The notes below the pieces were generated by a model. It saw only the letters and a list, made by a program, of their open reading frames with translations. It searched no databases and had not been told where the DNA came from. DNA of 36,270 nucleotides from Thermofilales archaeon (lineage in GTDB: Archaea > Thermoproteota > Thermoprotei > Thermofilales > Thermofilaceae): contig JAPWTS010000009.1 of NCBI GenBank assembly GCA_028275925.1, positions 1 through 36,270 of the forward strand, written 5' to 3'. The position numbers were made by a program, and so were the translations under genes. Below, in pieces: positions 1 through 36,270 of the stretch; positions within the stretch are counted from its first letter, which is position 1, and each line of letters starts with the position of its first letter.

Positions 1-519
1 GGGGGCGAGGTGGAGGAGTCGATCATCCACGGCTACAGCAACAAGTACCACGACGGCTTCCTCGGCCACGCGTACGTCGGCGAGTGGGTCAACCTCGGCG
101 CCCTAACCACAAACAGCGACCTGAAGAACGACTACAGCGAGGTGGTCGTGTACATCAACGGGAAGCCCGTGAAGACCGGCTCGACCAAGGTGGGCAGCAT
201 CATCGGCGACCACGTGAAGACGAGCATCGGCACCCTGCTCAACACGGGCGCGGTCATCGGCGTGATGTGCAACGTCCTCTCGACCGACCTCTCCCCCAAG
301 TACATACCCTCCTTCACTTGGTACGTCAACGGGAAGCTGAGCAAGGGCGCGGGCCTCCGCCGCATGCTCAAGACGGCGGAAACGATGATGGGGAGGAGGG
401 GGAAGAAGCTGACGGAGCCCCAGGTGAAGCTCTTCGAGCACCTGTACGAGATGACGAGGCAGGAGCGCGAGTACTACATCGAGCTCTTCCACAGGAAAGC
501 GGCGCTCTTCGCCGAGTAA
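1..519 (+). CDS. Sugar-phosphate nucleotidyltransferase/acetyltransferase, C-terminal left-handed beta-helix part (5' truncated by window edge)
   Basis: The frame is open from base 1, so the gene begins outside the window and only its last 172 residues are seen. The visible part has hexapeptide-repeat character: glycine-rich turns around GHAYVGEWVNLGA, then a VGSIIGDHVKTSIGTLLNTG stretch typical of a left-handed beta-helix. It ends in a basic helical tail rich in Arg, Glu and Tyr. This pattern is characteristic of GlmU-like proteins in which a nucleotidyltransferase domain is joined to a beta-helix, including the family annotated as putative sugar nucleotidyltransferase/GlmU-related. The likely role is activation or acetylation of a sugar phosphate for surface glycan or UDP-sugar synthesis. 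The substrate cannot be told from the visible part. The ACP gene follows 32 nt later under its own TATA box. Confidence 0.75.
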   Translation, partial: GGEVEESIIHGYSNKYHDGFLGHAYVGEWVNLGALTTNSDLKNDYSEVVVYINGKPVKTGSTKVGSIIGDHVKTSIGTLLNTGAVIGVMCNVLSTDLSPKYIPSFTWYVNGKLSKGAGLRRMLKTAETMMGRRGKKLTEPQVKLFEHLYEMTRQEREYYIELFHRKAALFAE

Positions 520-520
520 C

Positions 521-528
521 GTTAATAG
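521..528 (+). promoter_or_regulatory. TATA box of the ACP gene
   Basis: The sequence GTTAATAG lies just after the stop of the upstream gene. Its centre is about 28 nt before the GTG at 552, the spacing expected for a leaderless archaeal transcript. Confidence 0.55.
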
Positions 529-551
529 CCGGCGGCGGGGGTGGCCGAGGC

Positions 552-821
552 GTGAGCGCCTTCACGGCCGAGGAGGTCGAGAGGAAGATCAAGGAGGTGG
601 TAGCGCGCATCTACAGGGTTGACCCCAGCAAGCTCACCCCGCAGACCAGGTTCATCGAAGACCTGGGGGCCGACTCCGTGACGACGATCGAGCTCGTGGC
701 GGAGATCGAGGACATCTTCAAGATCCAGGTGCCGGACGAGGACGTCGAGAAGAACCAGACGCTCGGCCAAGCCATCCAGTACGTGATAGACAAGCTGAGA
801 GCGGAAGGCCGGTTAAAGTAG
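552..821 (+). CDS. acpP: Acyl carrier protein
   Basis: An 89-residue acidic protein with the full ACP pattern. It has a helical N-terminus, a Leu-Thr-Pro turn, then FIEDLGADSVTTIELV, where Ser42 in the DSV context is the expected 4'-phosphopantetheine attachment site. Helix III follows (IPDEDVEK-type segment) with a C-terminal YVIDKLRAEG-like helix. Length matches bacterial ACPs of 75-90 residues. The GTG start at 552 fits the TATA box and gives no extra N-terminal extension. ACP would carry acyl thioesters in the cytoplasm. The only matching partners nearby are LuxE/LuxC-type enzymes and a holo-ACP synthase. No ketoacyl synthase is visible. ACP is absent from most archaea, so its presence next to AcpS is notable. 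The family assignment is clear; the acyl group carried is unknown. Confidence 0.9.
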   Translation: MSAFTAEEVERKIKEVVARIYRVDPSKLTPQTRFIEDLGADSVTTIELVAEIEDIFKIQVPDEDVEKNQTLGQAIQYVIDKLRAEGRLK

Positions 822-836
822 CTTTGTAAAATAAAT

Positions 837-1409
837 TCATTTTCTTTTCTCCACCCACACTCTGGCTTCGCAGTAGGGGTCCCCCTTCGCGATGCACTTC
901 TCCTCTCTCACGATCACGTTCTCCGCCTCCTCGACGCCCCACCTCGCGGCGAGCCAGCCGCCGATGAGGCCCCTGACGAACCCTGCCCGTATCTCGCCCG
1001 CGCCCCTGAACAGCTCGCACTCGAAGCTGCCGTGCACCCTGTAGACGGCCTCCCTCCTAGCGTCGTCGATCCTGAGGAACTCGAGCCTCCCGTAGCCGAG
1101 CAGCTGGAAGAAGGCTTCAGCCACCTTCACCGCGGCTCCCGCGTCGCCGCCGGCCATCTCCAAGTGCCTCTGATAGGCGAGGCGGCCGGACTCGAAACCG
1201 AGCACGTATAACATGATGGGGAACCCCGTCCCAAACCTCCTCCAACCCTCTCTGAAGAAGCCCTCGTAAACCTGCCTCGAGAGGACGATCGCCCGCTGCC
1301 CCCTAACCGTTAGGGGGAAGCAGCGGTCGCAGTACGCGAAACCGCTCACGGTCGGTTTCGAGTAGTAAGCGCGGAGCGCGTACGGCACCTTCTCCAGCTC
1401 GCCCACCAA
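837..1409 (-). CDS. V4R-domain small-molecule-binding protein, 3' part of a frameshifted gene
   Basis: This frame encodes a V4R (4-vinyl-reductase-type) domain. A CFPLTVRGQRAIVL segment is followed by a helical FGTGFPIMLYVLGFESGR region, and the domain closes with the metal-site-like pattern REEKCIAKGDPYC near the C-terminus. V4R domains bind small hydrophobic ligands or metals and often act as sensors. The nominal TTG start at 1409 lacks a promoter and lies inside the upstream frame. Residues from VGELEKVPYALR onward read as the direct continuation of the ACT-like domain encoded in another frame up to about 1407. So this is probably the C-terminal two-thirds of one roughly 270-residue ACT-V4R protein, separated by a one-base shift. 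It converges with the ACP gene, with 15 AT-rich nucleotides between the stop codons. Confidence 0.75.
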   Translation of the reverse strand: MVGELEKVPYALRAYYSKPTVSGFAYCDRCFPLTVRGQRAIVLSRQVYEGFFREGWRRFGTGFPIMLYVLGFESGRLAYQRHLEMAGGDAGAAVKVAEAFFQLLGYGRLEFLRIDDARREAVYRVHGSFECELFRGAGEIRAGFVRGLIGGWLAARWGVEEAENVIVREEKCIAKGDPYCEARVWVEKRK

Positions 1410-1656
1410 GCTTATCCGCGAGCTTTTCGTCCTTCAGATCCGCGAACACTATCAGCCTGCCGACCTCCCCCGAAGCGGCGACGTTTACCTGGAGGATGGG
1501 GACGCCGTGCTTAGCGAAAATTCCGCTCACCCGCTCCAGAACGCCCACAGCCTCCAAAGCCTCACCTCGCAGCTCCAGGTAGAAGACATAAGGGTTTGAG
1601 CCGGGCACGTGAACGAACGCTGGGAGCTCTACGGGGAAGCTCTCGCGTGAGGCCAT
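1303..1656 (-). CDS. ACT-like N-terminal domain of the same frameshifted V4R protein
   Basis: About 80 residues form an ACT-like fold. A PGSNPYVFYLELRG strand is followed by EAVGVLERVSGIFAKHGVPILQVN, a helix and strand typical of ligand-binding ACT domains, and ends in FADLKDEKLADKL. After that point the frame turns into low-complexity basic sequence up to the stop at 1303, which does not look like real protein. The ATG at 1656 is preferred over the GTG at 1665 because a TATA box lies 27 nt upstream. In archaeal relatives the ACT and V4R parts form one chain, so the meaningful coding ends near 1407. A one-base insertion in the GGTGGG stretch at 1402-1407 would explain the break. Sequencing error, a true pseudogene and two overlapping genes are all possible. 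Confidence 0.65.
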   Translation of the reverse strand: MASRESFPVELPAFVHVPGSNPYVFYLELRGEALEAVGVLERVSGIFAKHGVPILQVNVAASGEVGRLIVFADLKDEKLADKLGGRAGEGAVRAPRLLLETDRERFRVLRPLLPPNG

Positions 1657-1678
1657 CGCTCGCACGTTCGACGCGAAG

Positions 1679-1688
1679 ATATAAAAGT
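1679..1688 (-). promoter_or_regulatory. TATA box of the ACT-V4R gene
   Basis: Read on the minus strand the sequence is ACTTTTATAT, with its centre about 27 nt before the ATG at 1656. It is a strong archaeal TATA element. Confidence 0.6.
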
Positions 1689-1851
1689 AACGTCTCCTTC
1701 ATTGCAGTCTGACACATTACAATAAAATTCTCTGTTTATAAAAGCTGAAATTCGACCTATAGCTGGTGAACCGATGTTCGAGAAGCTTCTTTTGAGGTTC
1801 TCGAGTTCGAAGCGATGCGGGGCATCCCTTATACAACGTGGGGGGAAGCGT

Positions 1852-1967
1852 GTGGAGAATCTTCCATCGTTCAGAGAGTTAGAAAGAAGAGCTGCTTAAG
1901 AAAGCGATTTTTGAACGATCCCCAGCGCGCGCTCGCGGAGCGGCGCCGGGAGGCGTTCCTTATATAG
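1852..1967 (+). pseudogene. Degenerate partial copy of the luxE 5' end
   Basis: Translation from the GTG at 1852 gives VENLPSFRELERRAA, then a stop at 1897. Shifting frame at that point gives RKRFLNDPQRA, ending in a stop at 1965. The start of the intact luxE gene 137 nt downstream reads MDKLPAFEELERRARESRFLNDPHVRR, so the two align over about 25 codons. The copy also has a TATA-like CCTTATAC about 23 nt before its GTG, as the intact gene does. This is a decayed tandem duplicate of the promoter plus 5' coding region. The frame is also open upstream from an ATG at 1774, but that part resembles nothing recognised. Confidence 0.6.
1959..1966 (+). promoter_or_regulatory. TATA box of the luxE-luxC-SDR operon
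   Basis: CTTATATA is centred about 26 nt before the ATG at 1989. This supports a leaderless operon transcript. It overlaps the end of the degenerate luxE copy. Confidence 0.65.
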
Positions 1968-1988
1968 CTTCGTGAGGGAGTCCGCAAT

Positions 1989-3281
1989 ATGGATAAACTT
2001 CCAGCTTTCGAGGAATTGGAAAGGAGAGCGCGCGAGAGCAGGTTCTTGAACGATCCCCACGTGAGAAGGCTGTACGAGCTTTCGCGGGATAAAGGTCTTT
2101 TCGAAAAGTCGCCCGACCATTTAACTAGGCTAAGGCGCGATCTCCTCAGAAGCTCGCTGGATTTCTTCGCGAGAAACAGCGATTTCTACCAGAAGCTTTT
2201 CGAAACGTTGGGAGTGGAACCCAAGGCGGCGGAGCTGGAAGATTTAGTTAAGCTCGCTGTACCCTCCGATCTTTTAAGGGGTGGAGGGATCGAGAGGTTC
2301 TACATCCCCAACAGGGATCAAGGGGGTTTCACCTTCAGGTCCAGCGGGACGAGCGGGAGGGACCCCGTGAGGGTGTACCGAAGCCCACTGGAGCTCGTTA
2401 TGATGACTGCAGCTAACGCGAATTTGTTCGAGTACGTTTACGGGAGGTTCCTCGAGCCGGGCAGGGGGCTGGCGCTGTTCCTCGCCGCGGAAGAGCTGAA
2501 GAACCACCTTAACTTCGTGGCTTTCGTTGACCTAGCGCTCCAGTACAAGAGGATAAGGCTCCTCTACGGAATGGACCTGGTACCGGAGGAGTCTGGAGGA
2601 CCGCTGTGGAAGAGGCTGGTACCCAACAGGCAGCGGATCCTGGAGTTCGTGAAAAGCAGGGAGGAGCCCAAGCTCTTCTTCTCGGCACCCGCCGGAGTGT
2701 ACTTGATCTCCAGCCAGTTCGGCAGCCTCAGCCTCTTCAAGAAGCTGGTGTACAAGGTTGTGGCGGGCGCCCCGCCCATCAACCTCGGTAGGGGCGGGGT
2801 GATCGTGACGGGCGGCGGGTCCAAGGGCTTCCAGGTGCCCGAGTACGGCGTGATAGTCAGGGAGGCTAGGAAGGTGTTCAAGGCCGCGGACCCGGAGACG
2901 GGTAGAGAGGTGCCGGTGCCGTTCATGGACGTGCTGGGTATGACGGAGACGCTCACGGCGCTCTTGGACAAGTACGGGGTCATGCACAAGATCCCGCACC
3001 CGCTCCAGCACGTCTTCCTTCTCGATCCGAAGACGTACAAGCTCATGGGCGAGGACGAGTATCACAAGGACGGGATCCTGGCAATCTTCGACCCTCTCGC
3101 GATCTCGTGGCTGGAGGTGTTCATGCCAGGGGATATCGTCAAGCAGGTACCCTCGGAGCGGTATTACGGGAGGGAGTTCATATACGTCCGGCGGCTGACC
3201 GAAGAGGAGGGGTGGAGCTTGCAGAGGGCGTGCGGGGGTACGCTCGAGGAGCTTATGTACAGAGGGGGGAGGCTGCAGTGA
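1989..3281 (+). CDS. luxE: LuxE-type acyl-protein synthetase (fatty-acid-activating ligase)
   Basis: A 430-residue member of the ANL-related LuxE family. In bioluminescent bacteria LuxE uses ATP to make acyl-AMP, loads the acyl chain on its own cysteine and hands it to the reductase LuxC. The adenylate-binding P-loop is visible as SSGTSGRDP at residues 118-126. A second conserved block, VLGMTETL, lies in the AMP-binding region. The acyl-accepting cysteine is probably Cys415, 15 residues from the C-terminus in the context RACGGTLEE. This matches the near-C-terminal cysteine of Vibrio and Photobacterium LuxE. Length is slightly above the usual 370-400. The stop overlaps the luxC start (GTGA), implying translational coupling. 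The acyl substrate is unknown; it could be a free fatty acid or another carboxylate, and the acceptor could be LuxC or the ACP. Confidence 0.85.
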   Translation: MDKLPAFEELERRARESRFLNDPHVRRLYELSRDKGLFEKSPDHLTRLRRDLLRSSLDFFARNSDFYQKLFETLGVEPKAAELEDLVKLAVPSDLLRGGGIERFYIPNRDQGGFTFRSSGTSGRDPVRVYRSPLELVMMTAANANLFEYVYGRFLEPGRGLALFLAAEELKNHLNFVAFVDLALQYKRIRLLYGMDLVPEESGGPLWKRLVPNRQRILEFVKSREEPKLFFSAPAGVYLISSQFGSLSLFKKLVYKVVAGAPPINLGRGGVIVTGGGSKGFQVPEYGVIVREARKVFKAADPETGREVPVPFMDVLGMTETLTALLDKYGVMHKIPHPLQHVFLLDPKTYKLMGEDEYHKDGILAIFDPLAISWLEVFMPGDIVKQVPSERYYGREFIYVRRLTEEEGWSLQRACGGTLEELMYRGGRLQ

Positions 3282-4708
3282 TCCTCGACACGACGCCGCT
3301 CCACCCCGAGCTCGGCCGTGAGGACTTGGAGCTCGTCGTCGCCGGTGACGTTAGCGTCTACGAGCCGAAGGGCGAGTGGCTGCGGAAGCGGCTTGCCGAT
3401 GCTGTGGAGCTCCAGCAGGAGCTGGCCAACCTGCCGCTATCCGAGAGGCTGCGCGCTGTGGAGCTCCTCGGCGAGGCGTGGCGCGAGAAGCTTGAGAGCG
3501 GTAAGCTCGAGTGGGTTAAGGAGGAGCTCGCTAAGGCGACAGGCTACAGCCCCGCTATCGTGGATTTGGAGGTGGAGTTCGTTGCGGAGGTGCTGAACCC
3601 CGGGAACATCGCCAAAGCACTCGACACCGCGCTTGTAGGCGGGTCGAGAAGCCTCGAAGAACCTGTCGAGGTCGCTGCGAGAGAGCGCGTCAGGAACCTG
3701 CCGGCGGGGCCTGTGCTGGTGATCGGTTCGGGCAACTCCATTGTGCCTCCGCTGATACCGACCGTTTTCTCGCTCGTGATCGGCAACTTCACCATCCTCA
3801 GGCCCTCCCTCGCCAACTTCAGGGCGGTGCGGGAGGTTTTCTCGCCCCTCCACAGCCTCCCGCTCGACGTCTCGCTGAGACGCGCGTTGCTGGTAAGCTA
3901 CTTCGCGCACGAGAGCAGGAACCTCAGGGAGCTACTGGAGAGGGGGCCGCTGGGTGTAGTGAACTACTGGGGAGGGGAGCCCGGCAGGACAGCTGTCGCC
4001 CGCATGCTAGCAGCCAATCCGCACAGACCGAGGTTCGTGGTGAACGGTCCGATGACAGGCTTCGCGATAGTGGACTCCAGCTGCGCCACTGTGGAGGTCG
4101 CCGAGAAACTGGCTTTCGAGATGGTGCTTTACGAGCAGCAGCTCTGCAGCTCGCCGACGCAGGCAGCCTTCGTTGGTTCGAAAGAGGAAGCCTTGGGCTT
4201 CGCCGAGAAGCTGGCTTCCTCGCTGGAGAAGGTGGGGAAGCGGTATCCGGTGCAGCTGGAGAGCCTCCCTTACGCTTTATTCGTCATGCGCAGGAGCTTG
4301 GAGCTGGCTGGGGCGAAGGTCTACGCCAGTAGCGACCCGAGCAACCCGTGGACGATAGCGCTTTCCGACGGGAAAAGCGCTCTCGGCGAGGTGCCTCCGA
4401 ACGCGCTGCTACCGCTGCACGCGAGGAGGAGGTTCCTCGAGATCGTGAGGGTGAACTCGACTCGGGAGGCCCTCAACCTCGTTGCGAGCCTGCCCCGCAA
4501 CCCGGCGTACCTAGGTGTAGACAGGGTGCAGACGCTTGCGGTGGCTGTTGACAGGGGTGCGCTCGAGGAGATACTCAGAAACTTGCACCGCATCGGCGTC
4601 TACCGGGTTGTGCCCTTGGGAGAGAGCTACCTTAGGACTCCTGTTGAACCCTACGATGGCCTCTTCCTTCCCGCCGCCTTCTCCTACTCCGTTTACATAA
4701 GGGGGTGA
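3278..4708 (+). CDS. luxC: LuxC-type acyl-CoA/acyl-protein reductase
   Basis: A 476-residue protein of the LuxC family, in the aldehyde-dehydrogenase fold, which reduces activated acyl groups to aldehydes with NAD(P)H. The candidate nucleophile is Cys290 in YEQQLCSSPT, at nearly the same position as the acyl-accepting cysteine of Vibrio LuxC. A glycine-rich PVLVIGSGNSIVPPLIP segment belongs to the nucleotide-binding part. The GTG at 3278 overlaps the luxE stop by four bases and gives the normal family length; a longer frame from 3107 would only extend back into luxE. The SDR gene starts 4 nt after the stop, so the three genes are one operon. The LuxD thioesterase and LuxAB luciferase are absent, so light production is excluded as its role here. 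The end product is probably a fatty aldehyde or alcohol. Confidence 0.85.
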   Translation: MILDTTPLHPELGREDLELVVAGDVSVYEPKGEWLRKRLADAVELQQELANLPLSERLRAVELLGEAWREKLESGKLEWVKEELAKATGYSPAIVDLEVEFVAEVLNPGNIAKALDTALVGGSRSLEEPVEVAARERVRNLPAGPVLVIGSGNSIVPPLIPTVFSLVIGNFTILRPSLANFRAVREVFSPLHSLPLDVSLRRALLVSYFAHESRNLRELLERGPLGVVNYWGGEPGRTAVARMLAANPHRPRFVVNGPMTGFAIVDSSCATVEVAEKLAFEMVLYEQQLCSSPTQAAFVGSKEEALGFAEKLASSLEKVGKRYPVQLESLPYALFVMRRSLELAGAKVYASSDPSNPWTIALSDGKSALGEVPPNALLPLHARRRFLEIVRVNSTREALNLVASLPRNPAYLGVDRVQTLAVAVDRGALEEILRNLHRIGVYRVVPLGESYLRTPVEPYDGLFLPAAFSYSVYIRG

Positions 4709-4712
4709 GGGT

Positions 4713-5711
4713 GTGAAGGTTCTCGTCACCGGGGCCACCGGCTTCCTCGGGGGGCACCTGGTCGAGAAGCTTCTGAGCGAGGGTTACGAGGTCAGGGCGC
4801 TCGCCAGGAGGACCAGCAACGTCGCCCGCCTCAGGGAGCTGGGGGTGGAGATCGTGTTCGGAGATCTCACGGAGCCTGAGACGCTGGGCCCCGCGACGAA
4901 GGGGGTTGACGCGGTCGTGCACCTCGCGGCGTACTACACGTTCTTCGGCAAAAAGGAGCTCTACGAGCTCGTGAACGTGAAGGGGACGCAGTGGTTGGCG
5001 GAGGCAGCCCTCAACAACGGCGTGACCCGCTTCGTGTACTGCAGCAGCACAGAGGCGATCGGCCCCGTCAAGAACCCTCCAGGCGACGAGAACAGCCCCC
5101 TGAACCCGCAGTTCGAGTACGGCAGGTCCAAGGCGCGGGCCGAAGGCGTCGTGAAGAACCTCGCGGCGCGAGGGCTCAGGTACACCATAGTCAGGCCTAC
5201 GGGCATCTACGGCCCCTGCAACGTGGACGACGTAGCCTACTGGTTCATCACGAGCTACGCTAAGGGCGGCTTGGCGAGCAGGGTGAAGATTGGGACGGGG
5301 GAGAACCTGATACAGTTCGCCCACGTAGCGGACGTGGTGCAAGGCTTTCTGCTCGTGCTCGAGAAGGAGGACGTGGCAGTGAACCAGACGTACATCGTGA
5401 GCGAGGATGGGTGGTACACGTACAACCAAGTGTACCAGATACTCCGCGAGCTGACGGGCAAAGGGCCCCCTAGCGTTAAGCTGCCGCCCTTGCTCGCGAA
5501 GATGCTCCTAGCCCCTCTCGAGCTGTACGACCGCATCACGGGTGAGGGGAACCTTATGCACCGGATAGCTCTCGTGGACGCGGTAACCAGCGACAGGGCC
5601 TACAGCGTAGCGAAAGCTAAGAGGGAGCTGGGGTACAGGCCGAGGTACGACCTTAAGACCGGCCTGAAGGAGGCTATCGAGTGGTACAGGCAAAACGGCT
5701 ACTTGGGCTAG
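4713..5711 (+). CDS. Extended short-chain dehydrogenase (NAD(P)-dependent epimerase/3-beta-HSD/ketoreductase type)
   Basis: A 332-residue extended SDR. The N-terminal Rossmann motif TGATGFLGG lies at residues 6-14. The active site has the Ser-rich CSSTEAIG at 110-117 and YGRSK (Tyr136, Lys140). Sequence flavour is that of the NAD-epimerase, 3-beta-hydroxysteroid dehydrogenase and dihydroflavonol reductase group rather than classical UDP-glucose epimerases. It is the third gene of the luxE-luxC operon, 4 nt after luxC. Plausible jobs are reduction of a ketone or of the aldehyde made by LuxC, or, less likely, reduction of a 2-alkyl-3-keto acid as in OleD. A sugar epimerase acting with the upstream nucleotidyltransferase is also possible. 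Substrate is not predictable from sequence alone. The GTG start at 4713 places the Rossmann motif at the expected distance. Confidence 0.8.
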   Translation: MKVLVTGATGFLGGHLVEKLLSEGYEVRALARRTSNVARLRELGVEIVFGDLTEPETLGPATKGVDAVVHLAAYYTFFGKKELYELVNVKGTQWLAEAALNNGVTRFVYCSSTEAIGPVKNPPGDENSPLNPQFEYGRSKARAEGVVKNLAARGLRYTIVRPTGIYGPCNVDDVAYWFITSYAKGGLASRVKIGTGENLIQFAHVADVVQGFLLVLEKEDVAVNQTYIVSEDGWYTYNQVYQILRELTGKGPPSVKLPPLLAKMLLAPLELYDRITGEGNLMHRIALVDAVTSDRAYSVAKAKRELGYRPRYDLKTGLKEAIEWYRQNGYLG

Positions 5712-5728
5712 CTGGAGCGGAGAGCGTT

Positions 5729-6103
5729 TCAGCGGCTCCTCTCCAGCACGACCACCGCCGCCGCGTAGTCGCGCGTGTGGCTCAAGCTGACGTGCACCCT
5801 GTCCACCCCCAGCTTCGCCAGCAGCTCGGCCGCAACCCCCCTCGCGGCGAGCTTGGGCGGCTTACCGAGCACTTCGACGTCCCTGAAGGGCACGGAGGCC
5901 GGGTGCTCGATCCCTAGAGCCTTCGCGAACGCCTCCTTCGCGCAGAAGCGCGCGGCGACGCAGGGGTAGGGGTCGGCCTTCGCGAAGCAGTACTCCCTCT
6001 CCCTCTCGGTCAGCACCCTGCGGGCCACGAGCTCGAACACCTCCCTCCTCATCCTCCTGAACCTCTCCACCGACTCTATGTCGATGCCCACGCCGACGAT
6101 CAC
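5729..6103 (-). CDS. acpS: Holo-[acyl-carrier-protein] synthase (AcpS-type phosphopantetheinyl transferase)
   Basis: A 124-residue protein of normal AcpS length. It transfers 4'-phosphopantetheine from CoA to the serine of apo-ACP. The diagnostic N-terminus is VGVGIDIESVERF, with metal-binding Asp8. The second motif RFCAKEAFAKALG carries Lys56, Glu57 and Lys61, which match the CoA and magnesium contacts of bacterial AcpS. It closes with VSLSHTRDYAAAVV, the typical final strand. The start is a GTG at 6103, with a TATA-like TTTTAAC about 25 nt upstream, so it is probably leaderless. The gene is convergent with the SDR gene, 17 nt away. It is the obvious partner of the ACP encoded 5 kb upstream and implies that the ACP is active. 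Confidence 0.93.
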   Translation of the reverse strand: MIVGVGIDIESVERFRRMRREVFELVARRVLTEREREYCFAKADPYPCVAARFCAKEAFAKALGIEHPASVPFRDVEVLGKPPKLAARGVAAELLAKLGVDRVHVSLSHTRDYAAAVVVLERSR

Positions 6104-6274
6104 GGGGTCGCTGGGTTTTTACGAAGGTTAAAATTGTTTCAGCGCGCTCCCGCAGTCAAGGCTCCTAGCTCTTTCCTTCTAACTACATGATCAAATCGGC
6201 GCACGCACTAATTTACGTCTCTAGGATGTGACGCTAAGCTTAAACTGCTGCGTAGGCTGATCTTTAGGCGCTGC

Positions 6275-7234
6275 GTGAGCTTGAAGCATAAAAGTAAGGA
6301 CCGAGCGCTAGCGCGGCGGATGCTACTGCAAAGGAAGCATGAATTGCAAGCTACTTTAGATACCCTCCTTGTAAAACTTGATAAATTGTATGAAATAGAT
6401 CGAATGTTATCAGAAGAATGTAGAAAGCGTATAGATGAATACCATGCTAATATAGAAGAACTTAAAAATATTCATTTACAGATAGAGCAATTAAGAGAAG
6501 AAATCAAAAATATCGCACAGCTGCTTGAACGATCTTCAATGCAACAGTTAGAAAGTTTGATAATGAGTACTAAAGGCATAGAGGCGCAGGTGAATCAAAT
6601 AAGTTTACAACTTGTATTGATAGCGAGAAAACTTAGGTTAGAAATAGATATAATACCGAACGAAAAGCGATGTAAAAATGTTCATATGTTCGAAATTCGC
6701 GACGCTTGGCCGGAGATAGCCGCGCTAGCTGAAAAGGTGGTCCAGAAGCAATCTATCTCTGGGCTGGACGCGAAGAACTTCGAGGAGCTGGCTAATGCGA
6801 CCGGCTGGGACGAGGCTGATCTAAAGGAAGAGCTAGCCAAGCTCGCCGAAGACCCTTCAGAGAGCGTGGCTAGGTACAGGGAGTTGTTCGAGAAGTACCA
6901 CCGGGAAGCGCTAGACCTCTTCGCTAAGGGAGATACTAGGCAGGCTGCGGAGAAGCTGTGGGCGGCAACGCTGGCGCTGGTGAAGCTCTACGCGGCCGCC
7001 AAGGGGATTTTCGTCGCTCACTGGAGCCGCGCGAGGATCGACGACGTGATAGCGAACAACGTCGAGCGAGAGCACAGGAGGCTTTTCAGGGAGCTCGTGG
7101 ACAAAGCCCAGGTTCTCCACGAGCACTTCTACGAGGGGAACCTCAACGAGGAGCTGTTCAGGGAGCGTTGGAGCGAAGCTCTCGAGCTGCTGGAAAGAGT
7201 TAAGGGAATAGTGTACGAGAAGCTCCAGCGCTAA
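6275..7234 (+). CDS. Two-part protein: AT-rich coiled coil fused to a PaREP1/HEPN-like domain
   Basis: A 319-residue protein with two very different halves. Residues 1 to about 140 are a Lys/Glu/Ile/Gln-rich helical coil written in AT-rich codons (roughly 6300-6700). Residues about 145-319 are GC-rich like the rest of the window and resemble the archaeal PaREP1 family, a helical HEPN-like group. Key segments are YRELFEKYHREALDLFAKGD, AAEKLWAATLALVKLYAAAKG and SRARIDDVIANN. PaREP1 proteins are common in Thermoproteales and of unknown function. The coil has no recognised domain. The start is a GTG at 6275, with TATA-like sequence CTTAAAC about 32 nt upstream, so the start is not certain. The composition break suggests a fusion or a rapidly evolving segment. 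No function can be assigned. Confidence 0.7.
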   Translation: MSLKHKSKDRALARRMLLQRKHELQATLDTLLVKLDKLYEIDRMLSEECRKRIDEYHANIEELKNIHLQIEQLREEIKNIAQLLERSSMQQLESLIMSTKGIEAQVNQISLQLVLIARKLRLEIDIIPNEKRCKNVHMFEIRDAWPEIAALAEKVVQKQSISGLDAKNFEELANATGWDEADLKEELAKLAEDPSESVARYRELFEKYHREALDLFAKGDTRQAAEKLWAATLALVKLYAAAKGIFVAHWSRARIDDVIANNVEREHRRLFRELVDKAQVLHEHFYEGNLNEELFRERWSEALELLERVKGIVYEKLQR

Positions 7235-7317
7235 GCGCCCCCCGATTCAGCGCTCGGAAGCCTCTTCTCGACCAGCGCCTCGCTCTAACCGCCGCCGGGT
7301 TGGAGCGCGCTGAGGTC

Positions 7318-8145
7318 CTAGCCCTCCTCCACCGCTCCGCGACCGCGCCTCTCTAGGGTTCTGAGGGCGATCTCCCTGAGCTCTCTGTACGTTAGGAGCA
7401 CGCAGCTCACATCGTCTTCCGCCGGAGCGTACTCGGGGTCGTACCTAGCCCTGTTCCTCGCCTCCAGCGCCCTGTACAGCTTCGGCACGATGTCTCTGCC
7501 GACCTCGCCCGGAACTACGTAGAGCTCCCCGAACCTCTGGATGTAGCCTCCGTGGCTCCTCGGCAGGGCCCCTCCTTTAGCGAGGATCATAGCCTTTAGC
7601 AGAAGCTCGACGGCGTTCTGCCCGAGGTCCACCGCTGCCCTGAGCATCAGCTGCTGCGCGCACTTCACCGCGTAGCCGTAGTACTCCTCGGCCAGCTCCA
7701 CAAGCTTCCTAACCATCTCCTCCTCGGGTTTCGGGTCGCGGTAGAGCTCCCTGCCGTACCTTTCCACCTCGTAGATGAGCGGGTTCCCCGAGAGCTTCGC
7801 CCTGTACTCCTCCAAGCTCATGACCACGTACTCCACGGGCTCGCGCGACCTCAAGCTGACCTCGAACGCCGCTTCAGCCACGATCTCCTTGACCTCGTCC
7901 GTCACGCGGTCGACCACGACCAGCACGTCTACGTCGCTGCCCTCGTCCGCCGAACCCTTGGCCACGCTCCCGAACAGCACCACTCTGCACAGCCTACCCC
8001 TCAGCCGCTCCGCCAGCACCTTCGCGAACTCCTTAGCGCACGCAACCTTGCTCTCGAGGCTGCTCACAGGGCACCTGTCCCTTCCTGCGGTCCCATCGTA
8101 AATGCGTTTCCCCGCAGCTTCACGATATTGAGTGGGACGCGCCAC
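7318..8145 (-). CDS. Fused minimal nucleotidyltransferase (MNT)-HEPN protein
   Basis: One chain carries both halves of the MNT-HEPN toxin-antitoxin type. The nucleotidyltransferase signature is VVLFGSVAKGSADEGSDVD at residues about 55-73, with Gly59-Ser60 and the metal-binding Asp71/Asp73. A helical HEPN domain occupies about 140-265, with LMLRAAVDLGQNAVELLLKA and the end motif ARNRARYD. There the usual R-x4-6-H is R230-x4-Tyr, as in HI0074-type HEPN proteins without clear nuclease activity. The real start may be the GTG at 8067, since the first 26 residues look non-native; that gives 249 residues. In two-gene systems MNT AMPylates the HEPN toxin on a tyrosine. Fusion would fix the pair at 1:1. 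A defence role is an inference, since no other defence gene is nearby. Confidence 0.8.
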   Translation of the reverse strand: MARPTQYREAAGKRIYDGTAGRDRCPVSSLESKVACAKEFAKVLAERLRGRLCRVVLFGSVAKGSADEGSDVDVLVVVDRVTDEVKEIVAEAAFEVSLRSREPVEYVVMSLEEYRAKLSGNPLIYEVERYGRELYRDPKPEEEMVRKLVELAEEYYGYAVKCAQQLMLRAAVDLGQNAVELLLKAMILAKGGALPRSHGGYIQRFGELYVVPGEVGRDIVPKLYRALEARNRARYDPEYAPAEDDVSCVLLTYRELREIALRTLERRGRGAVEEG

Positions 8146-8184
8146 GGTGAGCGCTGAAAAAGTTAAGTCCGCAGTTCTCAGCCC

Positions 8185-10908
8185 GTGGAGGGGTCGGGCG
8201 GCGAAATAGCCGGTCCGCTAGTGAGGATCGGAGGCCTTATAGCTTTCGTTCTCGGCGTTTTCGAGGTCGTAAAGGGTTTGCTGCTTCTCGCTTTAGTTCA
8301 GGCTGCGGGTAGGCTCCTCAGCGGCGCTTGGCTCCTCAGCAGCATTTTCCCCGAGCTGGGCTGGCTCCTGAGCCTTGTCCCCGTCAGCGGAACCGCCCTA
8401 GCAGCGGCGCACATTGTTGCAGGGGCGGTGTACGCCGCGGCGGCTCGCCCGCTCATCAAGGCCCCCGTGCCGATGCCGCCTGAAGAGAGGGACAAGTGGA
8501 TAACGGTTCTAGCAGCGGTCGCCATAATCCTCAACTTACACGATCTCCTCCTAGCTTTGGGCCTCTCGCTTGCGGGTCTCCTCCTAGGCGCCGCTGAAGC
8601 AACTCAGCAGTCGGCGGAGACGCGCCCCAACCGAATGCCGCGTGCGTTCACGCGATGCGACAAGCTGCTATACTTTATTATACGGCAGTTCCGCGATTCC
8701 CCCATGCTCGCGCTGCTACTTGCGTTAGCGCTGCTGCTCTCTAGGCAGCTCTCACCGCCACCGGCCCTCTCAGAGCTGCTATGGGCGCTCGCCTTGCTGG
8801 CTTCCAACGCGAGCCTCTACGCGGCTCCGACCTTCGAGGTGAGGGAGATAGGGGGCTACCCGGTGCCGTTCCAGAACGGCGTCGTTTACCCGACATTCGG
8901 GAGGCAGCCGTCCAGGCTGTACGTCGACCTCTCCGGCGACTGGGAGCTGCTGTACGACGAGGAGGCGGGCAACGCGCGCGTCGGGGGCGTCAGGCTCTCG
9001 CTTTCCGCGAGGAGCCCGGAGGTGGTCGAGCTCCTCACCGAGCAGATGCGGAGCGCGCTGGCGAGAGGGGGCTGGAGGAGGGTGCGCGTGCCCTCCGTCA
9101 ACAACGCGCGCGGCTCGGAGATGGAGGGCTTCCAGGGCGTCGCGTGGTACAGAAAAGTCTTCGAGGTTCCGGCGGGCCTGCTGAGCGGCGGCAGGAGGGT
9201 TTTCCTGGTTTTCCACGGCGCGAACTACGTGGCTGATGTGTGGCTCAACGGCGTCTACCTCGGCTACCACGAGGGCGGCTTCACGCCCTTCGTCTTCGAC
9301 GCGACGGGCGCTCTGCGGGAGGGGGCGAACGAGCTGGTCGTTAGGGTCGACAACGTCCCGTGGGATTCTGAAGACGCCCGCTTCGTCACCGTCCCCTACA
9401 AGAAGTGCGACTGGTGGAACTACGGGGGCATCTACAGGGACGTGTACCTCGAGGCGGTCAACGCGACCTACATCGCCCGCCTGGACCTGGTGCCCCGCAA
9501 GCTCGAAGGGGGCTGGGGCCTCGAAGCCAGGGTCGTCGTCGTGAGCGCGGGCGGGGGGCGGGCCAGGCTGGAGCTCCGCGTCCACCCGGCGAGCGCCGCC
9601 GGCAGGGTGGAGCCCGACGCTCTCTCGATCGCGAACCTCTCCGAAACCGTGGTGGAGCTCTCGCGGGAGGTCGAGCTGGAGCCGGGCGTCAGCGTCGTCG
9701 CGCTGCGCGCTGAAGGTTTGAAAGCGCGCGAGTGGAGCCCCGAGAGCCCCTCCCTCTACGCTGCTGCTGCCCGGTTGGTGGAGGGCGGAGCGGTCTTAGA
9801 CGAGGTGTGGGACCAGTTCGGCTTCCGGGAGGTTAAGGCGGAGGGTTCGAGGATCCTGCTGAACGGGAAGCCCGTGTTCCTGAAGGGGGTGTCGAGGCAC
9901 GAGGACTACCCGGGGCTGGGGAGGGCGCTCCCGCCGAGCTTGATCTACGAGGACCTGCGTATCGTGAAGGAGATGGGCGCGAACTTCCTCAGGACCGCCC
10001 ACTACCCCAACCACCCGCTCACCTACGTCTACGCGGACAGGCTCGGCCTGCTCGTCTGGGAGGAGATCCCCGTCTACTGGTTCGACTGCGAGGCGCTCCG
10101 CGCCCAGCTGGCGAGGGGCGTCGCCAGGCAGATGCTGCTCGAGATGGTGTACAGGGACTTCAACAGGCCCTCCATCATCATCTGGAGCTTGGCGAACGAG
10201 TGCGGGTGCCGGGACGAGAGGGTCGCGCTGCTCAGGGACCTGGCGCAAGCGGCGCGCCGGGCGGACCCGACGAGGCTGCTCACGCAAGCGATCGCTTGGG
10301 ACCCGAGCGACGACACGACGCTGAGGGCGGGCCTCGACGTCCTGTCCGTGAACATGTACTTCGGCGTCTTCTACGGGAAGCTGGAGGACATGGACGCTGC
10401 GATCAAGGAGCTGAGGAGGAGGTACCCGAGCGTCCCGATAGTGATCAGCGAGTTCGGTTTCTGGTCGGGCGGGGGCGTGGGCGAAGCGAGGCAAGCCGAG
10501 TACTTCGCGAGGGCGTGGAAGATCATCGAGTCTAACAGGGACCTCCTGAGCGGAGCCGCCTGGTGGACCGCCTTCGACTACGACAGCATGATCGTCTTCG
10601 ACACGTTCGGCGCGCTGGACTGGCAGCGGGGGCACCGGAAGCTCCTGTTCTACGACATCAAGAGGGCGTACGAGAGCTTCCCGCCCGCCGGAGAGAGCGG
10701 GCGGGAGGGCTTCCCCTCGGCTCTGCTCCTCGCGGCGGCAGCCGCGGCCCCGCTCCTCTACGTCGCCGGGAAGGTCATAAAGAAGAAATACGGCTCAACC
10801 CAGAGGACGGGCGATGGAGAAGGAGAAGGGCGCGTTCATGAGGAAGGAGCTGGGCGAGGGCCCGCAGGCGGTCCTCAGAACCCTCCGCGAGGCTCGCGAG
10901 GAGGTTAA
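8185..10908 (+). CDS. Glycoside hydrolase family 2 enzyme, membrane anchored; long ORF with a multi-TM N-terminal extension
   Basis: The frame is open for 907 residues, but the enzyme proper probably starts at the ATG at 8704, where a TATA box lies 27 nt upstream and a signal-peptide-like MLALLLALALLL begins. Residues 1-173 (from the GTG at 8185) are about four hydrophobic helices and may be a separate membrane protein whose stop was lost, or a true fusion. The GH2 part shows LYVDLSGDW (sugar-binding domain), FLKGVSRHEDYPGLGRAL, acid/base Glu672 in SLANECG and nucleophile Glu756 in VISEFGFW. Family 2 enzymes cleave beta-galactosides, beta-glucuronides or beta-mannosides. A C-terminal helix (ALLLAAAAAAPLLYVAG) followed by KVIKKK suggests an outward-facing catalytic domain. 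The last roughly 32 residues overlap the next gene and are low complexity. Confidence 0.82.
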   Translation: MEGSGGEIAGPLVRIGGLIAFVLGVFEVVKGLLLLALVQAAGRLLSGAWLLSSIFPELGWLLSLVPVSGTALAAAHIVAGAVYAAAARPLIKAPVPMPPEERDKWITVLAAVAIILNLHDLLLALGLSLAGLLLGAAEATQQSAETRPNRMPRAFTRCDKLLYFIIRQFRDSPMLALLLALALLLSRQLSPPPALSELLWALALLASNASLYAAPTFEVREIGGYPVPFQNGVVYPTFGRQPSRLYVDLSGDWELLYDEEAGNARVGGVRLSLSARSPEVVELLTEQMRSALARGGWRRVRVPSVNNARGSEMEGFQGVAWYRKVFEVPAGLLSGGRRVFLVFHGANYVADVWLNGVYLGYHEGGFTPFVFDATGALREGANELVVRVDNVPWDSEDARFVTVPYKKCDWWNYGGIYRDVYLEAVNATYIARLDLVPRKLEGGWGLEARVVVVSAGGGRARLELRVHPASAAGRVEPDALSIANLSETVVELSREVELEPGVSVVALRAEGLKAREWSPESPSLYAAAARLVEGGAVLDEVWDQFGFREVKAEGSRILLNGKPVFLKGVSRHEDYPGLGRALPPSLIYEDLRIVKEMGANFLRTAHYPNHPLTYVYADRLGLLVWEEIPVYWFDCEALRAQLARGVARQMLLEMVYRDFNRPSIIIWSLANECGCRDERVALLRDLAQAARRADPTRLLTQAIAWDPSDDTTLRAGLDVLSVNMYFGVFYGKLEDMDAAIKELRRRYPSVPIVISEFGFWSGGGVGEARQAEYFARAWKIIESNRDLLSGAAWWTAFDYDSMIVFDTFGALDWQRGHRKLLFYDIKRAYESFPPAGESGREGFPSALLLAAAAAAPLLYVAGKVIKKKYGSTQRTGDGEGEGRVHEEGAGRGPAGGPQNPPRGSRGG
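8671..8683 (+). promoter_or_regulatory. TATA box inside the long GH2 frame
   Basis: TACTTTATTATAC is an AT-rich element in a GC-rich context, with TTTATTA centred about 27 nt before the in-frame ATG at 8704. It argues that the glycosidase is expressed from this internal start as a leaderless transcript. Confidence 0.6.
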
Positions 10909-11863
10909 AGCCGCCGCCGACCTGCTGAGGAGCTTGGCCGGCGCGGGCGTGGAGAGGGGCTTCATCATCGGGAGCGGCACGAGCTTCCACGCCAGCCTCT
11001 ACCTCCAGCACCTCCTCAACAAGCTCACCGGCTTCCACGTGACCGCGGTCCCCGCGTCGGAGTTCGCCGAGTGGAGGCCCGCCAAGCACGCGAAGTACTT
11101 CATCATCGGTTACTCGCAGTCGGGGGAGAGCAGCGACATCGTCGAAGCGTTCAAGGTGGCGAAGGCCGCCGGCGTCAAGACGATCGCGATAACGAACACG
11201 CCCGGGAGCACGCTGACCAGGATCTCCGACGCCTGCATCGTCACGAGGGCCGGCGAGGAGAAGGCGGTGGCGGCGACGAAGACCTTCGACGTGCAGCTGG
11301 CCGCCGCGCTGATGCTCGCCCACGAGCTGGCTGGAAAGCACACGGGCGAGCTGGAGAGGGCCGCCGAAGCCGCCGAAAGGGTGCTGCGCGCCGAGAGCGA
11401 GGTCCGCTCGCTGGCTGAGCGCTACGTGAAAGCCGAGCACGCGTTCAGCCTGGGCAAGGACTCCGCCTACCCCATAGCGCTCGAAGCCGCGCTCAAGCTC
11501 AAGGAGGCGGCGATGGTGCACGCGGAGGGCTTCGCGGCGCGGGAGTTCCTCCACGGCCCCGTGCAGCTGGTGGACGAGACGACGCCGGTCCTCGCTTTCG
11601 CGCCCAGCGCTGAGGCGTTCAAGGGATCGCTCAAAGCGTTCGAGAAGATCGCGCAGTACAAGGCCCCGCTCATCCTCGTCGGGCCGGGCGCCGGCGAGGT
11701 CGCCGGCTACGCCGCCCACCGGGTTGAGGTGCAGGGGGTCGAGGGGGACGCCGCTGCGATACCGCTGGTCAAGTTCGCCCAGCTCTTCGCCTACCACCTC
11801 AGCGTGCTGCGCGGCTTAGACCCCGACAAGCCCACGAAGCTGACGAAGGTCGTGAAGTACTGA
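10814..11863 (+). CDS. Double-SIS sugar-phosphate isomerase/deaminase (GlmS isomerase-domain type, GlmD-like)
   Basis: A 349-residue protein with two SIS domains, equivalent to the isomerase half of glucosamine-6-phosphate synthase without the glutaminase domain. Phosphate-binding motifs are visible: GSGTSFHAS at 53-61 and YSQSGESSD at 100-108. The second SIS domain contains LEAALKLKEAAMVHAEGFAAREFLHGP, the GlmS-like active-site region. In Thermococcus a protein of this type (GlmD) is the glucosamine-6-phosphate deaminase in the chitin pathway, so conversion of GlcN-6-P to Fru-6-P plus ammonia is the best guess. It starts inside the end of the GH2 frame (95-nt overlap), with a TATA-like GAAATACGG about 26 nt before the ATG. 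A T7 run follows the stop. It could accept amino sugar from the MurQ pathway further right in this window. Confidence 0.8.
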   Translation: MEKEKGAFMRKELGEGPQAVLRTLREAREEVKAAADLLRSLAGAGVERGFIIGSGTSFHASLYLQHLLNKLTGFHVTAVPASEFAEWRPAKHAKYFIIGYSQSGESSDIVEAFKVAKAAGVKTIAITNTPGSTLTRISDACIVTRAGEEKAVAATKTFDVQLAAALMLAHELAGKHTGELERAAEAAERVLRAESEVRSLAERYVKAEHAFSLGKDSAYPIALEAALKLKEAAMVHAEGFAAREFLHGPVQLVDETTPVLAFAPSAEAFKGSLKAFEKIAQYKAPLILVGPGAGEVAGYAAHRVEVQGVEGDAAAIPLVKFAQLFAYHLSVLRGLDPDKPTKLTKVVKY

Positions 11864-11867
11864 TTAC

Positions 11868-11874
11868 TTTTTTT
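11868..11874 (+). terminator. T-run terminator after the SIS gene
   Basis: Seven consecutive T residues lie 5 nt after the stop, in otherwise GC-rich sequence. This is the usual form of an archaeal intrinsic terminator. Confidence 0.5.
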
Positions 11875-11951
11875 CCTACTGTATATATGCTCAACGTTCG
11901 GGAGAGCCTAGCTCGTCTGGCGTTTTTGTTCCGGCGGTTTTAAACGTCTGA

Positions 11952-13022
11952 GTGTTTAAGGGGTTGCAGCAAGCAGCGGCTGGGGTGGACGCTTATACTT
12001 CGATTGGTTTACCAACCCCTATAGCCGCTTGCCGGGGTGCAGCCTCCGGTGAGGGGGTGGAGGGGGAGGACTCGTCGGGTAAACTGTTAGCGGTAGCGAC
12101 CCCCCTCGCGAGGAGCAGGGTTCTCGGCAGGTTCCTCGGCCTCGACGGGGTGCGCCTCTACCTGAAGTGGGAGGGGGCGAACCCGACGGGGACCCACAAG
12201 GACCGCGCGGCCCTCCTCCACGTCAGGAGGGCTGCGGAGCTGGGGTTCCCGGCTGTGACTGCCGGAACGTGCGGCAACTACGGCGTCGCGCTGGCCCACT
12301 ACGCTAGGGTTTTCGGGCTGAAGGCCGTCGTGTTCGTCCCGAGGGGTTACACGAACGGGCGCGTCCGCGAGATGGTGGAGCGCGGGGCCGAGGTCGTGTT
12401 CGTCGAGGGGAGGTACGAGGACGCGGTGGAAGCGAGCGTCGAGGCCGCGGAGGAGCGCGGGTGGTACGACGCCAACCCGGGCGGCCGCAACGGGGATTTG
12501 GGCATCGAAGCTTACAGCGCGATAGCTGAGGAGATCGTGGCGGAGCTCGGCGACGCCCCCTACGCGGTGGCGGTGCCGGTGGGCAACGGGACGACCCTCG
12601 CGGGCGTGTACAGGGGCTTCCTGAGGGCTTACAAGGAGGGGCTCGCGACGGGCTTGCCGAAGCTGGTGGCCGCGACCACCTCCCACGCCAACCAGCTGGC
12701 TTCGCTGTGGTTCGGCGAGAAGCTCGAGCCCGAGCGCGTGGTGGAAACGTGGGTCAACGAGCCGCTCGTGGCGCTGGAGGCGCTCGACGCGGAGCCGGCG
12801 CTGGAGGCGCTGCGCTCCACGGGCGGCCGCGTCTACACGTTCGACGACGAGGAGATGGTGGAGGCGGCTCTGCTCGTCAGGGCGCTGGAGGGCCTGCCGG
12901 CCCTGCCGGCTTCCGCCTCGGCGATCCTCGCGCTGGAGAAGCTCGCGAGGGAGGAGGGCGCCGAGGGGCCGCTCGTCGCGGTGGTGACGGGGAGGTGGCG
13001 GGGGAAGCTCCCGAGGCTCTGA
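11952..13022 (+). CDS. Threonine-synthase-like PLP (fold type II) enzyme
   Basis: Residues about 48-356 form a fold-type-II PLP enzyme of the threonine synthase group. The PLP lysine is Lys83 in GTHKDRAALLH. TAGTCGNYGVALAHYARVFG follows and VPVGNGTTLAG supplies the phosphate-binding loop. The first roughly 45 residues are not conserved in type. A TTG at 11964 or a GTG at 11983 could be the true start; the TTG lies about 25 nt after a TTTTAAA element. Family members make threonine from phosphohomoserine or eliminate amines from other beta-substituted amino acids. This one lacks neighbours of threonine biosynthesis. Its reading frame overlaps the DUF1611 gene by 28 nt, so the two are probably translated together and act on a related amino acid. 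The substrate is unknown. Confidence 0.75.
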   Translation: MFKGLQQAAAGVDAYTSIGLPTPIAACRGAASGEGVEGEDSSGKLLAVATPLARSRVLGRFLGLDGVRLYLKWEGANPTGTHKDRAALLHVRRAAELGFPAVTAGTCGNYGVALAHYARVFGLKAVVFVPRGYTNGRVREMVERGAEVVFVEGRYEDAVEASVEAAEERGWYDANPGGRNGDLGIEAYSAIAEEIVAELGDAPYAVAVPVGNGTTLAGVYRGFLRAYKEGLATGLPKLVAATTSHANQLASLWFGEKLEPERVVETWVNEPLVALEALDAEPALEALRSTGGRVYTFDDEEMVEAALLVRALEGLPALPASASAILALEKLAREEGAEGPLVAVVTGRWRGKLPRL

Positions 13023-14062
13023 TCCTGGCGGAGGGCCTCTACGCGACCACCGACGCGAAGACCGCCCACGGGCTTGTGCGCAAGAGCCTCAAGTACCGGG
13101 TCGTGGGGGTCATCGACAGCAAGCTCGCCGGGAGGGACGCCGGCGAGGTTCTCGACGGGGTGCGCAGGGGGATCAGGATCTACGCTTCGCTCGAGGAGGC
13201 TCTGCGCGAGCACCCCGGCGTCAAGTACCTCATCGTCGGCGTGGCCACGACGGGGGGTAGGCTGCCGCCCGGCTACAGGGAGGTGGTCAAGGAGGCCCTG
13301 CGCAGGGGGATCAGCGTCGTCTCGGGCTTGCACGAGTTCCTGAGCGACGACCCCGAGCTCGCGACGATCGCGAGGGAGGCGGGCGCCGAGATCGTCGACG
13401 TGCGCAAGATCTACTACGGCATGAGGGTCCACTACACGGGGAAGATGAGGGAGGTGAAGGCGCTGAAGGTGGTCGTCGTGGGCACGGACTCGGCGGTCGG
13501 CAAACGGACGACCGCCCTCATGCTGGCCGACGAACTGAACGCGCGCGGCGTGAAAACCGTGTTCGTGGGGACCGGGCAGACCGCCTGGATGCAGGGCGCG
13601 AAGTACGTGTTCGTGCTGGACAGCGTCATAAACGACTTCGTCCCGGGCGTGCTGGAGGACACCGTCTGGAGGGCGTACGTGGAGGAGAAGCCGAAGGTGA
13701 TCGTCGTGCCAGGCCAGGGCTCGCCGCTCCACCCCGTCTTCCCGGGCAGCTTCGAGATCCTGAACCTCCTGAAGCCGGAGGTCACGCTGCTCCAGCACGC
13801 GCCGGCGAGGAAGCACTTCGACGGGTTCCCCGAGTTCCCGATGCCCCCGCTCGAGAAGTTCATCAAGCTGATCGAGCTGCTCACCGACAAGCCGCCCTTC
13901 GCGATCACGCTGAACACGGAGGGGTTGGGGGAGGTGGAGAGGGTTAGGGAGGCGATCGAGAGGGAGTACGGGATACCGACCGTGGTTCCGCTGAAGGAGG
14001 GGCTCGGGAGGGTCGTGGACCTGATGCTGCGCAGCTTCCCCCAGCTGCTCGAGAGCGGCTAG
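12995..14062 (+). CDS. DUF1611 P-loop protein (DgcN-like, D-glutamate N-acetyltransferase family)
   Basis: A 355-residue DUF1611 protein. The N-terminal Rossmann-like domain (ILAEGLYATTDAKTAHGL) is followed by a P-loop domain with VVGTDSAVGKRTTALML at about 161-177, then GTGQTAWMQGA and VPGQGSPLHP. In marine bacteria and haloarchaea a DUF1611 protein, DgcN, was shown to N-acetylate D-glutamate, working with the enolase-superfamily racemase DgcA. An enolase-superfamily protein is encoded 8.5 kb to the right here. The GTG at 12995 is chosen because earlier in-frame sequence lies fully inside the PLP gene and is low complexity. Its TAG stop shares a CTAG palindrome with the stop of the opposite-strand regulator. 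The family is clear; activity on D-Glu is inference, and other amino acids are possible. Confidence 0.78.
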   Translation: MAGEAPEALILAEGLYATTDAKTAHGLVRKSLKYRVVGVIDSKLAGRDAGEVLDGVRRGIRIYASLEEALREHPGVKYLIVGVATTGGRLPPGYREVVKEALRRGISVVSGLHEFLSDDPELATIAREAGAEIVDVRKIYYGMRVHYTGKMREVKALKVVVVGTDSAVGKRTTALMLADELNARGVKTVFVGTGQTAWMQGAKYVFVLDSVINDFVPGVLEDTVWRAYVEEKPKVIVVPGQGSPLHPVFPGSFEILNLLKPEVTLLQHAPARKHFDGFPEFPMPPLEKFIKLIELLTDKPPFAITLNTEGLGEVERVREAIEREYGIPTVVPLKEGLGRVVDLMLRSFPQLLESG

Positions 14063-14805
14063 AGCGAGATCTCGTAGCCCGAGCCGCTCCTCCTCACGAT
14101 CACCTTCACCTTCTTCACTCCGGCTTTGGCGGCGCTCTCGGCCCACCCCTCGCCGAGCGCGGCCACGACGATCGCCCCCGACAGCACCCCCTTCGCCTGC
14201 TCGACGATGGTGGCGAGCGCGGGGAGCGACTCGAAGTTCCTGGTAACGCCCTTCGCGACGAGGACCCTGGTGCCCTTCTCGATCGCGTCCCTCGGCAGGT
14301 GCAGGTAGACGATCTCGCCCCTCTCGCTCGAGTGGTAGGAGGCGGAGAGCAGCTTCCCCCAGTTCACCCAAGCTCTCTCGCTGGCCGCGCAGGCGTCGGC
14401 GCCCAGCCAGTCGGCCACCACCGCCGCGAGCGCGGAGTCCCTCTCGGAGGGGGCGAGCACGAGGTCGATCTCGTCTTCGCCGAAGTGCTTCCAAGCTAGG
14501 TAGCCGACGATGTTCAGGAACCGGGGGTTGAAGAGGAGCTTCCACTCGGCCACAACCCCTTGGGGCCCGAGCACGATCTCGCGGATCGCTTTCTCGAGGA
14601 GCCTCCTCTCCTGTATCGCGTCGAGGAGCTTCTTCGCCGTGCTCCTCTCGGGGAACTGGACGTGGCTCGTGTACCTCCAGAGGACCTGCGCCGGGACACC
14701 GAGGAGCTCCTCGAGCTCCTTGAACGTGAAGACCTCCTTGAGGCCGCTGAGGAGCCTCACCGCCACGTACGAGCACTCCTTATCCTCGCTCGAGTTCGAG
14801 GGCAT
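14059..14805 (-). CDS. HTH-PRTase-like transcriptional regulator
   Basis: A 248-residue protein with an N-terminal helix-turn-helix-like region (TFKELEELLGVPAQVLWRYTS) followed by a phosphoribosyltransferase-like fold. IDLVLAPSERDSALAAVVADWLGAD is the first PRTase strand-loop. RVLVAKGVTRNFESLPALATIVEQA takes the place of the PRPP-binding loop but lacks the acidic pair (DD/ED-x-x-x-TG) needed for catalysis. Archaeal proteins of this design, such as the GfcR type, are regulators that sense phosphosugars or nucleotides. It is convergent with the DUF1611 gene, the two stops sharing CTAG. A TATA-like GCATATAATC lies about 32 nt upstream of the ATG at 14805. It may control the neighbouring amino-sugar or D-amino-acid genes, but no operator was found. 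Confidence 0.65.
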   Translation of the reverse strand: MPSNSSEDKECSYVAVRLLSGLKEVFTFKELEELLGVPAQVLWRYTSHVQFPERSTAKKLLDAIQERRLLEKAIREIVLGPQGVVAEWKLLFNPRFLNIVGYLAWKHFGEDEIDLVLAPSERDSALAAVVADWLGADACAASERAWVNWGKLLSASYHSSERGEIVYLHLPRDAIEKGTRVLVAKGVTRNFESLPALATIVEQAKGVLSGAIVVAALGEGWAESAAKAGVKKVKVIVRRSGSGYEISL

Positions 14806-14880
14806 CGGCGCCTAAAACGCGGCGTTTGCACCGATTATATGCTTAGCGCATAGGGAGCCCGCGCGGCCCACCCCCAGCGC

Positions 14881-16269
14881 TCAGGCTCTGGGGGCCGCCG
14901 GCTTCAGGGTCCAGAGCTGCAGCAGCGTGAGCTCGAGGATCCTCTGCGAGCGGAAGCCTTCGGGGAACACGATCCAACGCCACTGGGCAGCGACCCTCGA
15001 CGCGACGTCGATGCCGGGAGCCTCCGGCTCCTCGCTCGTAGCCGGGATTTCGACATCCCCGGCCGACCCGCTCAGCAGCTGCAAGTGCGCCCGCGCCATG
15101 GCGGCGAGGAAGGAGAGGGGGCCCGCGACCCCGCCGCCCACGCGGATCTCGGCGGGGATCGAGCCGCTCTCGACGAGCCTCTCGTAAGCTTCGGCCGCCG
15201 CCTCCGCCACGCTCCTCACGCTCACCCGGAAGCTCCTCTCGAGCCGCGGGGGCTTCTCGAGGGGGCCCAGCGCCTGCGGGGGTTTCACGCTCTCCGGGAG
15301 AACCCCCTCCTCCAGGTAGGTTTTCAGGGAGTAGCTGAGCGCGCCGAACGCGTCGGCGAGCGACACCGGCTTCCCGCCCACCACGTGGTAGGAGAGGCGC
15401 TCGGTCAGCCTTTCGGATAGGATCCCCAGCTCCTCCGCTGTGAGCTCGACCCCGGCCCCTTGGTAGAGGCTCGGCAGCTCCCTGTAAGTGATCACCTCGA
15501 CCCCCTCGTGCCCGACCACGAAGGAGAGGAACTCCTCGAAAGCCCTCAGCCGAGCCTTGTACTCCTCCTCGCTGCAGAGGGGGGCTGGCTTCGCCTCGGC
15601 GGGCATCGCGCCGCGCGCGAAGTTAACGGCGTCCCAGAACTCGTCCGTGCGTAGCATGCAGGGGTGGAGGACCACCACCAGCAGCCCCCCGCCGCCCAGT
15701 AGGGAGCGGTACAGCTCCTCGAAGCGGGCTTTCAAGCCGTCGAGGTAGCCGGGCTCCGGCCCCCGCCTCTCGTCGAAGTAGAGGGCGTACCTGACCGCCA
15801 GGACCCCGCAGAACCAGAGCGGCTGCGGCTCGAAGATCCCGTCCGCGTACACGGGGACCCCCAGCCTCCCCATCGCGTAGGGGACCTGGGGTGCCCAATC
15901 ACCACCCGGCTGAATGTAAGCGGAAGGAAACTTCCCGAATATCTCCTCAAGATCCCTCAGCCCGGGTTCTTCCCGCTCGATCACAATCTCGACCCCCTCG
16001 TCCCAGCCGCTGTCCCGCAGCTGCTCGGCGATCGTCGGGTGGAGGGAGTGGTAGTTCGACTGGTACGCTATATCGTGCCTCCTCAGAGCCTCGATCACGT
16101 CCCACCTACCCCTCCGCCGCAGAGCCCTCGCCTTCTCCCCCACCACCGCGAACGTAGCCCTAACCCCGTACTTATCGAACAGCTCCGCCAGGTCGAGGAG
16201 CACGTCGTCGGTCTCCGGTGTCACGAAATCCTCCGTGTCCAGCTGGAAAACCACGTAGACTCTCCCCAA
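14881..16269 (-). CDS. Polysaccharide-deacetylase-like (CE4/NodB fold) protein with C-terminal repeat region
   Basis: A 462-residue protein. The N-terminal part resembles the NodB/CE4 deacetylase fold: VVFQLDTEDF with Asp11, YGVRATFAVVGEKA, and NYHSLHPT with His74/His77, a variant of the H-S-x-x-H-P metal motif. SAYIQPGGDW and VLHPCMLRTD follow. The C-terminal 200 residues hold two segments that look like binding repeats: HVVGGKPVSLADAFGALSY and IRVGGGVAGPLSFLAAMARA. Each is preceded or followed by a G-x-(L/I)-P turn, loosely like pseudomurein-binding repeats. There is no clear signal peptide. The start is a TTG at 16269. CE4 enzymes remove N-acetyl groups from GlcNAc or MurNAc in glycans. 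The incomplete motif means activity is uncertain; it could act on internal oligosaccharides. Confidence 0.6.
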   Translation of the reverse strand: MGRVYVVFQLDTEDFVTPETDDVLLDLAELFDKYGVRATFAVVGEKARALRRRGRWDVIEALRRHDIAYQSNYHSLHPTIAEQLRDSGWDEGVEIVIEREEPGLRDLEEIFGKFPSAYIQPGGDWAPQVPYAMGRLGVPVYADGIFEPQPLWFCGVLAVRYALYFDERRGPEPGYLDGLKARFEELYRSLLGGGGLLVVVLHPCMLRTDEFWDAVNFARGAMPAEAKPAPLCSEEEYKARLRAFEEFLSFVVGHEGVEVITYRELPSLYQGAGVELTAEELGILSERLTERLSYHVVGGKPVSLADAFGALSYSLKTYLEEGVLPESVKPPQALGPLEKPPRLERSFRVSVRSVAEAAAEAYERLVESGSIPAEIRVGGGVAGPLSFLAAMARAHLQLLSGSAGDVEIPATSEEPEAPGIDVASRVAAQWRWIVFPEGFRSQRILELTLLQLWTLKPAAPRA

Positions 16270-16565
16270 CGCGCATCCCCGCCTTCAAGCGCTAGGTGAC
16301 GCTTAAAAGCTAACCTGGAGCGCGCGAGGGTCGAGCGACCGGCCCATTCACCTCCAGGGTCTTGTGCAACCGTGGATCGATACCGTAACGCGCTCCCCCC
16401 AAGGATCGATAATTTAGCGCGCGCCGCTTGAGGCTACACGGTGGTTGCTGATAGTGCGCGAGCGTGCTTGGGCACTTCGATAAGCGGGCGAACCGCTAAC
16501 GCGCACTGCCAACCAGGTAAGCTTTACCGGTACCATTACACAGCTGTTGCCGTCAGCTATAAACG
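16270..16565. other. Intergenic region between the CE4-like gene and the ClC gene
   Basis: No gene is seen here. It holds a TATA-like GCTTAAAAGC near 16300 for the minus-strand CE4-like gene. It also holds two copies of GGATCGATA at 16374 and 16403, each followed within 6 nt by a GCGC-rich stretch; the 29-nt spacing is close to three helical turns. CTATAAAC at 16556 may be a TATA box for the ClC gene if translation begins at an in-frame GTG at 16590. Confidence 0.4.
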
Positions 16566-18368
16566 ATGGTTAAAGAACCTGCCGTCCTTGTGGATCGAAA
16601 GCTATCTAGAGTGAAGGGGGTTGCCTGGACCTCCAACTACTACGCTAAGTGGCTCATACTAGGGGTAATAATAGGTGTTGCTGCAGGCGCCTCCGCCCTA
16701 GCCTTCTACTTTGCGTTGAAACTCATGGAGCAACTCTTTCTAGGCTTAATCGTCGGTGCATCGGTTCCCGAACCGATCGGTGAGGGCGGTTCGTTGGAAA
16801 GTGGGTTTAGAGCCACTAGGTACTGGCTAATACCTGTATCAACAGCCCTCGGAGGCTTGCTATCAGGTTTAATAGTTTACACTTGGGCGCCGGAAGCCGA
16901 AGGGCACGGCACTGATGCAGCCATCAACGCCTACCACAGGCTGCAGGGTAGGATAAGGAGGAGGGTCCCCTTAGTGAAGCTAGTAGCCTCGGCGATAACT
17001 ATAGGGTCTGGGGGTAGTGCCGGTAGGGAGGGGCCCGCGGCCCAGCTCAGCGCCGGCATTGGTTCAGCCATAGCTGATCTCCTTAAGTTAACGCCCGATG
17101 ACAGGAGGATAGCGGTAGCTGTTGGTATCGGGGCTGGCGTTGGCTCAATATTCAAGGCGCCGATTGGCGGTGCAATATTAGCGGCCGAGGTGCTCTACAT
17201 GAGGGATATCGAGGCTGAGGTCATTTTCCCAGCTCTCGTAGCGTCGGCTGTGGGCTACTCGATATTCGGCTCCGTAGTAGGTTTTACTCCAATATTCGGC
17301 TACTACACGGGCGCGTTTAACCCAGCAAGGCTACCCCTTTATGCAGTGCTCGGCGTCGTCGACGGGTTATTCGCGGTTTTATACGTTAAGACCTTTTACG
17401 CGATTCATGATTCATTCAAGAGATGGCGTATCAGCAACTATGCAAAACCAGTAGTGGGTGGTTTACTAGCCGGCGTAATAGGCCTAGTGGCCCCCCAGGT
17501 GCTCGGCACCAGTTATGGTTGGGTTAACCTAGCAGAGTCTGAGAGGCTTAGCCTATTCGCATCACCAGTGCTTCCAAGCACTGCACTACTGGTGGCTTTA
17601 CCGTTCTTGAAGGTCTTAGCCACTTCGTTTACGATAGGGTCGGGAGGTAGTGGTGGAGTGTTTGCCCCCGGGCTAGTCACAGGGGCCTTAGTTGGCCTTG
17701 ACGTGGGTTTGCTCTTCCATTACCTGCTTCCATCACTGGTACCTGATGCAGCCTCCTTTGTAATAGTGAGCATGCTCGCCCTATTCGGCGCCGCGGCTAA
17801 GGCGCCATTAGCAGTCATGTTCATGGTCGTGGAGATGACTGGTGGTTACCAATTGCTGCCCGCAGCGATGATCGCTGTGGCCATAGCTTACCTAGTCTCG
17901 GGGGACAACACGATCTATAGGGCCCAGGTGCCCACGAGGAGAGATTCGCCGGCCCACTTGGGTGAGTACAGCGTACCAGTGCTCATGGAGATTAGGGTTG
18001 GTGATTGCGAGCTGAGGAGGGGGCCGGTGGTCGAGGTCGATGAGAGCGTTGATGGTGCGGTGAACACAATGCTCCAGCGCCGCTACACGTCACTTCCAGT
18101 TGTGAACCGCGACGGCGAGTTTGTTGGCGTAGTGCACCTACTAGACGTGCTAGGTAAGAGGGGGGCCGTGAGCATGTACGTTAAGGCCGTGAACAGCTAC
18201 GTACGGCCTGACTCGACGCTCTACGATGCCTGGGAAGTGATGAGCCGTGAGGGTACCACTTGGGTGCCCGTGGTGAAGGACGGGAAACTCATCGGGATAT
18301 TGACGATGGAATCCATGAGGAGAGCGTACGATTTATGGATTCGCTCGATTAGAACAAACGCCAATTGA
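16566..18368 (+). CDS. ClC-family chloride channel/antiporter with C-terminal CBS pair
   Basis: A 600-residue membrane protein. About ten to twelve hydrophobic helices occupy residues 28-450, and two CBS domains occupy about 465-595. The ClC selectivity motifs are present: GSGGSAGREGP, with the gating glutamate at Glu155, and GSGGSGGVFAPG. CBS-type segments are seen in RRYTSLPVVNRDGEFVGVVHL and GTTWVPVVKDGKLIGIL. Such proteins move chloride, often against protons, and the CBS pair may bind ATP or AMP. Codon usage is visibly less GC-biased than in neighbouring genes, with many TTA, CTA, ATA and GTA codons. The start is taken as ATG 16566; GTG 16590 is an alternative with better TATA spacing. 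It has no obvious functional link to neighbours. Confidence 0.92.
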   Translation: MVKEPAVLVDRKLSRVKGVAWTSNYYAKWLILGVIIGVAAGASALAFYFALKLMEQLFLGLIVGASVPEPIGEGGSLESGFRATRYWLIPVSTALGGLLSGLIVYTWAPEAEGHGTDAAINAYHRLQGRIRRRVPLVKLVASAITIGSGGSAGREGPAAQLSAGIGSAIADLLKLTPDDRRIAVAVGIGAGVGSIFKAPIGGAILAAEVLYMRDIEAEVIFPALVASAVGYSIFGSVVGFTPIFGYYTGAFNPARLPLYAVLGVVDGLFAVLYVKTFYAIHDSFKRWRISNYAKPVVGGLLAGVIGLVAPQVLGTSYGWVNLAESERLSLFASPVLPSTALLVALPFLKVLATSFTIGSGGSGGVFAPGLVTGALVGLDVGLLFHYLLPSLVPDAASFVIVSMLALFGAAAKAPLAVMFMVVEMTGGYQLLPAAMIAVAIAYLVSGDNTIYRAQVPTRRDSPAHLGEYSVPVLMEIRVGDCELRRGPVVEVDESVDGAVNTMLQRRYTSLPVVNRDGEFVGVVHLLDVLGKRGAVSMYVKAVNSYVRPDSTLYDAWEVMSREGTTWVPVVKDGKLIGILTMESMRRAYDLWIRSIRTNAN

Positions 18369-18669
18369 TTCTTAACAAATGCCATTTGGTTAACAACTCC
18401 TCCTCTCTCCTGCCTGCCGAGCTCGTCCTTATAGCGCCGTACACCTTCAAAGGAGTCGAGCATCGCAAAATGCTTATTGCAAGCAGCGCATCACTCAGCA
18501 GTCCCTAGTTACATAGGTGTAAGTTTTTCGCGGGGCCTTAGCCTGTGTTCATTGAGAAGCTAAAACGCGCGCTAGCGCTGGGTGTTCCCGAGAGCGTTCT
18601 CAGGCTCTTGCTCCGCTGCAATGCTCTCTAGAGCGCTCAAACTATATACCGCTGATGCCGCGGTAAGCT
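18369..18669. other. Intergenic region between the ClC gene and the Gfo/Idh gene
   Basis: No convincing gene was found. A 28-codon frame at 18544-18630 (GTG to TAG) is helical in character but resembles nothing known. The region ends in the TATA box of the next gene. Confidence 0.4.
18642..18648 (+). promoter_or_regulatory. TATA box of the Gfo/Idh gene
   Basis: CTATATA is centred 25 nt before the GTG at 18670, giving a leaderless arrangement. Confidence 0.6.
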
Positions 18670-19677
18670 GTGGACCGTGTCAGGGTGGGCTTCATAGGGG
18701 CGGGGGAGCACGCGAATAGGGTCCACTACCCCTCGCTCGCCAGCTTCAGGGACGTCGAGATCGTCGCCGTGTGCGACTTGGACGAAGCGAGACTCAACAG
18801 GACGGCCGACAGGTACGGGGTGGAGCTGCGCTTCAGGGACTACAGGGAGATGCTCGAGAGAGTACGGCTGGACGCGGTTTACGTCGTGATGGCCCCCGTC
18901 CCCACCGGGCACTATGCGCACGCCGAGCCGATGGTCGAGGTGGTTCTCGAATGCCTCAAGAGAGGCTTGAACGTGTTCATCGAGAAGCCGCCGGGCGCGA
19001 ACCTCGAGGAGGCGAGGAGGATGGCGGAAACCGCTAAGGAGCGCGGCTGCAGGACGATGGTCGGCTTCAACAGGAGGTTCATCCCCGTCTTCAGGGAGGC
19101 GAAGCGGAGGATCGAGGAGTTCGGCCCCGTGACGTACTGCGTCGCGGCTTTCCACAAGAACGCGCTGGGCCAGCCCGAGCCGTGGGGGCGCGTGAGCTTC
19201 CTAGTGGCCGACGTCGTACACGCGGTCGACGCGCTGAGGTTCATGGGCGGCGAGCCGAGCAAGGTGGTCAGCTGCGTCGCGAGCTTCTACGCGGGGTACG
19301 CGAACAGCTTCACCGCGATCGTTCGGTTTGAGAGCGGCGGGGTGGGCGTGCTCTGCTCGAACTACTCCTCGGGCGGGCGCGTCCACCACTTCGAGATGCA
19401 CTCGAAGGGGGCTTACGCGTTCGTGAACCTCCCCTTCGAGCCGGAGAAGCAGGAGGCGCTGATACTCGCAGGCAATAAGCCGTACGGGCAGGCCGAGGTT
19501 TTGAGGAACCTCGACCTCGTGGGAGGGTGCAGGGAGTTCCACGTGCTCTACGGGTACTTGCAGGAGAACAGGCACTTCATAGACTGCGTGAAGAACGACG
19601 AGGAGCCGGAAACGAACTTCGCGGATGCGGTGAAGACGATGGAGCTGGTGGAAAGGATAAAGGCCTCAGCGCTCTAG
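18670..19677 (+). CDS. Gfo/Idh/MocA-family oxidoreductase
   Basis: A 335-residue NAD(P)-dependent dehydrogenase. The Rossmann domain has VGFIGAGEHA at 6-15, the family's catalytic-region motif is EKPPG at 105-109, and FNRRFIPVFREAKRRI opens the C-terminal beta-sheet domain. HAVDALRFMGG carries the His and Asp often used in catalysis. Family members oxidise sugars, inositol or sugar acids, usually at a secondary alcohol. It starts from a leaderless GTG promoter and is convergent with the nitrilase-family gene, 8 nt from its stop. The nearby TIM-barrel isomerase, D-2-hydroxyacid dehydrogenase and racemase suggest a carbohydrate or hydroxy-acid catabolic block. The substrate cannot be named. Confidence 0.85.
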   Translation: MDRVRVGFIGAGEHANRVHYPSLASFRDVEIVAVCDLDEARLNRTADRYGVELRFRDYREMLERVRLDAVYVVMAPVPTGHYAHAEPMVEVVLECLKRGLNVFIEKPPGANLEEARRMAETAKERGCRTMVGFNRRFIPVFREAKRRIEEFGPVTYCVAAFHKNALGQPEPWGRVSFLVADVVHAVDALRFMGGEPSKVVSCVASFYAGYANSFTAIVRFESGGVGVLCSNYSSGGRVHHFEMHSKGAYAFVNLPFEPEKQEALILAGNKPYGQAEVLRNLDLVGGCREFHVLYGYLQENRHFIDCVKNDEEPETNFADAVKTMELVERIKASAL

Positions 19678-19685
19678 CGGGCGGG

Positions 19686-20666
19686 CTACTCCACCTTGCT
19701 GTACATTGGGCGCCTCCCGTGTGCAGCCTCCTGCGGGGGCGGCCTCTCGCCCCGCAGGAGGCGCCCGTAAGCCAGCCTGTGCCTCCGCACGTAGACCTCC
19801 ACCGGCTCGAAGCCGAACTCCCTCTGCAGCTGCTCGACCGTTAGGCTGGGGTCGCGCGACTCCACGAGGAAGAGCGCGTCGTCGCGGCTCGAGCGCACTT
19901 CCACGCGCCTCCCGTACTTCCTCATGATCCAGTCGGGCACGCTGTAGTTGAAGTCGTAGTGCACGACCGCGTAGTCTAAGCTCAGCTCCGCGACCGCGAC
20001 GTTCTTCAGGGCGTCGGTTTCGGCCACCACGTTGCCGAGCGGGTCCACCACCACGGACTTGTCGGTCCGAACCGAGGAGACGACGTAGTAGCGGTGGAGG
20101 TACGCGTAAGCGCGCAGGGCGAACCCCCCGTTGTAGGCGGAGCACCAGACCACCATCTTGGCGCCCCTTTCCGCCAGTTCCCGCCAGGTTTCGGGGAACA
20201 TGATGTCGAAGCATATCTGGATCCCCACCCTCCCGAAGTCCAAGTCGAAGACCTTGAGCTCGCTCCCCGGTGTGACGCCCTCCTCGAAGACCGTGTAATC
20301 GTGCGAGGAGGTGACGGGGTGGAGCTTGTCGTAAACCCCCACGACGTCCCCGCTCCTGTCCAGCACGACGGCCGAGTTGTAGATCCTCCCACCCCTTTTC
20401 GTGTAGAGCGGGCAGATGATGTACGAGCCGTGCTCCCTCGCCATCTCCGCCATCGCCCTCACGATCGGGCCGTCGAGCGGCTCGGCGAGCTCCTCGAGCG
20501 GCTTGCGGACGGAGGCGGTCGCGAAGGCTTCGGGGAGGCACACGAGGTCGGGATCGTAGCTGAAGGCGATCTCCATCAGCTTCGCGACGTGCTTGAGGTT
20601 CCCCTCGACAGTGCCGTAGAAGCGGCCAGCCTGGCAGACGGTAGCCACCCTCGCTGCCTTACCCAC
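19686..20666 (-). CDS. Nitrilase-superfamily carbon-nitrogen hydrolase
   Basis: A 326-residue protein with the complete nitrilase triad: Glu46 in LVCLPEAFAT, Lys114 in VYDKLHPVT and Cys152 in QICFDIMFPE. The superfamily hydrolyses amides, nitriles, carbamoyl compounds or amidated amino acids in the cytoplasm. The GTG at 20666 is chosen because TAATTAT lies about 27 nt upstream and because the protein then opens with the family's first strand (ARVATVCQAGR). The much longer open frame upstream is antisense to the dehydrogenase gene. The C-terminal roughly 50 residues extend past the core fold, and their coding DNA contains a perfect 13-bp inverted repeat. It might release ammonia from an amide produced by the neighbouring catabolic enzymes, but substrate is unknown. 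Confidence 0.85.
   Translation of the reverse strand: MGKAARVATVCQAGRFYGTVEGNLKHVAKLMEIAFSYDPDLVCLPEAFATASVRKPLEELAEPLDGPIVRAMAEMAREHGSYIICPLYTKRGGRIYNSAVVLDRSGDVVGVYDKLHPVTSSHDYTVFEEGVTPGSELKVFDLDFGRVGIQICFDIMFPETWRELAERGAKMVVWCSAYNGGFALRAYAYLHRYYVVSSVRTDKSVVVDPLGNVVAETDALKNVAVAELSLDYAVVHYDFNYSVPDWIMRKYGRRVEVRSSRDDALFLVESRDPSLTVEQLQREFGFEPVEVYVRRHRLAYGRLLRGERPPPQEAAHGRRPMYSKVE
19726..19762. repeat. Perfect 13-bp inverted repeat at the 3' end of the nitrilase-family gene
   Basis: The left arm GCCTCCTGCGGGG (19726-19738) and right arm CCCCGCAGGAGGC (19750-19762) pair perfectly around an 11-nt loop. It lies inside the nitrilase coding end and about 50 nt past the stop of the convergent Gfo/Idh gene. 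It could be a 3'-end structure for that transcript. Confidence 0.7.
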
Positions 20667-20689
20667 GCTTTCCCTCCTCCGCCTGCCCG

Positions 20690-20696
20690 TAATTAT
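20690..20696 (-). promoter_or_regulatory. TATA box of the nitrilase-family gene
   Basis: On the minus strand this reads ATAATTA, centred about 27 nt before the GTG at 20666. It fixes the choice of start for the gene. Confidence 0.55.
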
Positions 20697-20713
20697 CCCT
20701 TGCCCGGGGCCTG

Positions 20714-21733
20714 CTAAGCCCTTACCCTGAGCTCCTCGGGCTTCACCGCACTGGTCAATTCCTTCCCGCTGAAGAACCTCTCGAACTCCTCCACCACAGC
20801 CCCCAGGAGCTCGCGCTTTCTCTCGTCGGAGGGGCCCGCGACGTGGGGCGTTAGGTAGGCGTTGTCGAGCTCGTAGAGCGGGTGGTCGGGCGGGAGGGGC
20901 TCCTCTTCGAAGACGTCGAGCGCGGCTGCCGCTATCCACTTCTCTCTCAGCGCTTTTACGAGTGCTTCGGTGTCGACGATAGCGCCCCTCGCCGTGTTCA
21001 CGAGCACGGCGGTCCTCTTCATCATCTTCAGCTCCTGCTCCCCGATCATGTGGTACGTCTCCTCCGTCAGGGCGGCGTGGATCGAGACCACGTCCGACTC
21101 CCTCAGCAGTGTCTCTAAGCTCGCGGGGACGCACCCGCGCCCCTCGATTTCCTCGCGCGGGGCGTAGGGGTCGTAGACGAGGACCCTGACTTTGAAGGGC
21201 TTCAGCAGCTCGGCCAGCTCCCTAGCGACGAGCCCGAAGCCGATGAGACCCACGGTTTTACCCCGCAGGTCGCAGGTCTGGAAGGGCCTCCTCTCCCTGA
21301 AGCCCCAGTCCCTCCCCTTCATCGCCGCAGTGAAGTCGGGGATCCTCCTGAGGCAGTTCAGGATCATCGCTAGCGCGAACTCCGTCACGCTCACTGCGAT
21401 CACGCCGGCCGCGTTGACCACGACGATCCCCCTCCTGAAGACTTCCTCGGTGACGTACGGCTTGACGCTGCCGGCCGCATGCCCGATGATCTTCAACCGG
21501 TCCGCGTTCTCCAGAACCCTCGCGGTGAACCTCGGCGAACCCCAGCTCGTAACGCACGCGTCGACGCCCCTCACCAGCTCCCTCAGCTCCTCCTCGGTGA
21601 GGTTCTCGCGCCCCCTCTCGTTGTAGACGACCTCGCCGAGCCTCTCTAGGCGCTCTATGGCTTCGGGCGTGGAGATCTCCCTGAGCAGGGCCCTGGGCAC
21701 CGTCACGAGGATCCTGCGCGCGGCGCGCCCCAT
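20714..21733 (-). CDS. D-2-hydroxyacid dehydrogenase (NAD-dependent)
   Basis: A 339-residue protein of the D-2-hydroxyacid dehydrogenase family, which interconverts 2-keto acids and D-2-hydroxy acids. The NAD site is VGLIGFGLVAREL at about 161-173. The catalytic Arg249 is in VNTARGAIVD, Glu278 in DVFEEEP and His297 in LTPHVAG. The ATG at 21733 is preferred to the ATG at 21757 because a TATA box centred at 21760 lies 27 nt upstream and is shared with the divergent gene. Possible substrates are D-lactate, D-glycerate, glyoxylate/glycolate and phosphoglycerate. The chain is shorter than a phosphoglycerate dehydrogenase with ACT domain. Oxidation of the D-lactate released by MurQ is an attractive but unproven role. 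It is co-regulated in space with the isomerase-racemase pair. Confidence 0.88.
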   Translation of the reverse strand: MGRAARRILVTVPRALLREISTPEAIERLERLGEVVYNERGRENLTEEELRELVRGVDACVTSWGSPRFTARVLENADRLKIIGHAAGSVKPYVTEEVFRRGIVVVNAAGVIAVSVTEFALAMILNCLRRIPDFTAAMKGRDWGFRERRPFQTCDLRGKTVGLIGFGLVARELAELLKPFKVRVLVYDPYAPREEIEGRGCVPASLETLLRESDVVSIHAALTEETYHMIGEQELKMMKRTAVLVNTARGAIVDTEALVKALREKWIAAAALDVFEEEPLPPDHPLYELDNAYLTPHVAGPSDERKRELLGAVVEEFERFFSGKELTSAVKPEELRVRA

Positions 21734-21755
21734 CGATGGCGGGTGGAGGGTAGCC

Positions 21756-21764
21756 ATTAAATAT
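21756..21764. promoter_or_regulatory. Shared bidirectional TATA box
   Basis: ATTAAATAT is centred on 21760, exactly midway between the minus-strand start at 21733 and the plus-strand start at 21787 (27 nt each way). Both divergent genes appear leaderless and are served by one near-symmetric TATA element. Confidence 0.6.
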
Positions 21765-21786
21765 GGCTTCTCCGCCCGAGGAAACC

Positions 21787-22611
21787 GTGGGCGTAAAGTT
21801 CACGGTTTTCACGCTCGCCTTCCCCGGCTACACGGCCGAGGGGGCCGTGGAGGCTGCGGCCCGCCTCGGCTTCGACGGGGTTGACATCAGGGCGAGGGAG
21901 GACGGCCACATCTACGTGGACACCCCGAGCGAGCGCAGGAGGAGGCTGGTGGAGCTCGCTGAGAGCCTGGGGGTCGAGATAGCGAGCGTCTATTCCTACG
22001 TAGGCCGCGAGCTCGCATCCCCGGACCCCGGCGAGAGGAGGAGGGGGCTCGAGCTCCTCTCAGCGCTCCTCGACCTCGCGGTGGACCTAGGGGGCGAGTA
22101 CGTGAGGGTTTTCGCGGGGACCCGGGAGAGGACCGAAGAGAACTTCCGCAGGCTCGTGGAGTCGCTCAAGCTAGCGTGCAGGGGGGCTGAGGATAGGGGG
22201 GTGAAGATCGGCGTGGAGACGCACGGCGAGCTCGCGTACTCGGGAGCCACCTGCAGGAGGCTTCTGGAGGAGGTGGGCTCCAGCGCGCTGAGCATCGTCT
22301 ACGACGTGGCGGGGGTCTACAGGGAGGGGCTGGACCCGTTGAGCGAGCTCAAATCGCTGGGGGTCAGGGACGTGATCGCCGTCCAATTCCACGACTTCAA
22401 AAGGGAGGGGGGCGCGTGGAAGCCGGTTCTCTTGGGCGAGGGCGAGGTGCCGCACAAACCCGTGGTCGAATACCTGGTCAGCGCGGGTTACAGCGGCTTC
22501 GCGGTCTGCGAGTACGAGAAGTGGTGGCACCCGGAGCTGCCGGATCCCCTAGAGGCTCTGCCCAGGGAGCTGGCGTACGTGAAAGCCCTCTTCGGGGGTG
22601 CGCGACCGTGA
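21787..22611 (+). CDS. TIM-barrel sugar-phosphate isomerase/epimerase (xylose-isomerase-like)
   Basis: A 274-residue protein of the AP-endonuclease-2/xylose-isomerase-like barrel family. The metal ligands expected at the barrel mouth are visible: Glu144 in GVETHGE, Asp173 in VYDVAG, His202 in QFHDFK and Glu242 in AVCEYEK. Such enzymes isomerise or epimerise sugars, inosose or hydroxypyruvate, or dehydrate inosose. GTG 21787 is chosen over ATG 21763 because the TATA element overlaps that ATG and because the family begins at the first barrel strand (VKFTVFTLAFPGY). The stop overlaps the racemase start by GTGA, so the two genes are coupled. Together with the Gfo/Idh enzyme it hints at sugar or polyol breakdown, but no substrate can be given. 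Confidence 0.82.
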   Translation: MGVKFTVFTLAFPGYTAEGAVEAAARLGFDGVDIRAREDGHIYVDTPSERRRRLVELAESLGVEIASVYSYVGRELASPDPGERRRGLELLSALLDLAVDLGGEYVRVFAGTRERTEENFRRLVESLKLACRGAEDRGVKIGVETHGELAYSGATCRRLLEEVGSSALSIVYDVAGVYREGLDPLSELKSLGVRDVIAVQFHDFKREGGAWKPVLLGEGEVPHKPVVEYLVSAGYSGFAVCEYEKWWHPELPDPLEALPRELAYVKALFGGARP

Positions 22612-23726
22612 CTGTGATAAAGAGCGTGGAGGTCGTACCCCTCAAGATACCGTTCGTGAGACCCTTCAAGATCTCCAGAGGATACGTGGGGGCGCCGGGG
22701 CAGCCCGGCGACCACGTGTACGTGAAGCTCGTGACGAGCGACGGGGAGGTGGGCTGGGGCGAGGCGCGCCCCATGCCCTCTTGGATGTACGAGACCGTGG
22801 AGTCCGTTTGCACGAGCGTGGAAAGGTACCTGGCGAAGGTGCTCGTGGGGGAGGACCCCTTCAACATCAACAAGATACACGCGGAGATGGAGAGGGTCCT
22901 GGCGCCCGCCGTCACAACGGGTATGCCGTTCGCGAAGTCGGCTGTGGACATCGCGCTGCACGATCTCGTGGGGAAGCTCACGGGAGCACCGCTGCACGCA
23001 CTACTGGGGGGCAAGCTGAGAGACAGCGTCGAGATGGCGGCGCTGGTGTCCGGCGAGCCGGGCGCGGTGGCCGAGTACGCTAAGGAGCTGCGGGCGAAGG
23101 GGCACAGGTGCTTCAAGCTGAAGATCATGGGGGATCCGGAGCTGGACAGCGAGCTCGTGAGGGAGCTCAAGGAGGCGGTCCCCGAGGCGAGCTTGTGGCT
23201 TGACGCGAACCAAGCGTACACGGACTTCAAGCTCCGCCTGCTCCTGCGGAGGATCGCGGGCGTCGAAGGGGTCATCTGCCTAGAGCAGCCGGTGCCCACG
23301 TACGACTTCTTCGGCTTGCGCAGGATCGCGAGGGTGAGCCCCGTGCCGGTGGCGGTCGACGAGTCCCTCTTCTCGCACTACGACCTGCTGAAGCTGGTAC
23401 GCTTCGAAGCTCTGGACGCGCTCGTCCTCAAGGTGGCGAAGTCGGGGATCAGGCGCACGCTGAAGATCTACGCGCTGGCCGAAGCGGCGGGTCTCAGCTG
23501 CTTGGGCAGCGGGATGACCGAGAGCGGCGTCGGGCTCGCAGCGTCGATCCACGTCTTCTCGACGCTCGATCTCGCGGCTCCCGTCGACACTAACGGCCCC
23601 CAGTTCCTCAAGGACCTCCTGGTGAGGGGGCTCGGGATCGAGGGTGCTAGAGTGAAAGTCCCCAGCAAGCCGGGCCTCGGGGTGGAGGTGGACGAGAGGA
23701 AGCTGGAGGAGTACAGGGTTCGGTGA
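22608..23726 (+). CDS. Enolase-superfamily racemase/epimerase (MLE subgroup; dipeptide-epimerase or DgcA type)
   Basis: A 372-residue protein of the muconate-lactonising subgroup. Two lysines face each other across the active site: Lys172 in the FKLKIMG (KxK) motif and Lys278 in LKVAKSG. Magnesium ligands are Asp199 (LDANQAY), Glu226 (LEQPVP) and Asp251 (AVDESLF). The paired lysines are the hallmark of racemases, epimerases and cycloisomerases. L-Ala-D/L-Glu epimerase, N-acylamino-acid racemase and the N-acetyl-D-glutamate racemase DgcA belong here. The GTG at 22608 overlaps the upstream stop. With a DUF1611 protein also encoded in the window, handling D-glutamate or peptidoglycan dipeptides is a good hypothesis, yet a lactonase or sugar-acid role cannot be excluded. 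Confidence 0.82.
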   Translation: MTVIKSVEVVPLKIPFVRPFKISRGYVGAPGQPGDHVYVKLVTSDGEVGWGEARPMPSWMYETVESVCTSVERYLAKVLVGEDPFNINKIHAEMERVLAPAVTTGMPFAKSAVDIALHDLVGKLTGAPLHALLGGKLRDSVEMAALVSGEPGAVAEYAKELRAKGHRCFKLKIMGDPELDSELVRELKEAVPEASLWLDANQAYTDFKLRLLLRRIAGVEGVICLEQPVPTYDFFGLRRIARVSPVPVAVDESLFSHYDLLKLVRFEALDALVLKVAKSGIRRTLKIYALAEAAGLSCLGSGMTESGVGLAASIHVFSTLDLAAPVDTNGPQFLKDLLVRGLGIEGARVKVPSKPGLGVEVDERKLEEYRVR

Positions 23727-23743
23727 CCGCCGCCCGCGGCGGT
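23726..23743 (+). terminator. GC hairpin directly after the racemase stop
   Basis: ACCGCCGC and GCGGCGGT form an 8-bp perfect inverted repeat starting at the last base of the TGA stop. There is no T-run after it, so its role as a terminator is uncertain. Confidence 0.35.
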
Positions 23744-23746
23744 GGG

Positions 23747-23754
23747 GTTAATAG
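23747..23754 (+). promoter_or_regulatory. TATA box of the sucC-sucD operon
   Basis: GTTAATAG is centred about 26 nt before the GTG at 23776. The same octamer stands before the ACP gene. Confidence 0.55.
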
Positions 23755-23775
23755 CGGGGCGTCTTCCGCACCCGC

Positions 23776-24885
23776 GTGATACTCTACGAGTTCGAGGCGA
23801 AGAGGATCCTCGAGGGGGTGGGCATCCCCACCGAGGCGTCAGTGCTGGTGAGCGAGGGGGACGCCGATCGGCTGCGCGAGCTCGCGTCCCGCGTGCCCGG
23901 CCCCTACGTCGTCAAGGCGCAGCTGCGCCAGTGGGGGCGCGGCAAAGCCGGCTTAGTGAGGTTCGCCGACACGCTCGACGAGGTTGAGAGGGTCGCGCGC
24001 GGGATGCTCGGCCTGGAGTGGGGCGGCGAGCGGGTCAGGTACGTCCTGGTCTCGGAGCGGGTGCGCGTGCTGAGGGAGCTGTACCTGTCCATGATGGTGG
24101 TCGGGAGCCCTCCCGGCGTCCTGCTGCTGGCGAGCGGGGCTGGCGGCGTCGAGGTCGAGGAGAGGGCGCGCGGCGGGCTGTTAGTGATCAGGATCGACCC
24201 CTTCGAGGGCTTGCGCGACTACATGGTGAGGCGCGCGGCCAAGCACCTCGGCTTGCAGGCGGACCAGCTGGCCCCCCTGCTTAAGGGTATGTACAGGGCA
24301 TTGTGGGAGTACAGCCTGCTCCTGCTCGAGCTGAACCCCCTCGCGGTCACCGACAGGGGCTTGGTGGCGATCGACAGGAAGGCGGTGGCGGACGAGGATT
24401 CGGGGAACCCGAAGCTGTCCGAGCTCCTTTCCCGCTACGAGGGCGAGCTGGGCGACCTGCAGCGCGAGGCTAGGAGGTGGGGGTTCGCGGCAGTCCCCCT
24501 CGAGGGGGAGATCGCGGTCGTGGGGAACGGTGCGGGGCTCACGATGGCGGCGCTCGACGCGGTGGCGGACGCCGGGGGGAGGCCGGGCCTCTTCCTCGAC
24601 CTGGGCGGCGGCGCGAGCGCGGACCGCGTCAAGGCGGCGCTCAAGCTGGCTCTCTCGCAGCCCCGGATCCGCAGGGTGCTCGTCAACGTGCTTGGGGGCA
24701 TAACCAGGTGCGACGAGGTGGCGAGGGGGCTCGTCGAAGCCTTGAGGGAGGCGGGCCGCCCTGGGGTGAAGGTGGTCGTCCGCCTCTCCGGCTTCATGGA
24801 GGAGGAGGGCAGGAGGATCCTCGAGGAGGCGGGGCTGAAGCCCTGCGGGACGCTCGAGGAGGCGGTGGCGGAGGTGGTCTCCTGA
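23776..24885 (+). CDS. sucC: Succinyl-CoA synthetase/ADP-forming acyl-CoA synthetase beta subunit
   Basis: A 369-residue ATP-grasp protein of the SucC family. The N-terminus ILYEFEAKRILEGVGIPTE is typical, and YVVKAQLRQWGRGKAGLV is the nucleotide-binding lysine region. WEYSLLLLELNPLAV carries the magnesium-binding Glu-x-Asn. The C-terminal CoA-ligase fold has IAVVGNGAGLTMAALDAV, FLDLGGGAS and VNVLGGITRCDEVA. With the alpha subunit it converts an acyl-CoA, ADP and phosphate into acid, CoA and ATP, or runs in reverse in a TCA or carboxylate cycle. It starts as a leaderless GTG and overlaps the next gene by one base (TGATG). Succinyl-CoA is the default substrate, but a broader acyl-CoA range is possible in fermenting archaea. 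Confidence 0.88.
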   Translation: MILYEFEAKRILEGVGIPTEASVLVSEGDADRLRELASRVPGPYVVKAQLRQWGRGKAGLVRFADTLDEVERVARGMLGLEWGGERVRYVLVSERVRVLRELYLSMMVVGSPPGVLLLASGAGGVEVEERARGGLLVIRIDPFEGLRDYMVRRAAKHLGLQADQLAPLLKGMYRALWEYSLLLLELNPLAVTDRGLVAIDRKAVADEDSGNPKLSELLSRYEGELGDLQREARRWGFAAVPLEGEIAVVGNGAGLTMAALDAVADAGGRPGLFLDLGGGASADRVKAALKLALSQPRIRRVLVNVLGGITRCDEVARGLVEALREAGRPGVKVVVRLSGFMEEEGRRILEEAGLKPCGTLEEAVAEVVS

Positions 24886-25763
24886 TGGCGATCCTCGTCG
24901 ACGAGCGCACGAGGGTGCTGGTCCAGGGCATCACGGGGAGGCAGGGTCAGCTGCACACGGAGCAGATGCTCAAGTACGGCACCAGGGTTGTGGCGGGCGT
25001 CTCGCCGGGGAAGGGCGGGTCGAGCGTCCACGGAGTCCCCGTCTACGACAGCGTGGAGGAGGCGGTGAGGGAGCACCCCGACGCCAACGCCTCGATAATC
25101 TTCGTGCCGGCCCGCTACGCGCCCGACGCGATCTACGAGGCGGTGGACGCGGGCTTGCGGCTGATCGTGGTGGTGACCGAGGGGATACCGGTCCACGAGG
25201 CGCTGCTCGCCGTCAGGTACGCATCATCCAGGGGGGCCGTGGTGGTGGGCCCGAACACGCCGGGCGTGATCACCCCCGGCAGGTGCAAGCTGGGCATCAT
25301 GCCGGCGGACTACTTCAAGCCCGGGCGGATCGGCATCGTCTCAAGGAGCGGGACGCTCACGTACGAGGTGGCGATGCGCTTGGCGCAAGCGGGCTTCGGA
25401 GTCTCCACGGCCGTGGGCATCGGGGGCGACCCAGTGACCGGGTTGAGCTTCTGGGACGTGTACGAGATGTTCCTCGGGGACCCCGAGACCGACGCGGTCG
25501 TGCTGGTCGGGGAGATCGGCGGGGTGAAGGAGGAGGAGTTCGCCAGGCTCTACGCCGAGCGGGGAAGGGGTAAGCCGGTCGTAGCCTACGTGGCCGGCCG
25601 CTGCGCGCCACCGGGCCGGCGGATGGGGCACGCGGGGGCCGTGGCCTTCGGGGCCACGGGGACCTACGAGGGCAAGGTGAGGGCGCTCGAGGAGGCGGGG
25701 GTGCGGGTGGCGCGGAGGCTCAGCGAGCTCCCCGAGCTCCTGCGCGAGGCCCTCGCGCGCTGA
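24885..25763 (+). CDS. sucD: Succinyl-CoA synthetase/ADP-forming acyl-CoA synthetase alpha subunit
   Basis: A 292-residue SucD-type protein. The CoA-binding Rossmann domain opens with [21 protein letters not shown], followed by TVEGIP-like [10 protein letters not shown] and the [11 protein letters not shown] loop. The phosphohistidine is His249 in [14 protein letters not shown]. It pairs with the gene just upstream, translation being coupled through TGATG. It is convergent with the 2-oxoacid:ferredoxin oxidoreductase beta gene, with adjoining stop codons. This layout places acyl-CoA formation and acyl-CoA-driven ATP formation side by side. Length and motifs are normal. Confidence 0.92.
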
Positions 25764-26618
25764 CTACTCGAACCTCGCGAGCAGCTTGTCGAGCGGGAGT
25801 CTCGCCTTGAGGTCCCTCAGCGCCGGCGGAGGGTGCTCGGGGCTCAGCGCGAGCTCCTCGAAGGCCGGCTTCTCCACCTCGTAGAGCACGCCGAGCGGCA
25901 CCCGCTCCGCCTCCAAGCTCCTCTCCAGCGCCGCCCTGAAGTCGCGGGGGTCGTGGCCAGCATCCTCGAGCTTGTAAGCTCTCTCCCTGATCCACCCCCT
26001 CGTGTCGTAGAACGTGACGCACGGTTGGAGCACGTCGATGACGGCGAAACCTTTGTGCAGGATCGCGCGCTTCACCAGCTCCTTCAGGTGCTGCACGTCG
26101 TCGCTAAACCCCCTCGCGACGAACGTGGCGCCGCTGGCGAGGAGGAGCAGCAGCGGGTTGAACGGCTCCTCCACGCTGCCGTAGGGCGTGGACCTCGTCC
26201 TGAGGCCGCGCGGGGTCGTGGGCCCCGCCTGGCCGGTTGTGAGCGCGTAAACCATGTTGTTGTGCACGATCACCTTGATCCCCACGTTCCTCCGGGCCGC
26301 GTGGAGGAGGTGGCTGAGCCCGATCGCGTACGCGTCCCCGTCGCCCGTGTGCACGAGCACCGTGAGCTTCGGGTTGGCGAGCTTCACCCCCTCCGCGACG
26401 GGCACCGCGCGCCCGTGGATCGCGTGGAAGGCGTTCACGTCCAGGTACTCGGTCACGCGGCCGTGGCAGCCGATGCCGGCGACCGCGACGACCTCCTCGC
26501 GCCGGAGGCCCAGCTCCGCGAGCGCGCCCCTCACCGCAGCTAGAACCCCGTAGTTGCCGCAGCCGGGGCACCACTGCGGCCTCACGCCCGTATCGAAGGC
26601 GCGCGCCACGCCCCTCAC
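25764..26618 (-). CDS. 2-oxoacid:ferredoxin oxidoreductase beta subunit (TPP-binding)
   Basis: A 284-residue beta subunit. It starts from a GTG overlapping the alpha-subunit stop (GTGA). The N-terminal RPQWCPGCGNYGVLAAV motif and the AGIGCHGRVTEYL region are typical. The TPP/Mg motif is HTGDGDAYAIGLSHLLHAARRN through IVHNNMVYALTTGQAGPTT. With the alpha chain it oxidises a 2-oxo acid to acyl-CoA, CO2 and reduced ferredoxin. Archaeal two-subunit enzymes of this type act on 2-oxoglutarate, pyruvate and others, so specificity should not be read from the name. The iron-sulfur cluster cysteines expected in this form are Cys in CPGCG, the CHG region and the later QPCVTF. The ORF upstream on this strand is antisense to nothing and is merely an open frame. 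Confidence 0.9.
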   Translation of the reverse strand: MRGVARAFDTGVRPQWCPGCGNYGVLAAVRGALAELGLRREEVVAVAGIGCHGRVTEYLDVNAFHAIHGRAVPVAEGVKLANPKLTVLVHTGDGDAYAIGLSHLLHAARRNVGIKVIVHNNMVYALTTGQAGPTTPRGLRTRSTPYGSVEEPFNPLLLLLASGATFVARGFSDDVQHLKELVKRAILHKGFAVIDVLQPCVTFYDTRGWIRERAYKLEDAGHDPRDFRAALERSLEAERVPLGVLYEVEKPAFEELALSPEHPPPALRDLKARLPLDKLLARFE

Positions 26619-28306
26619 CCCGCGTTCGCCTTCACGAACTCCGCCAGCTCCTCCGGGTCGAGCGGCCTCCCGTCGTACCTCAGCAGGACGGCGTCCGGCT
26701 CGCGCAGCAGGTGCTCCCTCACGAGGGAGGCCAGCTGCCCCCTCGCGTTGTTCTCGGCCACGAGGAGCCGGCGCTCCCCCACCGCCCTGCGCACCGCCTC
26801 GGCGGGGAAGGGCTCGAGCCAGACGACCTGGACGAGCTTCACGCCATCCAGCTCCCTCAAAGCCTCCATCGCGACGCACTTGGTGGAGCCCCACACGAGC
26901 AGCGCCACCCTCCCCTCCCCGTACTCCTTCACGCCGCGCTTCTCCGCCTCCTCCTTGAGCGCGGCCAGCTTCCTCCACCGCTTGCCCTGCATCGCCTTGA
27001 CGACGTCCGGGTCGGTCGTGAGGAAGCCCAGCTCGTCGTGCTCGTTCGTGTTCGCGTAAACCCTCGCGCCCTCGGTGCCGGGCAGCGCCATCGGCGAGAC
27101 GCCGCTCTCCGTGATCCTGTAGCGGGCGTAGCCTGGCGGCGCTCTCCCCCTCACCACGGGCCCCTCCTCCGGCCCGACGTCGGGCAGGCGGTCGACGGTC
27201 CAGTAGCTCTCGCCCAGGAACTTGTCTGAGAGGAGTATCACGGGGACCTGGTACCGCCACGCGATGTTGAGCGCTTCGCAGGCGAGCTCGTAGGCCTCCA
27301 CCGGGTCCCCCGGCGCGAGCACGACGCGCGGGAACTCCCCGTGCGAGGCGTGGATCGCGAAGCGCAGGTCCCCCTGCGCCGTGTGCGTGGGCAAGCCCGT
27401 GCTCGGCCCCGCTCTCTGGACGTCGACTATCACGAGGGGCGTCTCGGTCATCGCCGCCTCCCCCAGCGACTCCGCCATGAGCGAGAAGCCGGGCCCCGAG
27501 GTGGCGACGGCGGCGCGCGCCCCGGCGAAGGCTGCGCCGATCGCCATGTTGACCGCCGCCAGCTCGCACTCCGCCTGCACCACGGCGACCCCCGCTTCGC
27601 GCTGGACCTCTGCGAGGAAGTGCAGGATGGGGGAGGCCGGGGTTATCGGGTAGGCCGCGAAGAAGCTGAGCCCGCCCGCGAGCAGGCCCAGCGCGACCGC
27701 GGAGTTCCCGTCGAGGAGGAGCCTCTTCCCCCTCGGCGCGTACCTCAGCTTCAAGCTCGCGCGCCCGGAGAGCTTCGCGCCCTCCCTGTACCCGGCTTCG
27801 GCCACCCTCGCGTTGACCTCGGCGGTCTTCTCCCGGCCCCGGTAGTAGCTCCGGATGGCCGCGAGCAGCGCTTCGAGGTTGCCGCCGAGCACCCCGAAGA
27901 GGGCGGCGAGGCCGGCCACGTTGACCGCGACGGGCGGCGCCCCGAGCTCCTCCACGAGCTCGGAGAGGGGTAGCGCCACGACGTTGCCGGCCCGCGAGCG
28001 GGCGGCGACCCTCTCGTCGCACACGACGAAGCCCCCCTCTTTCAGCCTCCCGGCGTGAAGCTCCACCGTGCGCTCGTCGAGGGCGAGGATCGCGTCGAGC
28101 CGCCTGCGGTGGGCCATCGCGCTCCCCTCCCACCTGGCCGCGACGAGGAACCACTGGTGCCCGCCCCTGATCAGGCTGGGGTACTCGTTCGTCGCGAAAA
28201 CGCTGTACCCGTGGTACACGAGGGCTTTAGCGGCTATCGTCCCGGTCGCGAAAACCCCCGAGCCGGCGGGCCCCCCGACGAGGATCGCGAGCTCGTCCCC
28301 CGACAT
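26615..28306 (-). CDS. 2-oxoacid:ferredoxin oxidoreductase alpha subunit (gamma-alpha fusion)
   Basis: A chain of about 563 residues. Residues 1 to about 190 are the gamma domain (ILVGGPAGSGVFATGTIAAKAL, YPSLIRGGHQW). The rest is the alpha domain with the YPITPAS motif at about 220 that marks the 2-oxoacid site, followed by ATSGPGFSLMAESLGEA. This fusion, giving an alpha-beta enzyme, is typical of Sulfolobus, Aeropyrum and relatives. The ATG at 28306 is preferred over the GTG at 28315 because a GGATATC element lies about 28 nt upstream. With its beta subunit it makes acyl-CoA for the convergent SucCD genes. If its substrate is 2-oxoglutarate, the pair would carry glutamate carbon to succinate with one ATP. 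Confidence 0.9.
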   Translation of the reverse strand: MSGDELAILVGGPAGSGVFATGTIAAKALVYHGYSVFATNEYPSLIRGGHQWFLVAARWEGSAMAHRRRLDAILALDERTVELHAGRLKEGGFVVCDERVAARSRAGNVVALPLSELVEELGAPPVAVNVAGLAALFGVLGGNLEALLAAIRSYYRGREKTAEVNARVAEAGYREGAKLSGRASLKLRYAPRGKRLLLDGNSAVALGLLAGGLSFFAAYPITPASPILHFLAEVQREAGVAVVQAECELAAVNMAIGAAFAGARAAVATSGPGFSLMAESLGEAAMTETPLVIVDVQRAGPSTGLPTHTAQGDLRFAIHASHGEFPRVVLAPGDPVEAYELACEALNIAWRYQVPVILLSDKFLGESYWTVDRLPDVGPEEGPVVRGRAPPGYARYRITESGVSPMALPGTEGARVYANTNEHDELGFLTTDPDVVKAMQGKRWRKLAALKEEAEKRGVKEYGEGRVALLVWGSTKCVAMEALRELDGVKLVQVVWLEPFPAEAVRRAVGERRLLVAENNARGQLASLVREHLLREPDAVLLRYDGRPLDPEELAEFVKANAG

Positions 28307-28330
28307 TGCGCGCACACGCGGCGGGTGGAA

Positions 28331-28337
28331 GATATCC
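28331..28337 (-). promoter_or_regulatory. TATA-like element of the oxidoreductase operon
   Basis: On the minus strand this reads GGATATC, about 28 nt before the ATG at 28306. It is a weaker match than other TATA boxes in the window. Confidence 0.4.
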
Positions 28338-28485
28338 TTTGCTGCTGCCTAAGGCTCCGCCGGCGGGGCACCGCCCTCGGCTTCCGCGAACCCCTCAGCT
28401 CGGCGCGGTGAGCTTCCTCCAACGCCCCCATCAGACCCACCGGGCCTCTTTTTGAGCGCGGCAACCGGGTTGAGCCGGCGTCAGC

Positions 28486-28492
28486 GTTAACT
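28486..28492 (+). promoter_or_regulatory. TATA-like element of the cyclo-ligase-family gene
   Basis: GTTAACT is centred 26 nt before the GTG at 28515. Confidence 0.45.
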
Positions 28493-28514
28493 GCGCTCCC
28501 CGCGGAGCCTACGC

Positions 28515-29246
28515 GTGGCCGGCGACGCGAAGAGCGAGAAGAGGGAGATTAGGGAGCGCGTTTGGAGGCTGCTCGTCGAGCGGGGGGTGGCGAGGCCGCC
28601 CTTCCCGGTGCAGGGGCGCATACCGAACTTCGCGGGCGCCGAGCAGGCGGCCGCGCTCCTGGTCAGATCCAGGGTGTTCCAGCGCGCCGAAGTGGTCTTC
28701 TGCAACCCCGACTCGCCGCAGAGGCCGGTGCGGGAGGCCGCGCTGCACTACGGCAAGATCGTCGTCATGGCCTCGCCGAGGCTGAGGAGCGGGTTCCTCG
28801 TGCTCGACCCCTCGCGGATACCCCGCAGCGCGTACAGCGAGGCGGCGACGATCAGGGGCGCCTTCAAGTACGGGAAGCAGGTGCTCGACAGCGTGCCGAG
28901 CGTCGACCTGAAGGTCGCCGGGAGCGTCGCGGTGAGCCCCGACGGCGGGAGGGTGGGGAAGGGCGGCGGCTTCTCCGACCTCGAGTTCGCGATCCTCAAG
29001 GAGCTCGGGGCGGTCTCCGACGACACACCGATAGCCACCACCGTCCACGACCTCCAGATCGTCGAGCGAGTCCCCCTCGAGAAGCACGACGTCCCCGTCA
29101 ACCTCGTGTTCACGCCGACGAGGGTCCTAGAGGTGCGCGCGCCGCTCAAGAGGCCCGAAGGCATCTACTGGGACCTGCTCACCCCCCAGCAGATAGAGGA
29201 GATACCCGTGCTGAAGCTGCTCAGCAAAAGGCGGCAGCGCCCTTAA
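28515..29246 (+). CDS. 5-formyltetrahydrofolate cyclo-ligase family protein
   Basis: A 243-residue protein. The opening KREIRERVWRLLVERGVARPPFPVQGRIPNF-type region and the VVFCNPDSPQRPVREAAL segment match archaeal members of the 5-FTHF cyclo-ligase family. The glycine-rich GRVGKGGGFSDLEFAIL is the conserved phosphate-binding end. PLEKHDVPVNLVFTPTRVLE closes the fold. Bacterial and eukaryotic members convert 5-formyl-THF to methenyl-THF with ATP. Archaeal members often sit in organisms with other pterins, so the natural substrate may differ. It has its own TATA-like element and appears to be a single-gene unit. No link to neighbours is seen. Confidence 0.8.
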   Translation: MAGDAKSEKREIRERVWRLLVERGVARPPFPVQGRIPNFAGAEQAAALLVRSRVFQRAEVVFCNPDSPQRPVREAALHYGKIVVMASPRLRSGFLVLDPSRIPRSAYSEAATIRGAFKYGKQVLDSVPSVDLKVAGSVAVSPDGGRVGKGGGFSDLEFAILKELGAVSDDTPIATTVHDLQIVERVPLEKHDVPVNLVFTPTRVLEVRAPLKRPEGIYWDLLTPQQIEEIPVLKLLSKRRQRP

Positions 29247-29353
29247 GCGCCCCCACCCGAAAACTTCCAGCTGGCGAAGCCGGAGCCTCTCGCGCATTGG
29301 GGAGCGCTGCGCAAGCCCGAAAGATTTTTCACGAAGCATGCGGCAGCAGCCTC

Positions 29354-30127
29354 GTGCTCGATTGGAGCACCGTGCTGAGCTCCCTCGCAGCGCAGGCGCC
29401 GTTGACAGCGCTGGCGATAGTTCTAGTGTACTTCACGCTCAAGAGGGAGATCGAGAAGGTTAGGGCGGATCTGAGGAGCGAGTTCGGCGTTAAAATCGAG
29501 AGTTCGAAGAAAGAAATACGCAATGAGATTGAAGATTTAAGAAGAGAAATGCATAAAGAAATTGGAGATTTAAGAAAAGAATTACACGCAGAAATCGAAA
29601 GCGTGAAAAAAGAACTACATGGAGAAATCGAGGAATTATACGGTGAAATAAACGGTTTAAGGAGTGAGCTGGGCAGCGCGAGGAGCGAGTTAAGCAGCGA
29701 GATAAGGAGCGTGAAGGTGGAGGTTGCCGACCTCAAGTTCAGGGTCGCGAGCGTGGAGCGGGCGCTGCAGGGCTTCGGCGAGACGCTCATCGAGTTCCTG
29801 GCGGCGAAGGGGGTGGTGAGCGAGCCCGAGAAGGTGGCGCTCCGCGGCTTCCTCGCCGCGGCGCTACCGCCCGCGAGGAGCAAGTACTACACGGAGGAGG
29901 TGAGGAGGAGGCTTCTCGAGCTGCTCGAGAAGGACGACGTGACCGCGGAGGACGTGAGGGAGCTCGACCGGATCTCCGACCTCATCTACAAGGAGTACCT
30001 GGAGACGGGGAGGGAGGACCTCATCAAGTACTACTACAAGCTGAGAGTCTACATCGCGCTCCTCGCCGGGCTCCTCCGAAGCAAAGCCAAGCAGGAGGGG
30101 GCAGGCAGGGCTAGCGGGAGCTTTTAA
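29354..30127 (+). CDS. Membrane-anchored coiled-coil protein
   Basis: A 257-residue protein. One N-terminal membrane helix (LTALAIVLVYFTL, about 16-30) leads into an unbroken coiled coil of about 100 residues made of repeating units such as IEDLRREMHKEIGDL and IESVKKELHGEIEEL. A helical C-terminal domain (about 150-250) has GFLAAALPPARSKYYTEEVRRRL and EDLIKYYYKLRVYIALLAG. The coil is encoded by AT-rich DNA (about 29500-29660) in a GC-rich gene, as in the PaREP1-like protein near 6300. The GTG at 29354 lies about 28 nt after AAGATTTTTC, a TATA-like element. Archaea contain many such coil-plus-helix proteins of unknown use. A structural or membrane-organising role is possible, but nothing specific is known. 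Confidence 0.65.
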   Translation: MLDWSTVLSSLAAQAPLTALAIVLVYFTLKREIEKVRADLRSEFGVKIESSKKEIRNEIEDLRREMHKEIGDLRKELHAEIESVKKELHGEIEELYGEINGLRSELGSARSELSSEIRSVKVEVADLKFRVASVERALQGFGETLIEFLAAKGVVSEPEKVALRGFLAAALPPARSKYYTEEVRRRLLELLEKDDVTAEDVRELDRISDLIYKEYLETGREDLIKYYYKLRVYIALLAGLLRSKAKQEGAGRASGSF

Positions 30128-30128
30128 A
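30122..30128 (+). promoter_or_regulatory. TATA box overlapping the coiled-coil gene stop
   Basis: TTTTAAA contains the TAA stop of the upstream gene. It is centred 25 nt before the GTG at 30150. Confidence 0.55.
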
Positions 30129-30149
30129 GCGCTCCCGCCCCGAGCGAGC

Positions 30150-30485
30150 GTGGGCGGTTTCCGGGAGGCTGTCGAGGGGGCGGTCGAGGAGTTCAACAGG
30201 TACCACGGGGCGGAGGCGCGCGTGAGGGTCGTCGAGTGGCTGGAGGACGGTTTCGTGGCGGAGTTCGAGGGCCACTTCTGCCTCACGTGCGGCTACTACG
30301 ACTACTTCGACGACCTGGCGCGGCTCGTGGAGGAGCGCGGCTACAGGGTGGGCGCGGTCAGGGTCGAGGAGCTCGAGGAGGGCGCCCTCGTCGAGTACAG
30401 GCTGGTGGGCGGCGGGGAGCGGCCGAGAGCGGCGCCCCAGAAGCTCGTTCTGATCTTCGAGTGGGAGCGCGAGCAGGGGGGCTAG
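30150..30485 (+). CDS. Small conserved-type protein of unknown function
   Basis: A 111-residue acidic protein in alpha-beta style. It has an amphipathic helix at the N-terminus (FREAVEGAVEEFNRYHG), then beta strands VRVVEWLEDGFVAEFEGHFC. A CLTCGYYDYFDDLARLVEERG segment holds a Cys-x-x-Cys pair that could bind a metal or form a disulfide. The last strands are LVEYRLVGGG and KLVLIFEWER. I do not recognise the family. The leaderless GTG start fits a TATA box that overlaps the upstream stop. Frame, codon use and promoter all support it being a real gene. It is followed 86 nt later by the GNAT gene, which has its own TATA. Confidence 0.65.
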   Translation: MGGFREAVEGAVEEFNRYHGAEARVRVVEWLEDGFVAEFEGHFCLTCGYYDYFDDLARLVEERGYRVGAVRVEELEEGALVEYRLVGGGERPRAAPQKLVLIFEWEREQGG

Positions 30486-30541
30486 CCGGCGGCTGGAAGG
30501 CGGGAGCCTTCGGCGAAGATCCGCGCGTCACCGGCGGTTAC

Positions 30542-30549
30542 GCATATTT
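30542..30549 (+). promoter_or_regulatory. TATA box of the GNAT-PIG-L pair
   Basis: GCATATTT is centred about 27 nt before the ATG at 30572. It decides that start against the much longer open frame. Confidence 0.55.
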
Positions 30550-30571
30550 CCCTCCGCCCCCAATAGGCTGC

Positions 30572-31525
30572 ATGCCTGAGATCGGGGCGTACAAGCCGGG
30601 AGACGAGGAGGCCGTCGTGCGGTCGTGGAACAAGCTCCTCAGGTACGATCCCGTGGACTTGAAGGTCTTCGAGCGCAAGGTTCTGCTGGACCCGAACTTC
30701 GAGGCCGAGGGGTTGAAGGTGGCGCGCGGCGAGGGGGGCGTTGAGGGCTTCGCGCTGTGCCTCGTGAGGAGGTACCCGCTCTTCTACCGGGGGCTGGAGG
30801 AGGAGCACGGGTGGATCACCGCGCTCGCCTTCGAGCCCCAGCGCCCCGAGGTGGGCGACAGGCTGGTGGAGGAGGCGCTCGCCTTCTTCAGGGCGAGGGG
30901 GAGGAGGATCGTGTGGTTCGCCACCTACACGCCCAACTACTTCTTCCCCGGCGTCGACCCCGACAGGTACGGGTGGCTGCTCCAGCTGCTCGAGCGGCAC
31001 GGATTCGAGAGGGTTTACGAGGCTTTGAGCATGGACGCCCAGCTGTGGCCCGACTACGCGCCCCCGCCCGAGGTGGAGGAGCTGGAGCGCAAGCTCGAGA
31101 GCGAGGGGGTGGAGGTCCGCCCGCTCGAAACCCGCGACATCTACCCCTTCCTCAAGTTCCTCGAGCGCAGCTTCCCCGCCGACTGGTACAGGCACGCGCT
31201 CGAGCTGCTGCAGAGCGGCTGCGAGAAGGGCCAGATCCTCGTGGCGGTGAAGGGCGGCGAGGTGCTGGGCTACTGCCAGTACTGGCACAGCGAGGACTAC
31301 AACTGGCACAGGCCGGGGGCGCACTTCGGCCCCTTCGGCGTCCGCGAGGACGCGAGGGGGAGGGGCATCGGCACGGTGCTCCTGGCGCGCTGCCTGTGGG
31401 AGATGAGGAAGAGAGGCATCCACAACGCGTTCGTCCTCTGGACGGACGAGCGGGCCGCGAGGCTCTACTCGCGCTTCGGCTTCAGGGTGACGCGCAGGTA
31501 CTACGTCATGAGGAGGAGGCTGTAG
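30572..31525 (+). CDS. Tandem-GNAT N-acetyltransferase family protein
   Basis: A 317-residue protein with two GNAT-like halves. The N-terminal half is weaker (FALCLVRRYPLFYRG, WITALAFEP). The C-terminal half has a full acetyl-CoA site: GPFGVREDARGRGIGTVLLARCLWEM at about 255-280, then ALFVLWTDERAARLYSRFGF-like HNAFVLWTDE and LYSRFGFRVT. Such enzymes move acetyl groups to amines of sugars, peptides or small molecules. The PIG-L gene begins 1 nt after the stop, so an acetyl-in/acetyl-out relation on one substrate is plausible. Another option is a mycothiol-synthase-like tandem GNAT, since mycothiol genes also pair tandem GNAT and PIG-L deacetylase. The other mycothiol genes are not seen, so that is only a thought. 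Confidence 0.75.
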   Translation: MPEIGAYKPGDEEAVVRSWNKLLRYDPVDLKVFERKVLLDPNFEAEGLKVARGEGGVEGFALCLVRRYPLFYRGLEEEHGWITALAFEPQRPEVGDRLVEEALAFFRARGRRIVWFATYTPNYFFPGVDPDRYGWLLQLLERHGFERVYEALSMDAQLWPDYAPPPEVEELERKLESEGVEVRPLETRDIYPFLKFLERSFPADWYRHALELLQSGCEKGQILVAVKGGEVLGYCQYWHSEDYNWHRPGAHFGPFGVREDARGRGIGTVLLARCLWEMRKRGIHNAFVLWTDERAARLYSRFGFRVTRRYYVMRRRL

Positions 31526-31526
31526 G

Positions 31527-32222
31527 GTGGCCGCGATGGTCAAGCTGATGGTCGTGGGCGCGCACGCGGGCGACGCCGAGGTCACGTGCGGCGGCCTCAT
31601 CGCGAAGCTCGCGCGGGCCGGCCACGAGGTCGTCATCGTCCACATGACGCTGGGGGAGAGGGGGCACCCGAAGCTCTCGGAGGAGGAGTACGCGGCCCAG
31701 AAGCGCAGGGAGGCTGAGGAGGCGGCGAGGATCCTGGGCGCCAAGCCGGTCTTCCTGCCCTACAGGGACGGGGAGCTGCCGGTGAGCGGCGAGGTGAAGT
31801 TCCGGCTCTGCGACCTGATCAGGGAGTACAGGCCCGAGATCCTGGTCACCCACTGGAGGGGCAGCATCCACAGGGACCACAGGAACACGTACAGGAACGT
31901 GGTGGACGCGCTCTTCTACGCGGCCCTGCCGGCCGTCAAGCGCGAGAAGCCGGCCCACCGGGTCCGCAGGGTTTTCTTCGCGGAAAACTGGGAGGACCCG
32001 CGCGGCTTCCGCCCCAACGTCTACGTGGACATCAGCGACGCGTTCGAGGTGTGGAGGGAGGCGGCGAGCGCTTACGCGTTCGCCAGGGGGGAGACCGGCT
32101 TCCCCTACATCGAGTACTACACCTGCCTCTTCAGGATCAGGGGGATCGAGTCGGGCTTCAAGTACGCTCAAGCGCTGATGGCCCCCAGCGAGCAGCTGAG
32201 GCAGGTGCTGAGGGAGCTCTAG
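31527..32222 (+). CDS. PIG-L-family (LmbE-like) N-deacetylase
   Basis: A 231-residue zinc-dependent deacetylase of the PIG-L/LmbE family. The first metal motif is normally AHPDDE and here reads GAHAGDAE (His13, Asp16, Glu18), which keeps the metal-binding residues but replaces Pro-Asp. The second motif, SIHRDHRNTYR, carries His115 and His118. Length is near the family norm of 220-270. Known substrates are GlcNAc-containing compounds: GlcNAc-PI, mycothiol and bacillithiol precursors, and diacetylchitobiose in Thermococcus. In the present context GlcNAc, GlcNAc-6-P or MurNAc-derived sugar is a reasonable guess. GTG 31527 or ATG 31536 may be the start. It is convergent with namZ, and their stop codons share the palindrome CTAG at 32219-32222. 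Confidence 0.85.
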   Translation: MAAMVKLMVVGAHAGDAEVTCGGLIAKLARAGHEVVIVHMTLGERGHPKLSEEEYAAQKRREAEEAARILGAKPVFLPYRDGELPVSGEVKFRLCDLIREYRPEILVTHWRGSIHRDHRNTYRNVVDALFYAALPAVKREKPAHRVRRVFFAENWEDPRGFRPNVYVDISDAFEVWREAASAYAFARGETGFPYIEYYTCLFRIRGIESGFKYAQALMAPSEQLRQVLREL

Positions 32223-33442
32223 CCGAGCGGCAGCGAGCGCGGCTCGTACAGCAGCACGCCTTTCTCCGCGGCCTTCTCCAGGTAGCGCCTCCGCTCCCTC
32301 CTCCAGCGCTCCTCCGCCCCCTCCACGTCGGCGCGGCCCTCGATGCACTCCCTAACCTCGCTCGTGCCGGCCAGGTAGTCGATCACGTACCTGCTCGCCC
32401 CCGTCGACCAGGCGGTGTAGTCCTTGACGTACTCGACCTCGCGCTCCGCCTCCCTCGTCAGCAGCTCGAACTCCCCGTACATCTCCCTGATCCTCCGCAG
32501 GATCCTGACGAACGCGGTGAAGGGCTTGAACGTGCTCCGGTCCACCACGTGCACGTAGACGCCGCTGACGAGCTGCCCCCTGTACTTGCTGGCGGTGGGG
32601 ACGAACTTCACTGGCCTGAACGCGGCGCCGGGGATCCCCTCCTCGTTGAGGGCGCGCGCCAGCTTCCTCGCTTTAACCCATGGGGCGCCGAACTGGAGGA
32701 AGGGTGAGGCGGTGCCGCGCCCCTCCGATAGGTTCGTGCCCTCGAGCATGCACGCGCCAGCGTACACTAGCGCTGTCTCGAGGTTCGGGATGTTCGGCGA
32801 CGTGGGGATCCAGGGGAGCCCCGTCTCGTCGAACCACATGCTGCGCCGCCACCCTTCGAGCTCGAGCACCCGCACCTCGCAGTTCAACCCCTCCACCCTC
32901 GAGTAGTAGAGGGCCAGCTCGCCGGGCGTCAGCGCGTACCTCGCCGGGATGCTCGCAACCCCCACGAAGGACCTGTACTCCGGCTTCAGCACCGGCCCCT
33001 CGGTGGCAACGCCGGTGAGCGGGTTCGGCCTGTCCAGCACGAGGAGCGGCACCCCCGCTTTCGCGCAAGCCCTCTCGACGTAGTACAGCGTAGAAACGTA
33101 GGTGTACCAGCGGAGGCCCAGATCCTGGACGTCGTAGACGACGAGGTCCAGCTTCTGCAGCTCCTCAACGGGCGGCTCGAGGTTTTCGCCGTAGAGGCTG
33201 TAAACCCTCACCCCGAACTCCCCGTCGAAGCCCGAGCGGACGAACTCGCCGGCGGCAGCGGCGCCCCACAGGCCGTGCTCGGGCGTGAAGACGACCTCGA
33301 CGCGCGCGTGCTCCCCAGCGACCTCGACGATGTGCTCCATCGACGAGTTGAAGCTGGTCTGGTTCGCGACGAGGCCGACCCGCCTCCCCCGCAGCGCGCG
33401 CGCCAGCTCCTCCCTCCTGTCCGCCCCCAAGCCGACCCTCAA
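32219..33442 (-). CDS. namZ: NamZ-type exo-beta-N-acetylmuramidase (DUF1343/YbbC family)
   Basis: A 407-residue DUF1343 protein. Conserved blocks appear in order: RVGLVANQTSFNSSMEH, VVFTPEHGLWG, a VRVYSLYG strand, DLVVYDVQDLGLRWYTYVST, LLVLDRPNPLTG and the following Gly-x-Val-Ala-Ser segment. SPNIPNLETALVYAGACMLEGTNLSEGRGT comes next. NamZ of Bacillus and Tannerella cleaves terminal MurNAc from the non-reducing end of peptidoglycan chains and is linked with MurQ in bacterial MurNAc recycling. The start is the TTG at 33442, overlapping the murQ stop (TTGA); the longer open frame upstream is antisense to murQ. No signal peptide is visible, so it would act inside the cell on imported fragments. 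It is the last gene of a three-gene operon. Confidence 0.88.
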   Translation of the reverse strand: MRVGLGADRREELARALRGRRVGLVANQTSFNSSMEHIVEVAGEHARVEVVFTPEHGLWGAAAAGEFVRSGFDGEFGVRVYSLYGENLEPPVEELQKLDLVVYDVQDLGLRWYTYVSTLYYVERACAKAGVPLLVLDRPNPLTGVATEGPVLKPEYRSFVGVASIPARYALTPGELALYYSRVEGLNCEVRVLELEGWRRSMWFDETGLPWIPTSPNIPNLETALVYAGACMLEGTNLSEGRGTASPFLQFGAPWVKARKLARALNEEGIPGAAFRPVKFVPTASKYRGQLVSGVYVHVVDRSTFKPFTAFVRILRRIREMYGEFELLTREAEREVEYVKDYTAWSTGASRYVIDYLAGTSEVRECIEGRADVEGAEERWRRERRRYLEKAAEKGVLLYEPRSLPLG

Positions 33443-34383
33443 CCCCTCCCACCCTTCAGCTTCTTCGCCAGCTCTATGGCCCTCGTCGGGATGTAGTTGG
33501 CCTGCTTGAGCAGCTCGACCGCCTCCCTGTAGCCGACGCCGGCCACCGCCATGACGATCGCGGCCGGCACGTCGTACCCGGCCTCCTCGAGGATCCGGGA
33601 GGCCTCCTCGTAGCTGACGCCTGCCTCCATCATGATTATCCTCTTCGCCCTCTCCCTCAGCTTCTGGCTGACGGGCTGGAGCGCGACCATCAGGTTCCCG
33701 TACACCCTCCCCAGCTTCACCATGACCGCCGTGCTCAGCATCGTCAAGACCATCTTCTGCGCCGTCCCCGCTTTCATCCTCGTCGAGCCCGTGATCACCT
33801 CCGGCCCCGTCTTCACCACCACCTTGATGTCTGCGTACTCGGTTGCGGGCGAGTTCTCGACGCACGTTATGATGGCCGTCTTCGCGCCCACGCTCTTCGC
33901 GTACCTCAAGGCCGAGACCACGTAGGGCGTCCGCCCGCTCGCGCTAATCCCGACCACCACGTCCTTCTCGCAGAGCCTCCTCGCCTTCAGCTCCCGCACC
34001 GCCATCTCCTCGTCGTCCTCGGCGCCCTCGATCGGCCTCACCATCGCCCCCGGGCCCCCCGCCACCAGCGCCTCCACCACCTCGGGCCCCACGTCGTACG
34101 TTGAGAGGAGCTCCGCCACGTCGATCGCAGCCAGCCTGCCGCTCGTCCCAGCGCCCACGTAGATCCAGCGGCCCCCGCTCCTCACCGCTTCGACGATCGC
34201 GTCGACGAGCTTCGCGATCTCCGGCAGAGCCTTCTCCACCGCGTAAGCCACCTTCTTGTCCTCCTCGTTGATCACCCTCAGTATCTCGATCGTATCCATC
34301 TCGCTGAGCCGCTCGCTGGCCGGGTTCCTCTGCTCCGTCTCGAGCTTCGAGAGGAGCTCGAAGACCGACCGCTCGCCCGTCAC
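33439..34383 (-). CDS. murQ: N-acetylmuramic acid 6-phosphate etherase
   Basis: A 314-residue MurQ. It removes the lactyl group from MurNAc-6-P to give GlcNAc-6-P and D-lactate. The family signature TEQRNPAS lies at 16-23. GAGTSGRLAAIDVAELLSTYDVGP contains the catalytic Glu91, and EGAEDDEEMAV contains Glu122. These match Glu83 and Glu114 of the E. coli enzyme, with the same 31-residue spacing. VVVGISASGRTPYVVSALRYAKS and GPEVITGSTRMKAGTAQK are also intact. Bacterial GuaB-like fusions are absent. The GTG start overlaps the kinase stop (GTGA). Archaeal genes of this type are unusual, since Archaea have no muramic acid. The protein is catabolic, so its presence implies a bacterial cell-wall substrate. 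Confidence 0.95.
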   Translation of the reverse strand: MTGERSVFELLSKLETEQRNPASERLSEMDTIEILRVINEEDKKVAYAVEKALPEIAKLVDAIVEAVRSGGRWIYVGAGTSGRLAAIDVAELLSTYDVGPEVVEALVAGGPGAMVRPIEGAEDDEEMAVRELKARRLCEKDVVVGISASGRTPYVVSALRYAKSVGAKTAIITCVENSPATEYADIKVVVKTGPEVITGSTRMKAGTAQKMVLTMLSTAVMVKLGRVYGNLMVALQPVSQKLRERAKRIIMMEAGVSYEEASRILEEAGYDVPAAIVMAVAGVGYREAVELLKQANYIPTRAIELAKKLKGGRG

Positions 34384-35348
34384 GGCGCCTCGGCGGTCGG
34401 CAGCGGAGGCGGTATTTCAACCTTCACCCTCTCCAGCTCCTCAGGCCCCAGCCCTTTCAGGGAGAGGTAGTGGAGGACACAGCCGGCCAGCGCGGGCGTC
34501 TCGCTCAAGCGGAACATCCTGCCCTTCGCCTCCACGAGCCTCTTCAGCGCCTCGGCCAGCGGCTTGCACCCGAGCAGGGCGCCGCCCGTCCCGTAGACGG
34601 TGGGAGGCTCCTCGAAGCCGAGCCGCCGCTCGACGGCCGACACCATCCGCTCGAGCTCCCGCGCAGCCTCCTCGATGACCCGCGAGGCCGCCTCGCACCC
34701 CAGCACCGCGGCCTCGCAGGCGAGCTTGGCCAGCTCGGCCGTCTTGCTCGGCGCCGCGTACTCCCTGTACAGCTTCCCCACCGCCTCCTCGACCGTCGAA
34801 GCTCCCAGCCGCCGGAGCAGCAGGTCCACGAGCTCGCCGCACTCCTCCCTCCCGTCGTAGCAGGCGAGGGTCCGCCGAACCAGCTCCCTCCCGATCCAGT
34901 AGGCGCTGCCCTCGTCGCCGAAGATGTAGCCCCAGCCGCCCGCCCTCGCGGCCCTACCCCTCCTCCGGCCGTAGGCGAAGGAGCCGGTCCCCGAGGAGAC
35001 GACGATCGCGTCCCTGCCGCGGGCGGCTGCCATGTACACGGCTTCGATGTCGGTGAGCAGCCAGACGCGCGCCCCCAGCTCTCTCTCGAGCAGAGCCTCC
35101 ACCTCCCCCCTGAAGGCCGAGACCCCGGCCAGGCTGAGCACGTAGCCGGCCGCGCGCCCCCCGCAGAGCTCCAGCGCGGGCCGCAGGAGGGCTCTGAGGT
35201 TCCTCAGGAAGCTCTCACGCCCCAGCGCCGCGTAGTTGAGGGGAGGGCCTGCGAACGACGCGTAAACCCTCGCCTCCCCGTCGAAGACGAGCGCCCTCGA
35301 GCCGCTGCCGCCCCCGTCCACTGCGATCAGCAGCTCCCCGCCGCCCAC
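34380..35348 (-). CDS. BadF/BadG-type sugar kinase (GlcNAc/MurNAc kinase-like)
   Basis: A 322-residue ASKHA-fold ATPase of the BadF/BadG/BcrA group, which contains N-acetylglucosamine kinase and MurK, the GlcNAc/MurNAc kinase. Phosphate-1 is LIAVDGGGSGSRALV, phosphate-2 is VVSSGTGSFAYGRR, and the signature GGWGYIFGDEGSAYWIG follows. The adenosine motif is VYGTGGALLGC at about 265-275. It is the first gene of the kinase-murQ-namZ operon, with a GTG start 25 nt from a TATA box shared with the divergent gene. Its place before murQ makes MurNAc the most likely substrate, so it would supply MurNAc-6-P without a phosphotransferase system. GlcNAc is the alternative. Cys-rich stretches are few, so it is not a benzoyl-CoA reductase activator. 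Confidence 0.88.
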   Translation of the reverse strand: MGGGELLIAVDGGGSGSRALVFDGEARVYASFAGPPLNYAALGRESFLRNLRALLRPALELCGGRAAGYVLSLAGVSAFRGEVEALLERELGARVWLLTDIEAVYMAAARGRDAIVVSSGTGSFAYGRRRGRAARAGGWGYIFGDEGSAYWIGRELVRRTLACYDGREECGELVDLLLRRLGASTVEEAVGKLYREYAAPSKTAELAKLACEAAVLGCEAASRVIEEAARELERMVSAVERRLGFEEPPTVYGTGGALLGCKPLAEALKRLVEAKGRMFRLSETPALAGCVLHYLSLKGLGPEELERVKVEIPPPLPTAEAP

Positions 35349-35367
35349 GCGGCTCGCGCGCGCTGCC

Positions 35368-35377
35368 GATTTATATC
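35368..35377. promoter_or_regulatory. Shared bidirectional TATA box of the MurNAc operon and the AmiE-like gene
   Basis: GATTTATATC is near-palindromic and centred on 35372.5, exactly midway between the minus-strand GTG at 35348 and the plus-strand GTG at 35397. Both genes would be leaderless. Confidence 0.65.
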
Positions 35378-35396
35378 GCTGACCCCCCTGCCGCCC

Positions 35397-36270
35397 GTGC
35401 TGCCGAGCGGGAAGCCGGAGGAGCTCGGCTTCGACCCCGAGAGGCTGGAGCTCGTCGACCGCCTCGTCCAGCGGCTCGTCGACGCGGGCTGCTTCCCCGG
35501 AGCCGTCCTGCTGGTGGCGAGGCGCGGCAGGATCGCGTACTTCAAGGCCTTCGGCTACGCGCAGCTCTACCCGGAGCGCCGGCCCATGACGTTAGAAACC
35601 GTGTTCGACCTCGCCAGCCTGACGAAGGTGGTGGCCACCACGCCCGTGATCCTGAGGCTCGCGGAAAAAGGCGAGCTGAGCTTGGACGACCCGGTCTCGC
35701 TTTACTTCCCAGCGTTCGGCGAGGGGCCGAAGAGGAAGGTGACGGTCTGGCACCTCCTCACCCACACCTCCGGCCTCCCCGCCTACGCCCCGCTCTACTC
35801 GCTCCTCGGGAGGAGGGAGGACGCGTACGGCTACATCGCGGGGCTCAACCTGGAGTACGAGCCGGGGACGAAGGTCGTGTACAGCGACCTCGGCTTCATC
35901 CTGCTGGGCAGGATCGCCGAGCTGGTCGCGGGGAAGCCGCTCGACGAGCTCGCGAGAGAGCTCGTGTTCGAGCCGCTGGGGATGAGGGATACAATGTTCA
36001 ACCCGCCGCCCGAGCTGAGGGAGAGGGCCGCGGCCACCGAGTACTGCAGGCTGAGGAAGCGGATCCTGAAGGGCGAGGTCCACGACGAGAACGCGTGGTT
36101 CATGGGCGGCGTCGCAGGGCACGCGGGCCTCTTCTCCACCGCCCGCGACCTCGCCCTCTACGCCCAAATGTGGCTGAACAAGGGTACATTCGGCGCGAGG
36201 GTGCTGAGCCCCGCTACGGTGGATCTCGCGACGCGGAACCACACCCAGGGACTTAACGAGTGCAGGGGCT
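35397..36270 (+). CDS. Serine beta-lactamase-fold hydrolase, AmiE-like (3' truncated by window edge)
   Basis: The visible 291 residues are the N-terminal part of a class C beta-lactamase/penicillin-binding-protein-like hydrolase. The catalytic Ser74 and Lys77 are in ASLTKVVATT. The second motif is YSD at 162-164, where beta-lactamases have YAN or YSN. HLLTHTSGLPAY and MRDTMFNPPPE are typical of the family. No signal peptide is seen. In Bacillus subtilis a protein of this fold, AmiE (YbbE), is the N-acetylmuramyl-L-alanine amidase encoded with murQ and namZ. Here it is divergent from the kinase-murQ-namZ operon and shares its promoter, which supports the same role. Esterase or D-aminopeptidase activity is also possible. 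The gene runs off the right edge. Confidence 0.82.
   Translation, partial: MLPSGKPEELGFDPERLELVDRLVQRLVDAGCFPGAVLLVARRGRIAYFKAFGYAQLYPERRPMTLETVFDLASLTKVVATTPVILRLAEKGELSLDDPVSLYFPAFGEGPKRKVTVWHLLTHTSGLPAYAPLYSLLGRREDAYGYIAGLNLEYEPGTKVVYSDLGFILLGRIAELVAGKPLDELARELVFEPLGMRDTMFNPPPELRERAAATEYCRLRKRILKGEVHDENAWFMGGVAGHAGLFSTARDLALYAQMWLNKGTFGARVLSPATVDLATRNHTQGLNECRG

What the first reader, a model, noticed from the sequence alone, without database searches (positions are those of the whole stretch)
12995..14062. DUF1611 (DgcN-like) protein coupled to a PLP enzyme
The DUF1611 gene overlaps a threonine-synthase-like gene by 28 nt. DUF1611 proteins include DgcN, the D-glutamate N-acetyltransferase. 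With an enolase-superfamily racemase in the same window, D-glutamate from peptidoglycan could be epimerised and used. The coupled PLP enzyme has no clear role in this scheme and may mark a different amino acid.
Basis: partly seen in the sequence, partly recalled or inferred. Interest (0 to 1): 0.6.

Follow-up and report, generated by a model that had tools for sequence, protein, structure and literature searches.

The report
Uncharted amino-acid operon behind "threonine synthase"
Two overlapping genes of a heat-loving archaeon, one of them labelled threonine synthase in databases, are the core of an unstudied enzyme operon shared by many archaea and bacteria that probably builds a small modified amino-acid or peptide molecule, not the D-glutamate-recycling pair first suspected.

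Summary
A DUF1611 gene (12995-14062) overlaps a fold-type II PLP-enzyme gene by 28 nt. The coupling is conserved: 55 of 69 scorable pairs overlap. The D-glutamate reading is not supported. The protein scores 159 bits against a DgcN cut-off of 480 and lies in a separate DUF1611 clade. The window's enolase is muconate-cycloisomerase-like, lacks the DxD signature and is not co-distributed. MurQ is not co-distributed either.

What is there instead is a conserved module: PLP enzyme, DUF1611 clade A, and an unannotated QueC/QatC-like PP-loop protein ('gene C', AlphaFold pLDDT 95). A GNAT (archaea) or a creatininase domain plus dipeptide epimerase (bacteria) may follow. Among 398 Thermoproteota genomes, full-length gene C occurs in 17, all within the 19 with clade A. 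In the window's genome gene C is cut by a contig end. The PLP enzyme passes NCBI's 'threonine synthase' equivalog, yet its family lacks homoserine dehydrogenase (0 of 17) and its active-site signature differs.

Best guess: biosynthesis of an acylated or amidated amino acid or small peptide. Substrates are unknown.

The parts
11952..13022 (+). Fold-type II PLP enzyme, labelled 'threonine synthase' (NF004996); likely true start GTG 12057; PLP lysine K83 of this ORF
12995..14062 (+). DUF1611 protein of clade A (PF17396 Rossmann + PF07755 P-loop); partner of the PLP enzyme
12995..13022 (+). 28-nt overlap of the two reading frames (translational coupling inferred)
13481..13510 (+). P-loop GTDSAVGKRT (residues 163-172) of the DUF1611 protein; R171 and T172 are in 78 of 78 module members
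14059..14805 (-). HTH/phosphoribosyltransferase-like protein (PRK08558-like, 99 bits against cut-off 184), a recurrent neighbour of the module in Thermofilaceae; possible regulator (inferred)
10814..11863 (+). SIS-domain sugar-phosphate isomerase/deaminase-like protein upstream of the pair; also upstream of the pair in G006 (L035); membership of the pathway doubtful

Best explanation
The two genes are the core of a conserved, uncharacterised multi-enzyme operon, not a D-glutamate salvage pair. Its constant parts are (1) a fold-type II PLP enzyme, misnamed threonine synthase; (2) a clade-A DUF1611 protein; (3) a QueC/QatC-like PP-loop protein ('gene C') expected to activate a carboxylate with ATP and form an amide. 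Optional parts are a GNAT acetyltransferase (archaea), and a creatininase domain plus a dipeptide epimerase (bacteria). Most likely mechanism (inferred): the PLP enzyme makes or converts an unusual amino acid; DUF1611 acylates or ligates its amine (CoA- or ATP-dependent); gene C amidates or couples its carboxyl group; the epimerase and amidohydrolase adjust the resulting dipeptide. The product would be an N-acylated and/or amidated amino acid or small peptide. Shown: anatomy, conserved coupling, co-occurrence, predicted fold of gene C, divergence from DgcN and ThrC. Inferred: direction of the pathway, all substrates, and the order of steps.
For: Adjacency: of the best 80 loci kept out of 459 relatives of DUF1611 clade A, 59 have the PLP enzyme beside DUF1611 (59 of 76 where the upstream flank is held) and 65 have gene C directly next to it. 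In bacteria 18 of these loci carry a creatininase domain and 18 a downstream same-strand enolase. Co-occurrence in 398 Thermoproteota genomes: clade-A DUF1611 in 19; full-length gene C in 17, all among the 19; NF004996 over cut-off in 18 of the 19 plus 3 others; 0 of 12 clade-B DUF1611 genomes have either. Fisher p is 5e-28 and 4e-27 without correction for kinship; four families are involved. The window's own genome has the first 54 residues of gene C at the very end of a 23,438-base contig. Gene C model (pLDDT 94.9): best PDB matches are QatC (Z 14.3, 303 residues), QueC (Z 13.6) and Cap9 (Z 13.3, rmsd 2.6); it has an invariant SGGK loop and four invariant Cys. All 19 enolases of PLP/gene C loci carry KxK and DLD, the dipeptide-epimerase pattern (meaning of DxD recalled). 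In G367 the PLP enzyme and a divergent gene C (hhalign 98.8%) stand beside a D-Ala-D-Ala-ligase-like ATP-grasp::GNAT fusion instead of DUF1611.
Against: No substrate, product or activity was tested. 21 of the 80 loci lack the adjacent PLP enzyme (4 of them because the contig ends), and some Thermoplasmata loci have DUF1611 + C without it. G001 has the pair but no gene C match. In the window's genus gene C is not next to the pair. G101, G122 and G367 carry the PLP enzyme without clade-A DUF1611. GNAT is absent from the near-complete genomes of genus g7. The 80 loci were chosen by similarity to sequences that sit beside the PLP enzyme, so that adjacency count is biased; the 398-genome count is not. 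A catabolic direction is not excluded.
Confidence: 0.45

Rival explanations
1. DgcN-like D-glutamate N-acetyltransferase: the protein acetylates D-Glu (perhaps from peptidoglycan) and an enolase-superfamily racemase inverts it; the PLP enzyme is incidental.
For: Same family and fold as DgcN 7xrj (Z 30.0, 321 residues); shared residues GTDxxxGK, TGQT, D209, D214-F215, E221, G240-Q241. The DgcN/DgcA pathway was described in bacteria and halophilic archaea (title of Yu et al. 2023, seen only as a reference in PMC12363236; PMC10030869 not held). Some bacterial relatives in the wider clade pair DUF1611 directly with a dipeptide epimerase (8 rows).
Against: 159 bits vs cut-off 480; separate clade; changed residues beside the TGQT motif; window enolase lacks DxD and is not co-distributed; MurQ not co-distributed, p 0.28; constant linkage to a PLP enzyme and a PP-loop ligase that the scheme does not need.
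Confidence: 0.15
2. Clade-A DUF1611 is an ATP-dependent amide/peptide ligase of the BioD/CTP-synthetase type, not an acetyltransferase; GNAT is the acetyltransferase of the operon.
For: P-loop domain's nearest non-DUF1611 structures are CTP synthetase (Z 14.6) and dethiobiotin synthetase (Z 14.1), then HypB and cyclic-2,3-diphosphoglycerate synthetase (Z 13.6). GKRT is kept in 78 of 78 module members, while DgcN reads GKMY and most clade-B rows GKNV. In G367 a peptide-ligase ATP-grasp::GNAT fusion stands where DUF1611 (+GNAT) stands elsewhere.
Against: The one characterised relative is an acetyl-CoA-dependent acetyltransferase (names of 7xrj and of NF041892; biochemistry recalled, not read). 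A shared fold shows no function. TM0796 also has GKRT. G367 is a single case.
Confidence: 0.2
3. The PLP enzyme is an ordinary threonine synthase and the overlap with DUF1611 is incidental.
For: Passes the NF004996 equivalog cut-off; ThrC chains are its best PDB matches. Some genomes of the family hold thrB-like kinases.
Against: No homoserine dehydrogenase in 17 of 17 genomes of the family. G029 has a separate ThrC-like gene beside a thrB-like gene plus a homoserine dehydrogenase. In 71 module PLP enzymes ThrC Thr88 is Tyr in 63 and Phe in 4, and at Arg160 the commonest letters are Q, D, S (65 of 71) (that these bind phosphate is recalled). Scores are bimodal: 314-480 bits in 21 genomes, at most 207 elsewhere.
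Confidence: 0.07
4. The module degrades bacterial cell-wall peptides together with the NamZ/MurQ/kinase genes on the same contig.
For: MurQ and NamZ at 32-35 kb of the window; in G101 and G122 the PLP enzyme lies next to a kinase and MurQ.
Against: Near-complete genomes of genus g7 with the full operon have no MurQ; overlap 3 of 13, p 0.28. An ATP-using amide-forming enzyme is unexpected in a purely degradative route.
Confidence: 0.08

Closest known systems
DgcN (D-glutamate N-acetyltransferase; NF041892, PDB 7xrj) and the DgcN-DgcA pathway
   Same: Same two-domain DUF1611 architecture, shared motifs GTDxxxGK / TGQT / GQG; enolase-superfamily dipeptide-epimerase-like partner in bacterial operons
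   Different: Far below the family cut-off, separate clade, other residues around the presumed active site, constant partners are a PLP enzyme and a PP-loop ligase; no linked epimerase in the archaeal module loci or the window
Threonine synthase (ThrC) / NF004996 'PRK06381'
   Same: Fold-type II PLP enzyme, PLP lysine and overall alignment over about 300 residues
   Different: Conserved TCGN(Y/F)G loop instead of STGNT, no Arg160 equivalent among the commonest letters, present without the homoserine branch; the NF004996 name looks wrong for this subfamily
QueC / QatC / Cap9 (PP-loop amide-forming enzymes; PMC13329287 parts 1-2 and passages, PMC13279940 passages)
   Same: Gene C has the same predicted core fold, SGG(K) loop, four zinc-type Cys and, like QatC, N- and C-terminal extensions
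   Different: QueC substrate motifs are not evident (the region after the P-loop reads NESGxHW); not recognised by PF06508 above cut-off; no qatABCD or CBASS partners; linked to DUF1611 and a PLP enzyme
N-acetylglutaminylglutamine-amide type osmolyte synthesis (recalled)
   Same: GNAT + peptide ligase + PP-loop amide former, as in the G367 variant
   Different: Different enzyme families; product unknown; comparison rests on memory

Membership tests
DUF1611 (PF07755 + PF17396) | Both Pfam domains over gathering score | tested here: met
   213 vs 25 and 108.6 vs 22.6 bits
DgcN equivalog (NF041892) | Score over curated cut-off 480 | tested here: not met
   159.2 bits; a bacterial module member scores 144.9
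DgcN equivalog (NF041892) | Groups with DgcN in a family tree | tested here: not met
   91-row clade, SH-aLRT 100, stem 1.3, apart from 7xrj; reference branches are long
DgcN equivalog (NF041892) | Acetyl-CoA:D-Glu N-acetyltransferase activity | not testable with these tools
   assay needed
DgcN-DgcA pathway | Linked epimerase of the DgcA/dipeptide-epimerase type | tested here: not met
   none adjacent in the window; enolase at 22416 scores 102.8 vs 400 for DgcA and reads VDTN where the others read DLD
Threonine synthase (NF004996) | Score over curated cut-off 266 | tested here: met
   387.1 bits
Threonine synthase (functional) | Residues at ThrC positions 88 and 160 (phosphate site, recalled) | tested here: not met
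   Tyr/Phe in 67 of 68 rows with letters; Q/D/S commonest at 160
Threonine synthase (functional) | Homoserine branch present in the genome | tested here: not met
   PF00742 in 0 of 17 genomes of the family; control rings in 14 of 14; window genome 95% complete
QueC superfamily (gene C) | PP-loop and QueC-like fold | tested here: met
   predicted model
QueC (PF06508) | Pfam score over cut-off 22 | tested here: not met
   best 14.2 bits among 7 gene C proteins
Qat/CBASS defence | Match to defence models | tested here: not met
   no PADLOC match at E 0.01 for 5 proteins

The most novel reading that the evidence does not exclude
A previously undescribed pathway, shared by archaea and bacteria, makes a small D-amino-acid-containing or amidated peptide. 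A threonine-synthase lookalike supplies the unusual amino acid, clade-A DUF1611 is an ATP-dependent ligase of the BioD/CTP-synthetase type rather than an acetyltransferase, and a new QueC/QatC-like family forms the amide. It would be a small-molecule counterpart of the QueC-type conjugation chemistry known from anti-phage defence.
Probability: 0.2. Interest if true: 0.8.

Novelty: new variant of a known kind. Interest (0 to 1): 0.6.

Why it matters
A curated name ('threonine synthase', NF004996) is probably wrong for a widespread subfamily, and 'DgcN-like' would be wrong for its partner. The operon joins three enzyme families, two of them poorly understood, in Thermofilum, Thermococcus, Thermoplasmata, Acidobacteriota, Deltaproteobacteria and others. 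It adds a QueC-like family with a metabolic context. The window's family of archaea, which lacks homoserine dehydrogenase here, keeps the module in most of its genomes, so the product may be something these cells cannot scavenge. The module is compact enough to reconstitute in vitro.

Tried and rejected
D-glutamate/peptidoglycan scheme: tested by family cut-offs, tree, specific residues, enolase signature and co-distribution; not supported.

MurL as a relative of gene C: considered because MurL adenylates its substrate (PMC5808125, passages). No MurL model appeared among Pfam matches up to E 10, but whether that library holds a MurL model was not checked, so this stays open.

Direct sequence search of PDB with one gene C protein: nothing up to E 10; the profile gave only weak PP-loop matches. 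Gene C on plasmids: no match. Window enolase and GNAT as constant partners: rejected by distribution. Literature: searches for DUF1611, PF07755, COG3367, TM0796, PRK06381 found two papers with one passing mention of DUF1611 each, seen only in the listing; dipeptide epimerase + creatininase + threonine synthase + PP-loop found nothing relevant; the library lacks most subscription papers, so 'not in print' is limited to these searches.

Rows dropped: two duplicate loci (L026 = L048; L033 = L049) were left out of the tree, which has 102 rows with 3 reference fragments, and of the residue comparison. L064 and L106 were left out of the gene C set for stops near the end; of the 61 sequences left, 48 were aligned.
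Full report
OBSERVATION. The DUF1611 reading frame is real. ORF 12707-14062(+) has an in-frame GTG at 12995, inside the last 28 nt of the PLP-enzyme ORF 11952-13022(+). The DUF1611 protein matches both Pfam halves strongly, the upstream protein matches PALP and passes NCBIfam NF004996 'threonine synthase' (387 vs 266 bits). Close homologues of the PLP enzyme start at the residues encoded from GTG 12057, so the ORF start at 11952 is probably too early. The DUF1611 GTG start is plausible: within the same family the overlap is 19-31 nt with GTG or ATG starts, elsewhere mostly 4 nt or 16-22 nt; 55 of the 69 pairs with an assignable start overlap (71 pairs examined).

NOT A CONVINCING DgcN. NF041892 scores 159 against a cut-off of 480. 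In PDB the sequence relatives are TM0796 (2g0t), DgcN-25328 (7xrj) and Ava_3511 (2obn). A tree of 102 rows (quick method, SH-aLRT only, reference branches long) puts the window in a clade of 91 rows (support 100, stem length 1.3) that excludes those references and the crenarchaeal DUF1611s which adjoin an enolase ('clade B'). Residue comparison (78 module rows, 8 bacterial rows that adjoin only an epimerase, 8 clade-B rows, 3 references) finds shared GTDxxxGK, TGQT, D209, D214-F215, E221 and G240-Q241, but clade-A-specific S166, R171, T172, W198, Q200, N213, P250, E254, Q267 and D276. The 8 epimerase-only bacterial rows share most of these, so part of the wider clade works with an epimerase and no adjacent PLP enzyme. 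The AlphaFold model of the window protein (pLDDT 95) matches the three DUF1611 structures (Z 30-38); its P-loop half next matches CTP synthetase, dethiobiotin synthetase, HypB and cyclic-2,3-diphosphoglycerate synthetase (Z 13.6-14.6). A shared fold does not show function.

THE PLP ENZYME IS PROBABLY NOT THREONINE SYNTHASE. No homoserine dehydrogenase domain was found in any of the 17 genomes of the window's family (control positive in 14 of 14). Homoserine-kinase-like proteins do occur in some of them (G001 and G016 over cut-off; the window genome's copy passes NF002288.1), but not over cut-off in the near-complete genomes G009 and G011-G015. This side is mixed, since imported homoserine could be used. 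G029 has the module PLP enzyme plus a separate ThrC-like gene next to a thrB-like gene and a homoserine dehydrogenase. Aligned with three ThrC chains, 71 module enzymes keep the PLP lysine (68 of 68 rows with letters), and have an invariant Cys (window C107, 68 of 68), Tyr or Phe for ThrC Thr88 (67 of 68) and Q, D or S as the commonest letters at ThrC Arg160 (65 of 71). That the two ThrC residues contact phosphate is recalled. NF004996 scores in 398 genomes fall in two groups, 314-480 bits in 21 genomes and at most 207 bits otherwise.

THE MODULE. They come from Thermofilum, Thermococcus, Methanodesulfokora, Nitrososphaerota, Thermoplasmata, Acidobacteriota, Deltaproteobacteria, Calditrichota, Bacteroidota, Planctomycetota and others. 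In these 80, 59 have the PLP enzyme next to DUF1611 on the same strand (4 of the 21 without it are cut by the contig end) and 65 have a third gene, here gene C, directly next to it. Gene C is about 450-500 aa in archaea; in many bacteria it continues into a creatininase domain (PF02633, 229 bits in L107) and is followed by an enolase of the dipeptide-epimerase type (best PDB match 3rit). 18 loci have the creatininase domain and 18 a downstream same-strand enolase. Several archaeal loci have a GNAT next. The survey was seeded with module members, so it is biased towards them.

UNBIASED CO-OCCURRENCE. In 398 Thermoproteota genomes drawn evenly, clade-A DUF1611 (at least 51% identical to L055) is in 19, clade B (at most 47%) in 12, full-length gene C in 17, and NF004996 over cut-off in 21. 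All 17 gene C genomes are clade-A genomes, and 18 of 19 clade-A genomes have the PLP enzyme; the exception, G003, has DUF1611 at a contig end. None of the 12 clade-B genomes has gene C or the PLP subfamily. Two more genomes gave short weak gene C matches (29-30%, G109, G130). G101, G122 and G367 have the PLP subfamily without DUF1611. Fisher p-values are 5e-28 and 4e-27, but the genomes are related: the carriers fall in four families. In the window's own genome gene C is visible only as its first 54 residues, ending one base before the end of a 23,438-base contig. Its neighbour there, an asparaginase-2-type protein, resembles the one in G002 and G006, where gene C is followed by the GNAT (read from the sequences; the G002 copy matched). 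So in the window's genus the module is split over two places; G001 shows no gene C at all.

GENE C. 48 aligned proteins share an SGGK loop and four invariant cysteines. The model (pLDDT 94.9) matches QatC of the qatABCD anti-phage system over 303 residues (Z 14.3), QueC (Z 13.6, 13.4) and Cap9 (Z 13.3, rmsd 2.6). QueC and Cap9 join a carboxylate to ammonia or an amine with ATP, and QatC is proposed to do so (PMC13329287 parts 1-2, PMC13279940 passages). Gene C scores below Pfam's QueC cut-off, has no PADLOC match, and the QueC survey paper does not mention PF07755, creatininase or threonine synthase in its main text. Its substrate is unknown; the QueC motif YxQxHxxE is replaced by NESGxHW, so 7-deazaguanine is not an obvious substrate (my reading of the sequences).

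CLUES TO CHEMISTRY. All 19 enolases found in PLP/gene C loci have KxK and DLD, the pattern of dipeptide epimerases; so do 13 of 13 enolases adjoining other DUF1611 genes, while the window's enolase reads VDTN. In G367 the PLP enzyme and a divergent gene C (hhalign probability 98.8) are followed by a D-Ala-D-Ala-ligase-like ATP-grasp fused to a GNAT domain (PF07478 129 bits, PF00583 26.1 vs 20.7), and no DUF1611 was found in that genome at the threshold used. This suggests that DUF1611 (with GNAT) does what a peptide ligase with GNAT can do. It is one case.

AGAINST THE CELL-WALL SCHEME. MurQ occurs in 14 of 97 relatives but in only 3 of 13 clade-A genomes (p 0.28). The window enolase's close orthologues are in G036, G030, G027, G007, G008 and G088, none of them clade A; 5 of the 7 genomes with it, the window's included, have MurQ (p 5e-4). 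So the enolase may go with the cell-wall sugar genes, not with DUF1611. For the other side: in G101 and G122 the PLP enzyme lies beside a kinase and MurQ.

VERDICT. The pair belongs to a widespread, uncharacterised operon with a new QueC/QatC-like member, most likely biosynthetic for an acylated or amidated amino acid or small peptide. The operon is well supported; the chemistry is inference.

Noticed in passing
window 32222-35348 (-) and 34470-36270 (+): An archaeal cluster of NamZ (exo-N-acetylmuramidase), MurQ (TIGR00274 335 vs 302 bits), a BadF/NagK-like kinase and a PBP4B/beta-lactamase-like protein, suggesting use of bacterial peptidoglycan sugars by an archaeon; MurQ is in 14 of 97 relatives.
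   Followed up: partly
window 22416-23726 (+): Muconate-cycloisomerase-like enolase whose close orthologues occur with MurQ in 5 of 7 genomes that have it (p 5e-4, uncorrected).
   Followed up: partly
window 14059-14805 (-): HTH/phosphoribosyltransferase-like protein next to the module in nine Thermofilaceae or related loci and divergent from it in L139 at 29% identity; could be its regulator.
   Followed up: no
L136 5973-9820 (G101) and L138 (G122): The PLP enzyme without DUF1611 lies beside a BadF-type kinase and MurQ.
   Followed up: partly
L141 4523-5575 (G000:C24): Homoserine-kinase-like gene (NF002288.1 221 vs 194 bits) in a genome without detectable homoserine dehydrogenase; substrate unclear.
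   Followed up: no
L060-L096 (Thermoplasmata loci): The module lies near a D-aminoacyl-tRNA deacylase gene in 19 of 77 loci examined and near a synthetase-like gene that I read as valyl-tRNA synthetase in 18; this may be plain synteny.
   Followed up: no
L137 5186-6868 (-) (G367): Ddl-like ATP-grasp fused to GNAT next to the PLP enzyme and a divergent gene C.
   Followed up: partly

Follow-up and report, generated by a model that had tools for sequence, protein, structure and literature searches.

A probable module for intracellular MurNAc catabolism in a Thermofilales archaeon and other Thermoproteota

To our knowledge, archaea have no MurNAc and no murein wall, which raises the question of what genes for MurNAc salvage would do in a member of the Thermofilales. 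These genes lie in a stretch of 36,270 nt (the window), which is one entire contig (C30) of an archaeal metagenome-assembled genome (MAG; 1.95 Mb, 142 contigs, 95% completeness and 0.5% contamination). The initial annotation had proposed MurNAc salvage in an archaeon, and this was upheld as the best reading by an archaeal SSU rRNA gene, located in the same MAG on a contig other than C30, and by the host-like composition of the module, its synteny within the genus and the absence of MurA from the host genome. Since MurA is absent, the module does not serve wall synthesis. With a probability of about 0.8, it serves the catabolism of muropeptides (MurNAc) inside the cell, is of bacterial ancestry, has long been resident in Thermoproteota and is used for feeding on bacterial peptidoglycan.

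The genes of a BadF-family kinase (34380 to 35348; 322 aa), MurQ (33439 to 34383; 314 aa) and NamZ (32219 to 33442; 407 aa, TTG start) are located on the minus strand, and the four-base overlaps described for them were confirmed at both junctions (GTGA at 34380-34383 and TTGA at 33439-33442). The span originally assigned to the module, 34380-36270, covers only the kinase and most of the AmiE-like gene, MurQ and NamZ being found at 32219-34383. Two linked genes that the initial annotation did not include were detected on the plus strand, encoding a tandem GNAT (about 30572 to 31525) and a PIG-L/LmbE-type protein (31527 to 32222), the latter tail-to-tail with NamZ in a four-base overlap. The coordinates of the module should preferably be given as about 30572-36270. 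At its other end, the AmiE-like gene (35397 to 36270, plus strand) is cut by the end of the contig. Because contig C19 opens with the same 127 bases as the end of C30 and completes the reading frame (positions 1-357 of the C19 locus), giving a protein of 367 aa in total, the cut is an assembly break and not a broken gene.

MurQ, the MurNAc-6-phosphate etherase, scored 335 bits with the TIGR00274 equivalog model against a cut-off of 302, and its best-matching structure was PDB 4s12 (E 4e-76). In an alignment with 4s12 and 1nri, the motifs GAGTSGRL and GSTRMKAGTA were found, and Glu91 and Glu122, named earlier as the catalytic residues, were both present with a spacing equal to that of the E. 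coli pair. We take E. coli Glu83 and Glu114 to be their counterparts. The cleavage of MurNAc-6-P to GlcNAc-6-P and D-lactate is the strongest assignment in the predicted pathway.

NamZ, an exo-beta-N-acetylmuramidase, contains PF07075 (E 6e-73) in a NamZ_N/NamZ_C pair with PF20732 (E 6e-43), and matched PDB 4k05 with an E value of 7e-64. All of its conserved blocks were intact, as had been stated (PEHG, YDVQDLGLRWYTY, LDRPNP, PTSPN and EGTNLSEGRGT). It presumably corresponds to ybbC in the Bacillus subtilis operon. Bacillus NamZ is a secreted protein; no hydrophobic leader was found in the window protein or in the proteins of relatives, which bears on location and not on family membership. The AmiE/PBP4B-like serine hydrolase (PF00144, E 9e-65) carries SLTK, YSD and HTG, equivalent to SxxK, YxD/N and HTG of the beta-lactamase fold, and was also found without a signal peptide in the window and in relatives. 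Its contig-cut part scored 188.7 bits, below the curated PBP4B equivalog cut-off of 385, and the protein was therefore not filed as PBP4B.

All the motifs of the BcrAD_BadFG fold (DGGG, SGTGS, the catalytic Asp and GGWGxxxGDEGS) were found in the kinase (PF01869, E 7.8e-26). Its top PDB match was C. acetobutylicum MurK (8zo3), both by sequence (E 1.4e-28) and by the fold of the predicted model (pLDDT 92; E 5e-26), followed in both cases by the archaeal S. tokodaii hexokinase. The identity to solved MurK proteins was 20-29%, with hexokinase and NagK also close. In Tannerella MurK, room for MurNAc is reported to be provided by S133-P134-L135 and Thr94, which have small side chains rather than Glu or His. 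A hand alignment placed Thr before the catalytic Asp of the window kinase and, in the loop, Gly-Gly-Trp, which C. acetobutylicum MurK also has there; the loop is Gly-Gly-Arg in S. tokodaii hexokinase and thus discriminates poorly. These residues appear compatible with the Tannerella pocket, without deciding the substrate. MurNAc is the probable substrate, but the window kinase may have a role with GlcNAc. The kinases that adjoin MurQ in carriers from other families are often only ~30% identical to the window kinase, so the kinase type may differ between carriers. The proposal that a BadF kinase stands in for the PTS, which is lacking here, has precedents in bacteria, namely MurK of Tannerella and of Clostridium (PMC5790795, PMC10465942).

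The model of the GlmA-like GNAT (pLDDT 82) matched 5kf2, a glucosamine N-acetyltransferase from C. acetobutylicum, along its entire length (E 6e-21, TM 0.79), and phmmer gave 5kga (E 7e-11). The 5kf2-type protein is a glucosamine/glucosaminide N-acetyltransferase according to the work cited in PMC4680927. Trp290 and Tyr299 are kept in the archaeal protein (a conserved pocket Trp and Tyr297 in GlmA), whereas Asp287, the neighbour of this Trp in GlmA, has given way to Leu in the window protein and to Ala or Pro in other archaeal copies. Judged from these residues, the protein may work like GlmA though it is not filed as GlmA. The PIG-L protein (PF02585, E 2.7e-30) has the motif H-A-G-D, and H-x-G-D was found in all module copies, as against HPDD or HADD in other copies of the same and related genomes. 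In PIG-L/LmbE zinc deacetylases, HPDD contains the catalytic Asp in addition to a metal-type His and Asp. The position of the catalytic Asp is occupied by Gly in the module copies, and the metal-type His and Asp are retained. Because GNAT lacks its Asp and PIG-L the usual catalytic Asp, both are candidates for altered chemistry.

GNAT adjoins PIG-L in 14 genomes including that of the window; in one of these (G024), the pair was found with AmiE and a NagZ-type GH3, separate from kinase-MurQ-NamZ. Close relatives of PIG-L in the phylum (E<=1e-30) occurred in 12 genomes, 11 of which also carry MurQ. The pair belongs to the module and is newly recognised here. Mycothiol or bacillithiol synthesis was considered as its function and rejected, PIG-L falling under the BshB and MshB cut-offs and GNAT having no NCBIfam match.

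A survey of 398 Thermoproteota genomes revealed MurQ in 28, NamZ in 29 and both in 23 (Fisher p 3e-27, ignoring kinship). Module carriers were spread over 14 families, and most carriers have the three core genes (kinase, MurQ and NamZ) in a cluster. MurQ exceeded its cut-off in 14 of the 101 relatives sampled, including two of the three other genomes of the same genus. The module was in synteny in the same-genus MAGs and was also carried by relatives in the family and order, so the neighbourhood that the initial annotation had suggested searching for does recur across the phylum. As curated cut-offs were passed and the linkage is conserved in many genomes, chance was excluded.

Would these enzymes act on sugars other than MurNAc? 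Besides MurK, the kinase is similar to GlcNAc kinases and to hexokinase, GNAT and PIG-L point to GlcN/GlcNAc chemistry, and archaea make no MurNAc, all of which would suit the turnover of amino sugars unrelated to peptidoglycan (e.g. GlcNAc, sugars of a chitin-like kind or a glycoconjugate of the host) by a pathway in which MurQ and NamZ have been adapted to another ether or glycoside. We regard this as unlikely, since MurQ passes an equivalog cut-off with its catalytic residues in place, and AnmK, which is the anhydro-MurNAc kinase, tracks MurQ and NamZ throughout the phylum: it was found in 22 of the 398 genomes, 21 of which also have MurQ or NamZ (shared descent ignored). Genes for other wall-related enzymes join the clusters as well. 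The locus of one relative contains the core together with AnmK, a second kinase, AmiE, an M28 peptidase, an SBP_bac_5 peptide ABC transporter and a LysA-type decarboxylase (over its cut-off), which would fit diaminopimelate processing from wall peptides. In a 99% complete genome (G135), NamZ, MurQ, kinase, AnmK and a NagZ-type GH3 lie within about 11 kb on a 1.08-Mb contig, the GH3 beside NamZ-MurQ. Finally, a cluster in Clostridium oryzae is nearly equal in content, with five of the six module genes and a kinase instead of a PTS: a peptide ABC transporter, MurQ, AmiE, a NagZ-type GH3, kinase, GNAT and NamZ are found in one run. This cluster appears to be the bacterial counterpart of the archaeal module, but it has the GH3 and the transporter in line, is without PIG-L and comes from a bacterium, for which the wall to be recycled is its own.

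For MurNAc catabolism, the preferred reading, the following order of reactions is proposed. Wall fragments would be generated outside and enter through a peptide-type importer, AmiE would, by its family, strip the peptide off MurNAc, and NamZ, by family and motifs, would free MurNAc from the non-reducing end of MurNAc-GlcNAc. The MurK-like kinase would then form MurNAc-6-P with ATP as the substrate for MurQ. GNAT and PIG-L might subsequently adjust amino-sugar acylation, with PIG-L as a weak candidate for the deacetylase in place of the missing NagA, and GlcN-6-P could then be converted to fructose-6-P by a SIS-type deaminase, e.g. that encoded at 10814-11863. The acylation step may be wrong, because GNAT is without the D287 of GlmA and PIG-L without the usual catalytic Asp. 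NagA was missing from the host genome and from all module-bearing Thermofilaceae searched. A role of PIG-L as a plain NagA substitute is kept only as a weak proposal, as it co-occurs with NagA in three families and the NagA-less carriers G002, G005 and G135 have no close module PIG-L. The host genome contains no GH3 of NagZ size; its five GH3 proteins have about 750-1090 aa and were rejected as NagZ. An MR/MLE protein (22416-23726) was rejected as an L-Ala-D/L-Glu epimerase, having its top match in the muconate cycloisomerase family, under the cut-off.

Hydrolysis probably takes place inside the cell after import, since neither NamZ nor AmiE carries a signal peptide in the window or in relatives, and this order is also supported by the peptide importer in line in the C. 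oryzae cluster. No transporter was found beside the module in the window's genome. On C19, OPT-like and DUF6785 membrane proteins adjoin the end of AmiE, and a DUF6785 relative is also near AmiE in another genome; they are possible substitute importers. The lack of an adjoining importer and of NagA in the host would be consistent with detoxification or modification of muropeptides (for signalling, or for protection from bacterial products) in place of their use as a carbon and nitrogen source, as would one genome of the same genus (G003) that kept GNAT, PIG-L, NamZ and AmiE without kinase and MurQ. This explanation is quite improbable, given that kinase and MurQ constitute a catabolic entry route to which relatives add a peptide importer, a DAP-type decarboxylase and a NagZ-type GH3.

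In the MurQ tree, the 26 archaeal sequences formed one clade (support 93/87) against 19 bacterial sequences, a thin bacterial sampling. The module is likely of bacterial ancestry, with transfers between archaea. Contamination, against which the initial annotation had cautioned, was rejected: although all the gene families are of bacterial type and the module lies at a contig end, it is extremely improbable that the contig or its end is mis-binned bacterial DNA, because the tetranucleotide distance of the module to the host (0.104) is within the level among host chunks (0.120; 0.35-1.03 for bacterial loci), the same-genus synteny and the single archaeal MurQ clade speak against it, and other archaeal carriers have the module on contigs of 1.08 Mb, 180 kb and 126 kb.

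MurQ, NamZ, AmiE and BadF-type MurNAc kinases are already known from bacteria. The initial annotation had compared the locus with the same set in Bacillus, which was correct for the clustering of AmiE, NamZ and MurQ; the probable location differs, owing to the lack of signal peptides here, and so does the content, with GNAT and PIG-L being extra. The B. subtilis operon murQ-murR-murP-amiE-nagZ-ybbC (PMC5061867) likewise ends in GlcNAc-6-P and D-lactate; it differs in the PTS importer MurP, in MurR and in extracellular AmiE and NagZ, whereas the window has an ATP kinase, no PTS and no NagZ-size GH3. In Tannerella forsythia murT-murK-murQ (PMC5790795, PMC10465942), a MurNAc kinase of the BcrAD/BadFG family adjoins MurQ in a host unable to make MurNAc. 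Tannerella, however, needs MurNAc for its own wall, its operon is described without NamZ, AmiE, GNAT and PIG-L, and its kinase is only distantly similar in sequence to that of the window. The best matches for the kinase (sequence and fold) and GNAT (full-length) were both from C. acetobutylicum, whose MurK and acetyltransferase were reported by Reith and colleagues (2011), as cited in PMC5790795 and PMC4680927; Asp287 is found there and not in the archaea, and PIG-L only in the archaeal module.

A recent study (PMC12352652, 2025) demonstrated bacteria-killing peptidoglycan hydrolases in archaea and raised the question of bacteria being either competitors or food. Whether they are food is left open there, only an association with OppBCDF-MppA is noted, and neither MurQ nor NamZ is mentioned. 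Those hydrolases, like the module, are archaeal enzymes aimed at bacterial peptidoglycan, but they act outside and kill. Lytic transglycosylases in Woesearchaeota (PMC9723730) were also discussed with regard to attack and not to intracellular use of MurNAc. No description of MurQ or NamZ in archaea was found in the open-access literature searched; an earlier report in the subscription literature is possible. A route from MurNAc to GlcNAc-6-P encoded in murein-less archaea makes the food hypothesis directly testable, and bacterial necromass is indicated as a source of carbon and nitrogen for thermophilic archaea, some of which probably feed on bacterial walls. The module also supplies a probably heat-stable set of enzymes, and an uncharacterised GNAT/PIG-L pair tied to a known pathway. 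More tentatively, and with less than an even chance in our estimation, several Thermoproteota classes might use the peptidoglycan of bacteria for growth by means of a complete muropeptide pathway in the cytoplasm, in which the GNAT/PIG-L pair, travelling only with the pathway, would perform an amino-sugar step that removes the need for NagA.

The AmiE-like gene was confirmed to be divergent from the kinase, its GTG start at 35397 being 48 bp away, and a TATA-like box, ATTTATAT (35369-35376), was detected midway, as one of the 30 A/T runs of at least 7 in the window (65% GC). The centre of the box is 24.5 bp from both start codons. Such a spacing between box and start is expected of leaderless archaeal transcripts, and because it fits, ATTTATAT may serve as a single bidirectional promoter element for the kinase and AmiE directions.

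The module of the same-genus genome G003 (locus L141, G003:C95, 7553-11576) retained GNAT, PIG-L, NamZ and AmiE, and the segment missing from it was the kinase and MurQ, which corresponds precisely to the interval between NamZ and AmiE. No copy of MurQ was found in the rest of the G003 assembly.

In five MurQ-less genomes of genus g25, the gene immediately upstream of NamZ encodes a PRK02947-type SIS sugar isomerase. The loci concerned are L131 (6832-8750), from the complete genome G041, and L111, L113, L116, L123 and L126. The isomerase beside NamZ is a candidate for g25, where it could possibly substitute for MurQ. The five genomes also encoded the anhydro-MurNAc kinase AnmK at a separate site, and an ortholog of the isomerase was located close to NagA in genome G012 (L147). 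On the actinobacterial contigs L068 and L070, too, MurQ and AnmK lie no more than a few kilobases apart, and a kinase adjoins MurQ in L070.

Within the window, the SIS protein at 10814-11863 is similar both to deaminases of the GlmD/NagB-II type and to the isomerase domain of GlmS, with every such match under the cut-off, and it is a candidate for the use of GlcN-6-P. The window also encodes a member of the archaeal PaREP1 family (6275-7234) and, at 7318-8145, a nucleotidyltransferase-HEPN protein.

On the contig completing AmiE (L003, G000:C19, 470-8867), the neighbouring genes encode a DUF6785 membrane protein, an OPT-like transporter and a protein of 1486 aa that combines an M28 peptidase with FtsX/MacB-type domains; these proteins may function in peptide or muropeptide handling.
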